Below, one piece after another: positions 1-64,000 of a stretch of 64,000 bases of DNA; within the stretch, counting starts at the first letter, position 1, and every line of letters starts with the position of its first letter. The translations under genes were made by a program, and so were the position numbers. The DNA comes from Aphrophora alni (lineage: Eukaryota; Arthropoda; Insecta; Hemiptera; Aphrophoridae). The stretch is from NCBI GenBank assembly GCA_963513935.1, contig OY740771.1, positions 17,653,349 through 17,717,348 on the forward strand. The letters are read 5' to 3'. The notes under the pieces are model-generated. The model saw only the letters and a list, made by a program, of their open reading frames with translations, was not told where the DNA came from and searched no databases.

Positions 1-240
1 GGCTGTCGAATGCAGTTCAAGTCAAGCAAGTTTTAGGCTGTAATGATTTTTATTTAGCTTACAAACCGGCTGTCGAATGCAGTTCAAGGTAGCTAGTTTT
101 AGGCTGTAATGGTTTTTATTTAGCTTACAAACCGGGTGTCGAATGCAGTTTAAGGTAAGCTAGTTAAAGGCTGTAATGGTTTTTATTTAGCTTACAAACC
201 GGGTGTCGAATGCAGTTCAAGGTAAGCAAGTTTTAGGCTG
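1..240. repeat. 67-bp tandem repeat, about 3.6 copies
   Basis: Units begin at 1, 68, 134 and 201 with GGCTGTCGAATGC or GGGTGTCGAATGC and end in TTTAGCTTACAAACC. The period is 66-67 bp and copies differ by a few substitutions. The array is cut by the window start, so its full length is unknown. No coding frame is seen. Confidence 0.9.
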
Positions 241-496
241 CTAACTTTAGTGTCAGTTCAGAAAAAATATAAAGTAACCAAAGAATAACTAGTTTAATTT
301 AACGCTATAATTTCTACAGTTATAACGCACACAGGTCAATCCTTATATTGACTATTTAATAACTAAAACCATTTGAACAGAAACAAACATGCAAGCATAA
401 GCAGAGCATACAATCTTGATTAATAAATTCTAAGTACCTAAACAGAAAACTTAAAATAAAATGTACCACGTGTACTAAGCTTGGAGAAGTACTTAC

Positions 497-598
497 CACT
501 ACAAAGCCAACAGCAAAACTGAACACTTTCACAAGCTCCATAGTCAGTGATACGTTCTGCGCATGCGCCAAGAGTGGGAATTCACGACGTTTGGTCAT
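497..598 (-). CDS. Putative first coding exon of a small membrane-type protein (partial)
   Basis: On the minus strand an ATG at 598 in a strong Kozak context (ACCATGA) opens a 34-codon frame that ends exactly at a consensus splice donor (GTG|GTAAGT, intron from 496), phase 0. The peptide begins MTKRREFPLL, has a second Met at residue 20, and becomes hydrophobic (MELVKVFSFAVGFVV), like the start of a membrane segment or signal anchor. I do not recognise the protein. The next exon is expected at lower coordinates and may lie outside the window. The frame is also open upstream of the ATG to 640, but with no ATG there. The start faces away from a plus-strand ATG at 779, so the 180 bp between may be a shared promoter. 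The exon is inferred from start context plus donor only. Confidence 0.4.
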
Positions 599-778
599 GG
601 TACTACTGATACTGTTTGTTGCCGTAAGGCAGGTAGGCACAATTGAGGGATTTTAACTTTTCCTTCCTGCCTGTACGTTTTAGCTCCTTTTAACTCCTTT
701 TAAAACCATTAATTCTTGTGCACGAGTTTCATAGTTTATAATTTTATTCCTTTCTAAAATTATTTATTGTTCGGGAAC

Positions 779-781
779 ATG
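779..781 (+). CDS. Possible one-codon first coding exon (ATG followed directly by a splice donor)
   Basis: The sequence GGGAACATG|GTGAGTG puts a consensus donor immediately after an ATG. This layout, with the start codon alone in its exon, is common in ribosomal protein and other housekeeping genes, and the region just upstream (650-720) is pyrimidine-rich (CTTTTCCTTCCTGCC and CTCCTTTTAACTCC). No downstream exon was recognised in the next kilobase, so the call rests on motif alone. Confidence 0.2.
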
Positions 782-1595
782 GTGAGTGTATTTATGCTTG
801 TAATTCGTTTGTTAATAATAAAATAACATTCACTTTGGTTAAACTATAACAAAAAATACCGTTATAGTGTTAAATTTGGTTTATTTTTCCCAAAGCTGGG
901 TTTCAGTGTATATTTAGCTGCTTACGTTAACCCTTTTTTTTACTCCTAATTTCGATCTTATTTTTACATAAAGATAACCCCTTAAGGGTACTTCATTTAT
1001 TGCACTCTAAAATATCCTTATCACAGTTCCTTTTATTTAAGCCTGTGTAAATTAGTACTTTTAGATATGTGTATTATAAGTTTTCTTTTTAATTTCTACT
1101 ATAATGTAAATTAATAATGTTATTGTGAAATAAATATAATAACACTTAAAATCGAACGCAAAAACATTTCCATAATTATTACTCGTATACAGGGTAGGTA
1201 AAAGTTATTAGTAAACAAATAAAACTTCAAAATTTGAGCAGAAGAATATTCTGAAATAATATTTACGATCGTCAAAATTTCAGTTATATATTTTTAAATG
1301 TCATTTATACTAATGGTCATATCATAGCGATCACAAGACATCAAAACAATAGTTTGAAGTGGTTTTAAAATAATATGTACTTAATCATGACCCTTAAATA
1401 TCAAATTTTGTGCAGCTGGCATTCTGTAATATAAATCTCAAGGTCGGAAACCCACAGCTGCGTAAAATAAATGCGCGCCCTTATAATAATAATTATATAT
1501 TATTATTAGGTTTATTAAAGTAACTAATTGATTTGGATTTCAGTAGGCGTAGGAGAATAAAATTTAATACTCAATTTATCGGACACAACGACTTG

Positions 1596-1597
<2 letters not shown>
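782..1597. other. AT-rich stretch without a recognised gene
   Basis: No open frame of note, RNA gene or transposon signature was seen. If the donor at 782 is real, this is intron. Confidence 0.5.

Positions 1598-1598
<1 letters not shown>

Positions 1599-1677
<79 letters not shown>
1599..1677. repeat. (TA)n microsatellite, about 79 bp
   Basis: Uninterrupted alternating A and T. It abuts the 3' end of a Helitron at 1678, consistent with Helitron preference for A/T dinucleotide targets. Encoded Ile-Tyr strings across it are not genes. Confidence 0.95.
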
Positions 1678-1678
<1 letters not shown>

Positions 1679-1689
1679 TAGCTGTACCC

Positions 1690-1716
1690 GGCCACGCATT
1701 GCTGTGGCTCATCTGG
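1690..1716 (-). terminator. Helitron 3' subterminal hairpin
   Basis: GCCAC and GTGGC (about 1696-1713) pair around a short loop, a few bases before the terminal CTAG. In Helitrons this hairpin acts as the signal that ends rolling-circle transfer. Confidence 0.7.
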
Positions 1717-2484
1717 TTAAATGGAAAATAAATAAAAGACATAAATAAAGACATAAATTAAAATATGTTTATTTAAACAATGCTTGTGGGTACACAATAT
1801 TTTTTGTAGTTCCATTGTTTGTGTATATATACAGATTATCTGGTTAACGTAGCAATCCGTTTCTAGATCTAAGCCACACAATTCTAAATTTTGGCCCTGA
1901 GCTTTGTTAATGGTAATTGCAAATGCCAATCGAATTGGGAACTGCAATCTCTTAAATTTAAATGGCATGTCTGTTGGAATTAAAGGAATGCGAGGAATGA
2001 GGACATCATCATTTTTGTAAGGTCCTGTCAAGATTGTTGCTTCTATGACGTTGTTTATTAATTGTTTCACTGCAAGTCTTGTGCCGTTGCAAAGCTTTGG
2101 CTGGTTGATATTTCGCAAGATGATTATCGGCACACCGATTTTCAATTGCATTAAGTGTGGTGGCATCCCTAGCAGATAGAGTGAATTTAAAAATTCTGTT
2201 GGGTAATTATTTGCTTCATTTGCTTCTACAACAGTGTCGACTGACTTGTATGTGACTACCTCACTTTGAATTTTAGTCTGAATAATATTATTTAGTTCAT
2301 AGACGTCTTTGTTCTTGGAGGCAAGAATAGCTCGTTCACTCAGCCAATCGCAATTCTTATAATTGGTTTGAATATTGGGAAATACTTGAACATTTTTATG
2401 TTGGAAATATGGGACCAATTGAAACATTTTTTTAAATAAAAAGCTATAGCCTACTATCCCAGAGTAACATAGAGTAGGATTCAT
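1717..2484 (-). pseudogene. Truncated Helitron Pif1-like helicase, C-terminal part
   Basis: The 255-residue frame matches the C-terminal region of the Helitron Rep/helicase: residues around 48-60 (LSERAILASKNKDVYELN), then IGVPIIILRNINQPKLCNGT (about 116-136), and the Pif1 motif FAITINKAQGQNLE (about 194-208), which is helicase motif VI-like territory. N-terminal Rep (HUH) and Walker A regions are absent. After GLDLETDC the expected run to the end (with the CSRV motif) is missing; a small deletion changes frame, and the ancestral tail, ending YPQALFK then stop, is still readable in another frame at about 1755-1800. The first residues of the frame are not helicase-like. The gene is therefore dead. 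Its position just inside the Helitron 3' end is the normal place for this domain. Confidence 0.85.
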
Positions 2485-3702
2485 TTTGATAAAAACATTT
2501 TTTATATTCCATATTATTTGTAAATTTATTTTGAAAATCGTAAAAAAATCTTAGGGCATTAAACCCAGTGTCTAGCAGCTGTAGTATCAATAAATAAACA
2601 ACATTATGAAAAACTAAAAAATTACTATTGAAAGATGAAATTTATAAATATCAATAGAAACGTACTATGCCAAAGATATGCACAACAACATAAATTATGT
2701 GTGTATGTTGCTATTAAGGTAGGTAAAATAAATTAAATATAATTTTAAGTTAGGCCTAGAAAGATGAACCAATACATATTTCTTGAATGTACCTATTGGC
2801 ATTTATTACCATAGCAGCCAATTTAATAAAATAACTGATGAAACAGTTGATTCGGATGTCCAGCTAGTACAAATAATATTTTTAAGTTAGGCCTAGATTG
2901 AACCAACATATATTTCAACACACACAAACCAATAAAAGCTTGCGTTAAGATAATAATATTTAAAATTAAGAAAACAATATGTTACAATCTAATTTAAAAA
3001 AAAAGATATTAGAATTTAATAGTAGGCTAGGCCTATTTATAATATGGTAAATGATATATTTTATAAATTGAAAATTGCCTCTTTTATTTATAACAATACA
3101 AAATCTCTGTCCTAATTAATATTCCCGAGAAAATAACATTGTGTACAATAACCTGTTTTAAAAAAAATAATTTATGTAACATTTAGATAAGTTTTTATTT
3201 AAATTGTAGGCCTAACTGTTACAATTTTATGTTTTGTATTTATAAAGATTCTTTAATTTTAAAATAAAGATATAAATATTGTCTTTTAAGTGTTTTTTAT
3301 TTCATATTGATATATTAATTATCTTAGAAGTAATTAATTATATTAGTTATGTTATTATAAAATTTGGAAGTGTAATACAGTTTAGATTATAAAATAAATG
3401 GGTTTTTTGAATTGTAGGCCTAGTTGTTACAATTTTATGTTTTGTATTTATTAGGATTTTTTAATTTTAAAAGAAAGATAAAAATATGACCTTTTAGGCC
3501 TAATTATTTTTAATTTTATATTGATAAATCAAATGGTTTAATATAGTTATTAATATTATAATGATGAAAATAGGTTATGACAAAAAATGTTATTTGAGTT
3601 ATTGTAATTTTTTTATTTAATCTGGTTTAACCAAATGAAAGACGGTGAAAAAATACAAAAAATTATTTATTTATACTCACGAAATTAATGCTATAGTAAA
3701 TG
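2485..3702. other. AT-rich Helitron interior without a gene
   Basis: Low-complexity AT-rich sequence with several loosely repeated segments (TTAGGCCTA, TGTTACAATTTTATGTTTTGTATTT at about 3215-3245 and 3424-3450). No open frame of interest. Confidence 0.5.
3697..3702. repeat. Target site duplication TAAATG, left copy
   Basis: TAAATG here immediately precedes the palindromic element; the same six bases follow it at 15124-15129. Six bases is the duplication length known for Polinton/Maverick insertions. Confidence 0.8.
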
Positions 3703-3738
3703 AGTAGAGTGTGCTACACTTGAGGACAAAAATGGTGG

Positions 3739-4086
3739 GGGTACCCCCACCCCTCCCCCCTCCCCCCTTCGCCCCTCCCCCTTTGCCCCTCCCCCTCCCC
3801 CCTCCCCCCTTTGCCCCTCCCCCCTTTGCCCCTCCCCCTTTGCCCCTCCCCCTTTGCCCCTCCCCCTTTGCCCCTCCCCCCTTTGCCCCTCCCCCTTTGC
3901 CCCTCCCCTTTAGGCCCCTTCCCTTCCCCCATTGGTCCCCCCACCCCTCCCCTTGCCCCTCCCCTGTAGGCCCCTCCCCTTTAGGCCCCTTCCCTTCCCC
4001 CATTGGTCCCCCACCCCTCCCCTTGCCCCTCCCCTGTAGGCCCCTCCCCTTTAGGCCCCTTCCCTTCCCCCATTGGTCCCCCCACC
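3739..4086. repeat. C-rich minisatellite, left arm (G-quadruplex-prone)
   Basis: Repeats of about 14-15 bp built on CCCCTCCCCCTTTG, then longer units with CCCCTCCCCTTTAGGCCCCTT. The minus strand has dense runs of four or more G, able to form G-quadruplexes. Open frames in all directions here are by-products of the repeat. Confidence 0.9.
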
Positions 4087-4155
4087 TGTGACGTATTGTT
4101 GTCGAGACACACACACGACGTCATACACACATGACGTCATACACTTAACTTTTTT

Positions 4156-4227
4156 AATACCAGCGGGATTCGAACCTGTGAAGTTTGGATTTGAAGGCGG
4201 ACACGCTACCGACTGAGCTATCGTGCA
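4156..4227 (-). tRNA. tRNA-like Pol III unit, left arm (degenerate)
   Basis: On the minus strand there is a good box A (TAGCTCAGTCGGTAG) and, 29 bp later, a perfect box B (GGTTCGAATCC). The T-arm pairs partly and the T-loop TTCGAAT is intact, but the acceptor stem and D-stem do not close, so it is unlikely to be a working tRNA. It may be an internal Pol III promoter or SINE-like head firing toward the element's left end. A mirrored copy lies at 14599-14670. Confidence 0.55.
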
Positions 4228-4263
4228 TAGTATTACAAGTCGGATATTTAACGCGGTATATAA

Positions 4264-7200
4264 GCCGCCATGTTGTAACCGCAATAATGTGTTATATATA
4301 TATAATGTGTTAAGATAGTTAACCTAACCTATAAGTGTCCTACAGTTGCCCATCCACAGCCTATCAGCTGTTACAATAATGTGTTATATAATTATATAAT
4401 GTGTTAAGATAGTTAACCTAAAGTTTCCCACCTTTGCCCATCCACAGCCAATCAGCTGTTACAATAATGTGTTATATATTTATATAATGTGTTAAGATAG
4501 TTAACCTAACCCCATAGTATTACAAGTCGGATATTTAACGCGGTATATAAGCCGCCATGATGTAACCACAATAATGTGTTATATATATATAATGTGTTAA
4601 GATAGTTAACCTAACCTATAAGTTTCCTACTTTTGCCCATCCACAGCCTATCAGCTGTTACAATAATGTGTTATATAAGTATATAATGTGTTAAGATAGC
4701 TAACCTAAAGTTTCCCACATTTGCCCATCCACAGCCTATCAGCTGTTACAATAATGTGTTATTATATAATGTGTTAAGATAGTTAACCTAAAGTTTCCCA
4801 CCTTTGCCCATCCACAGCCAATCAGCTGTTACAATAATGTGTTATATATATATATATAATGTGTTATATACTTATATAATGTGTTAAGATAGTTAACCTA
4901 ACCCCATAGTATTACAAGTCGGATATTTAACGCGGTGCCGCCAACGCCAGAACATTTCGTAGAAGTTCGGACACGAACCCCTTACCGTAAGACTTACCGA
5001 GTTTTTCGCGACCGCGAAAAACTCGCGTACGTCTTACGGTATGGGTTCTGAGTCGTACCTCTAGGTTACTCTGACAACAAATAGTAGTGTCCAAATTGTA
5101 ATGTGCTTGTGTTAACCTAACCTATAAGTTTCCTACTTTTGCCTACCACAGCCTATCAGCTGTTACAATAATGTGTTATATATATATATATAATGTGTTA
5201 TATATTTATATAATGTGTTAAGATAGTTAACCTAACCTATAAGTGTCCTACTTTTACCCATCCACAGCCTAACAGCTGTTACAATAATGTGTTATTATAT
5301 AATGTGTTAAGATAGTTAACCTAAAGTTTCCTACCTTTGCCCATCCACAGCCAATCAGCTGGTACAATTAATGTGTTATATATATATAATGTGTTATATA
5401 TTTATATAATGCGTTATATAATGTGTTAAGATAGTTAACCTAACCTATAAGTTTCCTACTTTTACCCATCCACAACAGCCAATCAGCTGTTACAATAATG
5501 TGTTATATATATATATATATATAATGTGTTATATATTTATATAATGTGTTGAGATAGTTAACCTAACCTATAAGTTTCCTACTTTTGCCTATGTTCACCA
5601 CAGCCTACTTGAATCAGCTGGTACAATTAATGTGTTATATATTTATATAATGTGTTAAATATGTATATAATGTGTTAAGATAGTTAACCTAACCTATAAG
5701 TTTCCCACTTTTGCCTATGTTCACCACAGCCTACTTGTAACAGCTGGTACAATAATGTGTTATATATATATATATATGTAATGTGTTATATATTTATATA
5801 ATGTGTTATATATGTATATAATGTGTTAAGATAGTTAATCTAACCTATGTATGAAAAGTTTTTACCTATGTTCACCACAGCCTACTTGTAACAGTTGGTA
5901 CAATTAATGTGTTATATATTTATATAATGTGTTATATATGTATATAATGTATTAAGATAGTTAACCTAACCTATAAGTTTCCTACTATTGCCTATGTTCA
6001 CCACAGCCTACTTGTAACAGCTGGTACAATAATGTGTTATATATTTATATAATGTGTTATATATGTATATAATGTGTTAAGATAGTTAATCCAACCTATG
6101 TATGAAAAGTTTTTACCTATGTTCACCACAGCCTACTTGTAACAGTTGGTACAATCAATGTGTATTTATATAATGTGTTATATATTTATATAATGTGTTG
6201 AGATAGTTAACCTAACCTATAAGTTTCCTACTTTTGCCTATGTTCACCACAGCCTACTTGAATCAGCTGGTACAATTAATGTGTTATATATTTATATAAT
6301 GTGTTATATATGTATATAATGTGTTAAGATAGTTAACCTAACCTATAAGTTTCCCACTTTTGCCCATCCACAGCCTACTTGTAACAGCTGGTACAATAAT
6401 GTGTTATATATATGTAATGTGTTATATATTTATATAATGTGTTATATAGTTATATAATGTGTTAAGATAGTTAACCTAACCTAAAGTTTCCTACTTTTGC
6501 CTATGTTTACCACAAGTTTCCTACTTTTGCCCATCCACAGCCAATCAGCTGTTACAATAATGTGTTATATAATATATATAATGTGTTATATATTTATATA
6601 ATGTGTTATATAATGTGTTAAGATAGTTAACCTAACCTATTAGAGTTTCCTACTTTTGCCCACCACGGCCTAGGTACATTTAATGTGTATAATGTGTTAA
6701 ACGTAGTTTCCTCCGTTGCCTACCAGGGTGTAGCACATGTGTTTAAGTATCGTGTTAAAATATTGTTAACCTAGACTTAATTCCTACTTTTGCCTATTAA
6801 CCTAACCTATAAGTGTCCTACTTTTACCCATCCACAGCCAATCAGCTGTTACAATAATGTGTTATTATATAATGTGTTAAGATAGTTAACCTAAAGTTTC
6901 CTACCTTTGCTCATCCACAGCCAATCAGCTGGTACAATTAATGTGTTATATATATATATATAATGTGTTATATATTTATATAATGTGTTATATAATGTGT
7001 TAAGATAGTTAACCTAAAGTGTCCTACTTTTACCCATCCACAGCCAATCAGCTGTTACAATAATGTGTTATATATATATATAATGTGTTATATATTTATA
7101 TAATGTGTTAAGATAGTTAACCTATAAGTGTCCTACTTTTATCCATCCACAGCCAATCAGCTGTTACAATAATGTGTTATATATATACAATGTGTTATAT

Positions 7201-7860
7201 ATTTATATAATGTGTTAAGATAGTTAACCTAACCTATAAATGTCCTACTTTTACCCATCCACAGCCTATCAGCTGTTACAATAATGTGTTATATAATTAT
7301 ATAATGTGTTAAGATAGTTAACCTAACCTATAAGTTTCCTACTTTTGCCCATCCACAGCCAATCAGCTGGTACAATTAATGTGTTATATATTTTATATAA
7401 TGTGTTAAGATATAATGTGTTAAGATAGTTAACCTAACCTATAAGTTTCCTACATTTGCCCATCCACAGCCTATCAGCTGGTACAATTAATGTGTTATAT
7501 ATAATGTGTTAAGATATAATGTGTTAAGATAGTTAACCTAACCTATAAGTTTCCTACTTTTGCCCATCCACAGCCAATCAGCTGTTACAATAATGTGTTA
7601 TATATAATGTGTTATATATTTATATAATGTGTTATATAATGTGTTAAGATAGTTAACCTAACCTATTAGAGTTTCCTACTTTTGCCCACCACGGCCTAGG
7701 TGGGTACACATTTAATGTGTATAATCTGTTAAACGTAGTTTCCTCCGTTGTCTACCAGGGTGTAGCACATGTTTTTATGTATCGTGTTAAAATATTGTTA
7801 ACCTAGACTTAATTCCTACTTTTGCCTAAACCTATGCTTACCACAGTCCAAACGAGTGTT
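4264..7860. repeat. AT-rich satellite array, left arm
   Basis: About 3.6 kb of imperfect units of roughly 70-150 bp. A typical unit runs AATGTGTTATATA...TAATGTGTTAAGATAGTTAACCTAACC, then TATAAGTTTCCTACTTTTGC, then CCACAGCCAATCAGCTG. Units vary in the number of TATATA steps. A longer block ending AACGCGGTATATAAGCCGCC recurs at about 4226, 4510 and 4904. Two unlike blocks near 6680-6790 and 7680-7830 repeat each other. The core contains the telomere-like CCTAACC. Confidence 0.9.
4983..5041. other. Strong hairpin/cruciform inside the left satellite
   Basis: CGAGTTTTTCGCG (4998-5010) is an exact inverted repeat of 5013-5025 across a 2-base centre, and an outer pair TACCGTAAGAC (4983-4993) matches 5031-5041 with short internal bulges. 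It is GC-richer than the satellite around it and occurs once per arm. This could be a replication or recognition site; function is inference only. Confidence 0.8.
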
Positions 7861-7877
7861 AGTCTGGCCACTATTTA

Positions 7878-8012
7878 ACCGAACCGAAATTACCAACCGA
7901 TTTACCAACCGAAATATACTTTTACCAACCGATTTACCAACCACAATATACTTTTACCAACCGATTTACCAACCAAAACCAACCGATTTACCAACCAAAA
8001 CCAACCGATTTA
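7878..8012. promoter_or_regulatory. Iteron-like array upstream of the left-arm gene
   Basis: Five copies of ACCAACCGATTTACCAACC (the last partial) are spaced about 21 or 31-32 bp, i.e. about two or three helical turns, and lie 60-190 bp before the start codon at 8073. Spaced direct repeats beside a single gene look like binding sites for that gene's product, as in plasmid and viral Rep systems. This role is inferred. Confidence 0.5.
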
Positions 8013-8023
8013 CTGTCTGGAGT

Positions 8024-8032
8024 TAATATAAA
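8024..8032 (+). promoter_or_regulatory. TATA-like box of the left-arm gene
   Basis: AATATAAAA lies about 45 bp before the ATG at 8073, between the iteron-like array and the gene. Mirrored at 10794-10802. Confidence 0.35.
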
Positions 8033-8072
8033 ACCACTAACTCCGCTTACAAAACCATTCCGCGACAACATA

Positions 8073-8471
8073 ATGCTTGTTAAAATAACCGACAGTTCGG
8101 ATTGCGAACAAGGGAAGAGCCTCGTAAAGAAGAATATCTGTGGAGTATTTAACAGTTATCTTCGTGGGAAATTTACGGATTTTGTTTCCGCAAGACATGG
8201 CGTAAAAGTAAAATTACCATTCCCTTTGAATGGAAAGAGACCTATGGCGAATCGTGTATGCAATATTATTGGAGCAGATGGGATGCAAGCCATTGCAAAG
8301 AAATTTAAAAATCCCATTGCAATCCCCTACAAGGTAGAGTTAGCGGATGTTGAGTTGGCTACTCTACAGGAAAAAATGCCCGAAATACTATTGGCTTCTA
8401 CCTTATGGATTTGGACATTACACAAGATTTTGTGGGGATCTTTAACAAGCGAGAGATGTGTGAGCATTTAG
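8073..8471 (+). CDS. Unknown 132-residue protein, left arm of the palindromic element
   Basis: ATG at 8073 opens 132 codons to TAG at 8469-8471, followed by AATAAA-type polyadenylation signals at about 8484-8496. I do not recognise the family. The first ~100 residues are basic and look like genuine coding (starts MLVKITDSSD; contains KLPFPLNGKRPMANR near 48-62 and NIIGADGMQAIAKKF near 65-79). The last ~28 residues look poor. A second frame (codons at 8390, 8393 and so on) is open across that stretch to TAA at 8480-8482 and has a more natural composition; a shift could lie at the A6 run 8371-8376. So the gene may be frameshifted or use programmed slippage. The identical state in both arms shows the change predates or was copied between the arms. 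It is the only gene per arm, flanked by iteron-like repeats, so a DNA-binding or replication role is a guess. Confidence 0.6.
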   Translation: MLVKITDSSDCEQGKSLVKKNICGVFNSYLRGKFTDFVSARHGVKVKLPFPLNGKRPMANRVCNIIGADGMQAIAKKFKNPIAIPYKVELADVELATLQEKMPEILLASTLWIWTLHKILWGSLTSERCVSI

Positions 8472-8651
8472 TACGTCATTAAAAATAAATAAATAAATGT
8501 TTTAAAATAATATTCTTTGTAATTTGTTACCTCCATTCCACCAAAACCTCTTTTTAGTAGAGATGAAGATATTTGATGTGACCTTGGAATTGTAGCCGAA
8601 AACGACACGACCCCCCCAACCCCCATTTTTCCTTTTTAAATATATAACGTC

Positions 8652-8758
8652 GTAACGTTTGTTAGGAACCGATTTACCAAACCGTAGATAAAATTACCAA
8701 GATTTGGTTGGTAAATTGGTTGCAAAAAGTATATTTTGGTTGGTAAATCGGTTGGTAT
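8652..8758. promoter_or_regulatory. Iteron-like repeats downstream of the left-arm gene
   Basis: ACCGATTTACCAA then, inverted, TTGGTTGGTAAATTGGTTG and TTGGTTGGTAAATCGGTTGG. The same core as the upstream array, mostly in the opposite orientation, so the gene sits between inverted arrays. Confidence 0.45.
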
Positions 8759-9373
8759 TGGTTAGGTTAGGTTAGGTTAGGTCTGGTTAGGATAGGTTAG
8801 GATAGGTTAGGTTAGGTTAGGTCTGGTTAGGATAGGTTAGGTTATGTTAGGTTATGTTAGGATAGGATAGGTTAGGTTAGGTTAGGTTAGGATAGGTTAG
8901 GTTAGGTTAGGATAGGTTATGTTAGGTAAGGTTAGGTTAGGTTAGGTGAGGTTAGGTTAGGTTAGGATAGGTTAGGTTAGGTTAGGTTAGGTTTTTAGGA
9001 GAATGGTTGTTAGGTTAGGTTAGGATAGGATAGGTTAGGTTAGGTTAGGTTAGGTTAGGTTAGGTTAGGATAGGTTATGTTAGGTTAGGTTAGGTTAGGT
9101 TAGGATAGGTTAGGTTATGTTAGGTGAGGTTAGGTTAGGTTAGGATAGGTTAGGTTAGGTTAGGTTAGGTTTTTAGGAGAATGGTTGTTAGGTTAGGTTA
9201 GGATAGGATAGGATAGGTTAGGTTAGGTTAGGTTAGGTTAGGTTAGGATAGGTTATGTTAGGTTAGGTTAGGTTAGGTTAGGATAGGTTAGGTTAGGTTA
9301 GGTTAGGTTAGGATAGGTTAGGTTAGGTTAGGTTAGGTTAGGATAGGTTAGGTTAGGTTAGGTTAGGTTAGGT
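8759..9373 (+). repeat. (TTAGG)n telomere-type array, left arm
   Basis: About 615 bp of TTAGG pentamers with frequent variants (TTAGGA, TTATG). A block GGTTTTTAGGAGAATGGTTG interrupts at about 8990-9010 and 9169-9188, making a higher-order repeat of about 178 bp. The G-rich strand runs 5' to 3' toward the palindrome centre, as at a chromosome end. Confidence 0.95.
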
Positions 9374-9452
9374 TTTTAGAGTGGTTGCCACACGCCTACC
9401 AACCTCCGTCCCACCCCTACCATCTCCCGGGCGTGTGGCAACCACTCTAAAA
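9374..9452. other. Palindrome centre: 33-bp asymmetric spacer with flanking arms
   Basis: Left arm ends at 9396 (GTGGTTGCCACACGCC) and right arm begins at 9430. The spacer 9397-9429 is pyrimidine-rich on plus and not self-complementary. It looks like the loop of a hairpin rather than a simple telomere-to-telomere joint. Confidence 0.9.
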
Positions 9453-10067
9453 ACCTAACCTAACCTAACCTAACCTAACCTATCCTAACCTAACCTAACC
9501 TAACCTAACCTATCCTAACCTAACCTAACCTAACCTAACCTATCCTAACCTAACCTAACCTAACCTAACATAACCTATCCTAACCTAACCTAACCTAACC
9601 TAACCTAACCTATCCTATCCTATCCTAACCTAACCTAACAACCATTCTCCTAAAAACCTAACCTAACCTAACCTAACCTATCCTAACCTAACCTAACCTC
9701 ACCTAACATAACCTAACCTATCCTAACCTAACCTAACCTAACCTAACATAACCTATCCTAACCTAACCTAACCTAACCTAACCTAACCTAACCTATCCTA
9801 TCCTAACCTAACCTAACAACCATTCTCCTAAAAACCTAACCTAACCTAACCTAACCTATCCTAACCTAACCTAACCTCACCTAACCTAACCTAACCTTAC
9901 CTAACATAACCTATCCTAACCTAACCTAACCTATCCTAACCTAACCTAACCTAACCTATCCTATCCTAACATAACCTAACATAACCTAACCTATCCTAAC
10001 CAGACCTAACCTAACCTAACCTATCCTAACCTATCCTAACCAGACCTAACCTAACCTAACCTAACCA
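9453..10067 (-). repeat. (CCTAA)n telomere-type array, right arm
   Basis: Mirror of 8759-9373. With the left array it forms a TTAGG...CCTAA head-to-head layout. Confidence 0.95.
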
Positions 10068-10354
10068 ATACCAACCGATTTACCAACCAAAATATACTTT
10101 TTGCAACCAATTTACCAACCAAATCTTGGTAATTTTATCTACGGTTTGGTAAATCGGTTCCTAACAAACGTTACGACGTTATATATTTAAAAAGGAAAAA
10201 TGGGGGTTGGGGGGGTCGTGTCGTTTTCGGCTACAATTCCAAGGTCACATCAAATATCTTCATCTCTACTAAAAAGAGGTTTTGGTGGAATGGAGGTAAC
10301 AAATTACAAAGAATATTATTTTAAAACATTTATTTATTTATTTTTAATGACGTA

Positions 10355-10753
10355 CTAAATGCTCACACATCTCTCGCTTGTTAAAGATCCCCACAAAATC
10401 TTGTGTAATGTCCAAATCCATAAGGTAGAAGCCAATAGTATTTCGGGCATTTTTTCCTGTAGAGTAGCCAACTCAACATCCGCTAACTCTACCTTGTAGG
10501 GGATTGCAATGGGATTTTTAAATTTCTTTGCAATGGCTTGCATCCCATCTGCTCCAATAATATTGCATACACGATTCGCCATAGGTCTCTTTCCATTCAA
10601 AGGGAATGGTAATTTTACTTTTACGCCATGTCTTGCGGAAACAAAATCCGTAAATTTCCCACGAAGATAACTGTTAAATACTCCACAGATATTCTTCTTT
10701 ACGAGGCTCTTCCCTTGTTCGCAATCCGAACTGTCGGTTATTTTAACAAGCAT
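10355..10753 (-). CDS. Unknown 132-residue protein, right arm of the palindromic element
   Basis: Start at 10753, stop at 10355-10357 on the minus strand. Its translation is identical to the left-arm copy at 8073-8471, including the poor C-terminal stretch and the alternative open frame, which here runs to 10344-10346. The two copies converge on the telomere-type core. Upstream iteron-like repeats are at 10814-10948 and downstream ones at 10068-10174. Confidence 0.6.
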   Translation of the reverse strand: MLVKITDSSDCEQGKSLVKKNICGVFNSYLRGKFTDFVSARHGVKVKLPFPLNGKRPMANRVCNIIGADGMQAIAKKFKNPIAIPYKVELADVELATLQEKMPEILLASTLWIWTLHKILWGSLTSERCVSI

Positions 10754-10813
10754 TATGTTGTCGCGGAATGGTTTTGTAAGCGGAGTTAGTGGTTTTATAT
10801 TAACTCCAGACAG

Positions 10814-10948
10814 TAAATCGGTTGGTTTTGGTTGGTAAATCGGTTGGTTTTGGTTGGTAAATCGGTTGGTAAAAGTATATTGTGGTTGGTAAATCGGTTG
10901 GTAAAAGTATATTTCGGTTGGTAAATCGGTTGGTAATTTCGGTTCGGT
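10814..10948. promoter_or_regulatory. Iteron-like array upstream of the right-arm gene
   Basis: Mirror of 7878-8012: spaced copies of GGTTGGTAAATCGGTTGGT. Confidence 0.5.
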
Positions 10949-10965
10949 TAAATAGTGGCCAGACT

Positions 10966-13900
10966 AACACTCGTTTGGACTGTGGTAAGCATAGGTTTAG
11001 GCAAAAGTAGGAATTAAGTCTAGGTTAACAATATTTTAACACGATACATAAAAACATGTGCTACACCCTGGTAGACAACGGAGGAAACTACGTTTAACAG
11101 ATTATACACATTAAATGTGTACCCACCTAGGCCGTGGTGGGCAAAAGTAGGAAACTCTAATAGGTTAGGTTAACTATCTTAACACATTATATAACACATT
11201 ATATAAATATATAACACATTATATATAACACATTATTGTAACAGCTGATTGGCTGTGGATGGGCAAAAGTAGGAAACTTATAGGTTAGGTTAACTATCTT
11301 AACACATTATATCTTAACACATTATATATAACACATTAATTGTACCAGCTGATAGGCTGTGGATGGGCAAATGTAGGAAACTTATAGGTTAGGTTAACTA
11401 TCTTAACACATTATATCTTAACACATTATATAAAATATATAACACATTAATTGTACCAGCTGATTGGCTGTGGATGGGCAAAAGTAGGAAACTTATAGGT
11501 TAGGTTAACTATCTTAACACATTATATAATTATATAACACATTATTGTAACAGCTGATAGGCTGTGGATGGGTAAAAGTAGGACATTTATAGGTTAGGTT
11601 AACTATCTTAACACATTATATAAATATATAACACATTGTATATATATAACACATTATTGTAACAGCTGATTGGCTGTGGATGGATAAAAGTAGGACACTT
11701 ATAGGTTAACTATCTTAACACATTATATAAATATATAACACATTATATATATATATAACACATTATTGTAACAGCTGATTGGCTGTGGATGGGTAAAAGT
11801 AGGACACTTTAGGTTAACTATCTTAACACATTATATAACACATTATATAAATATATAACACATTATATATATATATATAACACATTAATTGTACCAGCTG
11901 ATTGGCTGTGGATGAGCAAAGGTAGGAAACTTTAGGTTAACTATCTTAACACATTATATAATAACACATTATTGTAACAGCTGATTGGCTGTGGATGGGT
12001 AAAAGTAGGACACTTATAGGTTAGGTTAATAGGCAAAAGTAGGAATTAAGTCTAGGTTAACAATATTTTAACACGATACTTAAACACATGTGCTACACCC
12101 TGGTAGGCAACGGAGGAAACTACGTTTAACACATTATACACATTAAATGTACCTAGGCCGTGGTGGGCAAAAGTAGGAAACTCTAATAGGTTAGGTTAAC
12201 TATCTTAACACATTATATAACACATTATATAAATATATAACACATTATATATATTATATAACACATTATTGTAACAGCTGATTGGCTGTGGATGGGCAAA
12301 AGTAGGAAACTTGTGGTAAACATAGGCAAAAGTAGGAAACTTTAGGTTAGGTTAACTATCTTAACACATTATATAACTATATAACACATTATATAAATAT
12401 ATAACACATTACATATATATAACACATTATTGTACCAGCTGTTACAAGTAGGCTGTGGATGGGCAAAAGTGGGAAACTTATAGGTTAGGTTAACTATCTT
12501 AACACATTATATACATATATAACACATTATATAAATATATAACACATTAATTGTACCAGCTGATTCAAGTAGGCTGTGGTGAACATAGGCAAAAGTAGGA
12601 AACTTATAGGTTAGGTTAACTATCTCAACACATTATATAAATATATAACACATTATATAAATACACATTGATTGTACCAACTGTTACAAGTAGGCTGTGG
12701 TGAACATAGGTAAAAACTTTTCATACATAGGTTGGATTAACTATCTTAACACATTATATACATATATAACACATTATATAAATATATAACACATTATTGT
12801 ACCAGCTGTTACAAGTAGGCTGTGGTGAACATAGGCAATAGTAGGAAACTTATAGGTTAGGTTAACTATCTTAATACATTATATACATATATAACACATT
12901 ATATAAATATATAACACATTAATTGTACCAACTGTTACAAGTAGGCTGTGGTGAACATAGGTAAAAACTTTTCATACATAGGTTAGATTAACTATCTTAA
13001 CACATTATATACATATATAACACATTATATAAATATATAACACATTACATATATATATATATATAACACATTATTGTACCAGCTGTTACAAGTAGGCTGT
13101 GGTGAACATAGGCAAAAGTGGGAAACTTATAGGTTAGGTTAACTATCTTAACACATTATATACATATTTAACACATTATATAAATATATAACACATTAAT
13201 TGTACCAGCTGATTCAAGTAGGCTGTGGTGAACATAGGCAAAAGTAGGAAACTTATAGGTTAGGTTAACTATCTCAACACATTATATAAATATATAACAC
13301 ATTATATATATATATATATATAACACATTATTGTAACAGCTGATTGGCTGTTGTGGATGGGTAAAAGTAGGAAACTTATAGGTTAGGTTAACTATCTTAA
13401 CACATTATATAACGCATTATATAAATATATAACACATTATATATATATAACACATTAATTGTACCAGCTGATTGGCTGTGGATGGGCAAAGGTAGGAAAC
13501 TTTAGGTTAACTATCTTAACACATTATATAATAACACATTATTGTAACAGCTGTTAGGCTGTGGATGGGTAAAAGTAGGACACTTATAGGTTAGGTTAAC
13601 TATCTTAACACATTATATAAATATATAACACATTATATATATATATATAACACATTATTGTAACAGCTGATAGGCTGTGGTAGGCAAAAGTAGGAAACTT
13701 ATAGGTTAGGTTAACACAAGCACATTACAATTTGGACACTACTATTTGTTGTCAGAGTAACCTAGAGGTACGACTCAGAACCCATACCGTAAGACGTACG
13801 CGAGTTTTTCGCGGTCGCGAAAAACTCGGTAAGTCTTACGGTAAGGGGTTCGTGTCCGAACTTCTACGAAATGTTCTGGCGTTGGCGGCACCGCGTTAAA

Positions 13901-14562
13901 TATCCGACTTGTAATACTATGGGGTTAGGTTAACTATCTTAACACATTATATAAGTATATAACACATTATATATATATATATAACACATTATTGTAACAG
14001 CTGATTGGCTGTGGATGGGCAAAGGTGGGAAACTTTAGGTTAACTATCTTAACACATTATATAATAACACATTATTGTAACAGCTGATAGGCTGTGGATG
14101 GGCAAATGTGGGAAACTTTAGGTTAGCTATCTTAACACATTATATACTTATATAACACATTATTGTAACAGCTGATAGGCTGTGGATGGGCAAAAGTAGG
14201 AAACTTATAGGTTAGGTTAACTATCTTAACACATTATATATATATAACACATTATTGTGGTTACATCATGGCGGCTTATATACCGCGTTAAATATCCGAC
14301 TTGTAATACTATGGGGTTAGGTTAACTATCTTAACACATTATATAAATATATAACACATTATTGTAACAGCTGATTGGCTGTGGATGGGCAAAGGTGGGA
14401 AACTTTAGGTTAACTATCTTAACACATTATATAATTATATAACACATTATTGTAACAGCTGATAGGCTGTGGATGGGCAACTGTAGGACACTTATAGGTT
14501 AGGTTAACTATCTTAACACATTATATATATATAACACATTATTGCGGTTACAACATGGCGGC
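10966..14562. repeat. AT-rich satellite array, right arm
   Basis: Inverted mirror of 4264-7860, unit for unit, with the same order of variants. Confidence 0.9.
13785..13843. other. Strong hairpin/cruciform inside the right satellite
   Basis: Mirror of 4983-5041, with the same 13-bp inner and 11-bp outer stems. Confidence 0.8.
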
Positions 14563-14598
14563 TTATATACCGCGTTAAATATCCGACTTGTAATACTA

Positions 14599-14670
14599 TG
14601 CACGATAGCTCAGTCGGTAGCGTGTCCGCCTTCAAATCCAAACTTCACAGGTTCGAATCCCGCTGGTATT
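14599..14670 (+). tRNA. tRNA-like Pol III unit, right arm (degenerate)
   Basis: Mirror of the left unit: box A at 14606-14620 and box B at 14650-14660, reading toward the right terminus. The acceptor stem does not close. No T-run terminator follows closely; an A-run does. Confidence 0.55.
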
Positions 14671-14739
14671 AAAAAAGTTAAGTGTATGACGTCATGTGTG
14701 TATGACGTCGTGTGTGTGTCTCGACAACAATACGTCACA

Positions 14740-15087
14740 GGTGGGGGGACCAATGGGGGAAGGGAAGGGGCCTAAAGGGGAGGGGCCTACAGGGGAGGGG
14801 CAAGGGGAGGGGTGGGGGACCAATGGGGGAAGGGAAGGGGCCTAAAGGGGAGGGGCCTACAGGGGAGGGGCAAGGGGAGGGGTGGGGGGACCAATGGGGG
14901 AAGGGAAGGGGCCTAAAGGGGAGGGGCAAAGGGGGAGGGGCAAAGGGGGGAGGGGCAAAGGGGGAGGGGCAAAGGGGGAGGGGCAAAGGGGGAGGGGCAA
15001 AGGGGGGAGGGGCAAAGGGGGGAGGGGGGAGGGGGAGGGGCAAAGGGGGAGGGGCGAAGGGGGGAGGGGGGAGGGGTGGGGGTACCC
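14740..15087. repeat. G-rich minisatellite, right arm
   Basis: Exact mirror of 3739-4086, with the G-rich strand on plus. It lies about 35 bp from the right terminus. Confidence 0.9.
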
Positions 15088-15123
15088 CCACCATTTTTGT
15101 CCTCAAGTGTAGCACACTCTACT

Positions 15124-15129
15124 TAAATG
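15124..15129. repeat. Target site duplication TAAATG, right copy
   Basis: Matches 3697-3702 and directly follows the right terminus ...CTCTACT. Confidence 0.8.
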
Positions 15130-15591
15130 TTATTGTACTAACGGAATGTCTTACAAAATAATTGATTTAAACATTTGTTAATTACAACAATACATTTGGA
15201 AACATTGAAAATATTTAATATAGTGTGTTTTGTTTTTACTTCAACAGATGTCGTTGTTCACAAAAACCTATCTTAAAAGATAGAAATCCAAATACATACA
15301 GTTGTTTGATGTTTGAAATCAGCTGATAATGGAAATATAGGAAACAGTTGACTACAGCTGTTATTATTATAGTCCATAAACATATGTAATGGCGCTTGCA
15401 TTTTTGTTAAATATTGAGCATATATTTTGTTGTTTTTATGTTCATTAGATGCTACAGTTTTTCAAAAAGTATATAAAAACACTCGTGGATTCGAATGGAA
15501 TACTGTGTCCAAATTTCAAAGCAATCGGTGAAGAACTTTCTGAGATTATCGATTTTGAACAAACGCACATTTACATTTTTATTTATATAGA

Positions 15592-15626
15592 TAGATTTTT
15601 ATTTATATAGATAGATAGATAGATTA
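15592..15626. repeat. GATA-rich short repeat beside the Helitron 5' end
   Basis: TAGATAGATTTTTATTTATATAGATAGATAGATAGATT. The segment ATTTATATAGATAGAT occurs twice here, once within the Helitron end. Confidence 0.6.
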
Positions 15627-16539
15627 AGTATTAGAGCCTTAATTTAAAATCTTCTGATGTTCTATTTAATAAATTTTAATACTATTATTTAGGAAAACTG
15701 AACTGTCCAGAAAAGCATCCATATAGTTTTAATGGCTTCTAAATATACACTGAAAAAAATTATTCAATTGTTTTTTTTCAACAAAGGCGTACAGAGAGAT
15801 TGTTTTTATAAGTTCATTGTTCTTATGCAATCTTGTTTATTTTTGGGGGAAAGATGAAATGTAATTTATGATCCTACTTATTCAAGAAACTGTTAATAAT
15901 TTATATATTTAAATATGATTTTACATTAGCCTATTCAATTAAAATTTAGAATGTTGAATAGGGTTAAATAAATTCTCTCAAAGGATAAAGAAAAATATCT
16001 TATATTGATATATTATATATATATACACAATTTCTATTCATATCGGCGAAGAAAGTCCCGCGATATTCTTCTCCAATCACAAACTTAGGTGGGCGTGTAT
16101 TTTATAACTAACGTCTTGCTTCTAATGGTCGCCATCTTAATTCCAGATTTTCGTTCATATTTCGACAGATTATGTCTTTGTTATTAAATATTTATATGAA
16201 CTCAGGTGATGTTTTATATTTAGAAATATCTACTTCGTATTTCTGTATATCTCATTTTGTCTCTAGGTCTTCTGTATTTTTATAATCGGCGAAAGATCGG
16301 AGTTATATTTTCAATTCGGTTATTTTCCAAGTTGACCTTTCACGTCTAGATAAAAACAAATTATTTAAGTTTTCTTGTCTTTAACTGTGTATTTTTATTT
16401 TTTATGGATTAATCAAATTCTTAGGCGCAATTTTAATATAGGTTTTGATTTGTTTTAGATTGACAATTTTCTGGATTAGTTATAATTGGGTCGGAAAATA
16501 TTAGATTTACAATTTGTTTTGATTCGAGTCTTATCTTTT

Positions 16540-16786
16540 TGCCGCTAGGCGCGTGTATGTTGACGTTTAAAATCAAATGAATGAAATTGACTTGTTTTTC
16601 TTTTTGTATTTAATACCCTTTAAAATTAAAATTTTGCAAAATCCTTTCTTAGTGAGCGTCTATGACCTCATACAAATATGCCTTTAAATTTTGGTATCAA
16701 TATCTTTGTTGGTTTTTGCTCTACGTTGATTCTCTGTCAGTCATTCATTCAGTCAGTCAGGACAAAGCCGTTTATATATATAGTGA
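16540..16786 (-). mobile_element. Helitron 5' end, second copy (3' end not found)
   Basis: On the minus strand from 16786: TCACTATATATATAAACGGC, then the imperfect CTGACTGAATGAATGACTGAC run and the conserved stretch to about 16620, all typical of insect Helitron starts. Host A precedes the TC, as expected. I could not place a CTRR-plus-hairpin 3' end between 15600 and 16540, so the copy may be truncated or its end divergent. Confidence 0.55.
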
Positions 16787-18779
16787 TAATTTGATTTGTA
16801 ATTTATTCTGGTTATGCTAATTACATTTGGTAACAAACATAAATATACTCCATTTATCGTTCCCAAACCTAAAATACATTTCGATTGATTACTTTTCATT
16901 GATTACTTAACATACGTCTGTGGCTTATTGGAACCATTAAACAATGTTTTCATTATTTATCTTTCAGTACATATGTAATATTTGTGTCTCAGCTGAGGTC
17001 AATTTATATATGTAGATATATCAAATCTAAAAGCCCACTTGGTCTCCCCACTTCCTTCCCTCAAATCGGACAAATATTCCCTTGGCTGCTTCTCAAACAC
17101 GACACTGTACACAGCAATTATTCCTTAAATTAATTAGACAAGATGAAATCTGTTCAAAGACACACCAAACCAGTATACACAGTGACCAAGCAAACACTAA
17201 CAACCACTTCTACCATTGTTTAAACCCAACAATCGAATAACAAAAGTTATATCAAATGATCCAATTAGTACCTTTATTAAACAAACTGTACTAAAACATT
17301 GTACACACCTTCTCATTTAACCGCCCCCAAGACTTTTAAAACTAAACAAAACTATTATTTGGTTACTAAACAAAAGATCTGTTTGGTGGTTGTCAGTCTA
17401 AAAGTGAAGATGAATCATGGAAACCGCATTTTGTATTAAATACAGCAGAAAGGTGCTTTACTTCTGCAGTAAATACGTCTTTAGAGTTAATCATATTTAA
17501 CTAAAACCAATCTTTTAATAACGGTGATCAAGGCCTATTATTGTTGAACTCTAAAAATTTTTCATGTGATTATCCAAACTGTTTTAAAAAATAATTCCAC
17601 AAAATTTTCTTAAATTTTAACGAAATCGGTATATTCAAATTTGAAATACTATTACTTTCTTTAAAGCCCTATGACGTTACTGATTGGACAATCGTTTTCA
17701 TCTAGAGGTTGTAAATAATTAGTTTTCGTTAGGTTTTTATAAGTTAAACTTGAGAAAAATTTGATCAAATATTTGTAAGGATTTTAAGAAAACAACAATT
17801 TCGTGTTTTAGATTCTTATGGCAGACACCGTTAAATTTTGAAAAACCTCTGTAGTCATGTTTGATCATTGTAGAGACGGCAAAGACACGTGATCCCAAAA
17901 ATCACTTTTTGTGATTCGGAGGACTTCCAAATGGATATATCTGGAAAAAATCTAATTCCATTTCTTGATACATCACACAAATTTCTCTAGATTACTTTTA
18001 CGTGAAAAAGCAAAATTATAAAAATCTTCCGATCACACGTTACAAAAATCAAGTCACCGTATTTACTTTAGCAGTCAGTGGACTGATTTTAGATTTACCA
18101 GCTGTGATGATCGCCCTGGCGATTAAGAGTATGAAAAGTCCATTATAGGAGGAACTTAACACACACAAAAATTACCTCACTGTCGTGGTATGTAGAGCCT
18201 GTAAAGGACTAGAGGTTTTAATTTTTAAATAAATTTGATTTAAATTTGTTACGTTGGTTCAGTGTTACAAAAACTACTCTGCTTAAAAAAAAAGTCAAAC
18301 AGCGGCTTCTTGAACGTGTTTCTAATTTTAAAAATTCGGTAATATTACCTCAATACTACAATTAAATATAGGAGTGGCAGAACACTCCTACATGTATTGG
18401 AAATGAGGGATAAATTTATAATTAGAAATCGATTTCAGAAGGCATTATCAAACCGTTGTGAGGTGTTATCTAAGCTTATCCTGCAACTGTAATAGGAGTA
18501 TCAGTGAGCGAAATTGAAAATATATATTCTGAATATAAACACTTGTGCAAACATGACAGAATAAATTACACTAACATTGTCAATTTTTACTAACCCTTAC
18601 CCACTTCAATATTTTTCATTTTGCGCAATGAGTTTTATTTGTGATATCTGGTAGAGGCTACTAATTTGTTTTATTTTAAAATTTTTGTCCTCTTTTTGAA
18701 TATGAGTAAATGTTCTAAAGCTATGGGTAGGGCAATGCTGAATTCCTTAAAACAACAGTATTTATTTAAATAGCTGTTT
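16787..18779. other. No gene recognised
   Basis: AT-rich intergenic DNA. No frame above noise, no tRNA boxes and no clear terminal repeats were seen. Confidence 0.5.
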
Positions 18780-19500
18780 ATATTATTCATGCATTCACAA
18801 AACAAATTTAGTGTAATAAATTTAGCTCCAATATTTAATGTAATACAAGCAGATTCTCTAAATATAATGCCCAATAGTTGGTTTCTTGGTCTTTGTAGGA
18901 AACTGTATTTTATTGGCAGATTAAGGAGTTTCACTCATAAAGTAAGGTTGATTAAAACAGTTTTTAAATAGGCTTTATCAACCTCGTAATTGTGTGTATC
19001 ACTACTTCCTTGACAACGGATAGGCCACATACAGGTATCATAAAAATGTTCTACTCGCTTCGCTCGAATCGGTGTCTCGGCCCTAGCGTACATCGCACCT
19101 GTACACGTCTTACGAATCCTCTACTACTTAATCTCGAGTCAGAAACTCTACGAATATCACATTTTGTCGGCAGATAAGGGTTTGAAATTTCATTTTTCAT
19201 ACTTCACAATTTTTAATCAAAGCTATGTGGGATTGATACCGTTAAGTGCAGAAATGAAGCCTGCAATTTTTTTCCTATTTCAGTTGAATAAAACAGTATG
19301 GACAAAACAAAAACTTTCAAATGGTCGACATTTTGACTTCTTCTGTACGATTTTTTTTAAATGTCGATAGGGCTTTACATGACTAGACTAAATTTCATGA
19401 TTCTGTCTTATATTTTGTGACCATTTACGTGCTTCCATACAGGAGATAACAACGACAATGACAGTGAAATATCTTTTTCATTATAACAGGTTTAAACCTT
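18780..19500 (+). repeat. Dispersed repeat family A, longest copy
   Basis: Landmarks in order are AATACAAGCAGATTCTCTAAAT (18842-18863), AAAACAGTTTTTAAATAGG (18955-18973), CTTCGCTCGAATCGGTGTC near 19058, TGGGATTGATACCGTTAAGTG near 19228, and ATTTTGTGACCATTTACGTGC near 19413. Parts recur at about 36880-37520, 45755 and 46420-46560, 61230-61490 (minus) and 28560-28690. Small frames across it are not conserved between copies. Confidence 0.55.
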
Positions 19501-20225
19501 TCTGTAATTTAATTAAAATTTACCGTTTAAAATCTAACGTCACAATTTTAATATTTTCAACTTTAATGGCGTAAATAGACGTAATGAAAAACCGATTCCA
19601 TTATTGAAATGAAGAAGAAAATCTGATGTTGTGTTATTTTACACAAGAGGTTTTGTACTTTTAACTGTAAAGAAAGTAACAAATTTTAGCTAGTTTTGTA
19701 TAGATCGCTGAAGTGAGAACATATATTTTTCATTCATTGTACCACTACGCTTACCATTGAAAAAATAAATACTTTAAATCGTATTCACAACACCATGTTA
19801 TCATTTCCAAGATACTCAGGGAATTGTAAATACGCGTATCATTATAATGAATATCGTGAAATCAGGTACCTATACACTTCGCTTGTTCCCATTATTTATT
19901 TCGTAATAATTGCTTCTTCTTTTGTTTTGGTACGGTGTCACTTATCTTCTTTGAATACGGAATAGACAGCGAAGTGCAGTCTTATGTCAAGTCCCCGGCG
20001 GTACACGAAGGGAAGCTAAAACCTTGCTCGCGTTTATTCTTAACATCCTGGCTAAGTTGAGTGATCAGCTACAGCTAAAAATGACACTACGAGAGCACGC
20101 TCACCCTGTTGTGTGCCGAAGAAGAGTTTCGTGTTGATAGTGGTGCTGCTGATAGTGGATACTACCAGTTTTTACTTATTTATGAATGAAAGTTGGTGTT
20201 ATGCCGAAAGTTTCCAGGTACTCCC

Positions 20226-20326
20226 GTTCTTCTAGTTCTTTGAAGGTGAACTGGATCTTCTAGTTCTTTGAAAGTTGACCGGCTCTTCTAATTCTTTGAA
20301 GTTAAACCAGTTATTCTAGTTTATTC
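20226..20326. repeat. 28-bp tandem repeat, about 3.5 copies
   Basis: Units starting TCTAGTTCTTTG at 20231, 20259, 20287 (TCTAATTCTTTG) and 20315 (TCTAG), spaced exactly 28 bp with a diverging second half. Confidence 0.85.
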
Positions 20327-21120
20327 AACTACTTTTATGAAAAAAACCAACATCGGAGACTCATCACTGATGTTGTATGTTGAATGACTAAAGAGATTGT
20401 CCAAAAACTATTTAAGATATCTTGAAACGTTTGACAACTGTTTTCGTCTAAATTAAGTTCATAGTGGTTAAATACGGACAATGATTTCTACAACGACAGA
20501 CAGTCGGGTTATGTAAACTAATTTAAATTATTCCTCAGATGAAAATTAATGATCTACCAAAGTAACTGAGCCCATTTAGTAGCACATACTTTCCTTATCA
20601 ATTACTATATATGATGGATAAGCATAGGAAACACCGAAACAAACGAAAATATATTCTTGTAAACAAATATTGTTCTGAATTCTGAACTTTGATATACTTT
20701 AATATGGTTTTAGTGTGTTATTTATTAAGTTAACTAAAAGCTTTATTGTTGCACCGTGGTCACGTGTCCTAAAACTAATAACAGACTTGTGGAATTACAA
20801 AGTTTATTAAAGTTGGCTTGATTGCTTACGATAAATTTATAAGCTTAACAGTTGGTAACCCTTTAAGTTGGTATTATACAAGTTTATTGTCAGCAGTATA
20901 TAACTCGTCTAAAACAGTGTTTTTGAAAATTTTAAACATAGAAGAAAAAATCGAAATAGTTGTTAAAAAAAAAGATATAATAAAATTTTAAACTCTCTAT
21001 TATTTCTAAAAATGTGTATTTTCTTTCTAAGCTAAGATATGTATGTTAAGCTAAGAAGTCCAAAAAAAGTAAAGTGGTAAATATTGGCATCATAAAAAAA
21101 AGAACATATGAGATTTATAT
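20327..21120. other. No gene recognised
   Basis: AT-rich; nothing beyond short homopolymers. Confidence 0.5.
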
Positions 21121-21720
21121 AACGGGGTTTTCAAAAATGACCCTATTTTTGATTAGGTGAATTTATCACTTTAAAAAATGAATATAACACTATATAATTA
21201 TACAATATTCAAATTTATTTTAATCTTTTTAATAAATGTTCAAATGACATCCACAGTTTGCAATGCAGGTTCGGACACGTTTCATAACATTTGCAGCCAC
21301 TTTTCTTAGTGTCTGCTCATTCATGTTTGAAATCTCACTCTTCAAAATTAGTTAAGTGTAAGAGGATTATTTTGAAAAATACTTATTGTTTAAATACCCC
21401 CACAGGAAAAAGTCTTCGGGAATAAGATTTGGGGGATGTAGGCCACAATCCTTTTGATATCACAAATAGACCAAAAAAATCCCTTAACATATCTAGCGTT
21501 CCATTAGAAGTATGACACGTAGCGTTATCCTGTATAATATTTTTGGCATTAACAATATTCAGAATTTGACAAACCTGAGCTGATTAGGAAATGCCATCTA
21601 TCGTAACATCACCCCACGCAGTGTGTCAGCTTCCATAATTACTCTGACAAAATACTTCGCAGAGTTCTCAAGTCCACATCACAGTTAGTTTTATCCTTCT
21701 GTGATACCTATTCAACGGAC
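21121..21720 (-). pseudogene. Tc1-like (DDE_3-type) transposase relic
   Basis: Minus-strand translation gives, in broken frames, the hallmark IIQDNATCHT (about 21513-21543; canonical QDGA-HT, the second catalytic Asp), then SKGLWP and SPKSY-like remains of the SPDL block, then a C-terminal run starting NEQTLRKVAANVMKRVRTC near 21330 and ending in LLKRLK. The DDE third acid is not recovered. A likely terminal sequence AACGGGGTTTTCAAAAATGACCC lies at 21121-21143; no partner end was found. Several stops and frame changes show it is dead. Confidence 0.7.
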
Positions 21721-22014
21721 TATCTCTCCTAATCTTTGCCAACATATTAGGGCCCTTCCTTCTTAACCCTATAAACCATCTGCTTCTTCATTTATCGGGA
21801 TCATTACAAAATAACTTTGAATGCTTATATATGTTCTTATACATTTACATATTAGGAAATTATACTTTATAAAGTATAAACTAAACTCCAGGCGTAACAG
21901 CTGTTTCTAAGCCTAATACACGGTTTTTTAATCAAGTATAGAGAGAGTTTTTTAAACTGTACACACAGAGAATCCCTATCAATTATACCTTCCCAATTAA
22001 GACCTAGATGATGG

Positions 22015-22115
22015 GTAAACACCGTTAATATTTTATCTCCTAGCGGGATTGAATCCGCAAATTCTCACTAGTGAAGTAAACCCGCTAACCATTATGCCGT
22101 CCATAGACTCCTACA
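22015..22115 (-). pseudogene. tRNA-derived Pol III unit (SINE head or tRNA pseudogene)
   Basis: Minus strand: GGCATAATGGTTAGCGGG resembles box A, and GGATTCAATCC is a near-perfect box B about 32 bp later. The T-stem GCGG/CCGC pairs. The sequence after box B (CCGCTAGGA) resembles that of the unit in the palindromic element (CCGCTGGTA). The anticodon arm does not fold convincingly. Confidence 0.5.
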
Positions 22116-22254
22116 GTACGTTCTAATTGTAAATAAAATGAAATGTTTTGAGCAATAATTATTGATATATATGTACATTTTTTTGTTAATAAAAATAATT
22201 TAAATAATGAACACTAACGAGGCAGCTCAATATCCAACTTTGTTGTGGGAGACA

Positions 22255-22420
22255 ATTTAAAATTCAATCGGCCCGAAATTAGTTTCATTAATTCCCTTTG
22301 AAAGCTTTCCTCATGCCAGAGCTGCGGTAATTAATTGCAACATTTTTTAATACAGCCAAATACCTAGATGCTTTTCATTGCTAGTTATTTTAATTGCTAT
22401 AATTAAGTGGGGTTTTTTTA
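22255..22420 (-). repeat. Dispersed repeat family B, copy 1
   Basis: The minus strand aligns with 31322-31480 plus over about 150 bp: AGCAATTAAAATAACT, then AATGTTGCAA-TAATTA, then CTTTCAAAGG-AATTAA-GAAACTAATTT, with similar spacing. No coding frame. Confidence 0.65.
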
Positions 22421-23642
22421 CCATTGTGCAAAAGAGTTGTTTGTTTTGTTGTATAATTCCGAGATATTCTACAACAAAATTTTATTGAAAAAAATAGGTT
22501 TACAAAGATGTAAATGTAAATGTAATTATAAACATTGTTTGGTAATATTGTAATTTAAGTAGGTTACATGTAACGATCATAATTTGTAAAGAAAAAGTGT
22601 TTAATAAACACAGAACTGTGTACCAATAAATAATGTATCCAAGATCATTTTAATAATTTAGACAAGGATTACAATAATTTTACTGAGGTTAATTTGTCTA
22701 AAAAGATAAATTCCAGATTCGTATTACCAACTCTGGCAACAAGTAAAAACTTAAAATTTAAAATATGACATCGTGACTTTCGTAACATAAGCTTTTAATG
22801 ATTTTCGTTTATCTTAAAGTTTTGCAAGATCAGGATGAAACTGATCCAAGGAGCTGAATGGAGTCCATAAACTATTTTTAGAATGAAACTGATTTACTAG
22901 GCGGAAATTCGATCATAGTCATGCCTCTGTCATTTAAAGAAAACAACTATTAAGTGTTACTTTTAATTAAATATTTACACATGAATTAGTAATAAAACAC
23001 CACTTTAGGGATTAGTAGTTGAAAACACCCTGTAGTCGTAGTGATTTTCTGATTTTTACGAAATGTTCGTTCCATGTGATAATGTTACTTGAAGTAAAAT
23101 AAAATGTACACAAAACGTTTTATAGGTTGAAGTATCTAAGGGTTCAAACCCGCTTCTAAGTATAAAAAGACATTAAGTTCTTGTAAAATGATTTCCTGTT
23201 TTTTTCCCTTTAGCAGTGAGTAATGTAAAAAATATTTTGTATTTTTTGTTGCCGATTAATACTGTAAGTTACAATTATATTAGGTTTATTTCACCAATAA
23301 AACTTCAAAGTAATTGGATAAATAAAATGGATGGAAATTATATATAATATTACTTTAAAATTTATAAATATGGCTATTTTTTTGCAAGATTAGAGTCATC
23401 TGTTTATCTAATAGCTAGAGGATCCCGGAGTGAAACGATCAAAATATTGCATTGATCCAGCATCATGATTTAAAGAGAGAAATACGATTAGTATTGAAGG
23501 ATAAATTTTGAGACTGGAAATTGATGGACTGGCCACACATTATCCAATTGTAAAGATACCTTCCTGAGGAGCTCAATTATAGTGAGGAAGGGTGTGAAAA
23601 TCTCGAAATACACTACATGAATATTTACATTTCTTCATTTAT

Positions 23643-23735
23643 TCTTGGGTTAGATTCCTTTCTGTCATCTTTCCTATCATATTTCTCGTAATCAACTCTG
23701 TGTCCTCTTTTGACCCTACTGTGTTTGTAACTTTG
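23643..23735 (+). repeat. SINE-like repeat family C, copy 1 (5' truncated)
   Basis: Begins CTTGGGTTAGATTCCTTTC and continues ATTTCTCGTAATCAACTCTGTGTCC, matching copies at 24218, 25193 and 27482. The tRNA-like head is missing. Confidence 0.5.
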
Positions 23736-23965
23736 GAACTACTGCGTTCAAATCATGTACAACTGTGTCCATTAACAAAATATTATATGTTGTGCTTGAA
23801 AATTGTAATAAAATGTTAAACATGTATTGAAAAACGTAAATTCCATACGTTTCAGCCACAATAAAAATGGTTGTAACTTTGGAACTACTGTTATGATTTA
23901 AAACAAAATATTAATTTCAATTATTGTTCAATTCATGTACAACTGTGTCCAATAACAAAATAAAA
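23726..23965 (+). repeat. Imperfect direct duplication
   Basis: TTGTAACTTTGGAACTACTG followed by TTCAA-TCATGTACAACTGTGTCCA-TAACAAAATA occurs at 23727-23783 and again at 23873-23962, the second copy carrying about 30 extra bases. Confidence 0.7.
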
Positions 23966-24217
23966 ATCCACGTTAAAATGGAATATTGTGCTTTAAGTTT
24001 TACCCTAACAGTTAAATGTTATTGTAGTTGTGGTACAACTGAATCAATTTGAATCAGAGCTTAAAAGCTGACCAGATTTCAAACTCACAAAGGCGAGAAA
24101 ACGTCTTGAAGATTTAAATTATAAGCTTAAGACAGACAGTTGAGTTTTATATTTAGAGATATTGATATCTGTTTCTATACACAACTAAATGTGTATAGCT
24201 CACCTCAAGTGAATACG

Positions 24218-24347
24218 AGAATGACAATCCCGAGCGGTCCAAGCTGGATTTAATCTTGGGTTAGATCTCTTTCATTTTTCCCATCGTATTTCTCTTGATC
24301 AACTATTGTTCTTATCCGACTCTGAGACTACAGAGAACATTGTGGTG
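24218..24347 (+). repeat. tRNA-Leu-derived SINE-like repeat family C, copy 2
   Basis: The head CCCGAGCGGTCCAAGCTGGAT resembles the D-arm of tRNA-Leu (CCGAGCGGTC...GCTGGATT), and GGGTTAGATCTC some 17 bp on could be a decayed box B. The body reads TTCATTTTTCCCATCGTATTTC then TTGATCAACT. tRNA ancestry is inferred from this resemblance. Confidence 0.5.
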
Positions 24348-24492
24348 TAAATCATAATAACCGATGTCGTGGTTTTTACTGATAATTTCATTTTTGAAGT
24401 CCCTTTGAAAACAACAAAGGACATACATGTATTTATTTATTCATTTCATCACTTTTGTTTGTTAGACATAAAACATGTGACATGTAATGCAT

Positions 24493-24495
<3 letters not shown>

Positions 24496-24545
<50 letters not shown>
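24496..24545. repeat. (TA)n microsatellite
   Basis: About 50 bp of alternating A and T. Confidence 0.9.
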
Positions 24546-24547
<2 letters not shown>

Positions 24548-24559
24548 TACATAGTAGTA

Positions 24560-24800
24560 AGTACTAAAATAAAATGTACATATACACAACATAACACAGT
24601 AAAATAACATATATCTGTATAGGTATTTGACAGAGTAAAAATCTTTTTCTAGGAGGAACTCTTCAAACTCTGAATAGAACTTATATGTTTTTTTTTTTTT
24701 TTTTTTTTCATATTTTCTGGAAGTGTGTTGAACAACTTCATACCAGAATAGTAAATTCCGTTTTCTATTTAAAAAAATGTAAGTCTGTGGGGAGGATATT
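24560..24800 (-). pseudogene. Non-LTR reverse transcriptase C-terminal relic
   Basis: Minus-strand frames give YYSGMKLFNTLPEN (about 24769-24727), like the (G)-KLYN-LP motif after the RT domain of Jockey/RTE-type elements, then, beyond a T-run (24688-24708), FEEFLLEKDFYSVKYL (about 24670-24620), the usual F..L..FLL...FYS.EE tail. The A/T homopolymer has broken the frame. Assignment is by motif resemblance only. Confidence 0.55.
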
Positions 24801-25192
24801 AAACAAGTTTTTGACGGATAGGACATTCGTGGTGGTTCTGATTGATTTCAAATATATTCTGATTGCTCATAAAGAAAAATAAAGTTTCATAAATATAAAT
24901 ACAAGAAAAAGTTAAAATATTTTGTTAAAAAAAAAAAAGTATACAAAAGATTAAATATAATTTAGATGGATCGTTGAGAATACAATTCTTTTTTATAAAC
25001 GGTATATTTTGATTGATATCACTCTATAAATGTGTTTTTTTGTAATTATGTACAGTACGTTTATCTCATGTCGTCTGTCTTAAGAGTCAATCCAGAAGAA
25101 TAAAAGCTGCAGCTAAAATTAGTTTAAAGTTGTTTTAAATTTCTGAGATACTTTTTTATTAATAAAAACTGTTTCAAGTTTTCAGTAGTAGT

Positions 25193-25312
25193 GAGCACAA
25201 AAGTGGCAATCCCTAGTGTCCTAGCTGGATTTACACATAACTTTATATGTCTTGACTTAGATCTCTCTCCCTCACCTTTCCTTTCTTGATATTTCTGAAA
25301 CTGACGCTATTA
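25193..25312 (+). repeat. SINE-like repeat family C, copy 3
   Basis: GGCAATCCCTAGTGTCCTAGCTGGATTT with an insertion before CTTGACTTAGATCTCTCTC; the most diverged copy. Confidence 0.45.
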
Positions 25313-25319
25313 GAGTATT

Positions 25320-26238
25320 CGAAGGTAAGGGTTGTGTAACTTATGTCCAATTTTTTTAATTTTTCTTATACCGTGATGATGACTGAGAGAGTTTTAGACG
25401 ACAATAAAACAAATATTTTGTAAAGAAAAACCTATAAATGAAGTATCTTTGCTGAAATTGTAACGCCAATAATTTCAAAAATGTTTACTTTTGAAACCAA
25501 ATATCCAGACTTAACTCTCAGGAAAAATGTGGCGAACTCTTTTAATTATCGTTTTATATATCGTACGAGAAAGTGAGAACATAGATTGTGTACAGTTTAT
25601 TTGCTAAAGTAAATGTCGTTTAAACTAATTTATTACCCTTGTTGTTTAAAGACGAAAACAGCGTTATAACAATACCAGTACAGATTCAACTTTATTGACA
25701 ATATCTCCAACTCAAGTAGTAAGGATAAATTTTATTAAAACTTTTGTCAGAAATAATCACAGCTTTAATTAAAATTGTTGTCGCTCGAAAGTTGAAAAGG
25801 GTCGACATTTAATTTAAAGTTTATATCGTTTTCAAAGGTGGTAGAGTTTTATATTATTTTACCAACGCCGACGATGACTTTGTTATTATGAATTTCTTTC
25901 TGAAAAGATTGTTAATTTGTTTTTATTTTAATACTGTAATAACTTCAATGTTTGTTATTCATAAAATGTTCTCAGATATTTCTCCTTTTGTGTAGTGCGA
26001 CTGAAGTGACTTGGTGTTTTAAATAATTTATAACAATGTCAGTGGCGTGTTGATGAGCAACGTTCTTGCGGAAGTGCTCTTACGTCAAAAACACCTCAGC
26101 TGATTATAAAACAGTAAAATCAGTCCGTTACAGTTGTTGTTATTTATTGGTTTATTAAGATTATTTTTTTCGTGTACGGTTGTAGCCAAAACCAAGTTGT
26201 TACAAACCAAAATTAAAGCTCTGTTAGGATTTAGAATT
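25320..26238. other. No gene recognised
   Basis: AT-rich intergenic DNA with no supported feature. Confidence 0.5.
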
Positions 26239-26390
26239 TTAAGTTAGGCTGGAATGTAACAGATAGATATTCCACTCGATAGACACCAGAGTATAAACAA
26301 TCATTATGTCATAGTACAATAATTTATACAACTGCTTGGCTTGCAACCTCTTCGCGTCACAATGACCAATAATAAATAAGCCACACTCAC

Positions 26391-26411
26391 CAAGGCGTTT
26401 TCGTTGGTCAT
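26391..26411 (-). CDS. Possible 7-codon first coding exon
   Basis: On the minus strand ACAAATGACC starts seven codons (MTNENAL) that end at a consensus donor TTG|GTGAGT (intron from 26390). The 130 bp upstream (26412-26540) is noticeably GC-richer than its surroundings and could be a 5' UTR or promoter. No following exon was recognised. Protein identity unknown. Confidence 0.3.
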
Positions 26412-26642
26412 TTGTCGACACGTGGAGTTGGAGGATGGTCAGTTGATTAACGGAGAGAATGGCCCAGTCGGAGCGTCACCCGAACGGGAGAACGTGACCA
26501 GAGTACTATCACGGGATTAGAGTTAGCTGAAGAGATTCACTACAAAGGATCACACGGAATCCTGTGAGTTCAGTAGTAGGGAAGGTGAACAAACTTCATG
26601 AGTAAAGCAATTTAGTAGTAGAGTCTGGTATTACATGTCAAC

Positions 26643-26644
<2 letters not shown>

Positions 26645-26700
<56 letters not shown>
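26645..26700. repeat. (TA)n microsatellite
   Basis: About 56 bp of alternating A and T. Confidence 0.9.
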
Positions 26701-26702
<2 letters not shown>

Positions 26703-27406
26703 AGATAATAATAATCTATAGAGAAACTCAGATTGTCAATACAAGTATTTTCAGAACTGAATCATTATTTGCTTAAATCATTTCATTAGAACCCGACTCC
26801 AGGCATCACCTTGAATTCCTAACAGTTCCAAAATACATAAATATTATGTTTGTTTCAAATCCATGAAATATATCCCTCAAATTTGCACCAAAATATAATC
26901 AATTTTTCAAAATATAATAATTTTATTTTATAACCAACATAAATTAAACTAAAAAAAAAAGAAAAAAAAAACAATCAGTCAGAAATTTTGTTCTTCTCAT
27001 TATCTGAAGATAATAATGAGGAACATAATTATAAAGATAGACAGATAGAAGACATTCAAAATATAGTTGTACAAACACTGAAACAACATTTAAAAAGCAA
27101 ACCTTTACCATTTTCAGAATTCTTTTCTGAAACGTTAATAAAATGTATTTCCAAAATTATCGTCCACTTAAAATTGAGCAAATACCAAATAAAAATAAAT
27201 TCTAAGGTAGTTGTTGAAAGAAGCTATTTAGACATATTTAGCATCTCTCCATTTTTTTTATTACGAATGATTCACTTATGAAAAGACACTCAATCTAAAC
27301 TTTTCTACACTACGGATGTTGATTTCTATATACGTATTTTGTATTATATATTTTGTAATCATTGGTTAAGCTGTGTTTATAATGAATCTCAATGACTCAT
27401 ATATAT

Positions 27407-27472
27407 AACCTAACCTAACCTAACCTAACCTAACCTAACCTAACCTAACCTAACCTAACCTAACCTAACCAT
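27407..27472 (-). repeat. Short interstitial (CCTAA)n tract
   Basis: About 13 perfect CCTAA pentamers. Unlike the arrays in the palindromic element it has no variants, suggesting recent formation by telomerase-type repair or slippage. Confidence 0.9.
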
Positions 27473-27477
27473 TCCCC

Positions 27478-27592
27478 CATATAGTCTTGGGTTAGATAAC
27501 TATTTCTTATCAGGTGTCTCTTGATCAACTCTTGTTTTTTCCTTACGCTGACACTGAAGAGCTAGGAGGACGTTGTGATGAGTCTTCGAGAA
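27478..27592 (+). repeat. SINE-like repeat family C, copy 4
   Basis: GTCTTGGGTTAGATAACTATTTC then TCTCTTGATCAACTCTTGTT and CGCTGACACTGAAGAGC. It directly follows the (CCTAA)n tract, so its head is missing or replaced. Confidence 0.5.
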
Positions 27593-27599
27593 GGATGTG

Positions 27600-28550
27600 G
27601 TTAGCATTTATTAAAAGTAGTTTACATTTTTAAAGTACATTTAAACACATGACTTCGATAGTGAATTAATATTAAATTAATCAAATTAAAAAAAGATTAT
27701 GAATTTTACTAAAGTTTACAATATATTTCATCAATTCGGATATTTGAAATATTTAGAATTGTAGAACCAGTTGGAAATTTGAACTACATTTTTTTGATCC
27801 TGCAAGTACTTCAATTATTGAAGAAAAAAAAATGGTAGAATTAATTTTGAGTAATTATAAATTTCGTTCTAGTCTTACAGCAGGTGTCCACAAGTTTTAA
27901 GTTATTCAATATATATAGAGGTCAGATATAAGATCACTTTATGCCAACATATACATTTTATAAAACATTCACTACTAGTTTTGGATTTAAAGGAATACAA
28001 GAAGTGAAATAAAATGGATGATTCCGTAAATAGAGACTCATGTTCCATATATTTCCTCATTATTAAACTTTGTCTTTAATAGGTACGTGTGAAGAAGTAC
28101 AACAACAAACATTCAAAACAAGTGCACAGCAACTTTCATACAGGTCTATAAATACATAAATATTAAGGGTAATAGACAATTTGTAAACGAAATATGTTAT
28201 GAACCTTCAAAATGGATTTCATACGTAAAAATGAAAATCGAAAAATATTAAAGTTGAATATATTATGCTTTTGTATAATATATTTGCATATACAGTATAC
28301 ATAGTTTGATTTGTGGTTGTTTTGTATGTACGTTTGAAAAACAAATCCCCTCCCCCTGCAGGAAGTGTAATACAAGTAGATCCTCACAAATTAACGCCTA
28401 AAATATATTTGTTTTGGGTCAGTACAACTATTATTTAAATTCTCAATTTTTATCTAATTTTAGCGAGTTATAAATTTATTAACATACTAAACATCAACAA
28501 AAAACTTTTATAGTGACCGCCATTTAGATATTTTAATTCGATTTTTAAAT
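27600..28550. other. No gene recognised
   Basis: AT-rich; a 74-residue minus frame at 28163-28387 has no recognisable content. Confidence 0.45.
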
Positions 28551-28555
28551 TCCAT

Positions 28556-28690
28556 GACACACTATAGTTCTCTATAATAATTTCATATTTCTATCTTATT
28601 TTGTGACCACTGTCTTGCTTACGTGCAGACGACAACGACGACAATAACAAACGACGAACGTCATATCGAAAATCCTTTTTTTCGGGTTCC
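28556..28690 (+). repeat. Dispersed repeat family A, partial copy
   Basis: TTCTATCTTATTTTGTGACCA...GCTTACGTGC...GACAACGACGACAATAACA matches 19395-19465 closely in order and spacing. Confidence 0.5.
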
Positions 28691-29314
28691 TGAAGTCATA
28701 AAACTTGAAGATCAGTCGATAAACGACGTATTTTTTTAGATTAGCAAACTTACCATACATTTCGTAAAGTAATATACAAACAGACTTATTGTTCTATCCA
28801 CTTGGGAATGTTGTTTATTTTAAATAATATTTTCCATAAAAAGATTTTCACTATATAATTATCACTTTATATTATATCAATCTTTTTCTCTCTCTGTTAC
28901 TTTCGATCCTTTTTTCAAATAATAATAACCCCCCTTCAGGAGTACTAAGAATTAATGTATTTGACACTAAATTATCCATACTACAGTGTACAACTAAGAG
29001 TTACACGCTTTTGATTTTCTATTAATTGCATATTTCTCAACCGATTATTTAGAAACTTAGCGTACTTTTTAACAAAGTTAACAAAGTTACAGTTGAGAAA
29101 AAAGTAATGGGCGTAGGCTATTGTTTTTAATACAGAATCAGACAATTTCAGATTGCCTTTCCAGGTGTTGATGCACCAAACACTTAATCAATAATTAAGT
29201 GAAGAGATTTGTTGTTAGAAACGAGATGAGTGAAATATACACTCTATCTCCTAGTCCTTATAGACAGAACTAAAATGATTAAAACACACACAACCCTCAC
29301 GTTGTTGATCAGAA

Positions 29315-29687
29315 ACTTCTATCTGGGCGGCTGTGATGGCTAATGGCGTGCTGTTTTATGACATTTCAGGCAGCAGCATAACTGGAAATAGGTATGAACC
29401 AATTTTAAATCAACGGATACTGATCCATTTTACGGTTTCGGAAATGGGCCAAGCTATTATTCTACAAGATTGTTCTTTGCCACACTATACAGATTCAGTT
29501 AAACAATGTACTAAGAACAATCTTCAAGGGCATCGGATTGGTCATAGAAGTCAGTTTTTAAATTGCCCATTCCGGTCTTCTGATTTAACTGCGTGACTTT
29601 TTCTTATGGGGCTATTTAAAGGAGAAAGTTTACATCCGTTGTTACAAGGATTTGAAGGGCGTTATCGAAGTGGTACTTCTTCTGATC
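29315..29687 (+). pseudogene. Tc1-like transposase relic, cut by the assembly gap
   Basis: The plus-strand frame (from about 29333) reads VLFYDISGSSITGNRY, LNQRILIHFTVSEM, then LQDCSLPHYTDSVKQ, equivalent to the QDGAPPHY block with the catalytic Asp retained but its surroundings altered. After HRIGHRSQFLNCPFRSSDLTA a stop appears, then LFLMGLFKGESLHP in another frame, matching the LDFFLWGFLKG block. It is a decayed DDE_3-family transposase, distinct from the relic at 21.1-21.7 kb. It ends at the N run. Confidence 0.7.
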
Positions 29688-29887
29688 NNNNNNNNNNNNN
29701 NNNNNNNNNNNNNNNNNNNNNNNNNNNNNNNNNNNNNNNNNNNNNNNNNNNNNNNNNNNNNNNNNNNNNNNNNNNNNNNNNNNNNNNNNNNNNNNNNNNN
29801 NNNNNNNNNNNNNNNNNNNNNNNNNNNNNNNNNNNNNNNNNNNNNNNNNNNNNNNNNNNNNNNNNNNNNNNNNNNNNNNNNNNNNNN
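29688..29887. other. Assembly gap, 200 N
   Basis: Exactly 200 N, probably a fixed-size scaffold join. Sequence left and right need not be as close as drawn. A 77-residue minus frame ending here (29915-30148) is of unknown nature. Confidence 0.99.
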
Positions 29888-30199
29888 TCACGAGTCTCTC
29901 CCGTTGTTAAACTCTCAACAAATAGAGTCAGTACAATTCAATGCTGAGATTCCTTTATAAAGTTTCCACATTATATGTTTAAATTTCCCAGCTATAACTT
30001 TTAGGTAATTGATAAATGTATTATCTGTACCAAAAAAGATATATGTAATAAATACTAGTAATGGTGTAACACAACAGTTCATCCCCACTAAATCGTATAA
30101 TGTATGGTCGGGCCATCGAGTTACCTTTTTTGTAATTCTATCTTGCAATGAGAATTCGTTGTCAAAAGTATATCTTCACTTTTCTCACAATGGTAGGTC

Positions 30200-31321
30200 A
30201 GTATTGTAACTTTTTAAGAATTCGAGAACATTGACCCCGGGGTCGCCCATACATGAAGTTGCTCAGTACACCAATCGAGGTTTCATATGTAGTTAATTGA
30301 CTCTTGAATATTGTGATAAATAACTTGTGTCTCTTTCAGGTACTTTTAGGATTACTTAATTAACATTTTTATGTGTTAATTAGGGATTTGTTAAACCTAA
30401 ATCAACAACGTAAAATTTCTTTAAAATTACTGCCTAAACGTTCACCAGAACCGAAAGGATAAACTGACAGGATAATGTACAGGTCTATCTTGTAGTGCTT
30501 GCAAACCATAAGGACTTCTGGCAAACTTACTTTTATTTTAACACATATAAGGAACAGAAAATATTTCAGAAAACTGCAATTTGTAATTTATATATATATT
30601 TGAAAATAATATATCGATTTGAAAATAATAACTCAGTTTAAAATAGTACTTTTTCTTTAAATCACAAATATCATTAGGTTATTATGACTTTTTAAAATTA
30701 TCTCTTCTATTTTATGGTTTTGGATGTTTATACACAAATTCCTGTCAATTAAATTACTTTATCTTTAAACTACGATATGATAGTTGTGAGATTACACACG
30801 GCTGCATGAATCATTTATTTAGTCCCAGTATTGTAACACTTAAGATACGATTTACCACTGAACTAGTGTTTTAAATTTACAAAGTCCTGGCACTAATTTT
30901 GAGTATGTACTTATTTGTTTGCCACTTTTGTAATATACGACTGCATTTGGCAATATTGTTGTCTTATAAATACCCTAATTAAAATTATTTTATTACTGAC
31001 ATGGTTAATAAATAAGTTATTATAAATTGAGCCTGTCTACATTTGAACATATTTTAACTAAAAACTTAGTTAAATATTGTTACATAGTCTACATAGTCTG
31101 TGTTTTTTTATTACTGTTAAGTCATGACTTTATATCTTATGATCATTAAATAAAACTATTTTAAAATTCATTATCTAATGTTACAATTGAATTAATTGGA
31201 TCTTCCATGTACTAGAATTTATAAAAAATTTGGCAAATCATTGTTTCAACCCTATTTAAATATATAATTGTTCTGAAGATTTACCACAAATAAAAACGCT
31301 TTGTTTTGCCGACGTTAAATA
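30200..31321. other. No gene recognised
   Basis: AT-rich intergenic DNA with no supported feature. Confidence 0.5.
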
Positions 31322-31480
31322 TCATTTAATTGCAGCAATTAAAATAACTTGAACTGAAAAACATCCAAGAAGTTGCGTGTAGTGTAAAATGTTGCAAGTA
31401 ATTAATGCAGCACTCGTATGTTGAACACTTTCAAAGGTAATTAAAGAAACTAATTTAAAATTAAAATTGGGTACAAATCA
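31322..31480 (+). repeat. Dispersed repeat family B, copy 2
   Basis: Aligns with the minus strand of 22255-22420. The match includes CTTTCAAAGGTAATTAAAGA and AACTAATTT. Inverted relative to copy 1, 9 kb away. Confidence 0.65.
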
Positions 31481-32208
31481 AAAATGAACTTTCGTTACTG
31501 TTCATTATTAATTTTTATTTCGATTAACAATAGGCTAATATTATTTCTATTTGGTTATGGTATCATATTTCCATTTATTTGTATTTAAACACACTGCTCA
31601 CATAATACAGAGTGATAATTTTATGGTAGGCGATATTGGTATTTTATGAACTATTAATCCTATGAACTTGAAATGGTGAACCTTCTTCACTTTCCATGGA
31701 ATTAAAAAGAAATAATATGGTCACCATTTAAAAAACTCCTTACGGAAACACCTTATTGATGGAATTTACACAAAATTTTGATCTTAGGTATTTTTTTATA
31801 AGCACGTTTAGGAGTCAAATGCATTTTATAAATTTAGAATATGATGCATTTTTGGGGAGCGATTTTCCGTAATTACCATTGTTGAATTTAGTTACAAATT
31901 ATTTAAACTTATTCTGGTTATTAATTTTAATAGAATTTTATTAAATTAAATCCATAAATGAAGCGTGCATTTCCAAAACGTTGTAAGTGCCAAATAACAA
32001 ATTTTACAGGAGGAAGAAAAAACACATATACATGAAAACTAATTTATTAAGATACAGTAAAAAATCATTCTAAATACTTTGTAACAACAAAATATTGTCT
32101 GTTGTCTTAAAAATTGCGAATGTTTAACAGTATACATATAAAAAAAAAAGTGACATATCTGCAAGTCCAAAACGTTGTAACTGCTATGCAAGTCAATTAA
32201 TTCTTTCG

Positions 32209-33831
32209 TTAATCATCTTCGTCGTCTTGAACGTCGTCTGGTTGTGTTGGTAGAGTGTCCTCTAACATCTGGCAAAAGTACTCTTGCACTTCAGCATTTA
32301 AATAAGGCATCATTTTCCTTATATCCTTTTTCTTCTTTTCGGGGAGGCCAAAACGAGTTCGTTTTTTGGGCAGTTCAATGTTTTTAAAATCGGCCAAAGT
32401 CTTGCCTGGTTTCAAGATGTTGATTCCTTCATTCCAGTTTATTATCTCGCCATAGGTTGTAGCTACCTGTACTGTTCCGAATTCAGCAGACGTCAGTCGA
32501 AGTTGAGTCGAGCAGGAAATGCCCAGTTTCTTTGTGTTTAGATGTGCCTGGGCTACAGTTTTGAAGTCGAAGAACTCTTCTTGAATCATGCACATAAATG
32601 GATTTTTATGTGATGCGCTTGTGATGATTTCTGCAATTTCCTTCACAGTATGTGCCTTGCAAACCTTTTTGCGCTTTTCAATTAGAGCAAAATCTCTGTC
32701 ACAACTGAGGAACGTATGGCCTTTTACAGGAAATTTGTGCACAATTTCTGTAAAGTAATCATTTGCTAACAAGACCATATACATAGCCAACATAAACTGA
32801 TTTTTGTTCTGGCCTCCACAGTTGTCTGACCAACATATCAGTTTTTTTTTGCCCCTTAGGTTAGTTGTAGTCAAATATTCATAAATACAAGAAGAAATTT
32901 CATGCGAACCTCTTCCACCAAAGTTCTCTGACCAAAGGCACATGAAACCACTTCTAGTTACACTATCGTGGATACCCAAATTGCAGCATGCTACTTGTTG
33001 AGAGTAGTACATCTCGGAATGAGTTAGTTGTGGTATGTACATTTGCTGCTGCAAATCAAAGGTTATGACATAATCATCTGGTGTTTTATTGCCTTCATCA
33101 TCGCTCATAGCTGTAAAAGCAGCTTCAGCTTTGCGATGGTGTAATTCTTGTTCAGCTTTTACAGATGTGTCTCCAGCCTTGAGTTTTACTGCAAAGGAGT
33201 CACAAGTTGAACAAGTGTCAACTTTTGGTGATTGAAAAGAAAGATTAAATTTTGTCAAAAATATCTCATGAAACCACTGTCTGCTGACTGGAGGCTTACC
33301 CTCATTGTTAGAAGCATATTGCTCCAAAAACTGCCTGTACATTCGGCTGACATTTAAGTCTGGTGACAAAAACAATTTATCAGGGTTTTTTTTCCTACAG
33401 TAGTGGCTCTCATAGGTTGGAAAACTCTTAATGTGTTCAACGATTTTTGCTGACCACTCTATGTTTTCAGCATTTTTTCTTGCACCCCCTCTTTTATCAG
33501 ACCCTACCATATCACCTTTGAGAATTTTTTCCCCAACCAATTGAACCCTTCTGGGTGTGATTCCAAAGGTATTACAAAATGTTTTAAGACATACTTTTAC
33601 CTCAGATCCTCCACGCAGAAGAAAGAAGTAGGAAAACGAGTGCTGCCTTCGACTTTCACTTGGATGGTCGTATTTGCCGTATCTTCGTCTTTTTATAAGT
33701 TGGGGATGGATTAATCTCAGTAAGTAGTTTTGTTGCTTACTATAGTCACTCAAGTTCCAGAAGTCTTCAAACAGTTGTTGTCTATAGGCTAAAGCAATCG
33801 CTTTACATGAGTTTGTGCATTTGCATGTCAC
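32209..33831 (-). CDS. DUF7869-type transposase-like protein, exon 2
   Basis: 540 codons from the acceptor TTTCAG|GTGACATGC to a stop at 32209-32211. In the spliced protein (594 residues) a Cys cluster (CKCTNSC) opens the exon near 57, and a CSTC pair lies near 261-264, likely zinc-binding. An RNase H-like DDE core is suggested by FDLQQ (Asp about 313), CWSDNCGGQNKN (Asp about 390) and CDRDFALIEKRK (Asp 432/434, Glu about 439). A short acidic tail ends it. From memory the core matches arthropod proteins annotated DUF7869; a transposase role is inferred from these acids and from its exact fit inside the inverted ends. Frames through the end of exon 2 are clean. A possible polyadenylation signal (AATAAA on minus) is near 32041. 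Confidence 0.75.
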   Translation of the reverse strand: MTCKCTNSCKAIALAYRQQLFEDFWNLSDYSKQQNYLLRLIHPQLIKRRRYGKYDHPSESRRQHSFSYFFLLRGGSEVKVCLKTFCNTFGITPRRVQLVGEKILKGDMVGSDKRGGARKNAENIEWSAKIVEHIKSFPTYESHYCRKKNPDKLFLSPDLNVSRMYRQFLEQYASNNEGKPPVSRQWFHEIFLTKFNLSFQSPKVDTCSTCDSFAVKLKAGDTSVKAEQELHHRKAEAAFTAMSDDEGNKTPDDYVITFDLQQQMYIPQLTHSEMYYSQQVACCNLGIHDSVTRSGFMCLWSENFGGRGSHEISSCIYEYLTTTNLRGKKKLICWSDNCGGQNKNQFMLAMYMVLLANDYFTEIVHKFPVKGHTFLSCDRDFALIEKRKKVCKAHTVKEIAEIITSASHKNPFMCMIQEEFFDFKTVAQAHLNTKKLGISCSTQLRLTSAEFGTVQVATTYGEIINWNEGINILKPGKTLADFKNIELPKKRTRFGLPEKKKKDIRKMMPYLNAEVQEYFCQMLEDTLPTQPDDVQDDEDD

Positions 33832-34072
33832 CTGAAACAAAACATAAAAAATAGCTTACTTTTAAATTATGTCCTTAATTTATTAATTTTGCAACTGACT
33901 GTTTATCTGTTTAGATTAGCGAGCATATACATGAGGAGGATTGTAAAAGTAAAAAAAAGACAGAATGAGCTATACATTTTCATTAAAAAAATATATATAT
34001 AGGCCTAAAGTAAAGTCAACTTAAATAAACACTTGAATAATCCTAAAATACTAATTTGAAGGCTAGACTTAC

Positions 34073-34234
34073 CTCAGATGGAGGAGATTTCCTTGCATTG
34101 GTTTTCCCTGTTTTTGGTGATGTATATTCATCGCCAGAATTCCGCAAGTTTTTAGTTTTGTTTTTAACCCAGTCCTTGGGGCACTTCTTTTTTTTCTTAG
34201 GCTTCAATGTAGTATCACTCTGATGCAAACTCAT
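34073..34234 (-). CDS. DUF7869-type transposase-like protein, exon 1
   Basis: ATG at 34234 begins 54 codons ending GAG|GTAAGT in phase 0. The peptide is very basic (KPKKKKKCPKDWVKN near residues 12-26, then SGDEYTSPKTGK), fitting a nuclear localisation and DNA-binding N-terminus; a short C-x-x-W-x-K-N motif followed by G-x-E/D-Y recurs in this arthropod family as I remember it. The intron 34072-33832 is 241 bp and AT-rich, ending TTTGTTTCAG. Joining to exon 2 gives a 594-residue protein. Confidence 0.75.
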
Positions 34235-34989
34235 TTTATTAAACTAAATAATATACTCTTTAAGTAAACGAATAATGTAACGCTATAATAACCTCAATCT
34301 ACCCTGTCTGATTCACGGGACTCACTAATGATTCACACGCTCTGTGGTTGCACAGTGGTCATTACAACGTTTTGACTTGCACCACTCGTATTAGTTCAAT
34401 TTTCAGCCACTAGAGGCAGCACTATCCAAACAAACTGCATTGCAACTGAAAGATATGGCATTTACAACGAGTTTTAGTATAGAATCAAATATTTTTCAAT
34501 TTTGGCATTTACAACGTTTTGGAAATGCACGCTTCAAATAACCTATCCTCCTAACCTAATCACAGCCACTTAAGGTTTTTTTTTTACTTTTGAAATACTT
34601 GGTATTTGCAAAAGTATTCATTTAGGAAAACAATTATAAAACGAAAAGAAAATGAAAAAGTTTTCTTGTTTATCTAAGTTCTACGTTGGCCTCTATAGTG
34701 TAGCTTCTTCCTGATATCTCCTGATATAAACTAGAGAAACTATCTCAACAAATTAGGCAAAAGGTTATAGATTCAGTGAATTTAGTAAGAGTTATGCTTG
34801 AATATTCGAGCCTAATAGAGATCTTCCTCTTTTTTTTAAAATTCGGAAAAAATGGTGAAATCGTGAAAATTGTTTTCAAAATTAAAATTTTGATATTTTT
34901 GTAACTTTTTCTGAATTTTAAATAAAAGATGATCACTAAAGTTTATTACAAATAGGATATAAATTGCAACTCCTAAACAGAATAATTGG

Positions 34990-35530
34990 TTAAAACAATT
35001 TCTTTTATTTGTTCTTTAGAATCGAATAAAACATAACCGAGATACATTGAAATGTGTGTAGCAAAAAATCCATTTGTTGTAAATAGCCCCAACAATTTTT
35101 TGCTGCCTCTTAACACACATTTCAATGTATCTCGGTTATGTTTTGTTCGATGCTCATGTTTTTGGTGTTGACAGATTGGAAATAAAATTTTATAAAAAAA
35201 ATTGTTCTTAGTAAATTTTTGTATTTTTTACCGTTTTCCCGCCATTTTAGATTAAAAGATTAAAATGGCCGCCATTTTGAAATTTTAAATTGGACCAAGT
35301 TGAACTTTTTTTCTACAGTAGGTCTCTTTTATTTATTAATACATACCGAGTTTTATAAAGATCGGTTGAAAAACTTTGAAGATAACAATTATTTTGTAAA
35401 AAATACAAAATGGCGGATATCTGGTAAACGAAGCGTTTTTGGAAAAAAATTTATTCGTGCTTTTCTCTTTATTTTGACCCATATAACCTTTTACCAGAGT
35501 TTGGAACTTTACTTATGGGACACCCTATAG
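34990..35530. mobile_element. Non-autonomous element or relic with a 38-bp inverted repeat and GTCCCATA-type end
   Basis: 35021-35058 and 35114-35151 are inverted repeats (ATCGAATAAAACATAACCGA... against ...TCGGTTATGTTTTGTTCGAT) with two mismatches or fewer, loop 55 bp. Downstream are segments with GGCCGCCATTTTG and CAAAATGGCGGATATCTGG, and the end ATGGGACACCCTATAG. Similar ends occur at 45940, 46388 and 55663. Class unknown. Confidence 0.5.
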
Positions 35531-36870
35531 GAATAATAAAGCGTCGCAACAACGCATGAAAATTCAATATTTTGGATTGAACCAGGAAATTCATATATGA
35601 ATTTCACTGGCACTATATATATTGTGCTAGGAAATATATTGGAATAATACAGTGGCGCAACAACCCATGAAAACATATTTTTTCCAGTACGTATGTGTAA
35701 GCACATCGAGTTACCATTGCCGTTATTCTATTCATCAAACAAATGTAGCTACCTCACGATACTGGTAAAACACCGTGACGGTTTGAGCGCAATTGAGATT
35801 GTATCTGGAAATTTTACACACTCTGAAATAGCGTTAGCCATTAGATAAAGTGGGAACTTATGTATAATATGATCAAAACTTTTAAATCAACCCTATATAA
35901 AGTTTTTTCTCTTCTTTTCTTCCACCAATGATTACGTTGCTATGTAAACTCAATAAATAAGAAGTTCAGTAATAAATCTCCCAAGTTCGTAGGTTATCAG
36001 ACTCGTATTTCTTAAAACTAAACTACAGCTGAGAGTTATTCTAACAATAGCTTGTGTTACGCTTCTAAAGTCAATTTGAATTTGTTGTTAAAAGTTTTAT
36101 TAACCTGCCAGCAAGGTAATCGTTATGATAGTTGAATAGAAGCTAACAAAACAAAGTGCTTGCCTTTTCCTCAAATGAAATCAAAACATGGAGTAGAGCG
36201 ACTTCAACTCATTTACAATTTCTCACATCATATTATGCTTTCAAAAGGGAAAGTTACGTTTTGTTTTTCTTTATCAATTCGCCGGAATAAGGTTCCATTT
36301 CATGGAATTTAATTTAGGAATTTGGAGCCAGATAATTAGCTACCATTGTTATATTATACTTTGTATCTTTAAGTGTATTTATACTACAATTTCAATAAAA
36401 TCAAGGAGTCAAAAAAATATTTAAAATTTGTATGTTGTGTTTAGAATTTTGGGGAATTTGTACGTTAAAAAGCGGTACCTTAAAACATTCGTATAAAATA
36501 AAAATAAATATAATATAACTGTGAAGGTAATTGTGATCAATCTATAAATAAATTAATTAACAATTTCGAGGTTACTTTAAATTTGTTTCATGTTTTTGGA
36601 AACCTGTGTTATAAAGTGAAGAGCCACATATCTACTGTAGGCTATCTATTAATTTACCATATCAGTAATTATTGTACATGTAACAATTAGTATTCGTTCC
36701 AATCAAAAATAGTGTAGTGATTACACTGTAATAAGACTTAAATGTATTCTAAAATCAAGGCAAGGTAAAGTAGTAACAATAAAAATGTATTTTCTTTTAC
36801 ATTTTATAAATAATAACAATTTTAAATAAAAAAGTTGTTGGGCGCCATCGTATTACTTACCCAACTTCAT
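35531..36870. other. No gene recognised
   Basis: AT-rich intergenic DNA. A duplicated segment reading GGAATAATA-AG-G-CGCAACAACGCATGAAAA occurs at 35525 and 35640. Confidence 0.45.
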
Positions 36871-36874
36871 CACA

Positions 36875-37520
36875 TACAATGTAGTATCAGCAGATCCTCT
36901 AAATGAAAAGCTGGTTTATTAGAGCTTATAGAAATTGTTAAATTGTATTGGTAACGTGGTGGTAAGTTTGTTTTAAAACAGTTGTTACAGAGGTTTTCTT
37001 AACATCTTAAATGTGTATATATTAAAAAGTTTCCTTCGCTTTGCTCGTGTCGGTAAATCGATCTGTCAGGATCTCGTAACTTTACGAATAATTTTGTGTG
37101 TACAAAATGGAGGAGTAAACAGAAAAAAAATGCTTAGAAGATAGGGATAATTATGACGCCATCGAACATAATTTCCATGTTGGAAAGCGAAGAAAATTGG
37201 GAATTATTAGAAGAGTTCATCAAAGAAATTATGACTGTCAAAGAAAACCAATTAAGAAGAGTGCAAATAGAACATAATTTAAGTAACGAATGTATACGAG
37301 TATGTTAACAGGATTTTCTTCAGAGCACCTAATCTAGTCAAGAGGTTATAAAGAGATGCAATTCAAGGACAGGTTAGTAAAGCTGGTTGTTTTAGTAGGT
37401 CAGCCTTTTGCCAACCATGCATACCTCTGGAGTGCGGACCCTACAGTAAATCTGTTTGTAGATTTACTCACCTTTCATAGAAAGGTGGGGTTGGTACCAT
37501 TAGATGTAGAGTTGAAAATA
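36875..37520 (+). repeat. Dispersed repeat family A, copy 2
   Basis: Landmarks AGCAGATCCTCTAAATG (36889), TTAAAACAGTTGTTACAG (36972), CCTTCGCTTTGCTCGTGTCGG (37033) and GGGGTTGGTACCATTAG (37485) match the order in 18780-19500. It contains a 51-codon frame at 37154-37309 with a Glu-rich stretch (ESEENWELLEEFIKEI), of unknown nature and not seen in other copies. Confidence 0.5.
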
Positions 37521-37529
37521 TGGTAGAGT

Positions 37530-39370
37530 TAAACCGAATGCAATAAATACTATTTGTAAAGGTCACCACATCATTGCCATTGTCTGACGAATGACTTAGT
37601 CAAGCTAGGTGGTTTTGCTATTACCTTTTCGATTTATACCAGATATACGTAAAGGATTAGAAAAATAAACAAAGTCGCACCAGAAGGCCTCTTTCTTTAA
37701 GTAAATTTTGTTTACTTCTTAATTTATTCAATGAATTTACTAAGTGATTCTGAATTTATAATACTTAGTAGGCCTACACAATAACTTATTCATTTTAAAA
37801 TTTGTTTCTTGGCGGTATATTTTAATTTCCTCAGGTAAATGGGTAAATAATATTGGGTCATTCTAAGAAAGAAATCTCTGAAAATTTCCAAAGACCAATC
37901 TGTTACACGTGGATCTAAAACTATTCAGCAGCTGCTCGTCTCTGTAATTTTGTACGAACAGTTAATGTTAAAATCTTGCTTAAAACTTTAGAAATAAACT
38001 ATCTGATTGTCCCAGTTTTACCTGGGGTTAGTTGAGAGAGTTTTATAAAAAAAAAATTTTCTTAGCGCAATCCTAATGGTGATGGTATGGAAATGAATTA
38101 ATCCCAAAAACAGCAACACACCAATTTTAATCAAAATCGACCCATAATATCAAAGATAAGATACGTGTTTTAGGGGTAAAAACACCCTTGGATTGGAAAA
38201 TTTTCAAATCTCTTTCATAGTACGTGTCAATAGACCTACCCCAAACCATGTTAAAAAATGCATAGCTCTAGGCTTCTTGGAACGAGAGATTTCGTGATCA
38301 GTCAGTGTGTTTTAAATTTTTGATATATAGATAAATGTCGTAAATATAGAGAGTTCAGTCCTATAAACAGTTGAAAAGAACAATGGGTCCTTCTTTTAAA
38401 AGACATATACTGTGGAGTAGTAGGAACTCCCCCCCCCAACAAATTATACCACGATGAAGTCTTGTTAGAGCACATATTTTCCCCAACGTGTTCTAAGAAT
38501 AGACACATTTCTATTTATATTAAGTAAAAAAATACAATTTATGGGGTGATAATTTATACGTAGTAATATACATTTTATTTTATTTTCATTCGTAATCTGT
38601 CTTAATCGAACGCTTTTATATCTCCAAGTACTCTGAACTTGAATTATATTGTTTAAAAATTGTGTATAAAATATCGGAAATAAGTGAAGAGAGCAACAAT
38701 AATCAAAGTACAGTAGAGTGTTGTTGGCAGATGTATGTAATGTCAGGGATAAAGATTAACCTAAATAAACAAAACATATGAAACAGTTTAAGCACTAGAG
38801 TCTATTCAATGTAGCTTTGCACATCGACAGTAAGCTGGAGTATTACAAATTATTTATGATGCTGAAAGTGCAGTGTCGTGTAAAACTTGTTTACTGTCGG
38901 AACTTAAACTATAGCAAGATATTATGTATGTAATGATAACTATATAAGAGGTCCTAGTGTCTCATTCATCTTCTTAAAATTTGAATTAGTGGATAAAAAG
39001 ACAACTTTTTCTAATAAGACTAAAGCTGGTAACTTATATATACATGTAAATAATTTTGTCTTATCTATCAAAATAGAATTAGGTTAGGTGGGACACATTA
39101 TTTTAAAGGGAAGAACGAGTAAAGAACAACCACGCTTGCCACAAGGCACCCTCTCGTTTTTTTTCATTTTTTCTCTAATACTGCAACCGATAATAATTTT
39201 TGCGTTCAGATTTTAAATTTTCTATGAAATGTTTCACTTGATTTCTTTTGTTTTTTAAGGAATATATATAAAATATTTAAATATAAAAATAAATAGACAT
39301 TCTATATTTTACTTAAACTTAAAATGAAATTAATTAAAAAGAAAACAGCCTAAATTAGAGAATAATTTAG
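37530..39370. other. No gene recognised
   Basis: AT-rich intergenic DNA with no supported feature. Confidence 0.45.
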
Positions 39371-39439
39371 CCTTTGCCAACTTAACTTTTATGAAGTTTG
39401 TGACGCACAGTGATATACAAATTTTTTATTGACTTTGAC

Positions 39440-39589
39440 CTATTTGTATGCAAACTGTGCCGGAAGTTTTGCTTTTCTTATTTGCCATTCGTCAGCCATC
39501 TTCAGTGCCTCAATAGTCTTACAACCGATTTCTGTAACGCCGAACTGTTTCAAAACCCCTAACCTAACCCAACTTTTCTCTCTGGACAT
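39440..39589 (-). CDS. Small 49-residue frame with its own polyadenylation signal
   Basis: ATG at 39589 (context ATAATGTCC) to TAG at 39440-39442. AATAAA follows 11 bases after the stop on the minus strand. The peptide is basic and starts MSREKSWVRLGVLKQF; the middle contains KTIEALKMADEWQIRKAK and it ends FAYK. The codon choice looks coding rather than random, and there is no transposon around it. I do not recognise it; a short mitochondrial or ribosomal-type protein, a processed copy of one, or chance are all open. Its WVRLG stretch is encoded by TTAGG-like DNA. Confidence 0.35.
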   Translation of the reverse strand: MSREKSWVRLGVLKQFGVTEIGCKTIEALKMADEWQIRKAKLPAQFAYK

Positions 39590-40467
39590 TATTTATAAGT
39601 AAAATAGCTTAAACAAACTAAAACACAATTACAATCCACTATAACACAAAATATAACCAAAACAAAAACACACTGTCAGTCAGCTGTAATACTGCGCGAA
39701 TAATATGCAGTGTTCCAACTTAGGAAACGTAAATTAGTATACAACATATACCAATAGAACAGAACTATAAGAAACCAGATAAGAAAAATTATTACTATAA
39801 CTAGTATTAGTCAGATAGAGTGCAAGGCAATAGCGGAAAGAGTAATTGCACACCTATTTATAAAAATTAACAAATTGTGTTTAAAATGTTTATGGTATTA
39901 AAATATTCAGAAAAGTGTAAATTTTAAAACAAGAACCATAACAAATTATTACAATTCCATTTTGGACGTTGGACTCCCTTTAAATGGCTAAATTGGAATT
40001 TTAATACAGTAATAGGCCGTGATACACTTCATGGTAAAAGTCCTGTAAAGGATAAAGGATGTGTAACTGCACTGCAAACAAAATTAGTAAGTGATAATCT
40101 AGCAGCCTGGTTTTTAATAAAACTCTTAACAGTAAAAAATGTTTAAAGCCTACATTGCAATATTTACCATTAATATCCACCTGTAACTGTAGACGAAGGC
40201 AAATTATATAGTAACAAGGATTGTATTTTTTTCTACTCGTTTTAAAAAAATATATTTATCTCTTTATGTGTGTATTCTTAAAGTAACTTAATCTCGTAAA
40301 AAAATGACATAGCTTGGATTTGGAATAATTTTTTTAATCGCCAAAAATGGTAGCTTTAGTAGTATACATCGCAGTTATTGTAGGTAAATATTCTCAATTT
40401 GGACTAAGGATGGACTTTTGGGTAAAATACATTTATCACCTCTGGTACTTCAAAATACAATATTGTA

Positions 40468-41123
40468 CTAGGGGCAGTCAAAAGTAAGTTGCTTTTGTTT
40501 CCATTGGTCTTTGTTAAAGGTACATTTTTATTACAGATGTTGTTAAAATTGTTTAATATTTTTTAGATTCAGCTGTACAATTTTTATGATCCGATTGTAC
40601 AAATATAACTAATAACAACACGTCACTTGGAAGTGAATTCAAATTGTAAATCCTTGCAATTAACAGTTTTTTTAAACTAAAAATTATAATCTAAATTCAA
40701 TTCATCAGCGTGGTGAAGTTTACAGTGATAAAGCTTTTTCTGCCAGACCATTGCAAAATGGTGCGAGCAGTTTGAAAATGGCCGCAGAGACGTTGAGGAT
40801 GAGTGTGGGTATCGCCTTCGGTCATAATAGACACTGTTAAACATATTCAACAATTAATTCTTGAATATTTTCTGTCCAATGAAAAAAAAACTCTTGACAA
40901 ACAGCGATTCGAAACGATGAAAAAGTGAAAAATCCAGTAAGAGAATGGTTTTCAAAAGTTAGACACAATTCCTTAATTGAAGTTATTAAGCGTTTGATAA
41001 ATGTCTGAATCGATATAGAAATTATGTACAAAAGTAGAGTTTTATTTGTATGTAGTTTTAAAGAATTAAAAACATTACATTCCTTTGAACTTGTGTCATT
41101 TAACTTTTGACTTCCCCTTCTTG
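40468..41123 (+). mobile_element. Mariner-like element remnant, 656 bp
   Basis: The ends CTAGGGGCAGTCAAAAGT and (inverted) CAAGAAGGGGAAGTCAAAAGT are imperfect terminal inverted repeats, each flanked by TA (40466-40467 and 41124-41125), the mariner target. The interior holds two pieces of a mariner transposase in plus-strand frames: the N-terminal helix-turn-helix region (CEQFENGRRDVEDE and IDTVKHIQQLILE, 40761-40866) and the C-terminal VREWFSKVRHNS...IKRL (40942-41000). The catalytic DDD region between is deleted, and there are stops. Confidence 0.75.
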
Positions 41124-41125
41124 TA

Positions 41126-42420
41126 CGTTATACATACCAAATTTAATATTTTCATTTTCTCCAAATATATTTTTTAAAGCAATTTTTAGATATTGGTGTT
41201 TATTTTTATAAAACTATTTTTTAATTTTTTTATATAATTCCTATCTGTTTTCCAAATTTTTATAGTTACTTGACAAAATTTTAAGTTTTTATTTTGAACT
41301 GCTTTTTAAGAATTTACTGTTGAACTGTTTTGATCTATTATTTTATATATGATGCATTACTATTCTGCCACAACACTGTTTATAACATCAGTTTAAACTC
41401 CAAGAATACAAGACTGCTATTGGCTGTTTGTATATTTATTTTAAGACCGTGTGGTTATCATATTCCAATATTCTAGAAGAAGAAGAAGAAATCTGCATTT
41501 CAAATTTGCTTCAATATATTTGTAGGAGAAACAGGAATGCAAATAATCCTCAGCTGAGCAACATTTTGTTTTTGAAATGCAAATGTGTTTAGTTTCCTTG
41601 AAGCTGCTACAAACTGAAACTGATGCAAGCTATTATTTTTATAAGTTGGGGAAATATTAAAAACTAAATTGCATTGCTTATTAATGTTATCGCTGCTGAA
41701 AATGGAGAACAACTGAATCCAAAACTAAAACATAATTACCCATTTCATTTTAATTACTTATGCAGGTAAGTATGTTGTAAAAACTTAGATGCAACATTCT
41801 TCCATATTTATTGACCATTTAATCTGTTTGAAAACAAAGTAGAACATTTTAGATACATATAAATAATGTTGTTTAATTGTTTCCAAAGTTCATAGAGTAA
41901 TATATTGGATCAAAATAAAGAAAAATAGGCTCCTATGTTCTAAAAAGCTCGATTTCGTGTCTATCCTAAAATTTATTTTTACAAAGAATTACAAATTTGG
42001 AAATAGATTTAGTTCAAATTTGGTAGATGCTTTTAATAATGTTAAACTTTTAAATTGTATAAAAAACAACGACTTCATTTCATTTCATTTCACTTTATTT
42101 CGTATATTTTCAAAAAGCAGTAGTTAAAATGCTTAATGTTGACTATCTCGAAAAACTAAACTTTATAAAACTTAAACAAGAAAGAAAACATTCCTATTTT
42201 ATAGATAAACAAATAGTCTTTTTTACATTTTTTTTCTGTAAGTCAAAGAATAACCTAGTTATTAATATAACTAAATACAAACTAAATACATAATTTCACA
42301 AAACAGCAATGTGCCTTTTAACAACAATAAGAAAGAAGTAATCCTACACCACAAACAAAATTCCATTAACGTTAGAATAACTAACAATTAAATTACCTTA
42401 AATGGTTTCCGCCAGGTGAC
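41126..42420. other. No gene recognised
   Basis: AT-rich intergenic DNA; a short (GAA)n at 41474-41489 only. Confidence 0.45.
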
Positions 42421-42432
42421 TTCTTTTTAAAA

Positions 42433-42470
42433 CACTAACGCGTTTCAAAGCATCTGCTCCATCTTCAGAG
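42433..42470 (-). ncRNA. Hammerhead-ribozyme-like motif 1
   Basis: Minus strand: CTGAAGA (42468-42462), then a short hairpin with GAGCA/TGCTT, then GAAAC (42446-42442) and GCGTTAG. This is the order CUGANGA, stem II, GAAA of the hammerhead core. Stem I and the cleavage triplet were not established. Confidence 0.35.
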
Positions 42471-42528
42471 TTTTTTTCACTCAGTTGAGATCGTTAACAC
42501 ATTAAATAAAATATAAAAACACACGGAC

Positions 42529-42531
<3 letters not shown>

Positions 42532-42581
<50 letters not shown>
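42532..42581. repeat. (TA)n microsatellite
   Basis: About 50 bp of alternating A and T. Confidence 0.9.
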
Positions 42582-42586
<5 letters not shown>

Positions 42587-42729
42587 CACTTATCGTATCG
42601 CGACATTTGGGAATGCGCATCATATCGATGTCCTAGGACAACTCCTAGGAAACAATGTAAGGTAGTTTAATTGTTTGTTGAAACCATAGTGACTTGGATA
42701 CTAGCAACATGATTCTTAACGTTAGAATG

Positions 42730-42843
42730 TTTAATAAACCCTTACGTACATTTCAGTAACATAGCTACCATCCTCAGAGTATTGGTTTATATCCCTTTAG
42801 GTTGGTAGCTATGTTAACGAAATGTACATAAGGGTTTATTAAA
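42730..42843. repeat. Fold-back repeat with hammerhead-like motif 2
   Basis: 42730-42770 and 42801-42843 are inverted repeats (TTTAATAAACCCTTACGTAC against GTACATAAGGGTTTATTAAA, and AACATAGCTACCA against TGGTAGCTATGTT). The minus strand of the left arm carries CTGAGGA (42777-42771), a pairing GGTAGC/GTTACT stem, then GAAA (42754-42751). Confidence 0.65.
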
Positions 42844-42899
42844 CTTCAAACTCTTAATTGTGTGAGTGTTTGATTTTTGGTTTGTGGAGTTAATTCTTT

Positions 42900-44270
42900 C
42901 ATACATATGTTCTTAAAAATCATCTACAATATACAGAATTTTTCTAATAACTTTATTTCTTATTGGATTCAATACATATTTCACCTTATGAATAAAGAAG
43001 CAATTGTATTAGTATGTATTTATTTATTAAATTGGTAAATATGTACTCCCTGGAGTTTAGTAACTAAACAAAACTATTTATATCTGTTCTACCAGTGGTA
43101 TTTGTGTTGTGATGAAATATTGTTGTTCTGTAGATAGATTAAATTTTGTGGTAATCGTTTAAAAATAAAAATAAAAATACACTACCTGACTGTATGTACA
43201 ACTGCACATTTTTAAGTTTACAAAGGAGTAGATCATTAGGATCACGGAATCATTTACAAGGCAAAGGTAAAGGTGTGTAAAGTAATTTAAATTGTAATTG
43301 TCACATCAACCAATCTTCTTGATTTCAATTATAATTTGCTTTTAAAAGTTAGAAGTTTTTTTATCGCGCCAATTATTACGCCAGGCGTTGTTTGTCACTC
43401 ATTTCTCGACAATAGTCTCTTTAGTAATGCCGACTATATAACAGAAAGTTCCATTTGTTTTGTGGTTAGGTAAATTTAAATCAGTGGTTACAGTTCAAAT
43501 ATTTCAGACAAATTTAATTTGACAACACGTTGAATTGGTTAACATTTTATTCTAAAATTTACTGTTTGAAGTTAAATATTTGTTAATGTTTTTCATTCGA
43601 CTTTTGGGGAAACTTAAAAATCCTAGAATACTGGATAATATATTATCTATAATCATTGAAGTAGACTTTTTTTCACTTAAAAATCTATTCATGTCTGCTT
43701 TTAACTGATAATCCACAGTTTTCAAATACCTGCCGCTGTTAGAGTGTGTAATGACAATAAATTTCCATAATACCCAGTGGTTACGAACTATTAAGCTTAT
43801 AAATTTACCGTAAGCAATCAAAGCAACTTTAGCTTCAGTAAACTTTGTAATTCCACAAGTCTGTTGTTAGTTTTAAGACGCGGGAGCATTGTGTAACATC
43901 TGTTATCTGTTAGTAAAACACGTTGTAAAACCCTATAAACACCGAAAGTTTTCAACCGTATGAAACTACACATCCCAGTGTTTAACTCGTTAGGAACAAT
44001 TATTACTCGGACGGGTGTAATTCGCGTAACTCTCTTGTCAAGATACAGTGGAAGTCTAAAGCGAATTTTATTTTTGGAAAATTAAACAACAAAAAGGAAC
44101 GAACAGAACGATTAAAAAATAAAAAAATTGCGAGGTTTTCTTAAGACTGAAAAACTTGTAGCTCCATACTTTTGTTTCATTATTTACCTTTTAACTAAAA
44201 TATACACAGACAATCAAGGAGGCTTTGAAAACTCTTGATTGTAATCAAAGTTACACTGGGATAAATTCAA
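42900..44270. other. No gene recognised
   Basis: AT-rich; an 89-residue minus frame at 43552-43821 has no recognisable motif. Confidence 0.45.
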
Positions 44271-44299
44271 ATTCACATCAATAATCTGGTGAGAGAGGG

Positions 44300-44880
44300 T
44301 TTAACAGTGTAACGTTTTGCTGGGTTTCTAGATATGTTGGGATTAGTGGGAATGATAGTGCAGGCATGCTGCTTGTAAGCGTCATCCAGTGGCACTTAAA
44401 GGACCTCAGTCGTTCTAGGTTTACCCAGAAGGCTGAGGGGGATAAGCACGAGAGTATCTCAGGTATAACAATGTGCAAATTCTTACTTCGCGCATCTTCT
44501 AAGCAAATTTTATCTGACCTTTTATCGTAAGGGATTAAAATGTAAGGACGCTAGTAGGAGTTCGTTACGGGACACTGTTATCTGAGAAACAAAATGATAG
44601 GATAGGAATGCTCACAGGGTGTCTCTGAACAGGAAATGTGCCCTATAAGAGGAATCTGTAGAGCATCTGATCATGAAATGTGAGTGCTTCGATCGAGGAA
44701 GGACTGTCATCATTGAATCTTTAAAAAAAGTACAAACAATTACTCAAGACCACCTTGTTAGGAGGAATCTGAAGGTTATGGAGTTTACGGATCTATCTAG
44801 GGATGTCTAAGAATCATTTATTCTCTATTTGGGAGTGCAGTAAGCCCTCGGATTTGAAGCGCAAGAGAAACAGACCGCAT
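44300..44880 (+). pseudogene. Non-LTR retrotransposon relic: RNase H and zinc-knuckle region
   Basis: Broken plus-strand frames give CWVSRYVGISGND (about 44318-44357; compare WVPGH-GI-GNE of RNase H), then FVTGHCYLRNKM (about 44560-44600), a typical FLTGH--L segment, and then, in another frame, CVEHLIMKC-like remains (about 44645-44685), matching the C-x-x-C...EH-L--C cluster at the end of R1/Jockey-type ORF2. Multiple stops and shifts. Confidence 0.65.
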
Positions 44881-44899
44881 AATTTGAAGAAGAAAAGTA

Positions 44900-45680
44900 A
44901 GTGAACAAATTTTCCTAATATTTTAAGTACTAGGGTTTAATATAAATCGTTCTTTTCTTCGTTTTTTTAACAAGACGATGATGGCCGAAAGGTTTTTTTG
45001 TATTTAAGCAACAGTAAAAGAGAATTATCTTTATAAATAGTTCTATTGGTAAGCAAATATAACAAAGTTAAATTCCACTTTATTTAGTTAATGGTAAAAT
45101 CATGTTTATAACCTACTAGGCTTATTTCATTGTCAAACTCCAAAAAAAAAAGAAATCAGTTTCAGTGCTTTGAACGTGCAGTTTTGTAGTAAAAACGTAG
45201 GCAAAGTAAATCAGTTTTATGTCTAACTTATTTATTTCTCAGTAGTTACTTATGGGGTAAATATTTTTGTTAATATTTCTAAATAAAAGTATTTTTTGTA
45301 ATGACGGATTTTGTTTCGGTTTCATTTATTTTGTTTGATCACCTTTTTAGCAATTTCGATCATATTTTTGCGAAAGTAAAATCTATAATGACACAAATGA
45401 ATGTGCCCAATAATTAATGGCTTTTCAGAAGTAATAAACTCCATCTCTTTCTCAAAAGAGATAAACATATAAACAAATAAAATGTATTCCTCTCATAGAC
45501 TATTTGTAAATATATAAGACCGAGTACAATTCGGAAGTCTGATATAAAACGATGTAAAAATGAATACAATAAACAAAGTAAAACTTACATAAATACCACC
45601 AAACAAATGATAAAACATTTTGATATAATTTTACCTAATAAATTATTGAGAATACAGTTGCAATGAACTACACACAAATC
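44900..45680. other. No gene recognised
   Basis: AT-rich intergenic DNA with no supported feature. Confidence 0.45.
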
Positions 45681-45754
45681 TAATTTTATAGTAATATTTG
45701 TGATAAAATAAAAACCAGCTGATCAATGTCGTCATAATATTTATGCAGCCGCAT

Positions 45755-46560
45755 CAATACAAGCAGATCCTTTACATTTAAAATGTTACAATAGCTAACT
45801 TTTGATTTTAAAATATGATAGAGTACTTTAAATGGGGAACCATCCTTTCTTTTCATAGAAGTATAAAAATCATTTTGTAAAATGTTAAAAACTGTAGTCA
45901 TTTTTCAATATGGTGGTCAACTTTGAAATTTGTTATGGAACACTCTGTATTTCATGGTTTTTTCAGGTGTAAAACAATATGTTAATAATGTATAATGTTT
46001 GGGTATTTTTAAAAATCTTCAGCCGTTTTGGAATTACAGGCACTTAAAGTTCAGAAAATTAAACGTTTGATAGTCTTTCAAATAATTTATTCTCACCTAA
46101 AATGTTACATAGATAACTTTTGAACCGTTGCGCGTTGGGCGTATAAATAAGTTTTAATGGGAAAATCTCCTTATTTTTGTAATCTCTAAAGGGCTTATTT
46201 TTGACATGGTAAAGGGGTTACCAATTTAAAAATCAAATCCCTATTTTAAATAATTTAACATTTTTTTTTCAAAATTGATTTCCATGTCATGTAATCTAAA
46301 ATTTTGTTTTAGAGCTTACAAAAATAAGGGGAGCTAAAACTCATTTGTACCACCAACGGTTCAAAAGTTGGCTATTGTAACATTTTAAGTGGGACACCCA
46401 GTATGTAGTATAGGGTAAGTTAGTTTAACAGTTGTTATACAGGTTTTCTGTACTTGGTAATTAATTCTGCTTTCTTGAAGTCGGCTAGATATATTAAAGT
46501 CGCCCTTCGCTTCGCTCGTGTCATTCTCTCGACCTTGTAGTTTACATATTTAAAGAATCT
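45755..46560 (+). repeat. Dispersed repeat family A, copy 3, interrupted
   Basis: The landmark AATACAAGCAGATCCTTTAC is at 45756-45775, but the next landmark TTTAACAGTTGTTATACAG is near 46423 and CCTTCGCTTCGCTCGTGTC near 46504. About 600 bp of other repeat DNA, including the MITE at 46097-46389, lies between, so the copy was interrupted by insertion. Confidence 0.45.
46097..46389. mobile_element. MITE-like element with about 34-bp inverted ends
   Basis: The left end reads CTAAAATGTTACATAGATAACTTTTGAACCGTTG in two joined parts (46097-46130), and the right end (46354-46389) is its imperfect complement, starting CAACGGTTCAAAAG. No coding capacity. A related single end TTAAAATGTTACAATAGCTA occurs at 45778, suggesting nested or tandem insertions. 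Confidence 0.65.
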
Positions 46561-47291
46561 ACTTGTTACTACTATATACTCATAAAGATATATACATAGA
46601 CATATATACAAAGCAATAATATATGTATAGTAATGCAAATATAAACGTCGTATGTATGATATGGGAAAGTAAAATATTTTACTGAATGAATATTTAAAAT
46701 ATTTTGTAAAAGATTGCACTAATTAATTCATGAAAGGAGGTGATGGAAGTTTCTCATCTCCTAATGTAAAACCTGGCTTTACTTTGATCTAACTAAGGCT
46801 GTATTATAACGGAAATGAAAAGGCGCTCTCTTTACAAAGTTTGTTTACATAACACACGCCTATTTAAGCTAGTGATTGAGGTTTATTCTAACTACCCCGC
46901 ATAGATTGAACTTTCATTTTGTATTACAGGTTGTTTGTTAAACAATAAATTAATTATATTTTTTAACACTATTAAGTAAATGTCCTGTTTTTCAGTTATA
47001 TAATTTTTGTTGAATTTTCTAAAATGGTCATTTTCATAACGTGTTTTATTAATGTCTCATAACATGACATCTTCATGTTTCCAGTTGGAAGTTTGCAAAC
47101 ATTTTACTCAAAATTAATTCAAAATAACATTGACACAGAAACTGTGATCCTTTAATAACTATTATCAGTAGAATTTTTTACAGATTTTGTTGAGTTTTTT
47201 TTTTTTTTTTTAATTATCCTCGCATAGAATCACAATCAGTAAAGCTCTTTAAAGTTGTATATTGACTTTGTTTTGTTAAATAACGAGTTAA

Positions 47292-47567
47292 TTAATTATA
47301 AACACTTATGATTGGACAAACTGTCAAAGAGAACTTGACATTATAATTAGTCTGGTCAAACGTAGGGTGTTGATAAGAATTTAAAATAAAATTGTTGTAA
47401 CATATACCACTCTCAAATAATCCTGGAATATTACTTTTAAAAAATATTTTCAAGTATCTCTTGCTTCCTTTAAAACGATATTTGTTTAAGAATCCAAGTA
47501 GGTATCGTATTCTGTTTTGAAGCCTATTTGATAAGGATGGATTGTTTATATTATTAATATGGTTCAA
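47292..47567 (-). pseudogene. Possible non-LTR reverse transcriptase fragment
   Basis: A 91-residue minus frame contains RLQNRIRYLLGF near residues 16-27, resembling the LQN-CIR-I-G motif downstream of the RT domain in Jockey-type elements. The rest (FKGSKRYLKIFFKSNIPG) is not convincing. It could be chance. Confidence 0.3.
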
Positions 47568-48038
47568 TAGGTTTAATTTTCCATTATTTATATGTATATA
47601 AATGACTAATACACGACGTTTTCAGAATAAAAAACAATTGTCGTTGCCAAGTGTAAAACTAAAACATAAACGAAAAAAACACCAACGTAGCCCAGTAGCA
47701 TCGGTTCATGTTGGAAACTAAAACTAAACCTATAACCTAAGAAAAGAACTCAAGACTAAAACTAGGCCTGAGGTTGATGCTAAGACTAAATACAAAAGTA
47801 ATCAAATAAAACCGCAACACTCAGGTCTACACGTCTACACGAAGGGTGGCAAGCAACTGATTGTTGAAGAGGAATGGAGCCATAGACAATTTTCGTAACT
47901 GTTTATCAGAGTAAACAACCATTTTTCGCCTCTCTAGAGTTCAATACTCGATCGAGTCATGATTGTTATTTGTGGATGAAGTGGGAAATTATCAACCTAT
48001 TTAGTATCATAACTGAAGCATTATCAAGCATTTATAAT

Positions 48039-48239
<201 letters not shown>

Positions 48240-48299
48240 TAAATCATAAATATACGTAGTATAGAGAAAGTTATATGATTGGTCAACAAATTATTGTTG

Positions 48300-49680
48300 T
48301 CGTCTGTTTGTGCAAAGGGTCAGGGGAAGATTTGAAGGTGCTGAAAAAGATGCATAAATGTTGTTGTTTTCTTGGGAAATAAAAGCATTGTTTTCATGAA
48401 TTCATTAATGACCAAAACCCGTGTAAAATATAGCAAGTAAACAAATTTACGTTTCTGTAAAAAATTTCAAAACACAACTATGAAACTTGACTACAGTTAT
48501 TTAAAAGCTCGATTTGAATCTAACACGAATTACTCTGAAGGAACATTCATGCAGAAGGTAGAAAAAGGTTGATCTATTGAAAATGTATAAATATTTTTTG
48601 CAATGACAGTGCCAAAGTTCATTATCACTTTTTTACTGACAACTACTGAACTGATATTTTGTGGTTAAAAAGAGTTTTGGTTTTGGGAATGAGTGAGTGA
48701 GACAGTATATGCACAGACTATTGTTTTCGATTAATAAAACCCCCCCAATATGTCTTCCAGGAAGATCTGCGTCGCAACCGAAGAGAGTATATATTATTAA
48801 AATGTGCATCTTTGGATATCATTGGGTCTTGAATTAAGAGACCTTGAGTTACAAGAACTTCCTGGGTAAGTACCATGATGACAACCATGAATATGTTTTG
48901 TTATATATTTTAAGTATCACAAATTGCATTCGCAAAATGTAAATTCTATTTTCTCCGCATAAATTTCACAATTTCCGCTGTTATAGAAAACAATACAGTA
49001 CTTTTCACATTCATTTTAATACTTCATAATTTATAATTATAATTTACTTTTATAACTTAATCTAAACTATAAACAAGTTTAATACACATTTATAATGAAA
49101 TACATTTTTGTCTATTTTAAATTATAATTTCCCATTCCACTGATGACACATTGTGCAAAACGCAATTTCAACTGCAAAATGGAAAATACAAAATATTTCC
49201 ATTTCCTTTAAATGAATAAAGTAGATTGGTATCGTAATAGTAATGGAACATTCGTTGTAAGACAGGAATAAACCGATTTATATTTCTCTTAGTCTAACGT
49301 ACCTTCAACAAATTTATCTTATTAAATTGAAATATTTAAACCTGGAAAAGTGGTTTGTGGTTCCATTACTTCATCAAATTTAACAAAATACTTAATTTTA
49401 CAAACGAACTGATATAAATAAAATAATGTAAATTAAAATTAAAATTATGTTCTGTCAGAAACATAAATTGTATTAAATTTTATTAAAATCTGACAATAAT
49501 GTTTTTATATTGTGGATTATTCCAGTTCTAGCTGTAAGTTGCTGTTAAATAAAAATCGATGTCAAATTACATCTCGGAGTTCCAATATACTTAAATTATA
49601 CTACTTACAATTAAATCTGATTATATTTTAACGAGTTATAATTGTCGTTATTTTTGACTTACCGCCAGCAATCCTTGGAT
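48300..49680. other. No gene recognised
   Basis: AT-rich intergenic DNA with no supported feature. Confidence 0.5.
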
Positions 49681-49720
49681 AATTCTATTTTAGTTTATAT
49701 TGTCATATATTTATTCACTA

Positions 49721-49752
49721 CACGTGTTTCGGACATTATCGTTCATCGTCGG
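49721..49752 (-). ncRNA. Hammerhead-like motif 3 (weak)
   Basis: Minus strand CCGACGATGAACGATAATG then TCCGAAACACGTG. The first box departs from CUGANGA and the internal stem is weak, but the layout matches motifs 1, 2 and 4 and it is followed by a similar TTATTTA-rich segment. Confidence 0.2.
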
Positions 49753-49799
49753 GTGATAACACTTAGTTAAAATATTCAACACAAAAATACAAGTAACAC

Positions 49800-51450
49800 A
49801 TAACATTCACGCAAGAGAAACACAATATTTTACTGTCACCGCGCCTGCACTACATAGTATACTATTATTATTCCCAAGCCTTATTTTTCACATCGTATAC
49901 TTTATTACGAAAATTAAATCACCCAGACAAAACTGTCACAAAAGAAACGAAACAATTGGCACAAACTTTGTCACTCACCCATATCAAAACCAAATGATAA
50001 TATAATGAAACCAGTTAAAAATATTTATTACTAAAATTGTCAGCTTGGTAGTTTTTGTTTTTGACAAAATATTTAAATATATCTTTTAATATTTAAAGAT
50101 ATTCTTTCAAAGTTGGTGTCCATTGGTAAATATTCCCATTTTGATTGAAAACTGGTGAAATTGCATTTTTGATAACGATATATTTTTATATTATTCTGGA
50201 GATGAACAAGTGAGAAAACGTGAGCAATATTTTTGCACAATTTAGTATAATTGAGTTTGTATCTTATAAAACTAATGCATGATAATTATTACATGAAGAA
50301 AAGGTGTATTGATCTATATAGAAGACGCTATTATTTAAAAAATAGAAAAACTGAGAATGTTGTTAAACTTTACAATAAACTTGGCAGTATATTATTATTC
50401 AGATATTGTGACCTCAATTGTTAAAATCTATACTGATTGAGAGAATGTCGGTAAGAAACTTTTTTGAGCAGGAAACATATCTCTGACGGCGACTGTTGGC
50501 CGAATGGCACAACTTCTGTAAGAGACATGTTAAACAATCAGGAACAGTCTTTAGACTGCTGAAGGCTGGTATGACGAGTTAGGTGATAGAATGTCTCTAC
50601 TTCGGTCCTTCATGGGCACTAATTCTTCATCTGCTTTCCTACCGTACTTTCTCACTGACCTGCTTTAATACAAAAAGCGATGAATATTTTAGCTGAAGTG
50701 TGACTGGTCATCAGGAGATTCAATCGTTTCTAACAAACATGACATTTAAAATTAGCTGACATTTATTTTTAGTAGAAAATCTAATGATTATTAAAACCTT
50801 GGTTATGTAATAAGGCTAAAATTCGATTATAACATTAATTATTAGAAACATGATAACTATTTAAAAAAAATTTTAATGTTACTCCGTTATTTTGTTTATT
50901 TTCTACATATAAAACAAATCAGTTGATAACTAAGTAAATATTTGAAACAAACCAACAAAGAGCAACTAAGATCTAGATATCAGAATTACTTCTATATAAT
51001 ATTTTGTTTGTTTTTTATTTAAAGGTGAAAAGTTGTCGGTCACCATCGCTTTATATTAAAAGAAGAAAAGAACATAAAATAAATACCTATAGACGTAGCG
51101 TCATGGGTATTTAAATACTACATAGCGTCAAGGTCGGAAGAGATATAATTAATGGCAGTTAAAAAATGGCAATTATAGGGACTGCCGATACAAGTGAAAA
51201 CTTAGAAATTTTAGTTTTAAAATTTGAAATTTCATAATGTTTAAATTAAAATTATTATCAACATCAATCTGGTTTTCACATCTATTGACACTGCGAGCAA
51301 CAATTATATGCACGTTTAAATGTTACCGTCGCGGGACGGTAGACAGAAATGAAAACTTTAAATGTCAATTTTAAAAATTAATAATAAATTAATAAAGTTA
51401 TAAACTTTCAATTAATGTAACAAAAATATATTAAATATATATACTGGTTC
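49800..51450. other. No gene recognised
   Basis: AT-rich intergenic DNA with no supported feature. Confidence 0.5.
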
Positions 51451-51454
51451 ATTT

Positions 51455-52375
51455 TTTATTATTACTTTCTCTATGTATCGGAGTCTGAGAAAGTTTGTGC
51501 AATCTTTTTGCATTTATTATTAGTTTGACTATATATGGGAGTCTGAAAAAGTTAGTGAAATATTTTTCGTCATTTTATTTTTAATATGTATGGGTATGTG
51601 AGGAAGTTTGTGCAATATTTTTGAATTGATTATTAGATTGACTATGTATGGGAATCTGAGAAAGTTAGTGCAATATTTTTCGTAGATTTTTATTTTTTAT
51701 ATGTATGGATAGTTTTGTGAAAAAGTTTGTTCAATATTTTTGGATTGATTATTAGTTTGACTATGTATGGGAGTCTGAGAAAGTTAGTGCAATATTTTTC
51801 GTAGATTTTTTATTTTAATATGTATGGGCATGTGAGAAAGTGTGTGTAATATTTCTGCACTGATTACTAGTTTCATTATGAATGCGAGTCTGAGCTAGTT
51901 AGTGTAATATTTTTGGTAGTTTTTTAGTTTTAATATATATGGGTATGTGAGAAAGTTTGTGCAATATTACTGCATTGATTACTAGTTTGACTATGTATGG
52001 GAGTCTGAAAAAGTTAGTGCAATATTTTTGGTAAAATTTTAGTTTTAATATATATGGGTATGTGAGAAAGTTTGTGCAACAATTCTGCATTGATTACTAG
52101 TTTGACTATGAATGGGAGTCTGAGAAAGTTAATGCAATATTTTTCGTAGATTTTTAGTTTTAATATAATAATAAATGGGTAAGTATGTGAGAAAGTTAGT
52201 GCGATATTATTTGTAGATTTTTTAAATTTTATATGGATACGTATGTGAGAAAGTTAGTGCAATATTTTTGTAGATTTTTATTTTTAATATATATGGGTAA
52301 GTATGTGAGAATGTTTGTGCAATATTTCTGCATTGATTACTAGTATGACTATGTATGGAGTCTTAAACGTTATAA
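51455..52375. repeat. About 115-bp satellite made of two related half-units, about 8 copies
   Basis: One half reads GGGAGTCTGAGAAAGTTAGTG then CAATATTTTTCGTAGATTTTT; the other GTATGTGAGAAAGTTTGTGC then AATATTTCTGCATTGATTACT. The shared core G-GAGAAAGTT-GTGCAATATTT shows a roughly 57-bp ancestral unit. The period drifts from 113 to 119 bp, and the last units are rearranged. Confidence 0.85.
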
Positions 52376-52819
52376 AACAAAGAATAAAAATAGTAGATTA
52401 TTTAAATACGCAGCATAACCGTTGTTGTACGTATACTGTTATTATTATTTCCGTGACGATTTTTCCTTTCACCACATCGATTTAACAGCACCAAAAAAAT
52501 TGCCTACCAGGCGTAAAGAAGTGTTCACTTCAATAAAAAAGAAACTGATCAGACCGAAATATCTACACCAAGTTTTAACCCTCGTGTTCAGTAAATAGTG
52601 TTAACGTGTTGGTATAAAAACAATTAATACCATTAGTTAAACTATTCCAGTTTTCAAGATATGTTTACTTTACGAAATATTCTGATTATCAACCAAACCC
52701 ACTATTTACAATAGCTAGATTGTAAAGTGCCAAACCCAAAATTCTAATTAGGATAATATTTAAGATTTTATCTCTTTATATCTGAAAAATAATTTTATAC
52801 AGAATAACTTTTTTACCTA

Positions 52820-52945
52820 ACAAATGCAAGTGTAATGCAATTTGTCAAACCTTTGTGACCTCATTGAATTCTTAATAAAGTCTAACAGAAGGGAATCCCA
52901 AAGGCGACAAAACTCTGTCGGGAAATATATTTTGTCTACAGAGTT
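52820..52945 (+). repeat. Dispersed repeat family D, copy 1
   Basis: AATTTGTCAAACCTTTGTGA, CTCATTGAATTCT, AAGGGAATCCCAAAGGCGAC and CTCTGTCGGGAAATATATTT match 63185-63310 in order and spacing. Confidence 0.7.
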
Positions 52946-53400
52946 GTTGACAAAGTGGCATTTTTTTCATTTAAATTAGTTTTCAAAACATCTGATTTCT
53001 CAACAGTTTCACTTTGCACACTACTTTTCTCACTCCGAATGGCAACTGAACAAAACAAAATTTAGGTTAAGTTTATTTGAATTGATTTATAATATACAGG
53101 AAATTTCCCGTACGTAGGTTAGATTAATTCTTACATGTAAAATAACATAAATAAACAACAAAACAACGTTTTAAAGTTGAAAAAGGAAGTAATTATTCAT
53201 GAAGATGATTGACAGTGTATGTACACGGAGAGTATTTTTCGTTTGCCGAGTTTTGAATTTGGCAATCCCGTTTCCTCAAGAATACACCTAAGTTGTTTGT
53301 AATATTCATTAATAACCTCAGTTTTGAATTGAGAACTTCTACTCAGTGGTGATGTGTTGTTTAGGACTACTGCTATATTTTGTGTAGTTAGTTTTAAAAT

Positions 53401-53532
53401 ATGGACAGTTCAGAGGATGAAAACCTGTCAAATACCCCGCCTAAATTAGCGGAAAAAGCTAACAACGTTGTACTAAATCTCCTTCCTGTCAAATCAAGGA
53501 AAAAGTACGAACTGTTTTTATTGCCAAAATAA
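53401..53532 (+). pseudogene. N-terminal stub resembling an insect tyrosine-recombinase-like (Crypton-type) protein
   Basis: ATG at 53401 to TAA at 53530-53532, 43 residues, beginning MDSSEDENLSNTPPK and containing LLPVKSRKKYE. An acidic start followed by LLP-KSR--YE is, from memory, how the N-terminal SAM-like domain of recombinase-type proteins common in insect genomes begins. The match stops abruptly after KYE and the rest of the domain and the catalytic part are absent, so this is a truncated copy or a lone exon without a visible donor. Confidence 0.4.
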
Positions 53533-53599
53533 CAACTGTAGACAAATTAATTATAATGTGCAATTCGTGAGCAAAGTGTCTTTTTAAACTCGATAAAAT

Positions 53600-54002
53600 T
53601 GACGCACTCGGCTTGTACACATTTTATTTTTTGAAAACTATTTTTAGCAAGTATTTCAGACTTTTGTAATGCTTTTTTATAAATTTCTAAGAGGTTTATG
53701 GTTCATATTTTTAACAAATACTTCAGAATTTTGTCTTGTTTTCTGTAACGTTCTAAGAGTAACGCAATTTCTTCTAGAGATTACAACATTTTGTAATCAT
53801 GTTTTACACAGACTTTATCTGCTTCTTTTCCTAAAAGGTTTTCATCCATCACTTTTCGTAGGTTTCGCTCTTTTGTCATTTTACGAACAAGTTCATACCA
53901 TATTAGTTGTACTTTTTCTGATCCATCTAACAATGATTCCGGCTCTCTTCCTACCGTTTCTCTCCAAAACAATTCATTTGCAGCTCTTCTTAAATCTTTC
54001 AT
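53600..54002 (-). pseudogene. Unidentified decayed coding segment
   Basis: The minus frame 54002-53781 (73 residues) is rich in charged residues (LRRAANELFWRETVGREPES, then LIWYELVRKMTKERNLRK) and, after one stop, continues in the same frame with SLEEIALLLERYRKQDKILK before another stop. Composition is more protein-like than the hydrophobic plus frame through the same DNA (53669-54076). I do not recognise it; an old gene or retroelement fragment is likely. Confidence 0.3.
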
Positions 54003-54619
54003 TTCCGCTGCTGTTATCTTACTTTAAATCTTTTTGTCATACGGTAGCTTTTTACCCCGTAAGTAAAGATAGCTAAGTAAATAATTTTATACATTTAAAC
54101 ATTGGTCGTTTTATTTATTTCAATCTTACTTATTATTATATTATTTATCTGGTAAAACACATTTCTATCTTTCTTGGTTTTGTATTTCCAGGTTTTTCCC
54201 TTCTTTTTTTTTCATCTTTGTAGAAAATATTTCTTAAATAATTAAACTAATTCCCTATATTTTCACCCCTTACCCAATATTCCCATTTAATGGCTATTTC
54301 TCCCTTTTCACATAGGCCTATATAACTTTACTTCATGTTTTTTTTCCAAAATTGCATTCAAATTTTCTAAAAAATATCAGAATTTTATCTTCCGTACCCA
54401 TCGCTAAAACTATCTCATCACCTGAACTTATATTTGTATCAGATTTCAGTAACCAAGTAATGTTTTTGATCATTTTTTTTATATATCTTATTATTATATT
54501 TTCCCTTATTATTTTCAATAAAATGTACAAATTGGTGGACAGAGGCTGTCATACTGTTTTTAGCTTTTGTCTTTATTTACTTTTCTCTTTATACTTGTTT
54601 TGTGCTTGGTACTAAATTT

Positions 54620-55640
54620 ATTAGCTTCTATGACATTTTACTGTCCCCGCTTTTCACAATTTGATCTCGGGTCACTAACAAAGATAGCTGTTATCATTAA
54701 GGCCAAGCAAAATCCTCGGTTTTATTAGGCTGTATTCTCAATTACAGTTATCTCTATAAATATATCTTTAGTACTATATTTAGCTGTATTTTACTTTCCG
54801 TATATTTTATTCAGACACGTAAGGGTTCTCCCATACCACATTTTTGTAAATTTTAATAATTGTTATGATTTTTTCGGAATGTAAATACAAGAATAGGTTT
54901 ATTGGTGTGCAATTAGACTAAGCAAGGAAAAATTAGTCAAAACTCATTGATATGACATTGAGCTAATTTCTACGGAATCGAACTTCTTAATATTCTATGA
55001 ATTTGTTTGAAAATTTAATCGTCAAGTTTTTTTCGATAATAAAAAAAAAAACTTTTTTAAATTATGTAAAACAAGAATTTACGCATTTTTCTGTGCAATT
55101 TCCGCATCGAAATATCCATTTCGGAATCTTTTTATATTTACAAATCTATCAGTGCAATGTTTGCAAAAAGAAGGAAGGTTTTTAATTGAATTCAATGTTA
55201 GGGTCTTTTAAATTAATGAATGCGCAGGAAAATAATGAAATGTTCAAGGGGGTTTCTAAGATGCTTAATAAGACTAACTACAATTAAGAATGGAAAGGAT
55301 CTGAGAGACTTAGAAATATTCTTCATTTAGATTTATTTATCATGAAATTCAAGTATAAATAATTGGTGAAATAATGCGTTTTAATTTAATTTAAAATTTA
55401 TTATTTATAGAATAAAATATGTCGCTTGTGCTTGTACGTGTGTGTGTGTGTCTTGACACAGTTTCTTCTATATACAGGATCTAAATTTGGCACAAATATT
55501 CTCTGTAGCACAAAGTTTTGGAACATACCCGTTGCGATTGACATCCAACATTGGCGATTGATTTTATTATTTATATTTTTTTCAAATGAACAAATGCTGA
55601 TGAATATGTCGTTGTGATGTTATTATTCGACGGCAGTATC
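54620..55640. other. No gene recognised
   Basis: AT-rich intergenic DNA; short (GT)n at 55435-55451. Confidence 0.45.
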
Positions 55641-55752
55641 GTGTGAACAGGCATTATGAAATACAGAGTGTCCCAAAGGGAAGTACGAAACTAAATAAAA
55701 TTTTAAAAAATCATTTTTGGAGACGTTTAGTATCCAAGCCACAGATTTAATA

Positions 55753-56085
55753 TAATATATTATTATACTTACTCCGTCTTGTGGCTTACTTATAACAATA
55801 TACGTTACTCTTTTCGAAACGTATGTTTCATTTAAAATCTCGCTCGTAAGAGCTCGTTGAAACATTAAGAAACACAAATATCACAAAATGTTCACATAAT
55901 AACGACCGTGACGAGTGCGCACCACCGGATATAAGGAACTACTCTCGTCTTTCTTACATGAACATTTTGTGTTTTTAATGTTTTAACGACCTCTTACGAA
56001 CGATATCTGAAGATGAAACATAAGTTTCGAAACGTGTTACATATATAGTTAAAAGTAACCCAAAAGACGGAGTAAGTACAATTAT
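55753..56085. mobile_element. Fold-back element with about 130-bp inverted arms and hammerhead-like motif 4
   Basis: 55753-55890 and 55958-56085 are imperfect inverted repeats with matching landmarks (TACTTACTCCGTC against GACGGAGTAAGTA; TTTCGAAACGTATGTTTCAT against ATGAAACATAAGTTTCGAAA; TCGTAAGAGCTCGTTGAAACAT against ATGTTTTAACGACCTCTTACGA). The spacer is about 65 bp. An ATACAGAGTGTCCCA sequence lies just outside at 55660-55674. Confidence 0.7.
56007..56040 (+). ncRNA. Hammerhead-ribozyme-like motif 4 (best instance)
   Basis: CTGAAGA (56007-56013), a GAAAC/GTTTC hairpin (56015-56019 with 56024-56028), then GAAAC (56029-56033) and GTGTTAC. The core order and a fully paired stem II fit a hammerhead; stem III would be short (GTG/CAT) and stem I is not established. 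The opposite arm (55830s) has lost the CTGA box. Confidence 0.4.
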
Positions 56086-56689
56086 ATATTATACTGAATA
56101 AAAGTTTGTGAATATCATTAAAATACAATAATTAAACTTGTTTGACTGTTTTGTCAGAAGGTAAATCAACAGCTGAATGAGTTGTTCACTTGTTAACAGC
56201 TGATTTTAATAAATTAATCTTTAATTTTTGGCGAATGCATAAGAGAACAAGTCATAACCTCTCCATTCACAATGTGACAATAACTTTAACACTTTAATCT
56301 CTCATATTTCTATGTTTTATTTTATCATTTTATTTTATTTATTTAATATTTGTGTGTTTGTTATTGAAGTGAATATTGTTGAATTGATAAGTGGACTACA
56401 ACAGAATAAGTGATGGAAACATGTTTAACAAAGGTTTCCAGACACCAATGTTTTACATATTAATTTTCTTGCAAAATGTATCAACAAATTCTAGATTAGT
56501 CAAAGCGTGCCTACAGAAAATGTTAAACAAAACTGCTTCGGAAAAAAAATATGGTTCATTCATAAAAGGTACTGTAGTTTAATCACGGGTTTTCACGCCA
56601 TCATATGAACTGAATTTTACGAAATTTGTATCGTGATAACTATAACACTTTAGATATATCGTAATATTCTATAAATATCGAATAGTTTA

Positions 56690-57563
56690 ATAATGTCTCT
56701 TTACAAATTGCCTTATCCTAACAACAGATCACATTCAGTGTTGGATAAAACTGACAGGTACAGAAAATTTGTTCTAAATACAATATCTTCACTAATTTTA
56801 TCTTTTACAAACATCTCATCTGTATTCAAACTATCTATTTCCGCTTATTTGAAAGTTTTCATTTATCAACATTCAAGAGTTATTGCAAATGTTAATTGAA
56901 AATCGTAAAATGAAAATTCTTTTTGATAAGTTTACAACAATTATTATTTTCATGTGTTTACATTTTAAACCAACAAATGAAGATACACACTTTTCAGCAA
57001 TTATAGTTTGCTTAGTTCGTTGTGTTGTGTTAAAACCTATTACTTTTCCCAGCTTAGATATTTGGAAATTTATTTTCTGTAATATAAACCAGAAAGCTAA
57101 GATCTTTGGGGGAAGTCTTGCAGATTATTCATTCCTAACAATTTTATTTTATCTTGATTTATTTTGCAAGTTTGGAGATCATGTCAAACATATCACTCTT
57201 TCATAATTTCAATCATAGATCAAGAATGTTGAGTACGCTTTCTCATAGTAACGAAACAGCATGGAAAACTAATCCTTGTAATATTTGCTCGATTTAGTAT
57301 TATAATTTATAATTGTGGCATCTTGGAAAGTATTTGATATATTACAAAAAGTCAAATAGCTACTGCTCTGAACTGTTTATATTGTCTTATTTGGGGGTTT
57401 TAAATTTATTCACATCAGACATTTTTTTCAAAATTTCTTATAGAAATGCCAATATTTATGATGGTTTTAGATTTTTACACGTAATTTTAGGACTTTTATT
57501 TTCTTCAATATTTTTTGCTACAGCCAACTGTTTAGGAGCTACGAAAACTCAAATTAATGAAAA
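56690..57563 (+). pseudogene. Possible decayed chemoreceptor-like (gustatory receptor type) gene
   Basis: Successive plus-strand frames, rich in hydrophobic segments, lie in three different phases: 56693-56899 (starts MSLYKLPYPNNRSHSVLDKT), about 56880-57206 (contains FTTIIIFMCLHF and SFLTILFYLDLFCKFGDH) and 57313-57563 (contains FRFLHVILGLLFSSIFFATANC followed by TQINE). The last block, a membrane helix then Cys and a polar stretch, resembles the late helices of insect Gr proteins, and it ends at a donor-like AAAA|GTAAGA. No TYhhhhhQF signature was found downstream. Phase changes could be introns or decay. The assignment is weak. Confidence 0.25.
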
Positions 57564-57569
57564 GTAAGA

Positions 57570-59340
57570 TTTTAGACGGATTTAGGCGGTCAATTTTTTG
57601 TTCTTAAAAGAGTTGAAACGAGATTAAAATTTGGAACGTAGAAAGAGTTCTATATTGTAATAAAAAAACTACTAGAAATTTGAAAATTAATAAAATAAAT
57701 TTTGTTACTCACCTGGCAGGTCTAATAAGTGTCGATATTTGGTGGTAATTTGTTGTTTTTAAAAAAAACTTACAATTTTTCACTTAACGGTTTAAAAATG
57801 GCTGCTTTCCAAATAAATATTAGTTTTAGGTTTCTTTAATGCTAACTAAGATGATTTACTTAGTTTTTTTTGTAAGTTATAGGTTAGCAGAGATATCGGT
57901 AAAAAATAACTTGAAAATTGTATTGTTAATTTTCTAAAACATAATAAAGCCAATGTTTAACAGGCTATTTAAATTTAATAGTTGTTAAAGAAATTGTTCC
58001 TCAATAATATTATTAATTTCTAGAGTAAAGACAACAATTTATGTTTCAAAGTTATTTATAATTTAATTTTAATCTATACAATGCAACCAATCTTACTTTA
58101 AAACCTGCATTAAATTATTTCGTCTATTCTAAAAGAAGCCTTATATGTGATTTTAAAATTTCAAGTACTTTTTATTACAATATACTCCATCTACGTTCCC
58201 AATTTAATCTCGGTTTTAAGTACATAAAATTGTACGCAGAAAAGTAAAAAATCTTGTTTTTCACAACTTTGAGTATTTGTAACTTATTAACATATCGATG
58301 TAAAATAAAAAGTTTTAAGCTTATTTCAATAATTTAAAACAATCTCAAAAAATAGGTATTTCAATTAGACATTTTTAATTTGGTCACCATATCGGAAAAA
58401 TGGCTGGTGATACAATAATCTTAAAGCCCCCAAGTAAGACAATATGAAAAGTTCAACAGAGTGTATTTTGTTTTTATATTATTTCAAATTCTGTTAAAGT
58501 AAAACAGCCGGCACACTTACATCTATCACCCTTTTATATTTGCCCTATTTGATGGCTGGTAATAAGACTTCATGTTCATTTCAACAATAAAACTATTCTG
58601 TAATTCACAATTGGTTGATTTTGTTCTCAATGCGAATGCTTTTAGTTGTGACACAGTTTCAATGGTTGTGAAGACAATGCACACTATCGATAAATCTCAT
58701 CCCTATTGAAAATAGTATAGGGTCAACCAATAGCGAAATAATTTCATAAATTTAGGACAGAATATCTGTCACCATTACCTTTTTAATCGCAAAATCTACT
58801 ATGCAGATATTTAAATTAATGACTACCGTTTCTTATTTTGTGTTAAAACGATATTGTTGTGTTTTATTTCATATACTATTAATGTTATTTATGTTTGCAT
58901 GAACATTTCGTTACAATAAAATAGTTGTTTTTTATTGCTTGTATTCTATTTCTACGGGTACCTGCATATTGCACATAACGAACACACGAGACTAGTTGAC
59001 GATATTATGTCGCTCACTCACCGTCTGTTTGAAACGTTCTCTCTAAATAAATGAGTTCTATAATTAAAAATGATCACTATTTATCCACTCACTTGTTAAT
59101 TAGTTGACAGTATGTTGCACAATACCAGGATAATATTGATTTATTCAGCTTTCTGCAATCGTACCACTTTCTTGTAGAGATATAAAGGTAACTATACAGA
59201 TAATTCTTACAAAAATATCCTATGATTAGTAGAATATAACAATTGTAAATTATAATTTTATTTATATGGAGGCAAAACACTGCTTTAAACTGATTTAGTT
59301 TCAAATAGTTTCAGCCTTAATGACTTACTGATATTAACTT
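57570..59340. other. No gene recognised
   Basis: AT-rich intergenic DNA with no supported feature. Confidence 0.5.
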
Positions 59341-59342
59341 AA

Positions 59343-60600
59343 TTGATTGATTGATTATGTTTGGAGTTTACAGGTCGTTTAAAGACCAGCCCTGACACTG
59401 CGAACTAAAGCTTCCTCATTCTAGTTAGCAGGTTTGTTCACCTTACGAGTTAAAGCAAACCGCTACCAACTTTAGTTCCCAGGAATTTGGAATCCAAGAA
59501 CCCATCGCCCTTTAATGGCCAGGACTTCAAAATCGAAAATTATGTGGTCTGCGATCTCCTCATCCTTCCCCCACAATCTACACACAGTTTCGCCATGATA
59601 GGCTCATATCCAGTGCAAATTCATTCTCAGACCATAGGGTCCCATATGTTTAAGTTGTCCCACTTTCAGCTCATTATCGTCTATTCAGGATAACCTGAAG
59701 GGATGTACTTAAGTTATGATTTACTATGGTTTTTGCCCTTTAAAGCTTCCCCATCATTTCTCGTGTTTTGCATAAATCCACCTATTTATGGCCATCTTGG
59801 CCAAACATACGGATTGCTCTTGGTGAGCTCGCATCATACCTTATCCTTTTGGGTTGTTGACTAGCCCGGTTCGTTACTACCAAACTTTCACCTGTTTGGG
59901 TTGAATGTTTCTCCTTATCGGTGTTTCCTCTACGATGTTTTCTATTTCTGGGTTTATACGTGACACTACTTCGGTTCATCTCGTCGTTTATTAGTGATAT
60001 CGAGATGTTCAACTCCGTCCTTAACTCTTTCTACAGCAGGGTGATTCAGCATTCTCGGAGTACCTATGTCCTACTGCAGAGATTGGAGAGGTAAATTCGA
60101 TAAGGGTGTTTTCATCCCCACCTTAATCTGGTTGCTTCTCTTTGAGTCCTTTTTTGGCAAACTCCCCAAGCTTATCTACTTTTTCTGGTTTTCTGAATTC
60201 CATTAAAAGTTTCATTATTAACTAGGGAAGTAAACGTCCGCCCACACAAACTACCGCATGTATGGTTAAGGCTAGTTTGAAACACGAGTTCGCCTGGTAT
60301 CCAGGGTTCGCATATTTAAGACCAGACTTCCCTATGACCTCGCATCCATTGGTATATGCTGTTGCACCAGGTTAGGGGAATGGGTTGGTTGTTAAGAGAG
60401 TTGGAGTAAAGAATGTTGCAGAAGAGATTTGGGAAAGTAAATACAGTGAAACACCAGCTAAAGATGAGGTATGCTGAATGTTTATAATTGCATAAAGGAT
60501 TTAGATAGGAAAAGAGTAAATTGTCCATTTATACCGATGGACATTCGGTCGCCAGAGCCTCGTCAGCAATCACAGGGTGCACCAGTAACAAATAACAAGT
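59343..60600 (-). pseudogene. Decayed non-LTR retrotransposon-like insert
   Basis: GC-richer than its surroundings, with a (TTGA)3 tract at 59343-59355 that would be the simple-repeat tail of a minus-strand copy. Minus frames include a basic, hydrophilic 76-residue segment (59782-60012, e.g. YKPRNRKHRRGNTDKEKHS) and a Cys-containing remnant near 59570-59620. A plus-frame IYTDGHSVARASS near 60530-60570 recalls the TDGS start of RNase H. Strands disagree, so the region may be a patchwork. Class assignment is tentative. Confidence 0.35.
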
Positions 60601-60639
60601 TACTTGTCGTGAAGGTGAGGTTGACATTTGTATGGGAGA

Positions 60640-61229
60640 GGCTGTAGCTTACGCATCCACATACTTTGCACCCCTTCATATTTACTTAATTAGAGTTTTT
60701 CAAATTCCACGATGCGTACACAAGTCTGAAATTAAAAATATAGTTCACAGAAGTAAGATGTTTATTGCTTGCACCCGATTTTGAGGGCACTCTATAAAGG
60801 GCATGTATAGTAAGAATGCTACATTTATCTCATTTTATCCCAGTCGGAGAGGTATTATATACTGATAAGGAGTTACATATTAACGTTTTTAAAACCATCT
60901 TGACTGATACCGCCATCATTTAACTTGCCCAAATCTGTTATAATACCTTGAAGTTGGAAACGCAAAAAAGTATTGAAAATGTCAAAATGGGGGCCATTTT
61001 AAACAGTTTTTGTTCATATCTCGCGTGTTATTTATCTTAGAAAACAATAATTTAGGCAAAGAGTTGAGTTTTGAAATTCTGTATGTTGTTGTATCAACCC
61101 CACCTCTCTAAAGTATTGTCAAAAATTTAATATGAAACCCTAACCTCCAGAAAAATGTGATATTCATAAAGTTACAAGATGAGGCAAGGCCGAGTAATAG
61201 TTACGAGCTTAGCAACTGGAAGCTCTTTC
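60640..61229. other. No gene recognised
   Basis: Contains AAAATGGGGGCCATTTTAAAC (about 60985), similar to the GCCATTTT segment of the element at 34990-35530. Confidence 0.4.
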
Positions 61230-61490
61230 GAGGCCGGCTACCTTCGAGATACTGATAAGATGGAAGCGAGTGTGATCTATATAAACATACAAATGACCCG
61301 TAGATATGTACGCGAAGAAAGTATTGATGTGCATAAATACGAGGTTAAGAAAATCTGTATAACAACGGTTATAAACAAATTTATCCTACTATATAAGACT
61401 TCATGATCTACCTGTATAATATAACATTTCGTAAAAGACCTTCCAACTTTTAGGCATTACATTTAGAGTACCTGCTTGCAGTACATTTTA
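61230..61490 (-). repeat. Dispersed repeat family A, copy 4
   Basis: Minus strand: AACCGTTGTTATACAGATTTT, TTAACCTCGTATTTATG and CGCGTACATATCTACGGG match the order in 18950-19040 and 46420-46540. GCATTACATTTAGAGTACCTG (61454) resembles the first landmark but lies on the other side, so the copy may be rearranged. Confidence 0.45.
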
Positions 61491-61689
61491 CCCACCCCTC
61501 GTGGCTTGGGTAAATATTACGAGAACCCCGTTTCAATTGTTTTAGCAACTAATGGCATTTTGTATATTTGCAACGAAATTGCATTTAATGTATATCTGAA
61601 ACTGTACTTAATCAATAGCGTTACAAATATAAATTGTCCTTTGTGTCCTTTAGGAGCTGTTTTCTCTCATTACTGTCGCTAACGATTCT

Positions 61690-63180
61690 CCTCCATCTTC
61701 TTCCCTTAAAAGTCCTTATATTTTACTCTAATTCATCTCATATCCTGTGGTTGTCTTCTCTCTAAAAGTCTGATTTACTAATAAGTAGTTCATTCACTAC
61801 ACGAAAAGTAAACAAAGGAGACACTACTTTACTTTAAAAGTCAAGCAGCTAACATTACAGATTGGTACATTCAATGCGAGCGGTTGTTCTATACTGGTCA
61901 TAATTTTTTTTTTTTTTTTGTAATTGTAGTTTAAATTTTTTTATGAGAACGAAATTTTGGGGATACGCTGTAGATTAACTATATACGATATATAAAATTA
62001 ATATTTAACACCAGACCTAATTATGTTTTGTGAACTGTGTTACCTCCGCATAAAAATTGCGAGTAGTTACTTGTAGATACAATGTCACAGGTATTTGATA
62101 TTTTAACAAATAATTTTATAACCTGATAATCATGTTCAAATTCAGTACATCAAATATTTTGTTTTAATCTTTTTATATAAAGAAAACAAAGAAACTCAAA
62201 ATCACAAAATCAGAAAACAGAAATTAATTCTGTTGTAATTATATAATACCATGTACATTTCAATGCATAGTGGGTTGTAGCTAAACTGATACAAACTAAG
62301 AATAAACGTAAAGCCAAGTGCCAGTAGCACCTCCCTCCCACTCATTATAGGCCTATAATACGAGAGCCAGCTTTGCCACAGGTAGCTGACTCAAGTATGT
62401 GGAAAGAACAAACAAATAAGTTATTAAACAAATTATATATAATAATACAATTTTTAAATATAAATAAATCAAAGAAATACATTTATAAACTTGCTTATTT
62501 TATTTCATTTTTAAGGGTATTTTATAAAATTGCATTACAGTCTTGTATAAGCTTATTTGTTCCTTTAATTATATTTTGATTTAAATTTCTAGTTGAAGAA
62601 ATATTCCATAAGGTTTCAGAGAGCAATGGCTTTTCCACACCATTGGGTTAGTTACCTGAGGTAAAAAACCTCTCTTGTGTTTGGACTGTTAAAAGTGGTA
62701 GGGACGCTGGTAAGCACTTAGCTGCAGGTTCATTTTTAATATTTATCAGTTTAGATATAACCCTCTGAGGATCATTACTATGTCCTTGAAAGAAATGTTC
62801 ATGAGGTTTTTATAATATACGTTATTGGACTATTTTTACAGTGTTAGTTTTTTACTGTTTTTGTGATTTTGATTATTCATGGTTTCCCTTATTAATAATA
62901 ACGCCAAATACATCTGACCTTAATCTTGATAAATAAATTTATATCTTAATACCCTTCACAGTAAAAACTGTATATAAGTAATATATTATATAAAATTGAA
63001 TGTTTTTACAATCTATAATAAGAGTTGCAAAACTATACACTTTCTCTCTCACATTAATATTAACAACATTAACAGCCCGAACATAAAAACTTATTTGTAA
63101 TTATTGCTTAGTCAAATTTCGACATAGATATGATCTGTAAAAGAGGGACATTTCATATCCCTGGGAGATTCCCTTCCCTA
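61690..63180. other. No gene recognised
   Basis: AT-rich intergenic DNA; a T16 run near 61904 only. Confidence 0.5.
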
Positions 63181-63184
63181 CATA

Positions 63185-63310
63185 ACAAATGTAACTCTCG
63201 TATAATTTGTCAAACCTTTGTAAACTCATTGAATTCTCAATCACGTATTGCAAAAGGGAATACTAAAGGTGACACAACTCTGAAGGGAAATATATTTGTA
63301 CAAATTTTCA
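63185..63310 (+). repeat. Dispersed repeat family D, copy 2
   Basis: Direct-orientation match to 52820-52945, about 10.4 kb away. Not coding despite a short open frame. Confidence 0.7.
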
Positions 63311-64000
63311 TTCTGTGAAAGCTATTTTCAACACGTACTTTAGATTTATATAAATATTCACGAAAGTACAGTTCAGACGTTTATAAGAGAGTTTCTTTTT
63401 TCAAAAAAGTTAAAATTATTTTCAAATAATTTTCAAATTATAAATATCTTAGTTAATTATTAATATTGTTTAATAGAACATTTGTCATAAATTTGTATAT
63501 AATGTTTTTTTTATATACACCAATGATAACAAATGTCAGATTAAACCAGATTAATAATTCGGAAAATCCAATAGTTAATTATTACATTATTTAAAAATAT
63601 ACTTTAAGATATCAAGATAAAACCGTGGAAGAATTAAAGGTGACAGAGTGTATGAAAGTATGTATTTCCATTTCTTATATTTTTCTACAAGTTACTAAAA
63701 ACTGTTAGAGTAATTATTTATATAACAAATGGAATGTTAGTCAAAATTTTTGGAACCATATGTCATGAGTTTTAATTGATTAACTCTCATCAGTAATGGT
63801 TGGTTCAGATGTATTAGCTGTTACTGTCTTTGTTGTTTTTGTTTTTATATTTGTGAAAAAAATTGACACAAAGTTAGTTTTTAAACTTGAGTCATTTTAC
63901 TAATTCCTAATTATGACCAAGTTATTTTAGTGTAATTATTTTTTTAATCAATTTAATGTTATCTGTAAATTACTCAGATGTACAAGAGTTCTTTTGATGT
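63311..64000. other. No gene recognised
   Basis: AT-rich intergenic DNA to the window end. Confidence 0.5.

What the first reader, a model, noticed from the sequence alone, without database searches (positions are those of the whole stretch)
3703..15123. An 11.4-kb near-perfect palindrome bounded like a transposon
Seen: two 5,694-bp arms, no indels between them in any landmark compared, a 33-bp spacer, AG...CT ends and TAAATG on both sides. Known: AG ends and 6-bp duplications are typical of Polinton/Maverick integrase. Inference: a non-autonomous element whose terminal repeats fill the whole unit, or a head-to-head dimer of a linear replicon that was inserted as one piece. I know of no described family with this design.
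Basis: partly seen in the sequence, partly recalled or inferred. Interest (0 to 1): 0.95.

Follow-up and report, generated by a model that had tools for sequence, protein, structure and literature searches.

The report
Self-mirrored satellite of Polinton mobile elements
An insect-like genome carries a family of mobile DNA elements that read the same from both ends, use the ends of a virus-like transposon called Polinton, and in fuller copies carry the same gene twice in mirror image, with the two halves apparently recopied from each other when an element moves.

Summary
Confirmed. Window 3703-15123 is an 11,421-bp palindrome: two 5,694-bp arms with 0 mismatches, a 33-bp centre, AG...CT ends and a TAAATG duplication. 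Its flanks differ, so it is not a folded read. The same termini recur across this 1.7-Gb genome. All 15 copies whose two ends I saw have an exact 6-bp duplication; two more, holding an N gap, agree. New: the palindrome belongs to a large family (223 candidate centres; all 40 scored keep the same stem-loop). Sister element E11 has an intact 797-aa gene in each arm; the window copy keeps a remnant. Deletions and most other differences between elements are mirrored in both arms, so one arm seems to template both. I favour snap-back (hairpin) replication with Polinton-type integration; early gene conversion is the main rival. The gene's motif order recalls Rep_trans initiators, but profile tests fail and fold tests are inconclusive. 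The listings I saw in open-licence papers show no description of this design.

The parts
3697..3702 (.). left copy of the 6-bp target duplication TAAATG
15124..15129 (.). right copy of the 6-bp target duplication TAAATG
3703..9396 (+). left arm, 5694 bp
   Evidence: 0 mismatches to the right arm
9430..15123 (-). right arm, 5694 bp
9397..9429 (.). 33-bp unpaired centre (hairpin loop); also at the centre of the six other palindromes read
9370..9456 (.). central stem-loop (27-bp stem of the arms around the loop)
   Evidence: fold z -11; 40 of 40 scored genomic places, the window's own included, match over the whole 87 bp
3703..4567 (+). outer 865 bp shared with terminal repeats of coding Polintons: 95-97% at 7 of 10 ends compared, 85-88% at the other 3
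14259..15123 (-). mirror of the outer 865 bp
3750..4090 (+). C-rich 14-bp tandem repeats (mirror 14736-15076)
4226..7700 (+). AT-rich satellite units of about 83-126 bp (mirror 11126-14600)
7876..8000 (+). TTTACCAACCGA repeat, left member of an inverted repeat bounding the gene remnant (mirror 10826-10950)
8702..8769 (-). right member of that inverted repeat (mirror 10057-10124)
8073..8471 (+). 132-aa remnant of the 797-aa gene; about 1.7 kb of the gene is missing compared with intact copy E11
10355..10753 (-). identical remnant in the right arm
8760..9374 (+). degenerate TTAGG array (67% canonical pentamers) running towards the centre
9452..10066 (-). mirror of the TTAGG array

Best explanation
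The window holds a gene-deleted member of a family of fully palindromic mobile elements that ride on Polintons. Shown: they share the Polinton terminal repeat and 6-bp duplication; the fullest member fetched (E11, 10.8 kb) is terminal repeat, 797-aa gene, TTAGG-like array, 33-nt loop, then the same in mirror image; the two arms of one element are near-identical while different elements differ mostly by mirrored changes. Inferred: a helper Polinton supplies integrase. During replication the displaced single strand folds on itself into a hairpin closed by the 33-nt loop; its duplex end equals a normal element end, so synthesis starts again there and copies round the loop. Both arms of the product then descend from one arm, which erases differences at each cycle. 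The encoded protein probably acts in starting or resolving this replication.
For: Perfect arms. 6-bp duplications in 15 of 15 copies with both ends seen: E1, E2, E3, E4, E5, E6, E8, E10, E11 (E3 after a one-base shift, rechecked), C8, C9 (read by eye), E12, E13, U12, U14. Polinton genes in five elements with the same ends. E11's arm is colinear with the terminal repeats of E3 and E5 over 1.6 kb at 93%. One stem-loop: six fetched elements, L052, and 40 of 40 scored places of 223 candidates. Intact gene in both arms of E11; 90 of 91 scored matches to a relative's protein have no stop inside, 27 convergent pairs by my count, one of them 21 kb apart. Mirrored changes: deletion A in both arms of E1, E2, E6, E9 and in the left arm of E7 (its right arm not compared); deletion B in both arms of E2, E6, E9. 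In the gene region 0 substitutions inside each of six elements, against 0.4-1.2% between elements, except E11 against E2 and E6, 0 on a short overlap. In 330 columns of four elements 11 of 13 variable columns are mirrored; the other two are one 2-bp gap in E6. Some insertions do have diverged arms (E6 99.6%; C1 99.7% over 4404 bp), so homogenisation is not continuous in place.
Against: No replication intermediate, excision or transcript was seen. Gene conversion between arms soon after insertion would also give mirrored arms. E11, C5 and C8 have almost the same gene (0-1 differences), so the family is young and the contrast rests on few changes. Outer windows of five other gene-bearing elements are less alike: 99.5, 98.7, 94.2, 91.0 and 84.8%, in repeat-rich parts where windows may be out of register. 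The Rep_trans resemblance is weak: no Pfam or relevant NCBIfam hit, no PDB sequence hit, fold tied with TATA-binding protein.
Confidence: 0.65

Rival explanations
1. The palindrome arose once and moves by ordinary integrase insertion as double-stranded DNA; gene conversion between the arms in the chromosome keeps them alike.
For: Arm-to-arm conversion in long palindromes is known (recalled). It also predicts mirrored changes such as those.
Against: Several insertions keep unmirrored differences: E6 3 mismatches and 20 gap positions, the C1 pair 2 differences in the gene, C9 end windows 94%. Conversion in place did not erase these, while E1 has none in 5694 bp.
Confidence: 0.25
2. Each palindrome is made afresh by copy-back from a one-armed Polinton-like element, as with defective genomes of protein-primed viruses.
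For: Termini and outer parts are Polinton terminal repeat; copy-back derivatives of protein-primed linear DNAs are known (recalled).
Against: The palindromes share one 33-nt loop and stem, which independent events would not give. None of ten stretches of coding Polintons holds the 9-base stem core tested or a TTAGG run above 10 bases. It may still describe the founding event.
Confidence: 0.06
3. Assembly artefact: a single arm mirrored by a fold-back read or a scaffolding error.
For: Two copies (E7, E9) hold a 200-N gap and look like doubled or unmerged contig ends. Perfect arms are typical of such artefacts.
Against: Different flanks with an exact duplication at the window copy; its only N run is 29688-29887; the same centre at 40 scored places.
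Confidence: 0.02
4. A fused pair of chromosome ends: the TTAGG arrays meet head to head.
For: Insect-type telomere pentamer with the G strand towards the centre on both sides.
Against: Only 67% canonical pentamers, a conserved non-telomeric stem-loop between the arrays, dispersed copies with 6-bp duplications.
Confidence: 0.01

Closest known systems
Polinton/Maverick (polintoviruses)
   Same: Terminal repeat sequence, AG...CT ends, 6-bp duplications; Polintons with these ends are in the same genome
   Different: The window copy carries none of the Polinton genes and consists wholly of inverted repeat; sister copies carry another, 797-aa gene in both arms
Foldback (FB) and Galileo elements, palindromic MITEs (recalled)
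   Same: Long inverted repeats rich in tandem repeats
   Different: Those have other transposase types and other duplication lengths (recalled); here the whole unit is palindrome with Polinton ends, and intact sister copies encode a gene twice
Hairpin and inverted-dimer derivatives of yeast linear plasmids; symmetric defective adenovirus genomes (recalled, not read)
   Same: Protein-primed linear DNA giving perfect palindromes that can pass through a hairpin
   Different: Not an integrated, dispersed family with a conserved loop and its own gene
Parvovirus rolling-hairpin replication (recalled; start of the abstract of PMC8195378 seen)
   Same: Hairpin-primed copying, in AAV with a helper virus
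   Different: Parvovirus Rep has an HUH nuclease and a helicase domain (recalled); no such domain was found here
Rep_trans rolling-circle initiators (PF02486)
   Same: Order of an acidic motif, YxK tyrosine and xTRLE, all in predicted strands; top five Foldseek rows for the 469-residue model of P0021; motif list from passages of PMC5714925
   Different: No Pfam hit; RxD is DxD; YxKxxE lacks the final E; fold score tied with TATA-binding protein

Membership tests
Polinton/Maverick | inverted terminal repeats with AG...CT ends (recalled definition) | tested here: met
Polinton/Maverick | 6-bp target duplication (recalled definition) | tested here: met
   15 of 15 copies with both ends seen; two further copies with an N gap agree
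Polinton/Maverick | retrovirus-like integrase gene in the element | tested here: not met
   no such frame in the window copy; rve found in E3, same protein in E4, E5, E8, E10. So the palindrome is a Polinton-terminated satellite, not a Polinton
Polinton/Maverick | DNA polymerase B, packaging ATPase, double-jelly-roll capsid genes | tested here: not met
   absent from the window copy; present in E3 and E4
Non-autonomous derivative of this Polinton family | terminal sequence shared with a coding element in the same genome | tested here: met
   865 bp at 95-97% at 7 of 10 coding ends; E11 arm 1-1594 at 93% to E3
Rep_trans initiators | match to PF02486 | tested here: not met
   no Pfam family for the 797-aa protein at E <= 1
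Rep_trans initiators | motif order and catalytic tyrosine in a beta strand | tested here: inconclusive
   DxTxD, YNK and ITRLE lie in predicted strands; motif I differs and the final E of motif III is absent
Rep_trans initiators | fold | tested here: inconclusive
Foldback/Galileo | transposase of the P or Mutator type and longer duplications | not tested
   features recalled; 6-bp duplications speak against
Telomere or telomere fusion | pure TTAGG array at a chromosome end or fusion point | tested here: not met
   67% canonical, dispersed insertions

The most novel reading that the evidence does not exclude
A separate class of animal mobile element, a self-complementary satellite: it encodes its own replication initiator twice, replicates as a hairpin so that its halves correct each other at every cycle, and borrows Polinton integration (perhaps also packaging) to spread. 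Relatives of the gene in several Hemiptera would mean the class is widespread in that order.
Probability: 0.4. Interest if true: 0.92.

Novelty: new variant of a known kind. Interest (0 to 1): 0.84.

Why it matters
It would show a mobile DNA that keeps two copies of its own sequence in mirror image and erases mutations between them when it moves, with loss of gene parts in one half carried to the other. It gives a genomic, testable trace of hairpin replication of Polinton-type DNA in animals, and adds a satellite layer (gene-bearing and gene-deleted) to a virus-like transposon. It also warns that such repeats may break assemblies: two of the ten other pairs fetched contain scaffold gaps.

Tried and rejected
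Telomere fusion: rejected (67% canonical pentamers, dispersed insertions). Artefact: rejected for the window copy. Helitron target: left unproven. tRNA gene at 4160-4228: A-box-like and B-box-like sequences are present, but ARAGORN found no tRNA in the window and Rfam nothing at gathering score. Viral relatives: four IMG/VR scans for the protein and one for the terminus found none; no phage DNA or protein match. PDB profile search empty at E <= 10. The model of a 320-residue piece did not strengthen the Rep_trans match: none among the 50 Foldseek rows shown. The viral structure library's first row is an uncharacterised Inoviridae protein, E 7.5e-5 but TM 0.2-0.3. E7 and E9 are left out of the duplication count because each holds 200 N, though their outer 6-mers match. 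E7's left copy is an 11.47-kb palindrome whose right flank does not repeat its left duplication; I cannot explain it. The interiors of E12, E13, U12, U14 and much of C8 and C9 were not fetched. In one search ends were sought for six gene-pair elements; they lay in the windows for two (C8, C9), both with duplications; the other four windows fell inside the elements. The comparisons with E11 are misaligned by a deletion and were not used.

Papers: listings with starts of abstracts only; passages for PMC2836005, PMC11071308, PMC5714925. 'Not in print' rests on (11 of 11 listed; 15 of 19; 12 of 219; 8 of 72) in an open-licence library, so it is weak. Polinton AG ends and 6-bp duplications, the yeast hairpin plasmid, defective adenovirus and foldback elements are recalled.
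Full report
Observation. The window contains a palindrome at 3703-15123. The arms are 5694 bp each and identical at all 5694 positions; the 33-bp centre is the only part without a partner; TAAATG flanks it directly on both sides. The flanks themselves are unrelated, so this is not a folded read. From the terminus inwards an arm holds C-rich 14-bp repeats, AT-rich satellite units, a gene remnant bounded by an inverted repeat of TTTACCAACCGA, a degenerate TTAGG array, and the stem of a central hairpin.

Relatives in the same genome. A 94-base query of the left end found 819 candidate places in a 1.7-Gb assembly; 40 were scored, and 26 of these form 13 inward-facing pairs 10.8 to 22.8 kb apart, the window copy included. 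I fetched stretches of ten other pairs, the ends of the remaining two, of two unpaired ones and of gene-bearing elements. In 15 of 15 elements whose two ends were seen the flanks repeat 6 bp exactly: E1 TAAATG, E2, E3 (after moving one end by a base), E4, E5, E6, E8, E10, E11 (E3 rechecked in 118), C8 TACTTA, C9 TACAGG, E12, E13, U12, U14. E7 and E9 agree too but contain 200-N gaps. E12 sits in a satellite unit of another copy: its joined flanks align across the junction to the window arm, at 85% with gaps.

Polintons. Five of the ten fetched pairs (E3, E4, E5, E8, E10; 13.5-21.7 kb) are not palindromes; their terminal repeats are about 1.3-2.2 kb. In E3, Pfam finds an rve integrase, a Pox_A32-type ATPase and a double-jelly-roll protein; in E4 a 1247-aa frame matches DNA polymerase B. 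The same integrase, ATPase and capsid proteins are open in E5, E8 and E10 at 98-100% identity to E3, and in E4 at 72-80%. No frame above 396 aa was seen in the fetched stretches of E3, E5, E8 and E10, so a polymerase of E4's length is absent there. The window arm shares its outer 865 bp with these elements at 95-97% at 7 of 10 ends and at 85-88% at E4's right end and both E10 ends. The palindrome E11 is colinear with the terminal repeats of E3 and E5 over the first 1.6 kb at 93%.

The palindromic family. Four fetched elements without gaps are palindromes to the centre: E1 (0 mismatches), E2 (0 mismatches, 2 gap positions in 6270), E11 (1 mismatch in 5394), E6 (3 mismatches, 20 gap positions in 5504). 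E12 has a centre exactly at its midpoint by coordinates; its interior was not fetched. The palindromes read (E1, E2, E6, E7, E9, E11; L052) share one 33-nt loop with few variants, in either orientation. The 87-bp centre has 223 candidate places; all 40 scored, the window's own included, match over its whole length. One fold-back event is therefore the likely ancestor of them all.

The gene. The remnant at 8073-8471 matched proteins of Cinara cedri, Nilaparvata lugens, Laodelphax striatellus and Semiaphis heraclei and of short metagenomic contigs, directly or through an alignment and a longer relative, so the host is probably a hemipteran or related insect (inference). The relative P0021 found 893 candidate places here; 91 were scored, 90 without a stop in the match. 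By my count of the table, 54 of the 91 form 27 convergent pairs (one 21 kb apart), 8 form 4 divergent pairs and 29 have no partner in the list. In E11 a 797-aa frame is open in both arms. E1, E2, E6, E9 and the left arm of E7 lack the same 1.7 kb of it; E2, E6 and E9 lack another piece. L052 has the gene turned round relative to the same centre, in both arms. The 797-aa protein has no Pfam match; two NCBIfam rows at E about 0.01-0.02 lie far under their cut-offs. Its conserved motifs DxTxD, YNK and ITRLE recall Rep_trans initiators, whose motifs I took from passages of PMC5714925; Foldseek ranks those initiators first for the P0021 model (E 2e-3), but VIA-align ties them with TATA-binding proteins, the 50 rows for the E11 piece lack them, and a profile search of PDB sequences is empty. 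I call it initiator-like, not a Rep_trans member.

How it works. The key fact is that differences between elements are mostly mirrored. In the gene region, copies inside each of six elements differ by 0 substitutions, while elements differ by 0.4-1.2%, except E11 against E2 and E6, 0 on a short overlap. Between E1 and E2 a 422-site block differs by 0.95%; had the arms of E1 evolved apart since that split, about 50 differences would be expected in 5694 bp, and there are none. Deletions are present in both arms. In a 330-column block of four elements 11 of 13 variable columns are mirrored; the other two are one 2-bp gap in E6. Unmirrored differences persist in some insertions (E6, C1), and end windows of five gene-bearing elements range from 99.5 down to 84.8%, so correction is not continuous in place. 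The simplest account is that both arms are copied from one arm during replication: a displaced strand folds on itself, the loop closes the hairpin, and synthesis from its single duplex end round the loop restores a full palindrome that Polinton integrase inserts. The copying is inferred from sequence; no intermediate was observed. Gene conversion soon after insertion is the main rival.

What is known. The nearest kinds are Polintons (same ends, not the same genes), foldback elements, and hairpin derivatives of protein-primed linear DNA (the last two recalled). The listings of four searches of open-licence papers (three of them capped) show no palindromic Polinton relative with a duplicated gene; subscription papers were not searched. 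I therefore file it as a new variant of a known kind, with the reading as a new class left open.

Noticed in passing
27406-27470: A pure (TAACC)13 telomere-type array inside the sequence, 100% matches.
   Followed up: no
32209-33855 (-): A 548-aa open frame with a DUF7869 domain, possibly transposon-derived.
   Followed up: partly
1717-2550 (-): Fragment with a Pif1 2B domain, perhaps a Helitron helicase remnant, left of the palindrome.
   Followed up: partly
L029:2572-2771 and L023:8367-8566: 200-N scaffold gaps at copies E7 and E9; the palindromes seem to break the assembly.
   Followed up: partly
L052: Version with the gene inverted relative to the same centre in both arms; in the window copy the gene remnant is bounded by inverted repeats that could allow flipping.
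   Followed up: partly
4160-4228: tRNA-like stretch with A-box-like and B-box-like sequences inside the arm; not called as a tRNA.
   Followed up: partly
L013:1879-5619: An open 1247-aa DNA polymerase B frame in Polinton E4, while no frame above 396 aa was seen in the fetched stretches of the 13.5-14.2-kb Polintons.
   Followed up: partly
51458-52363: Tandem array of 58/115-bp units.
   Followed up: no
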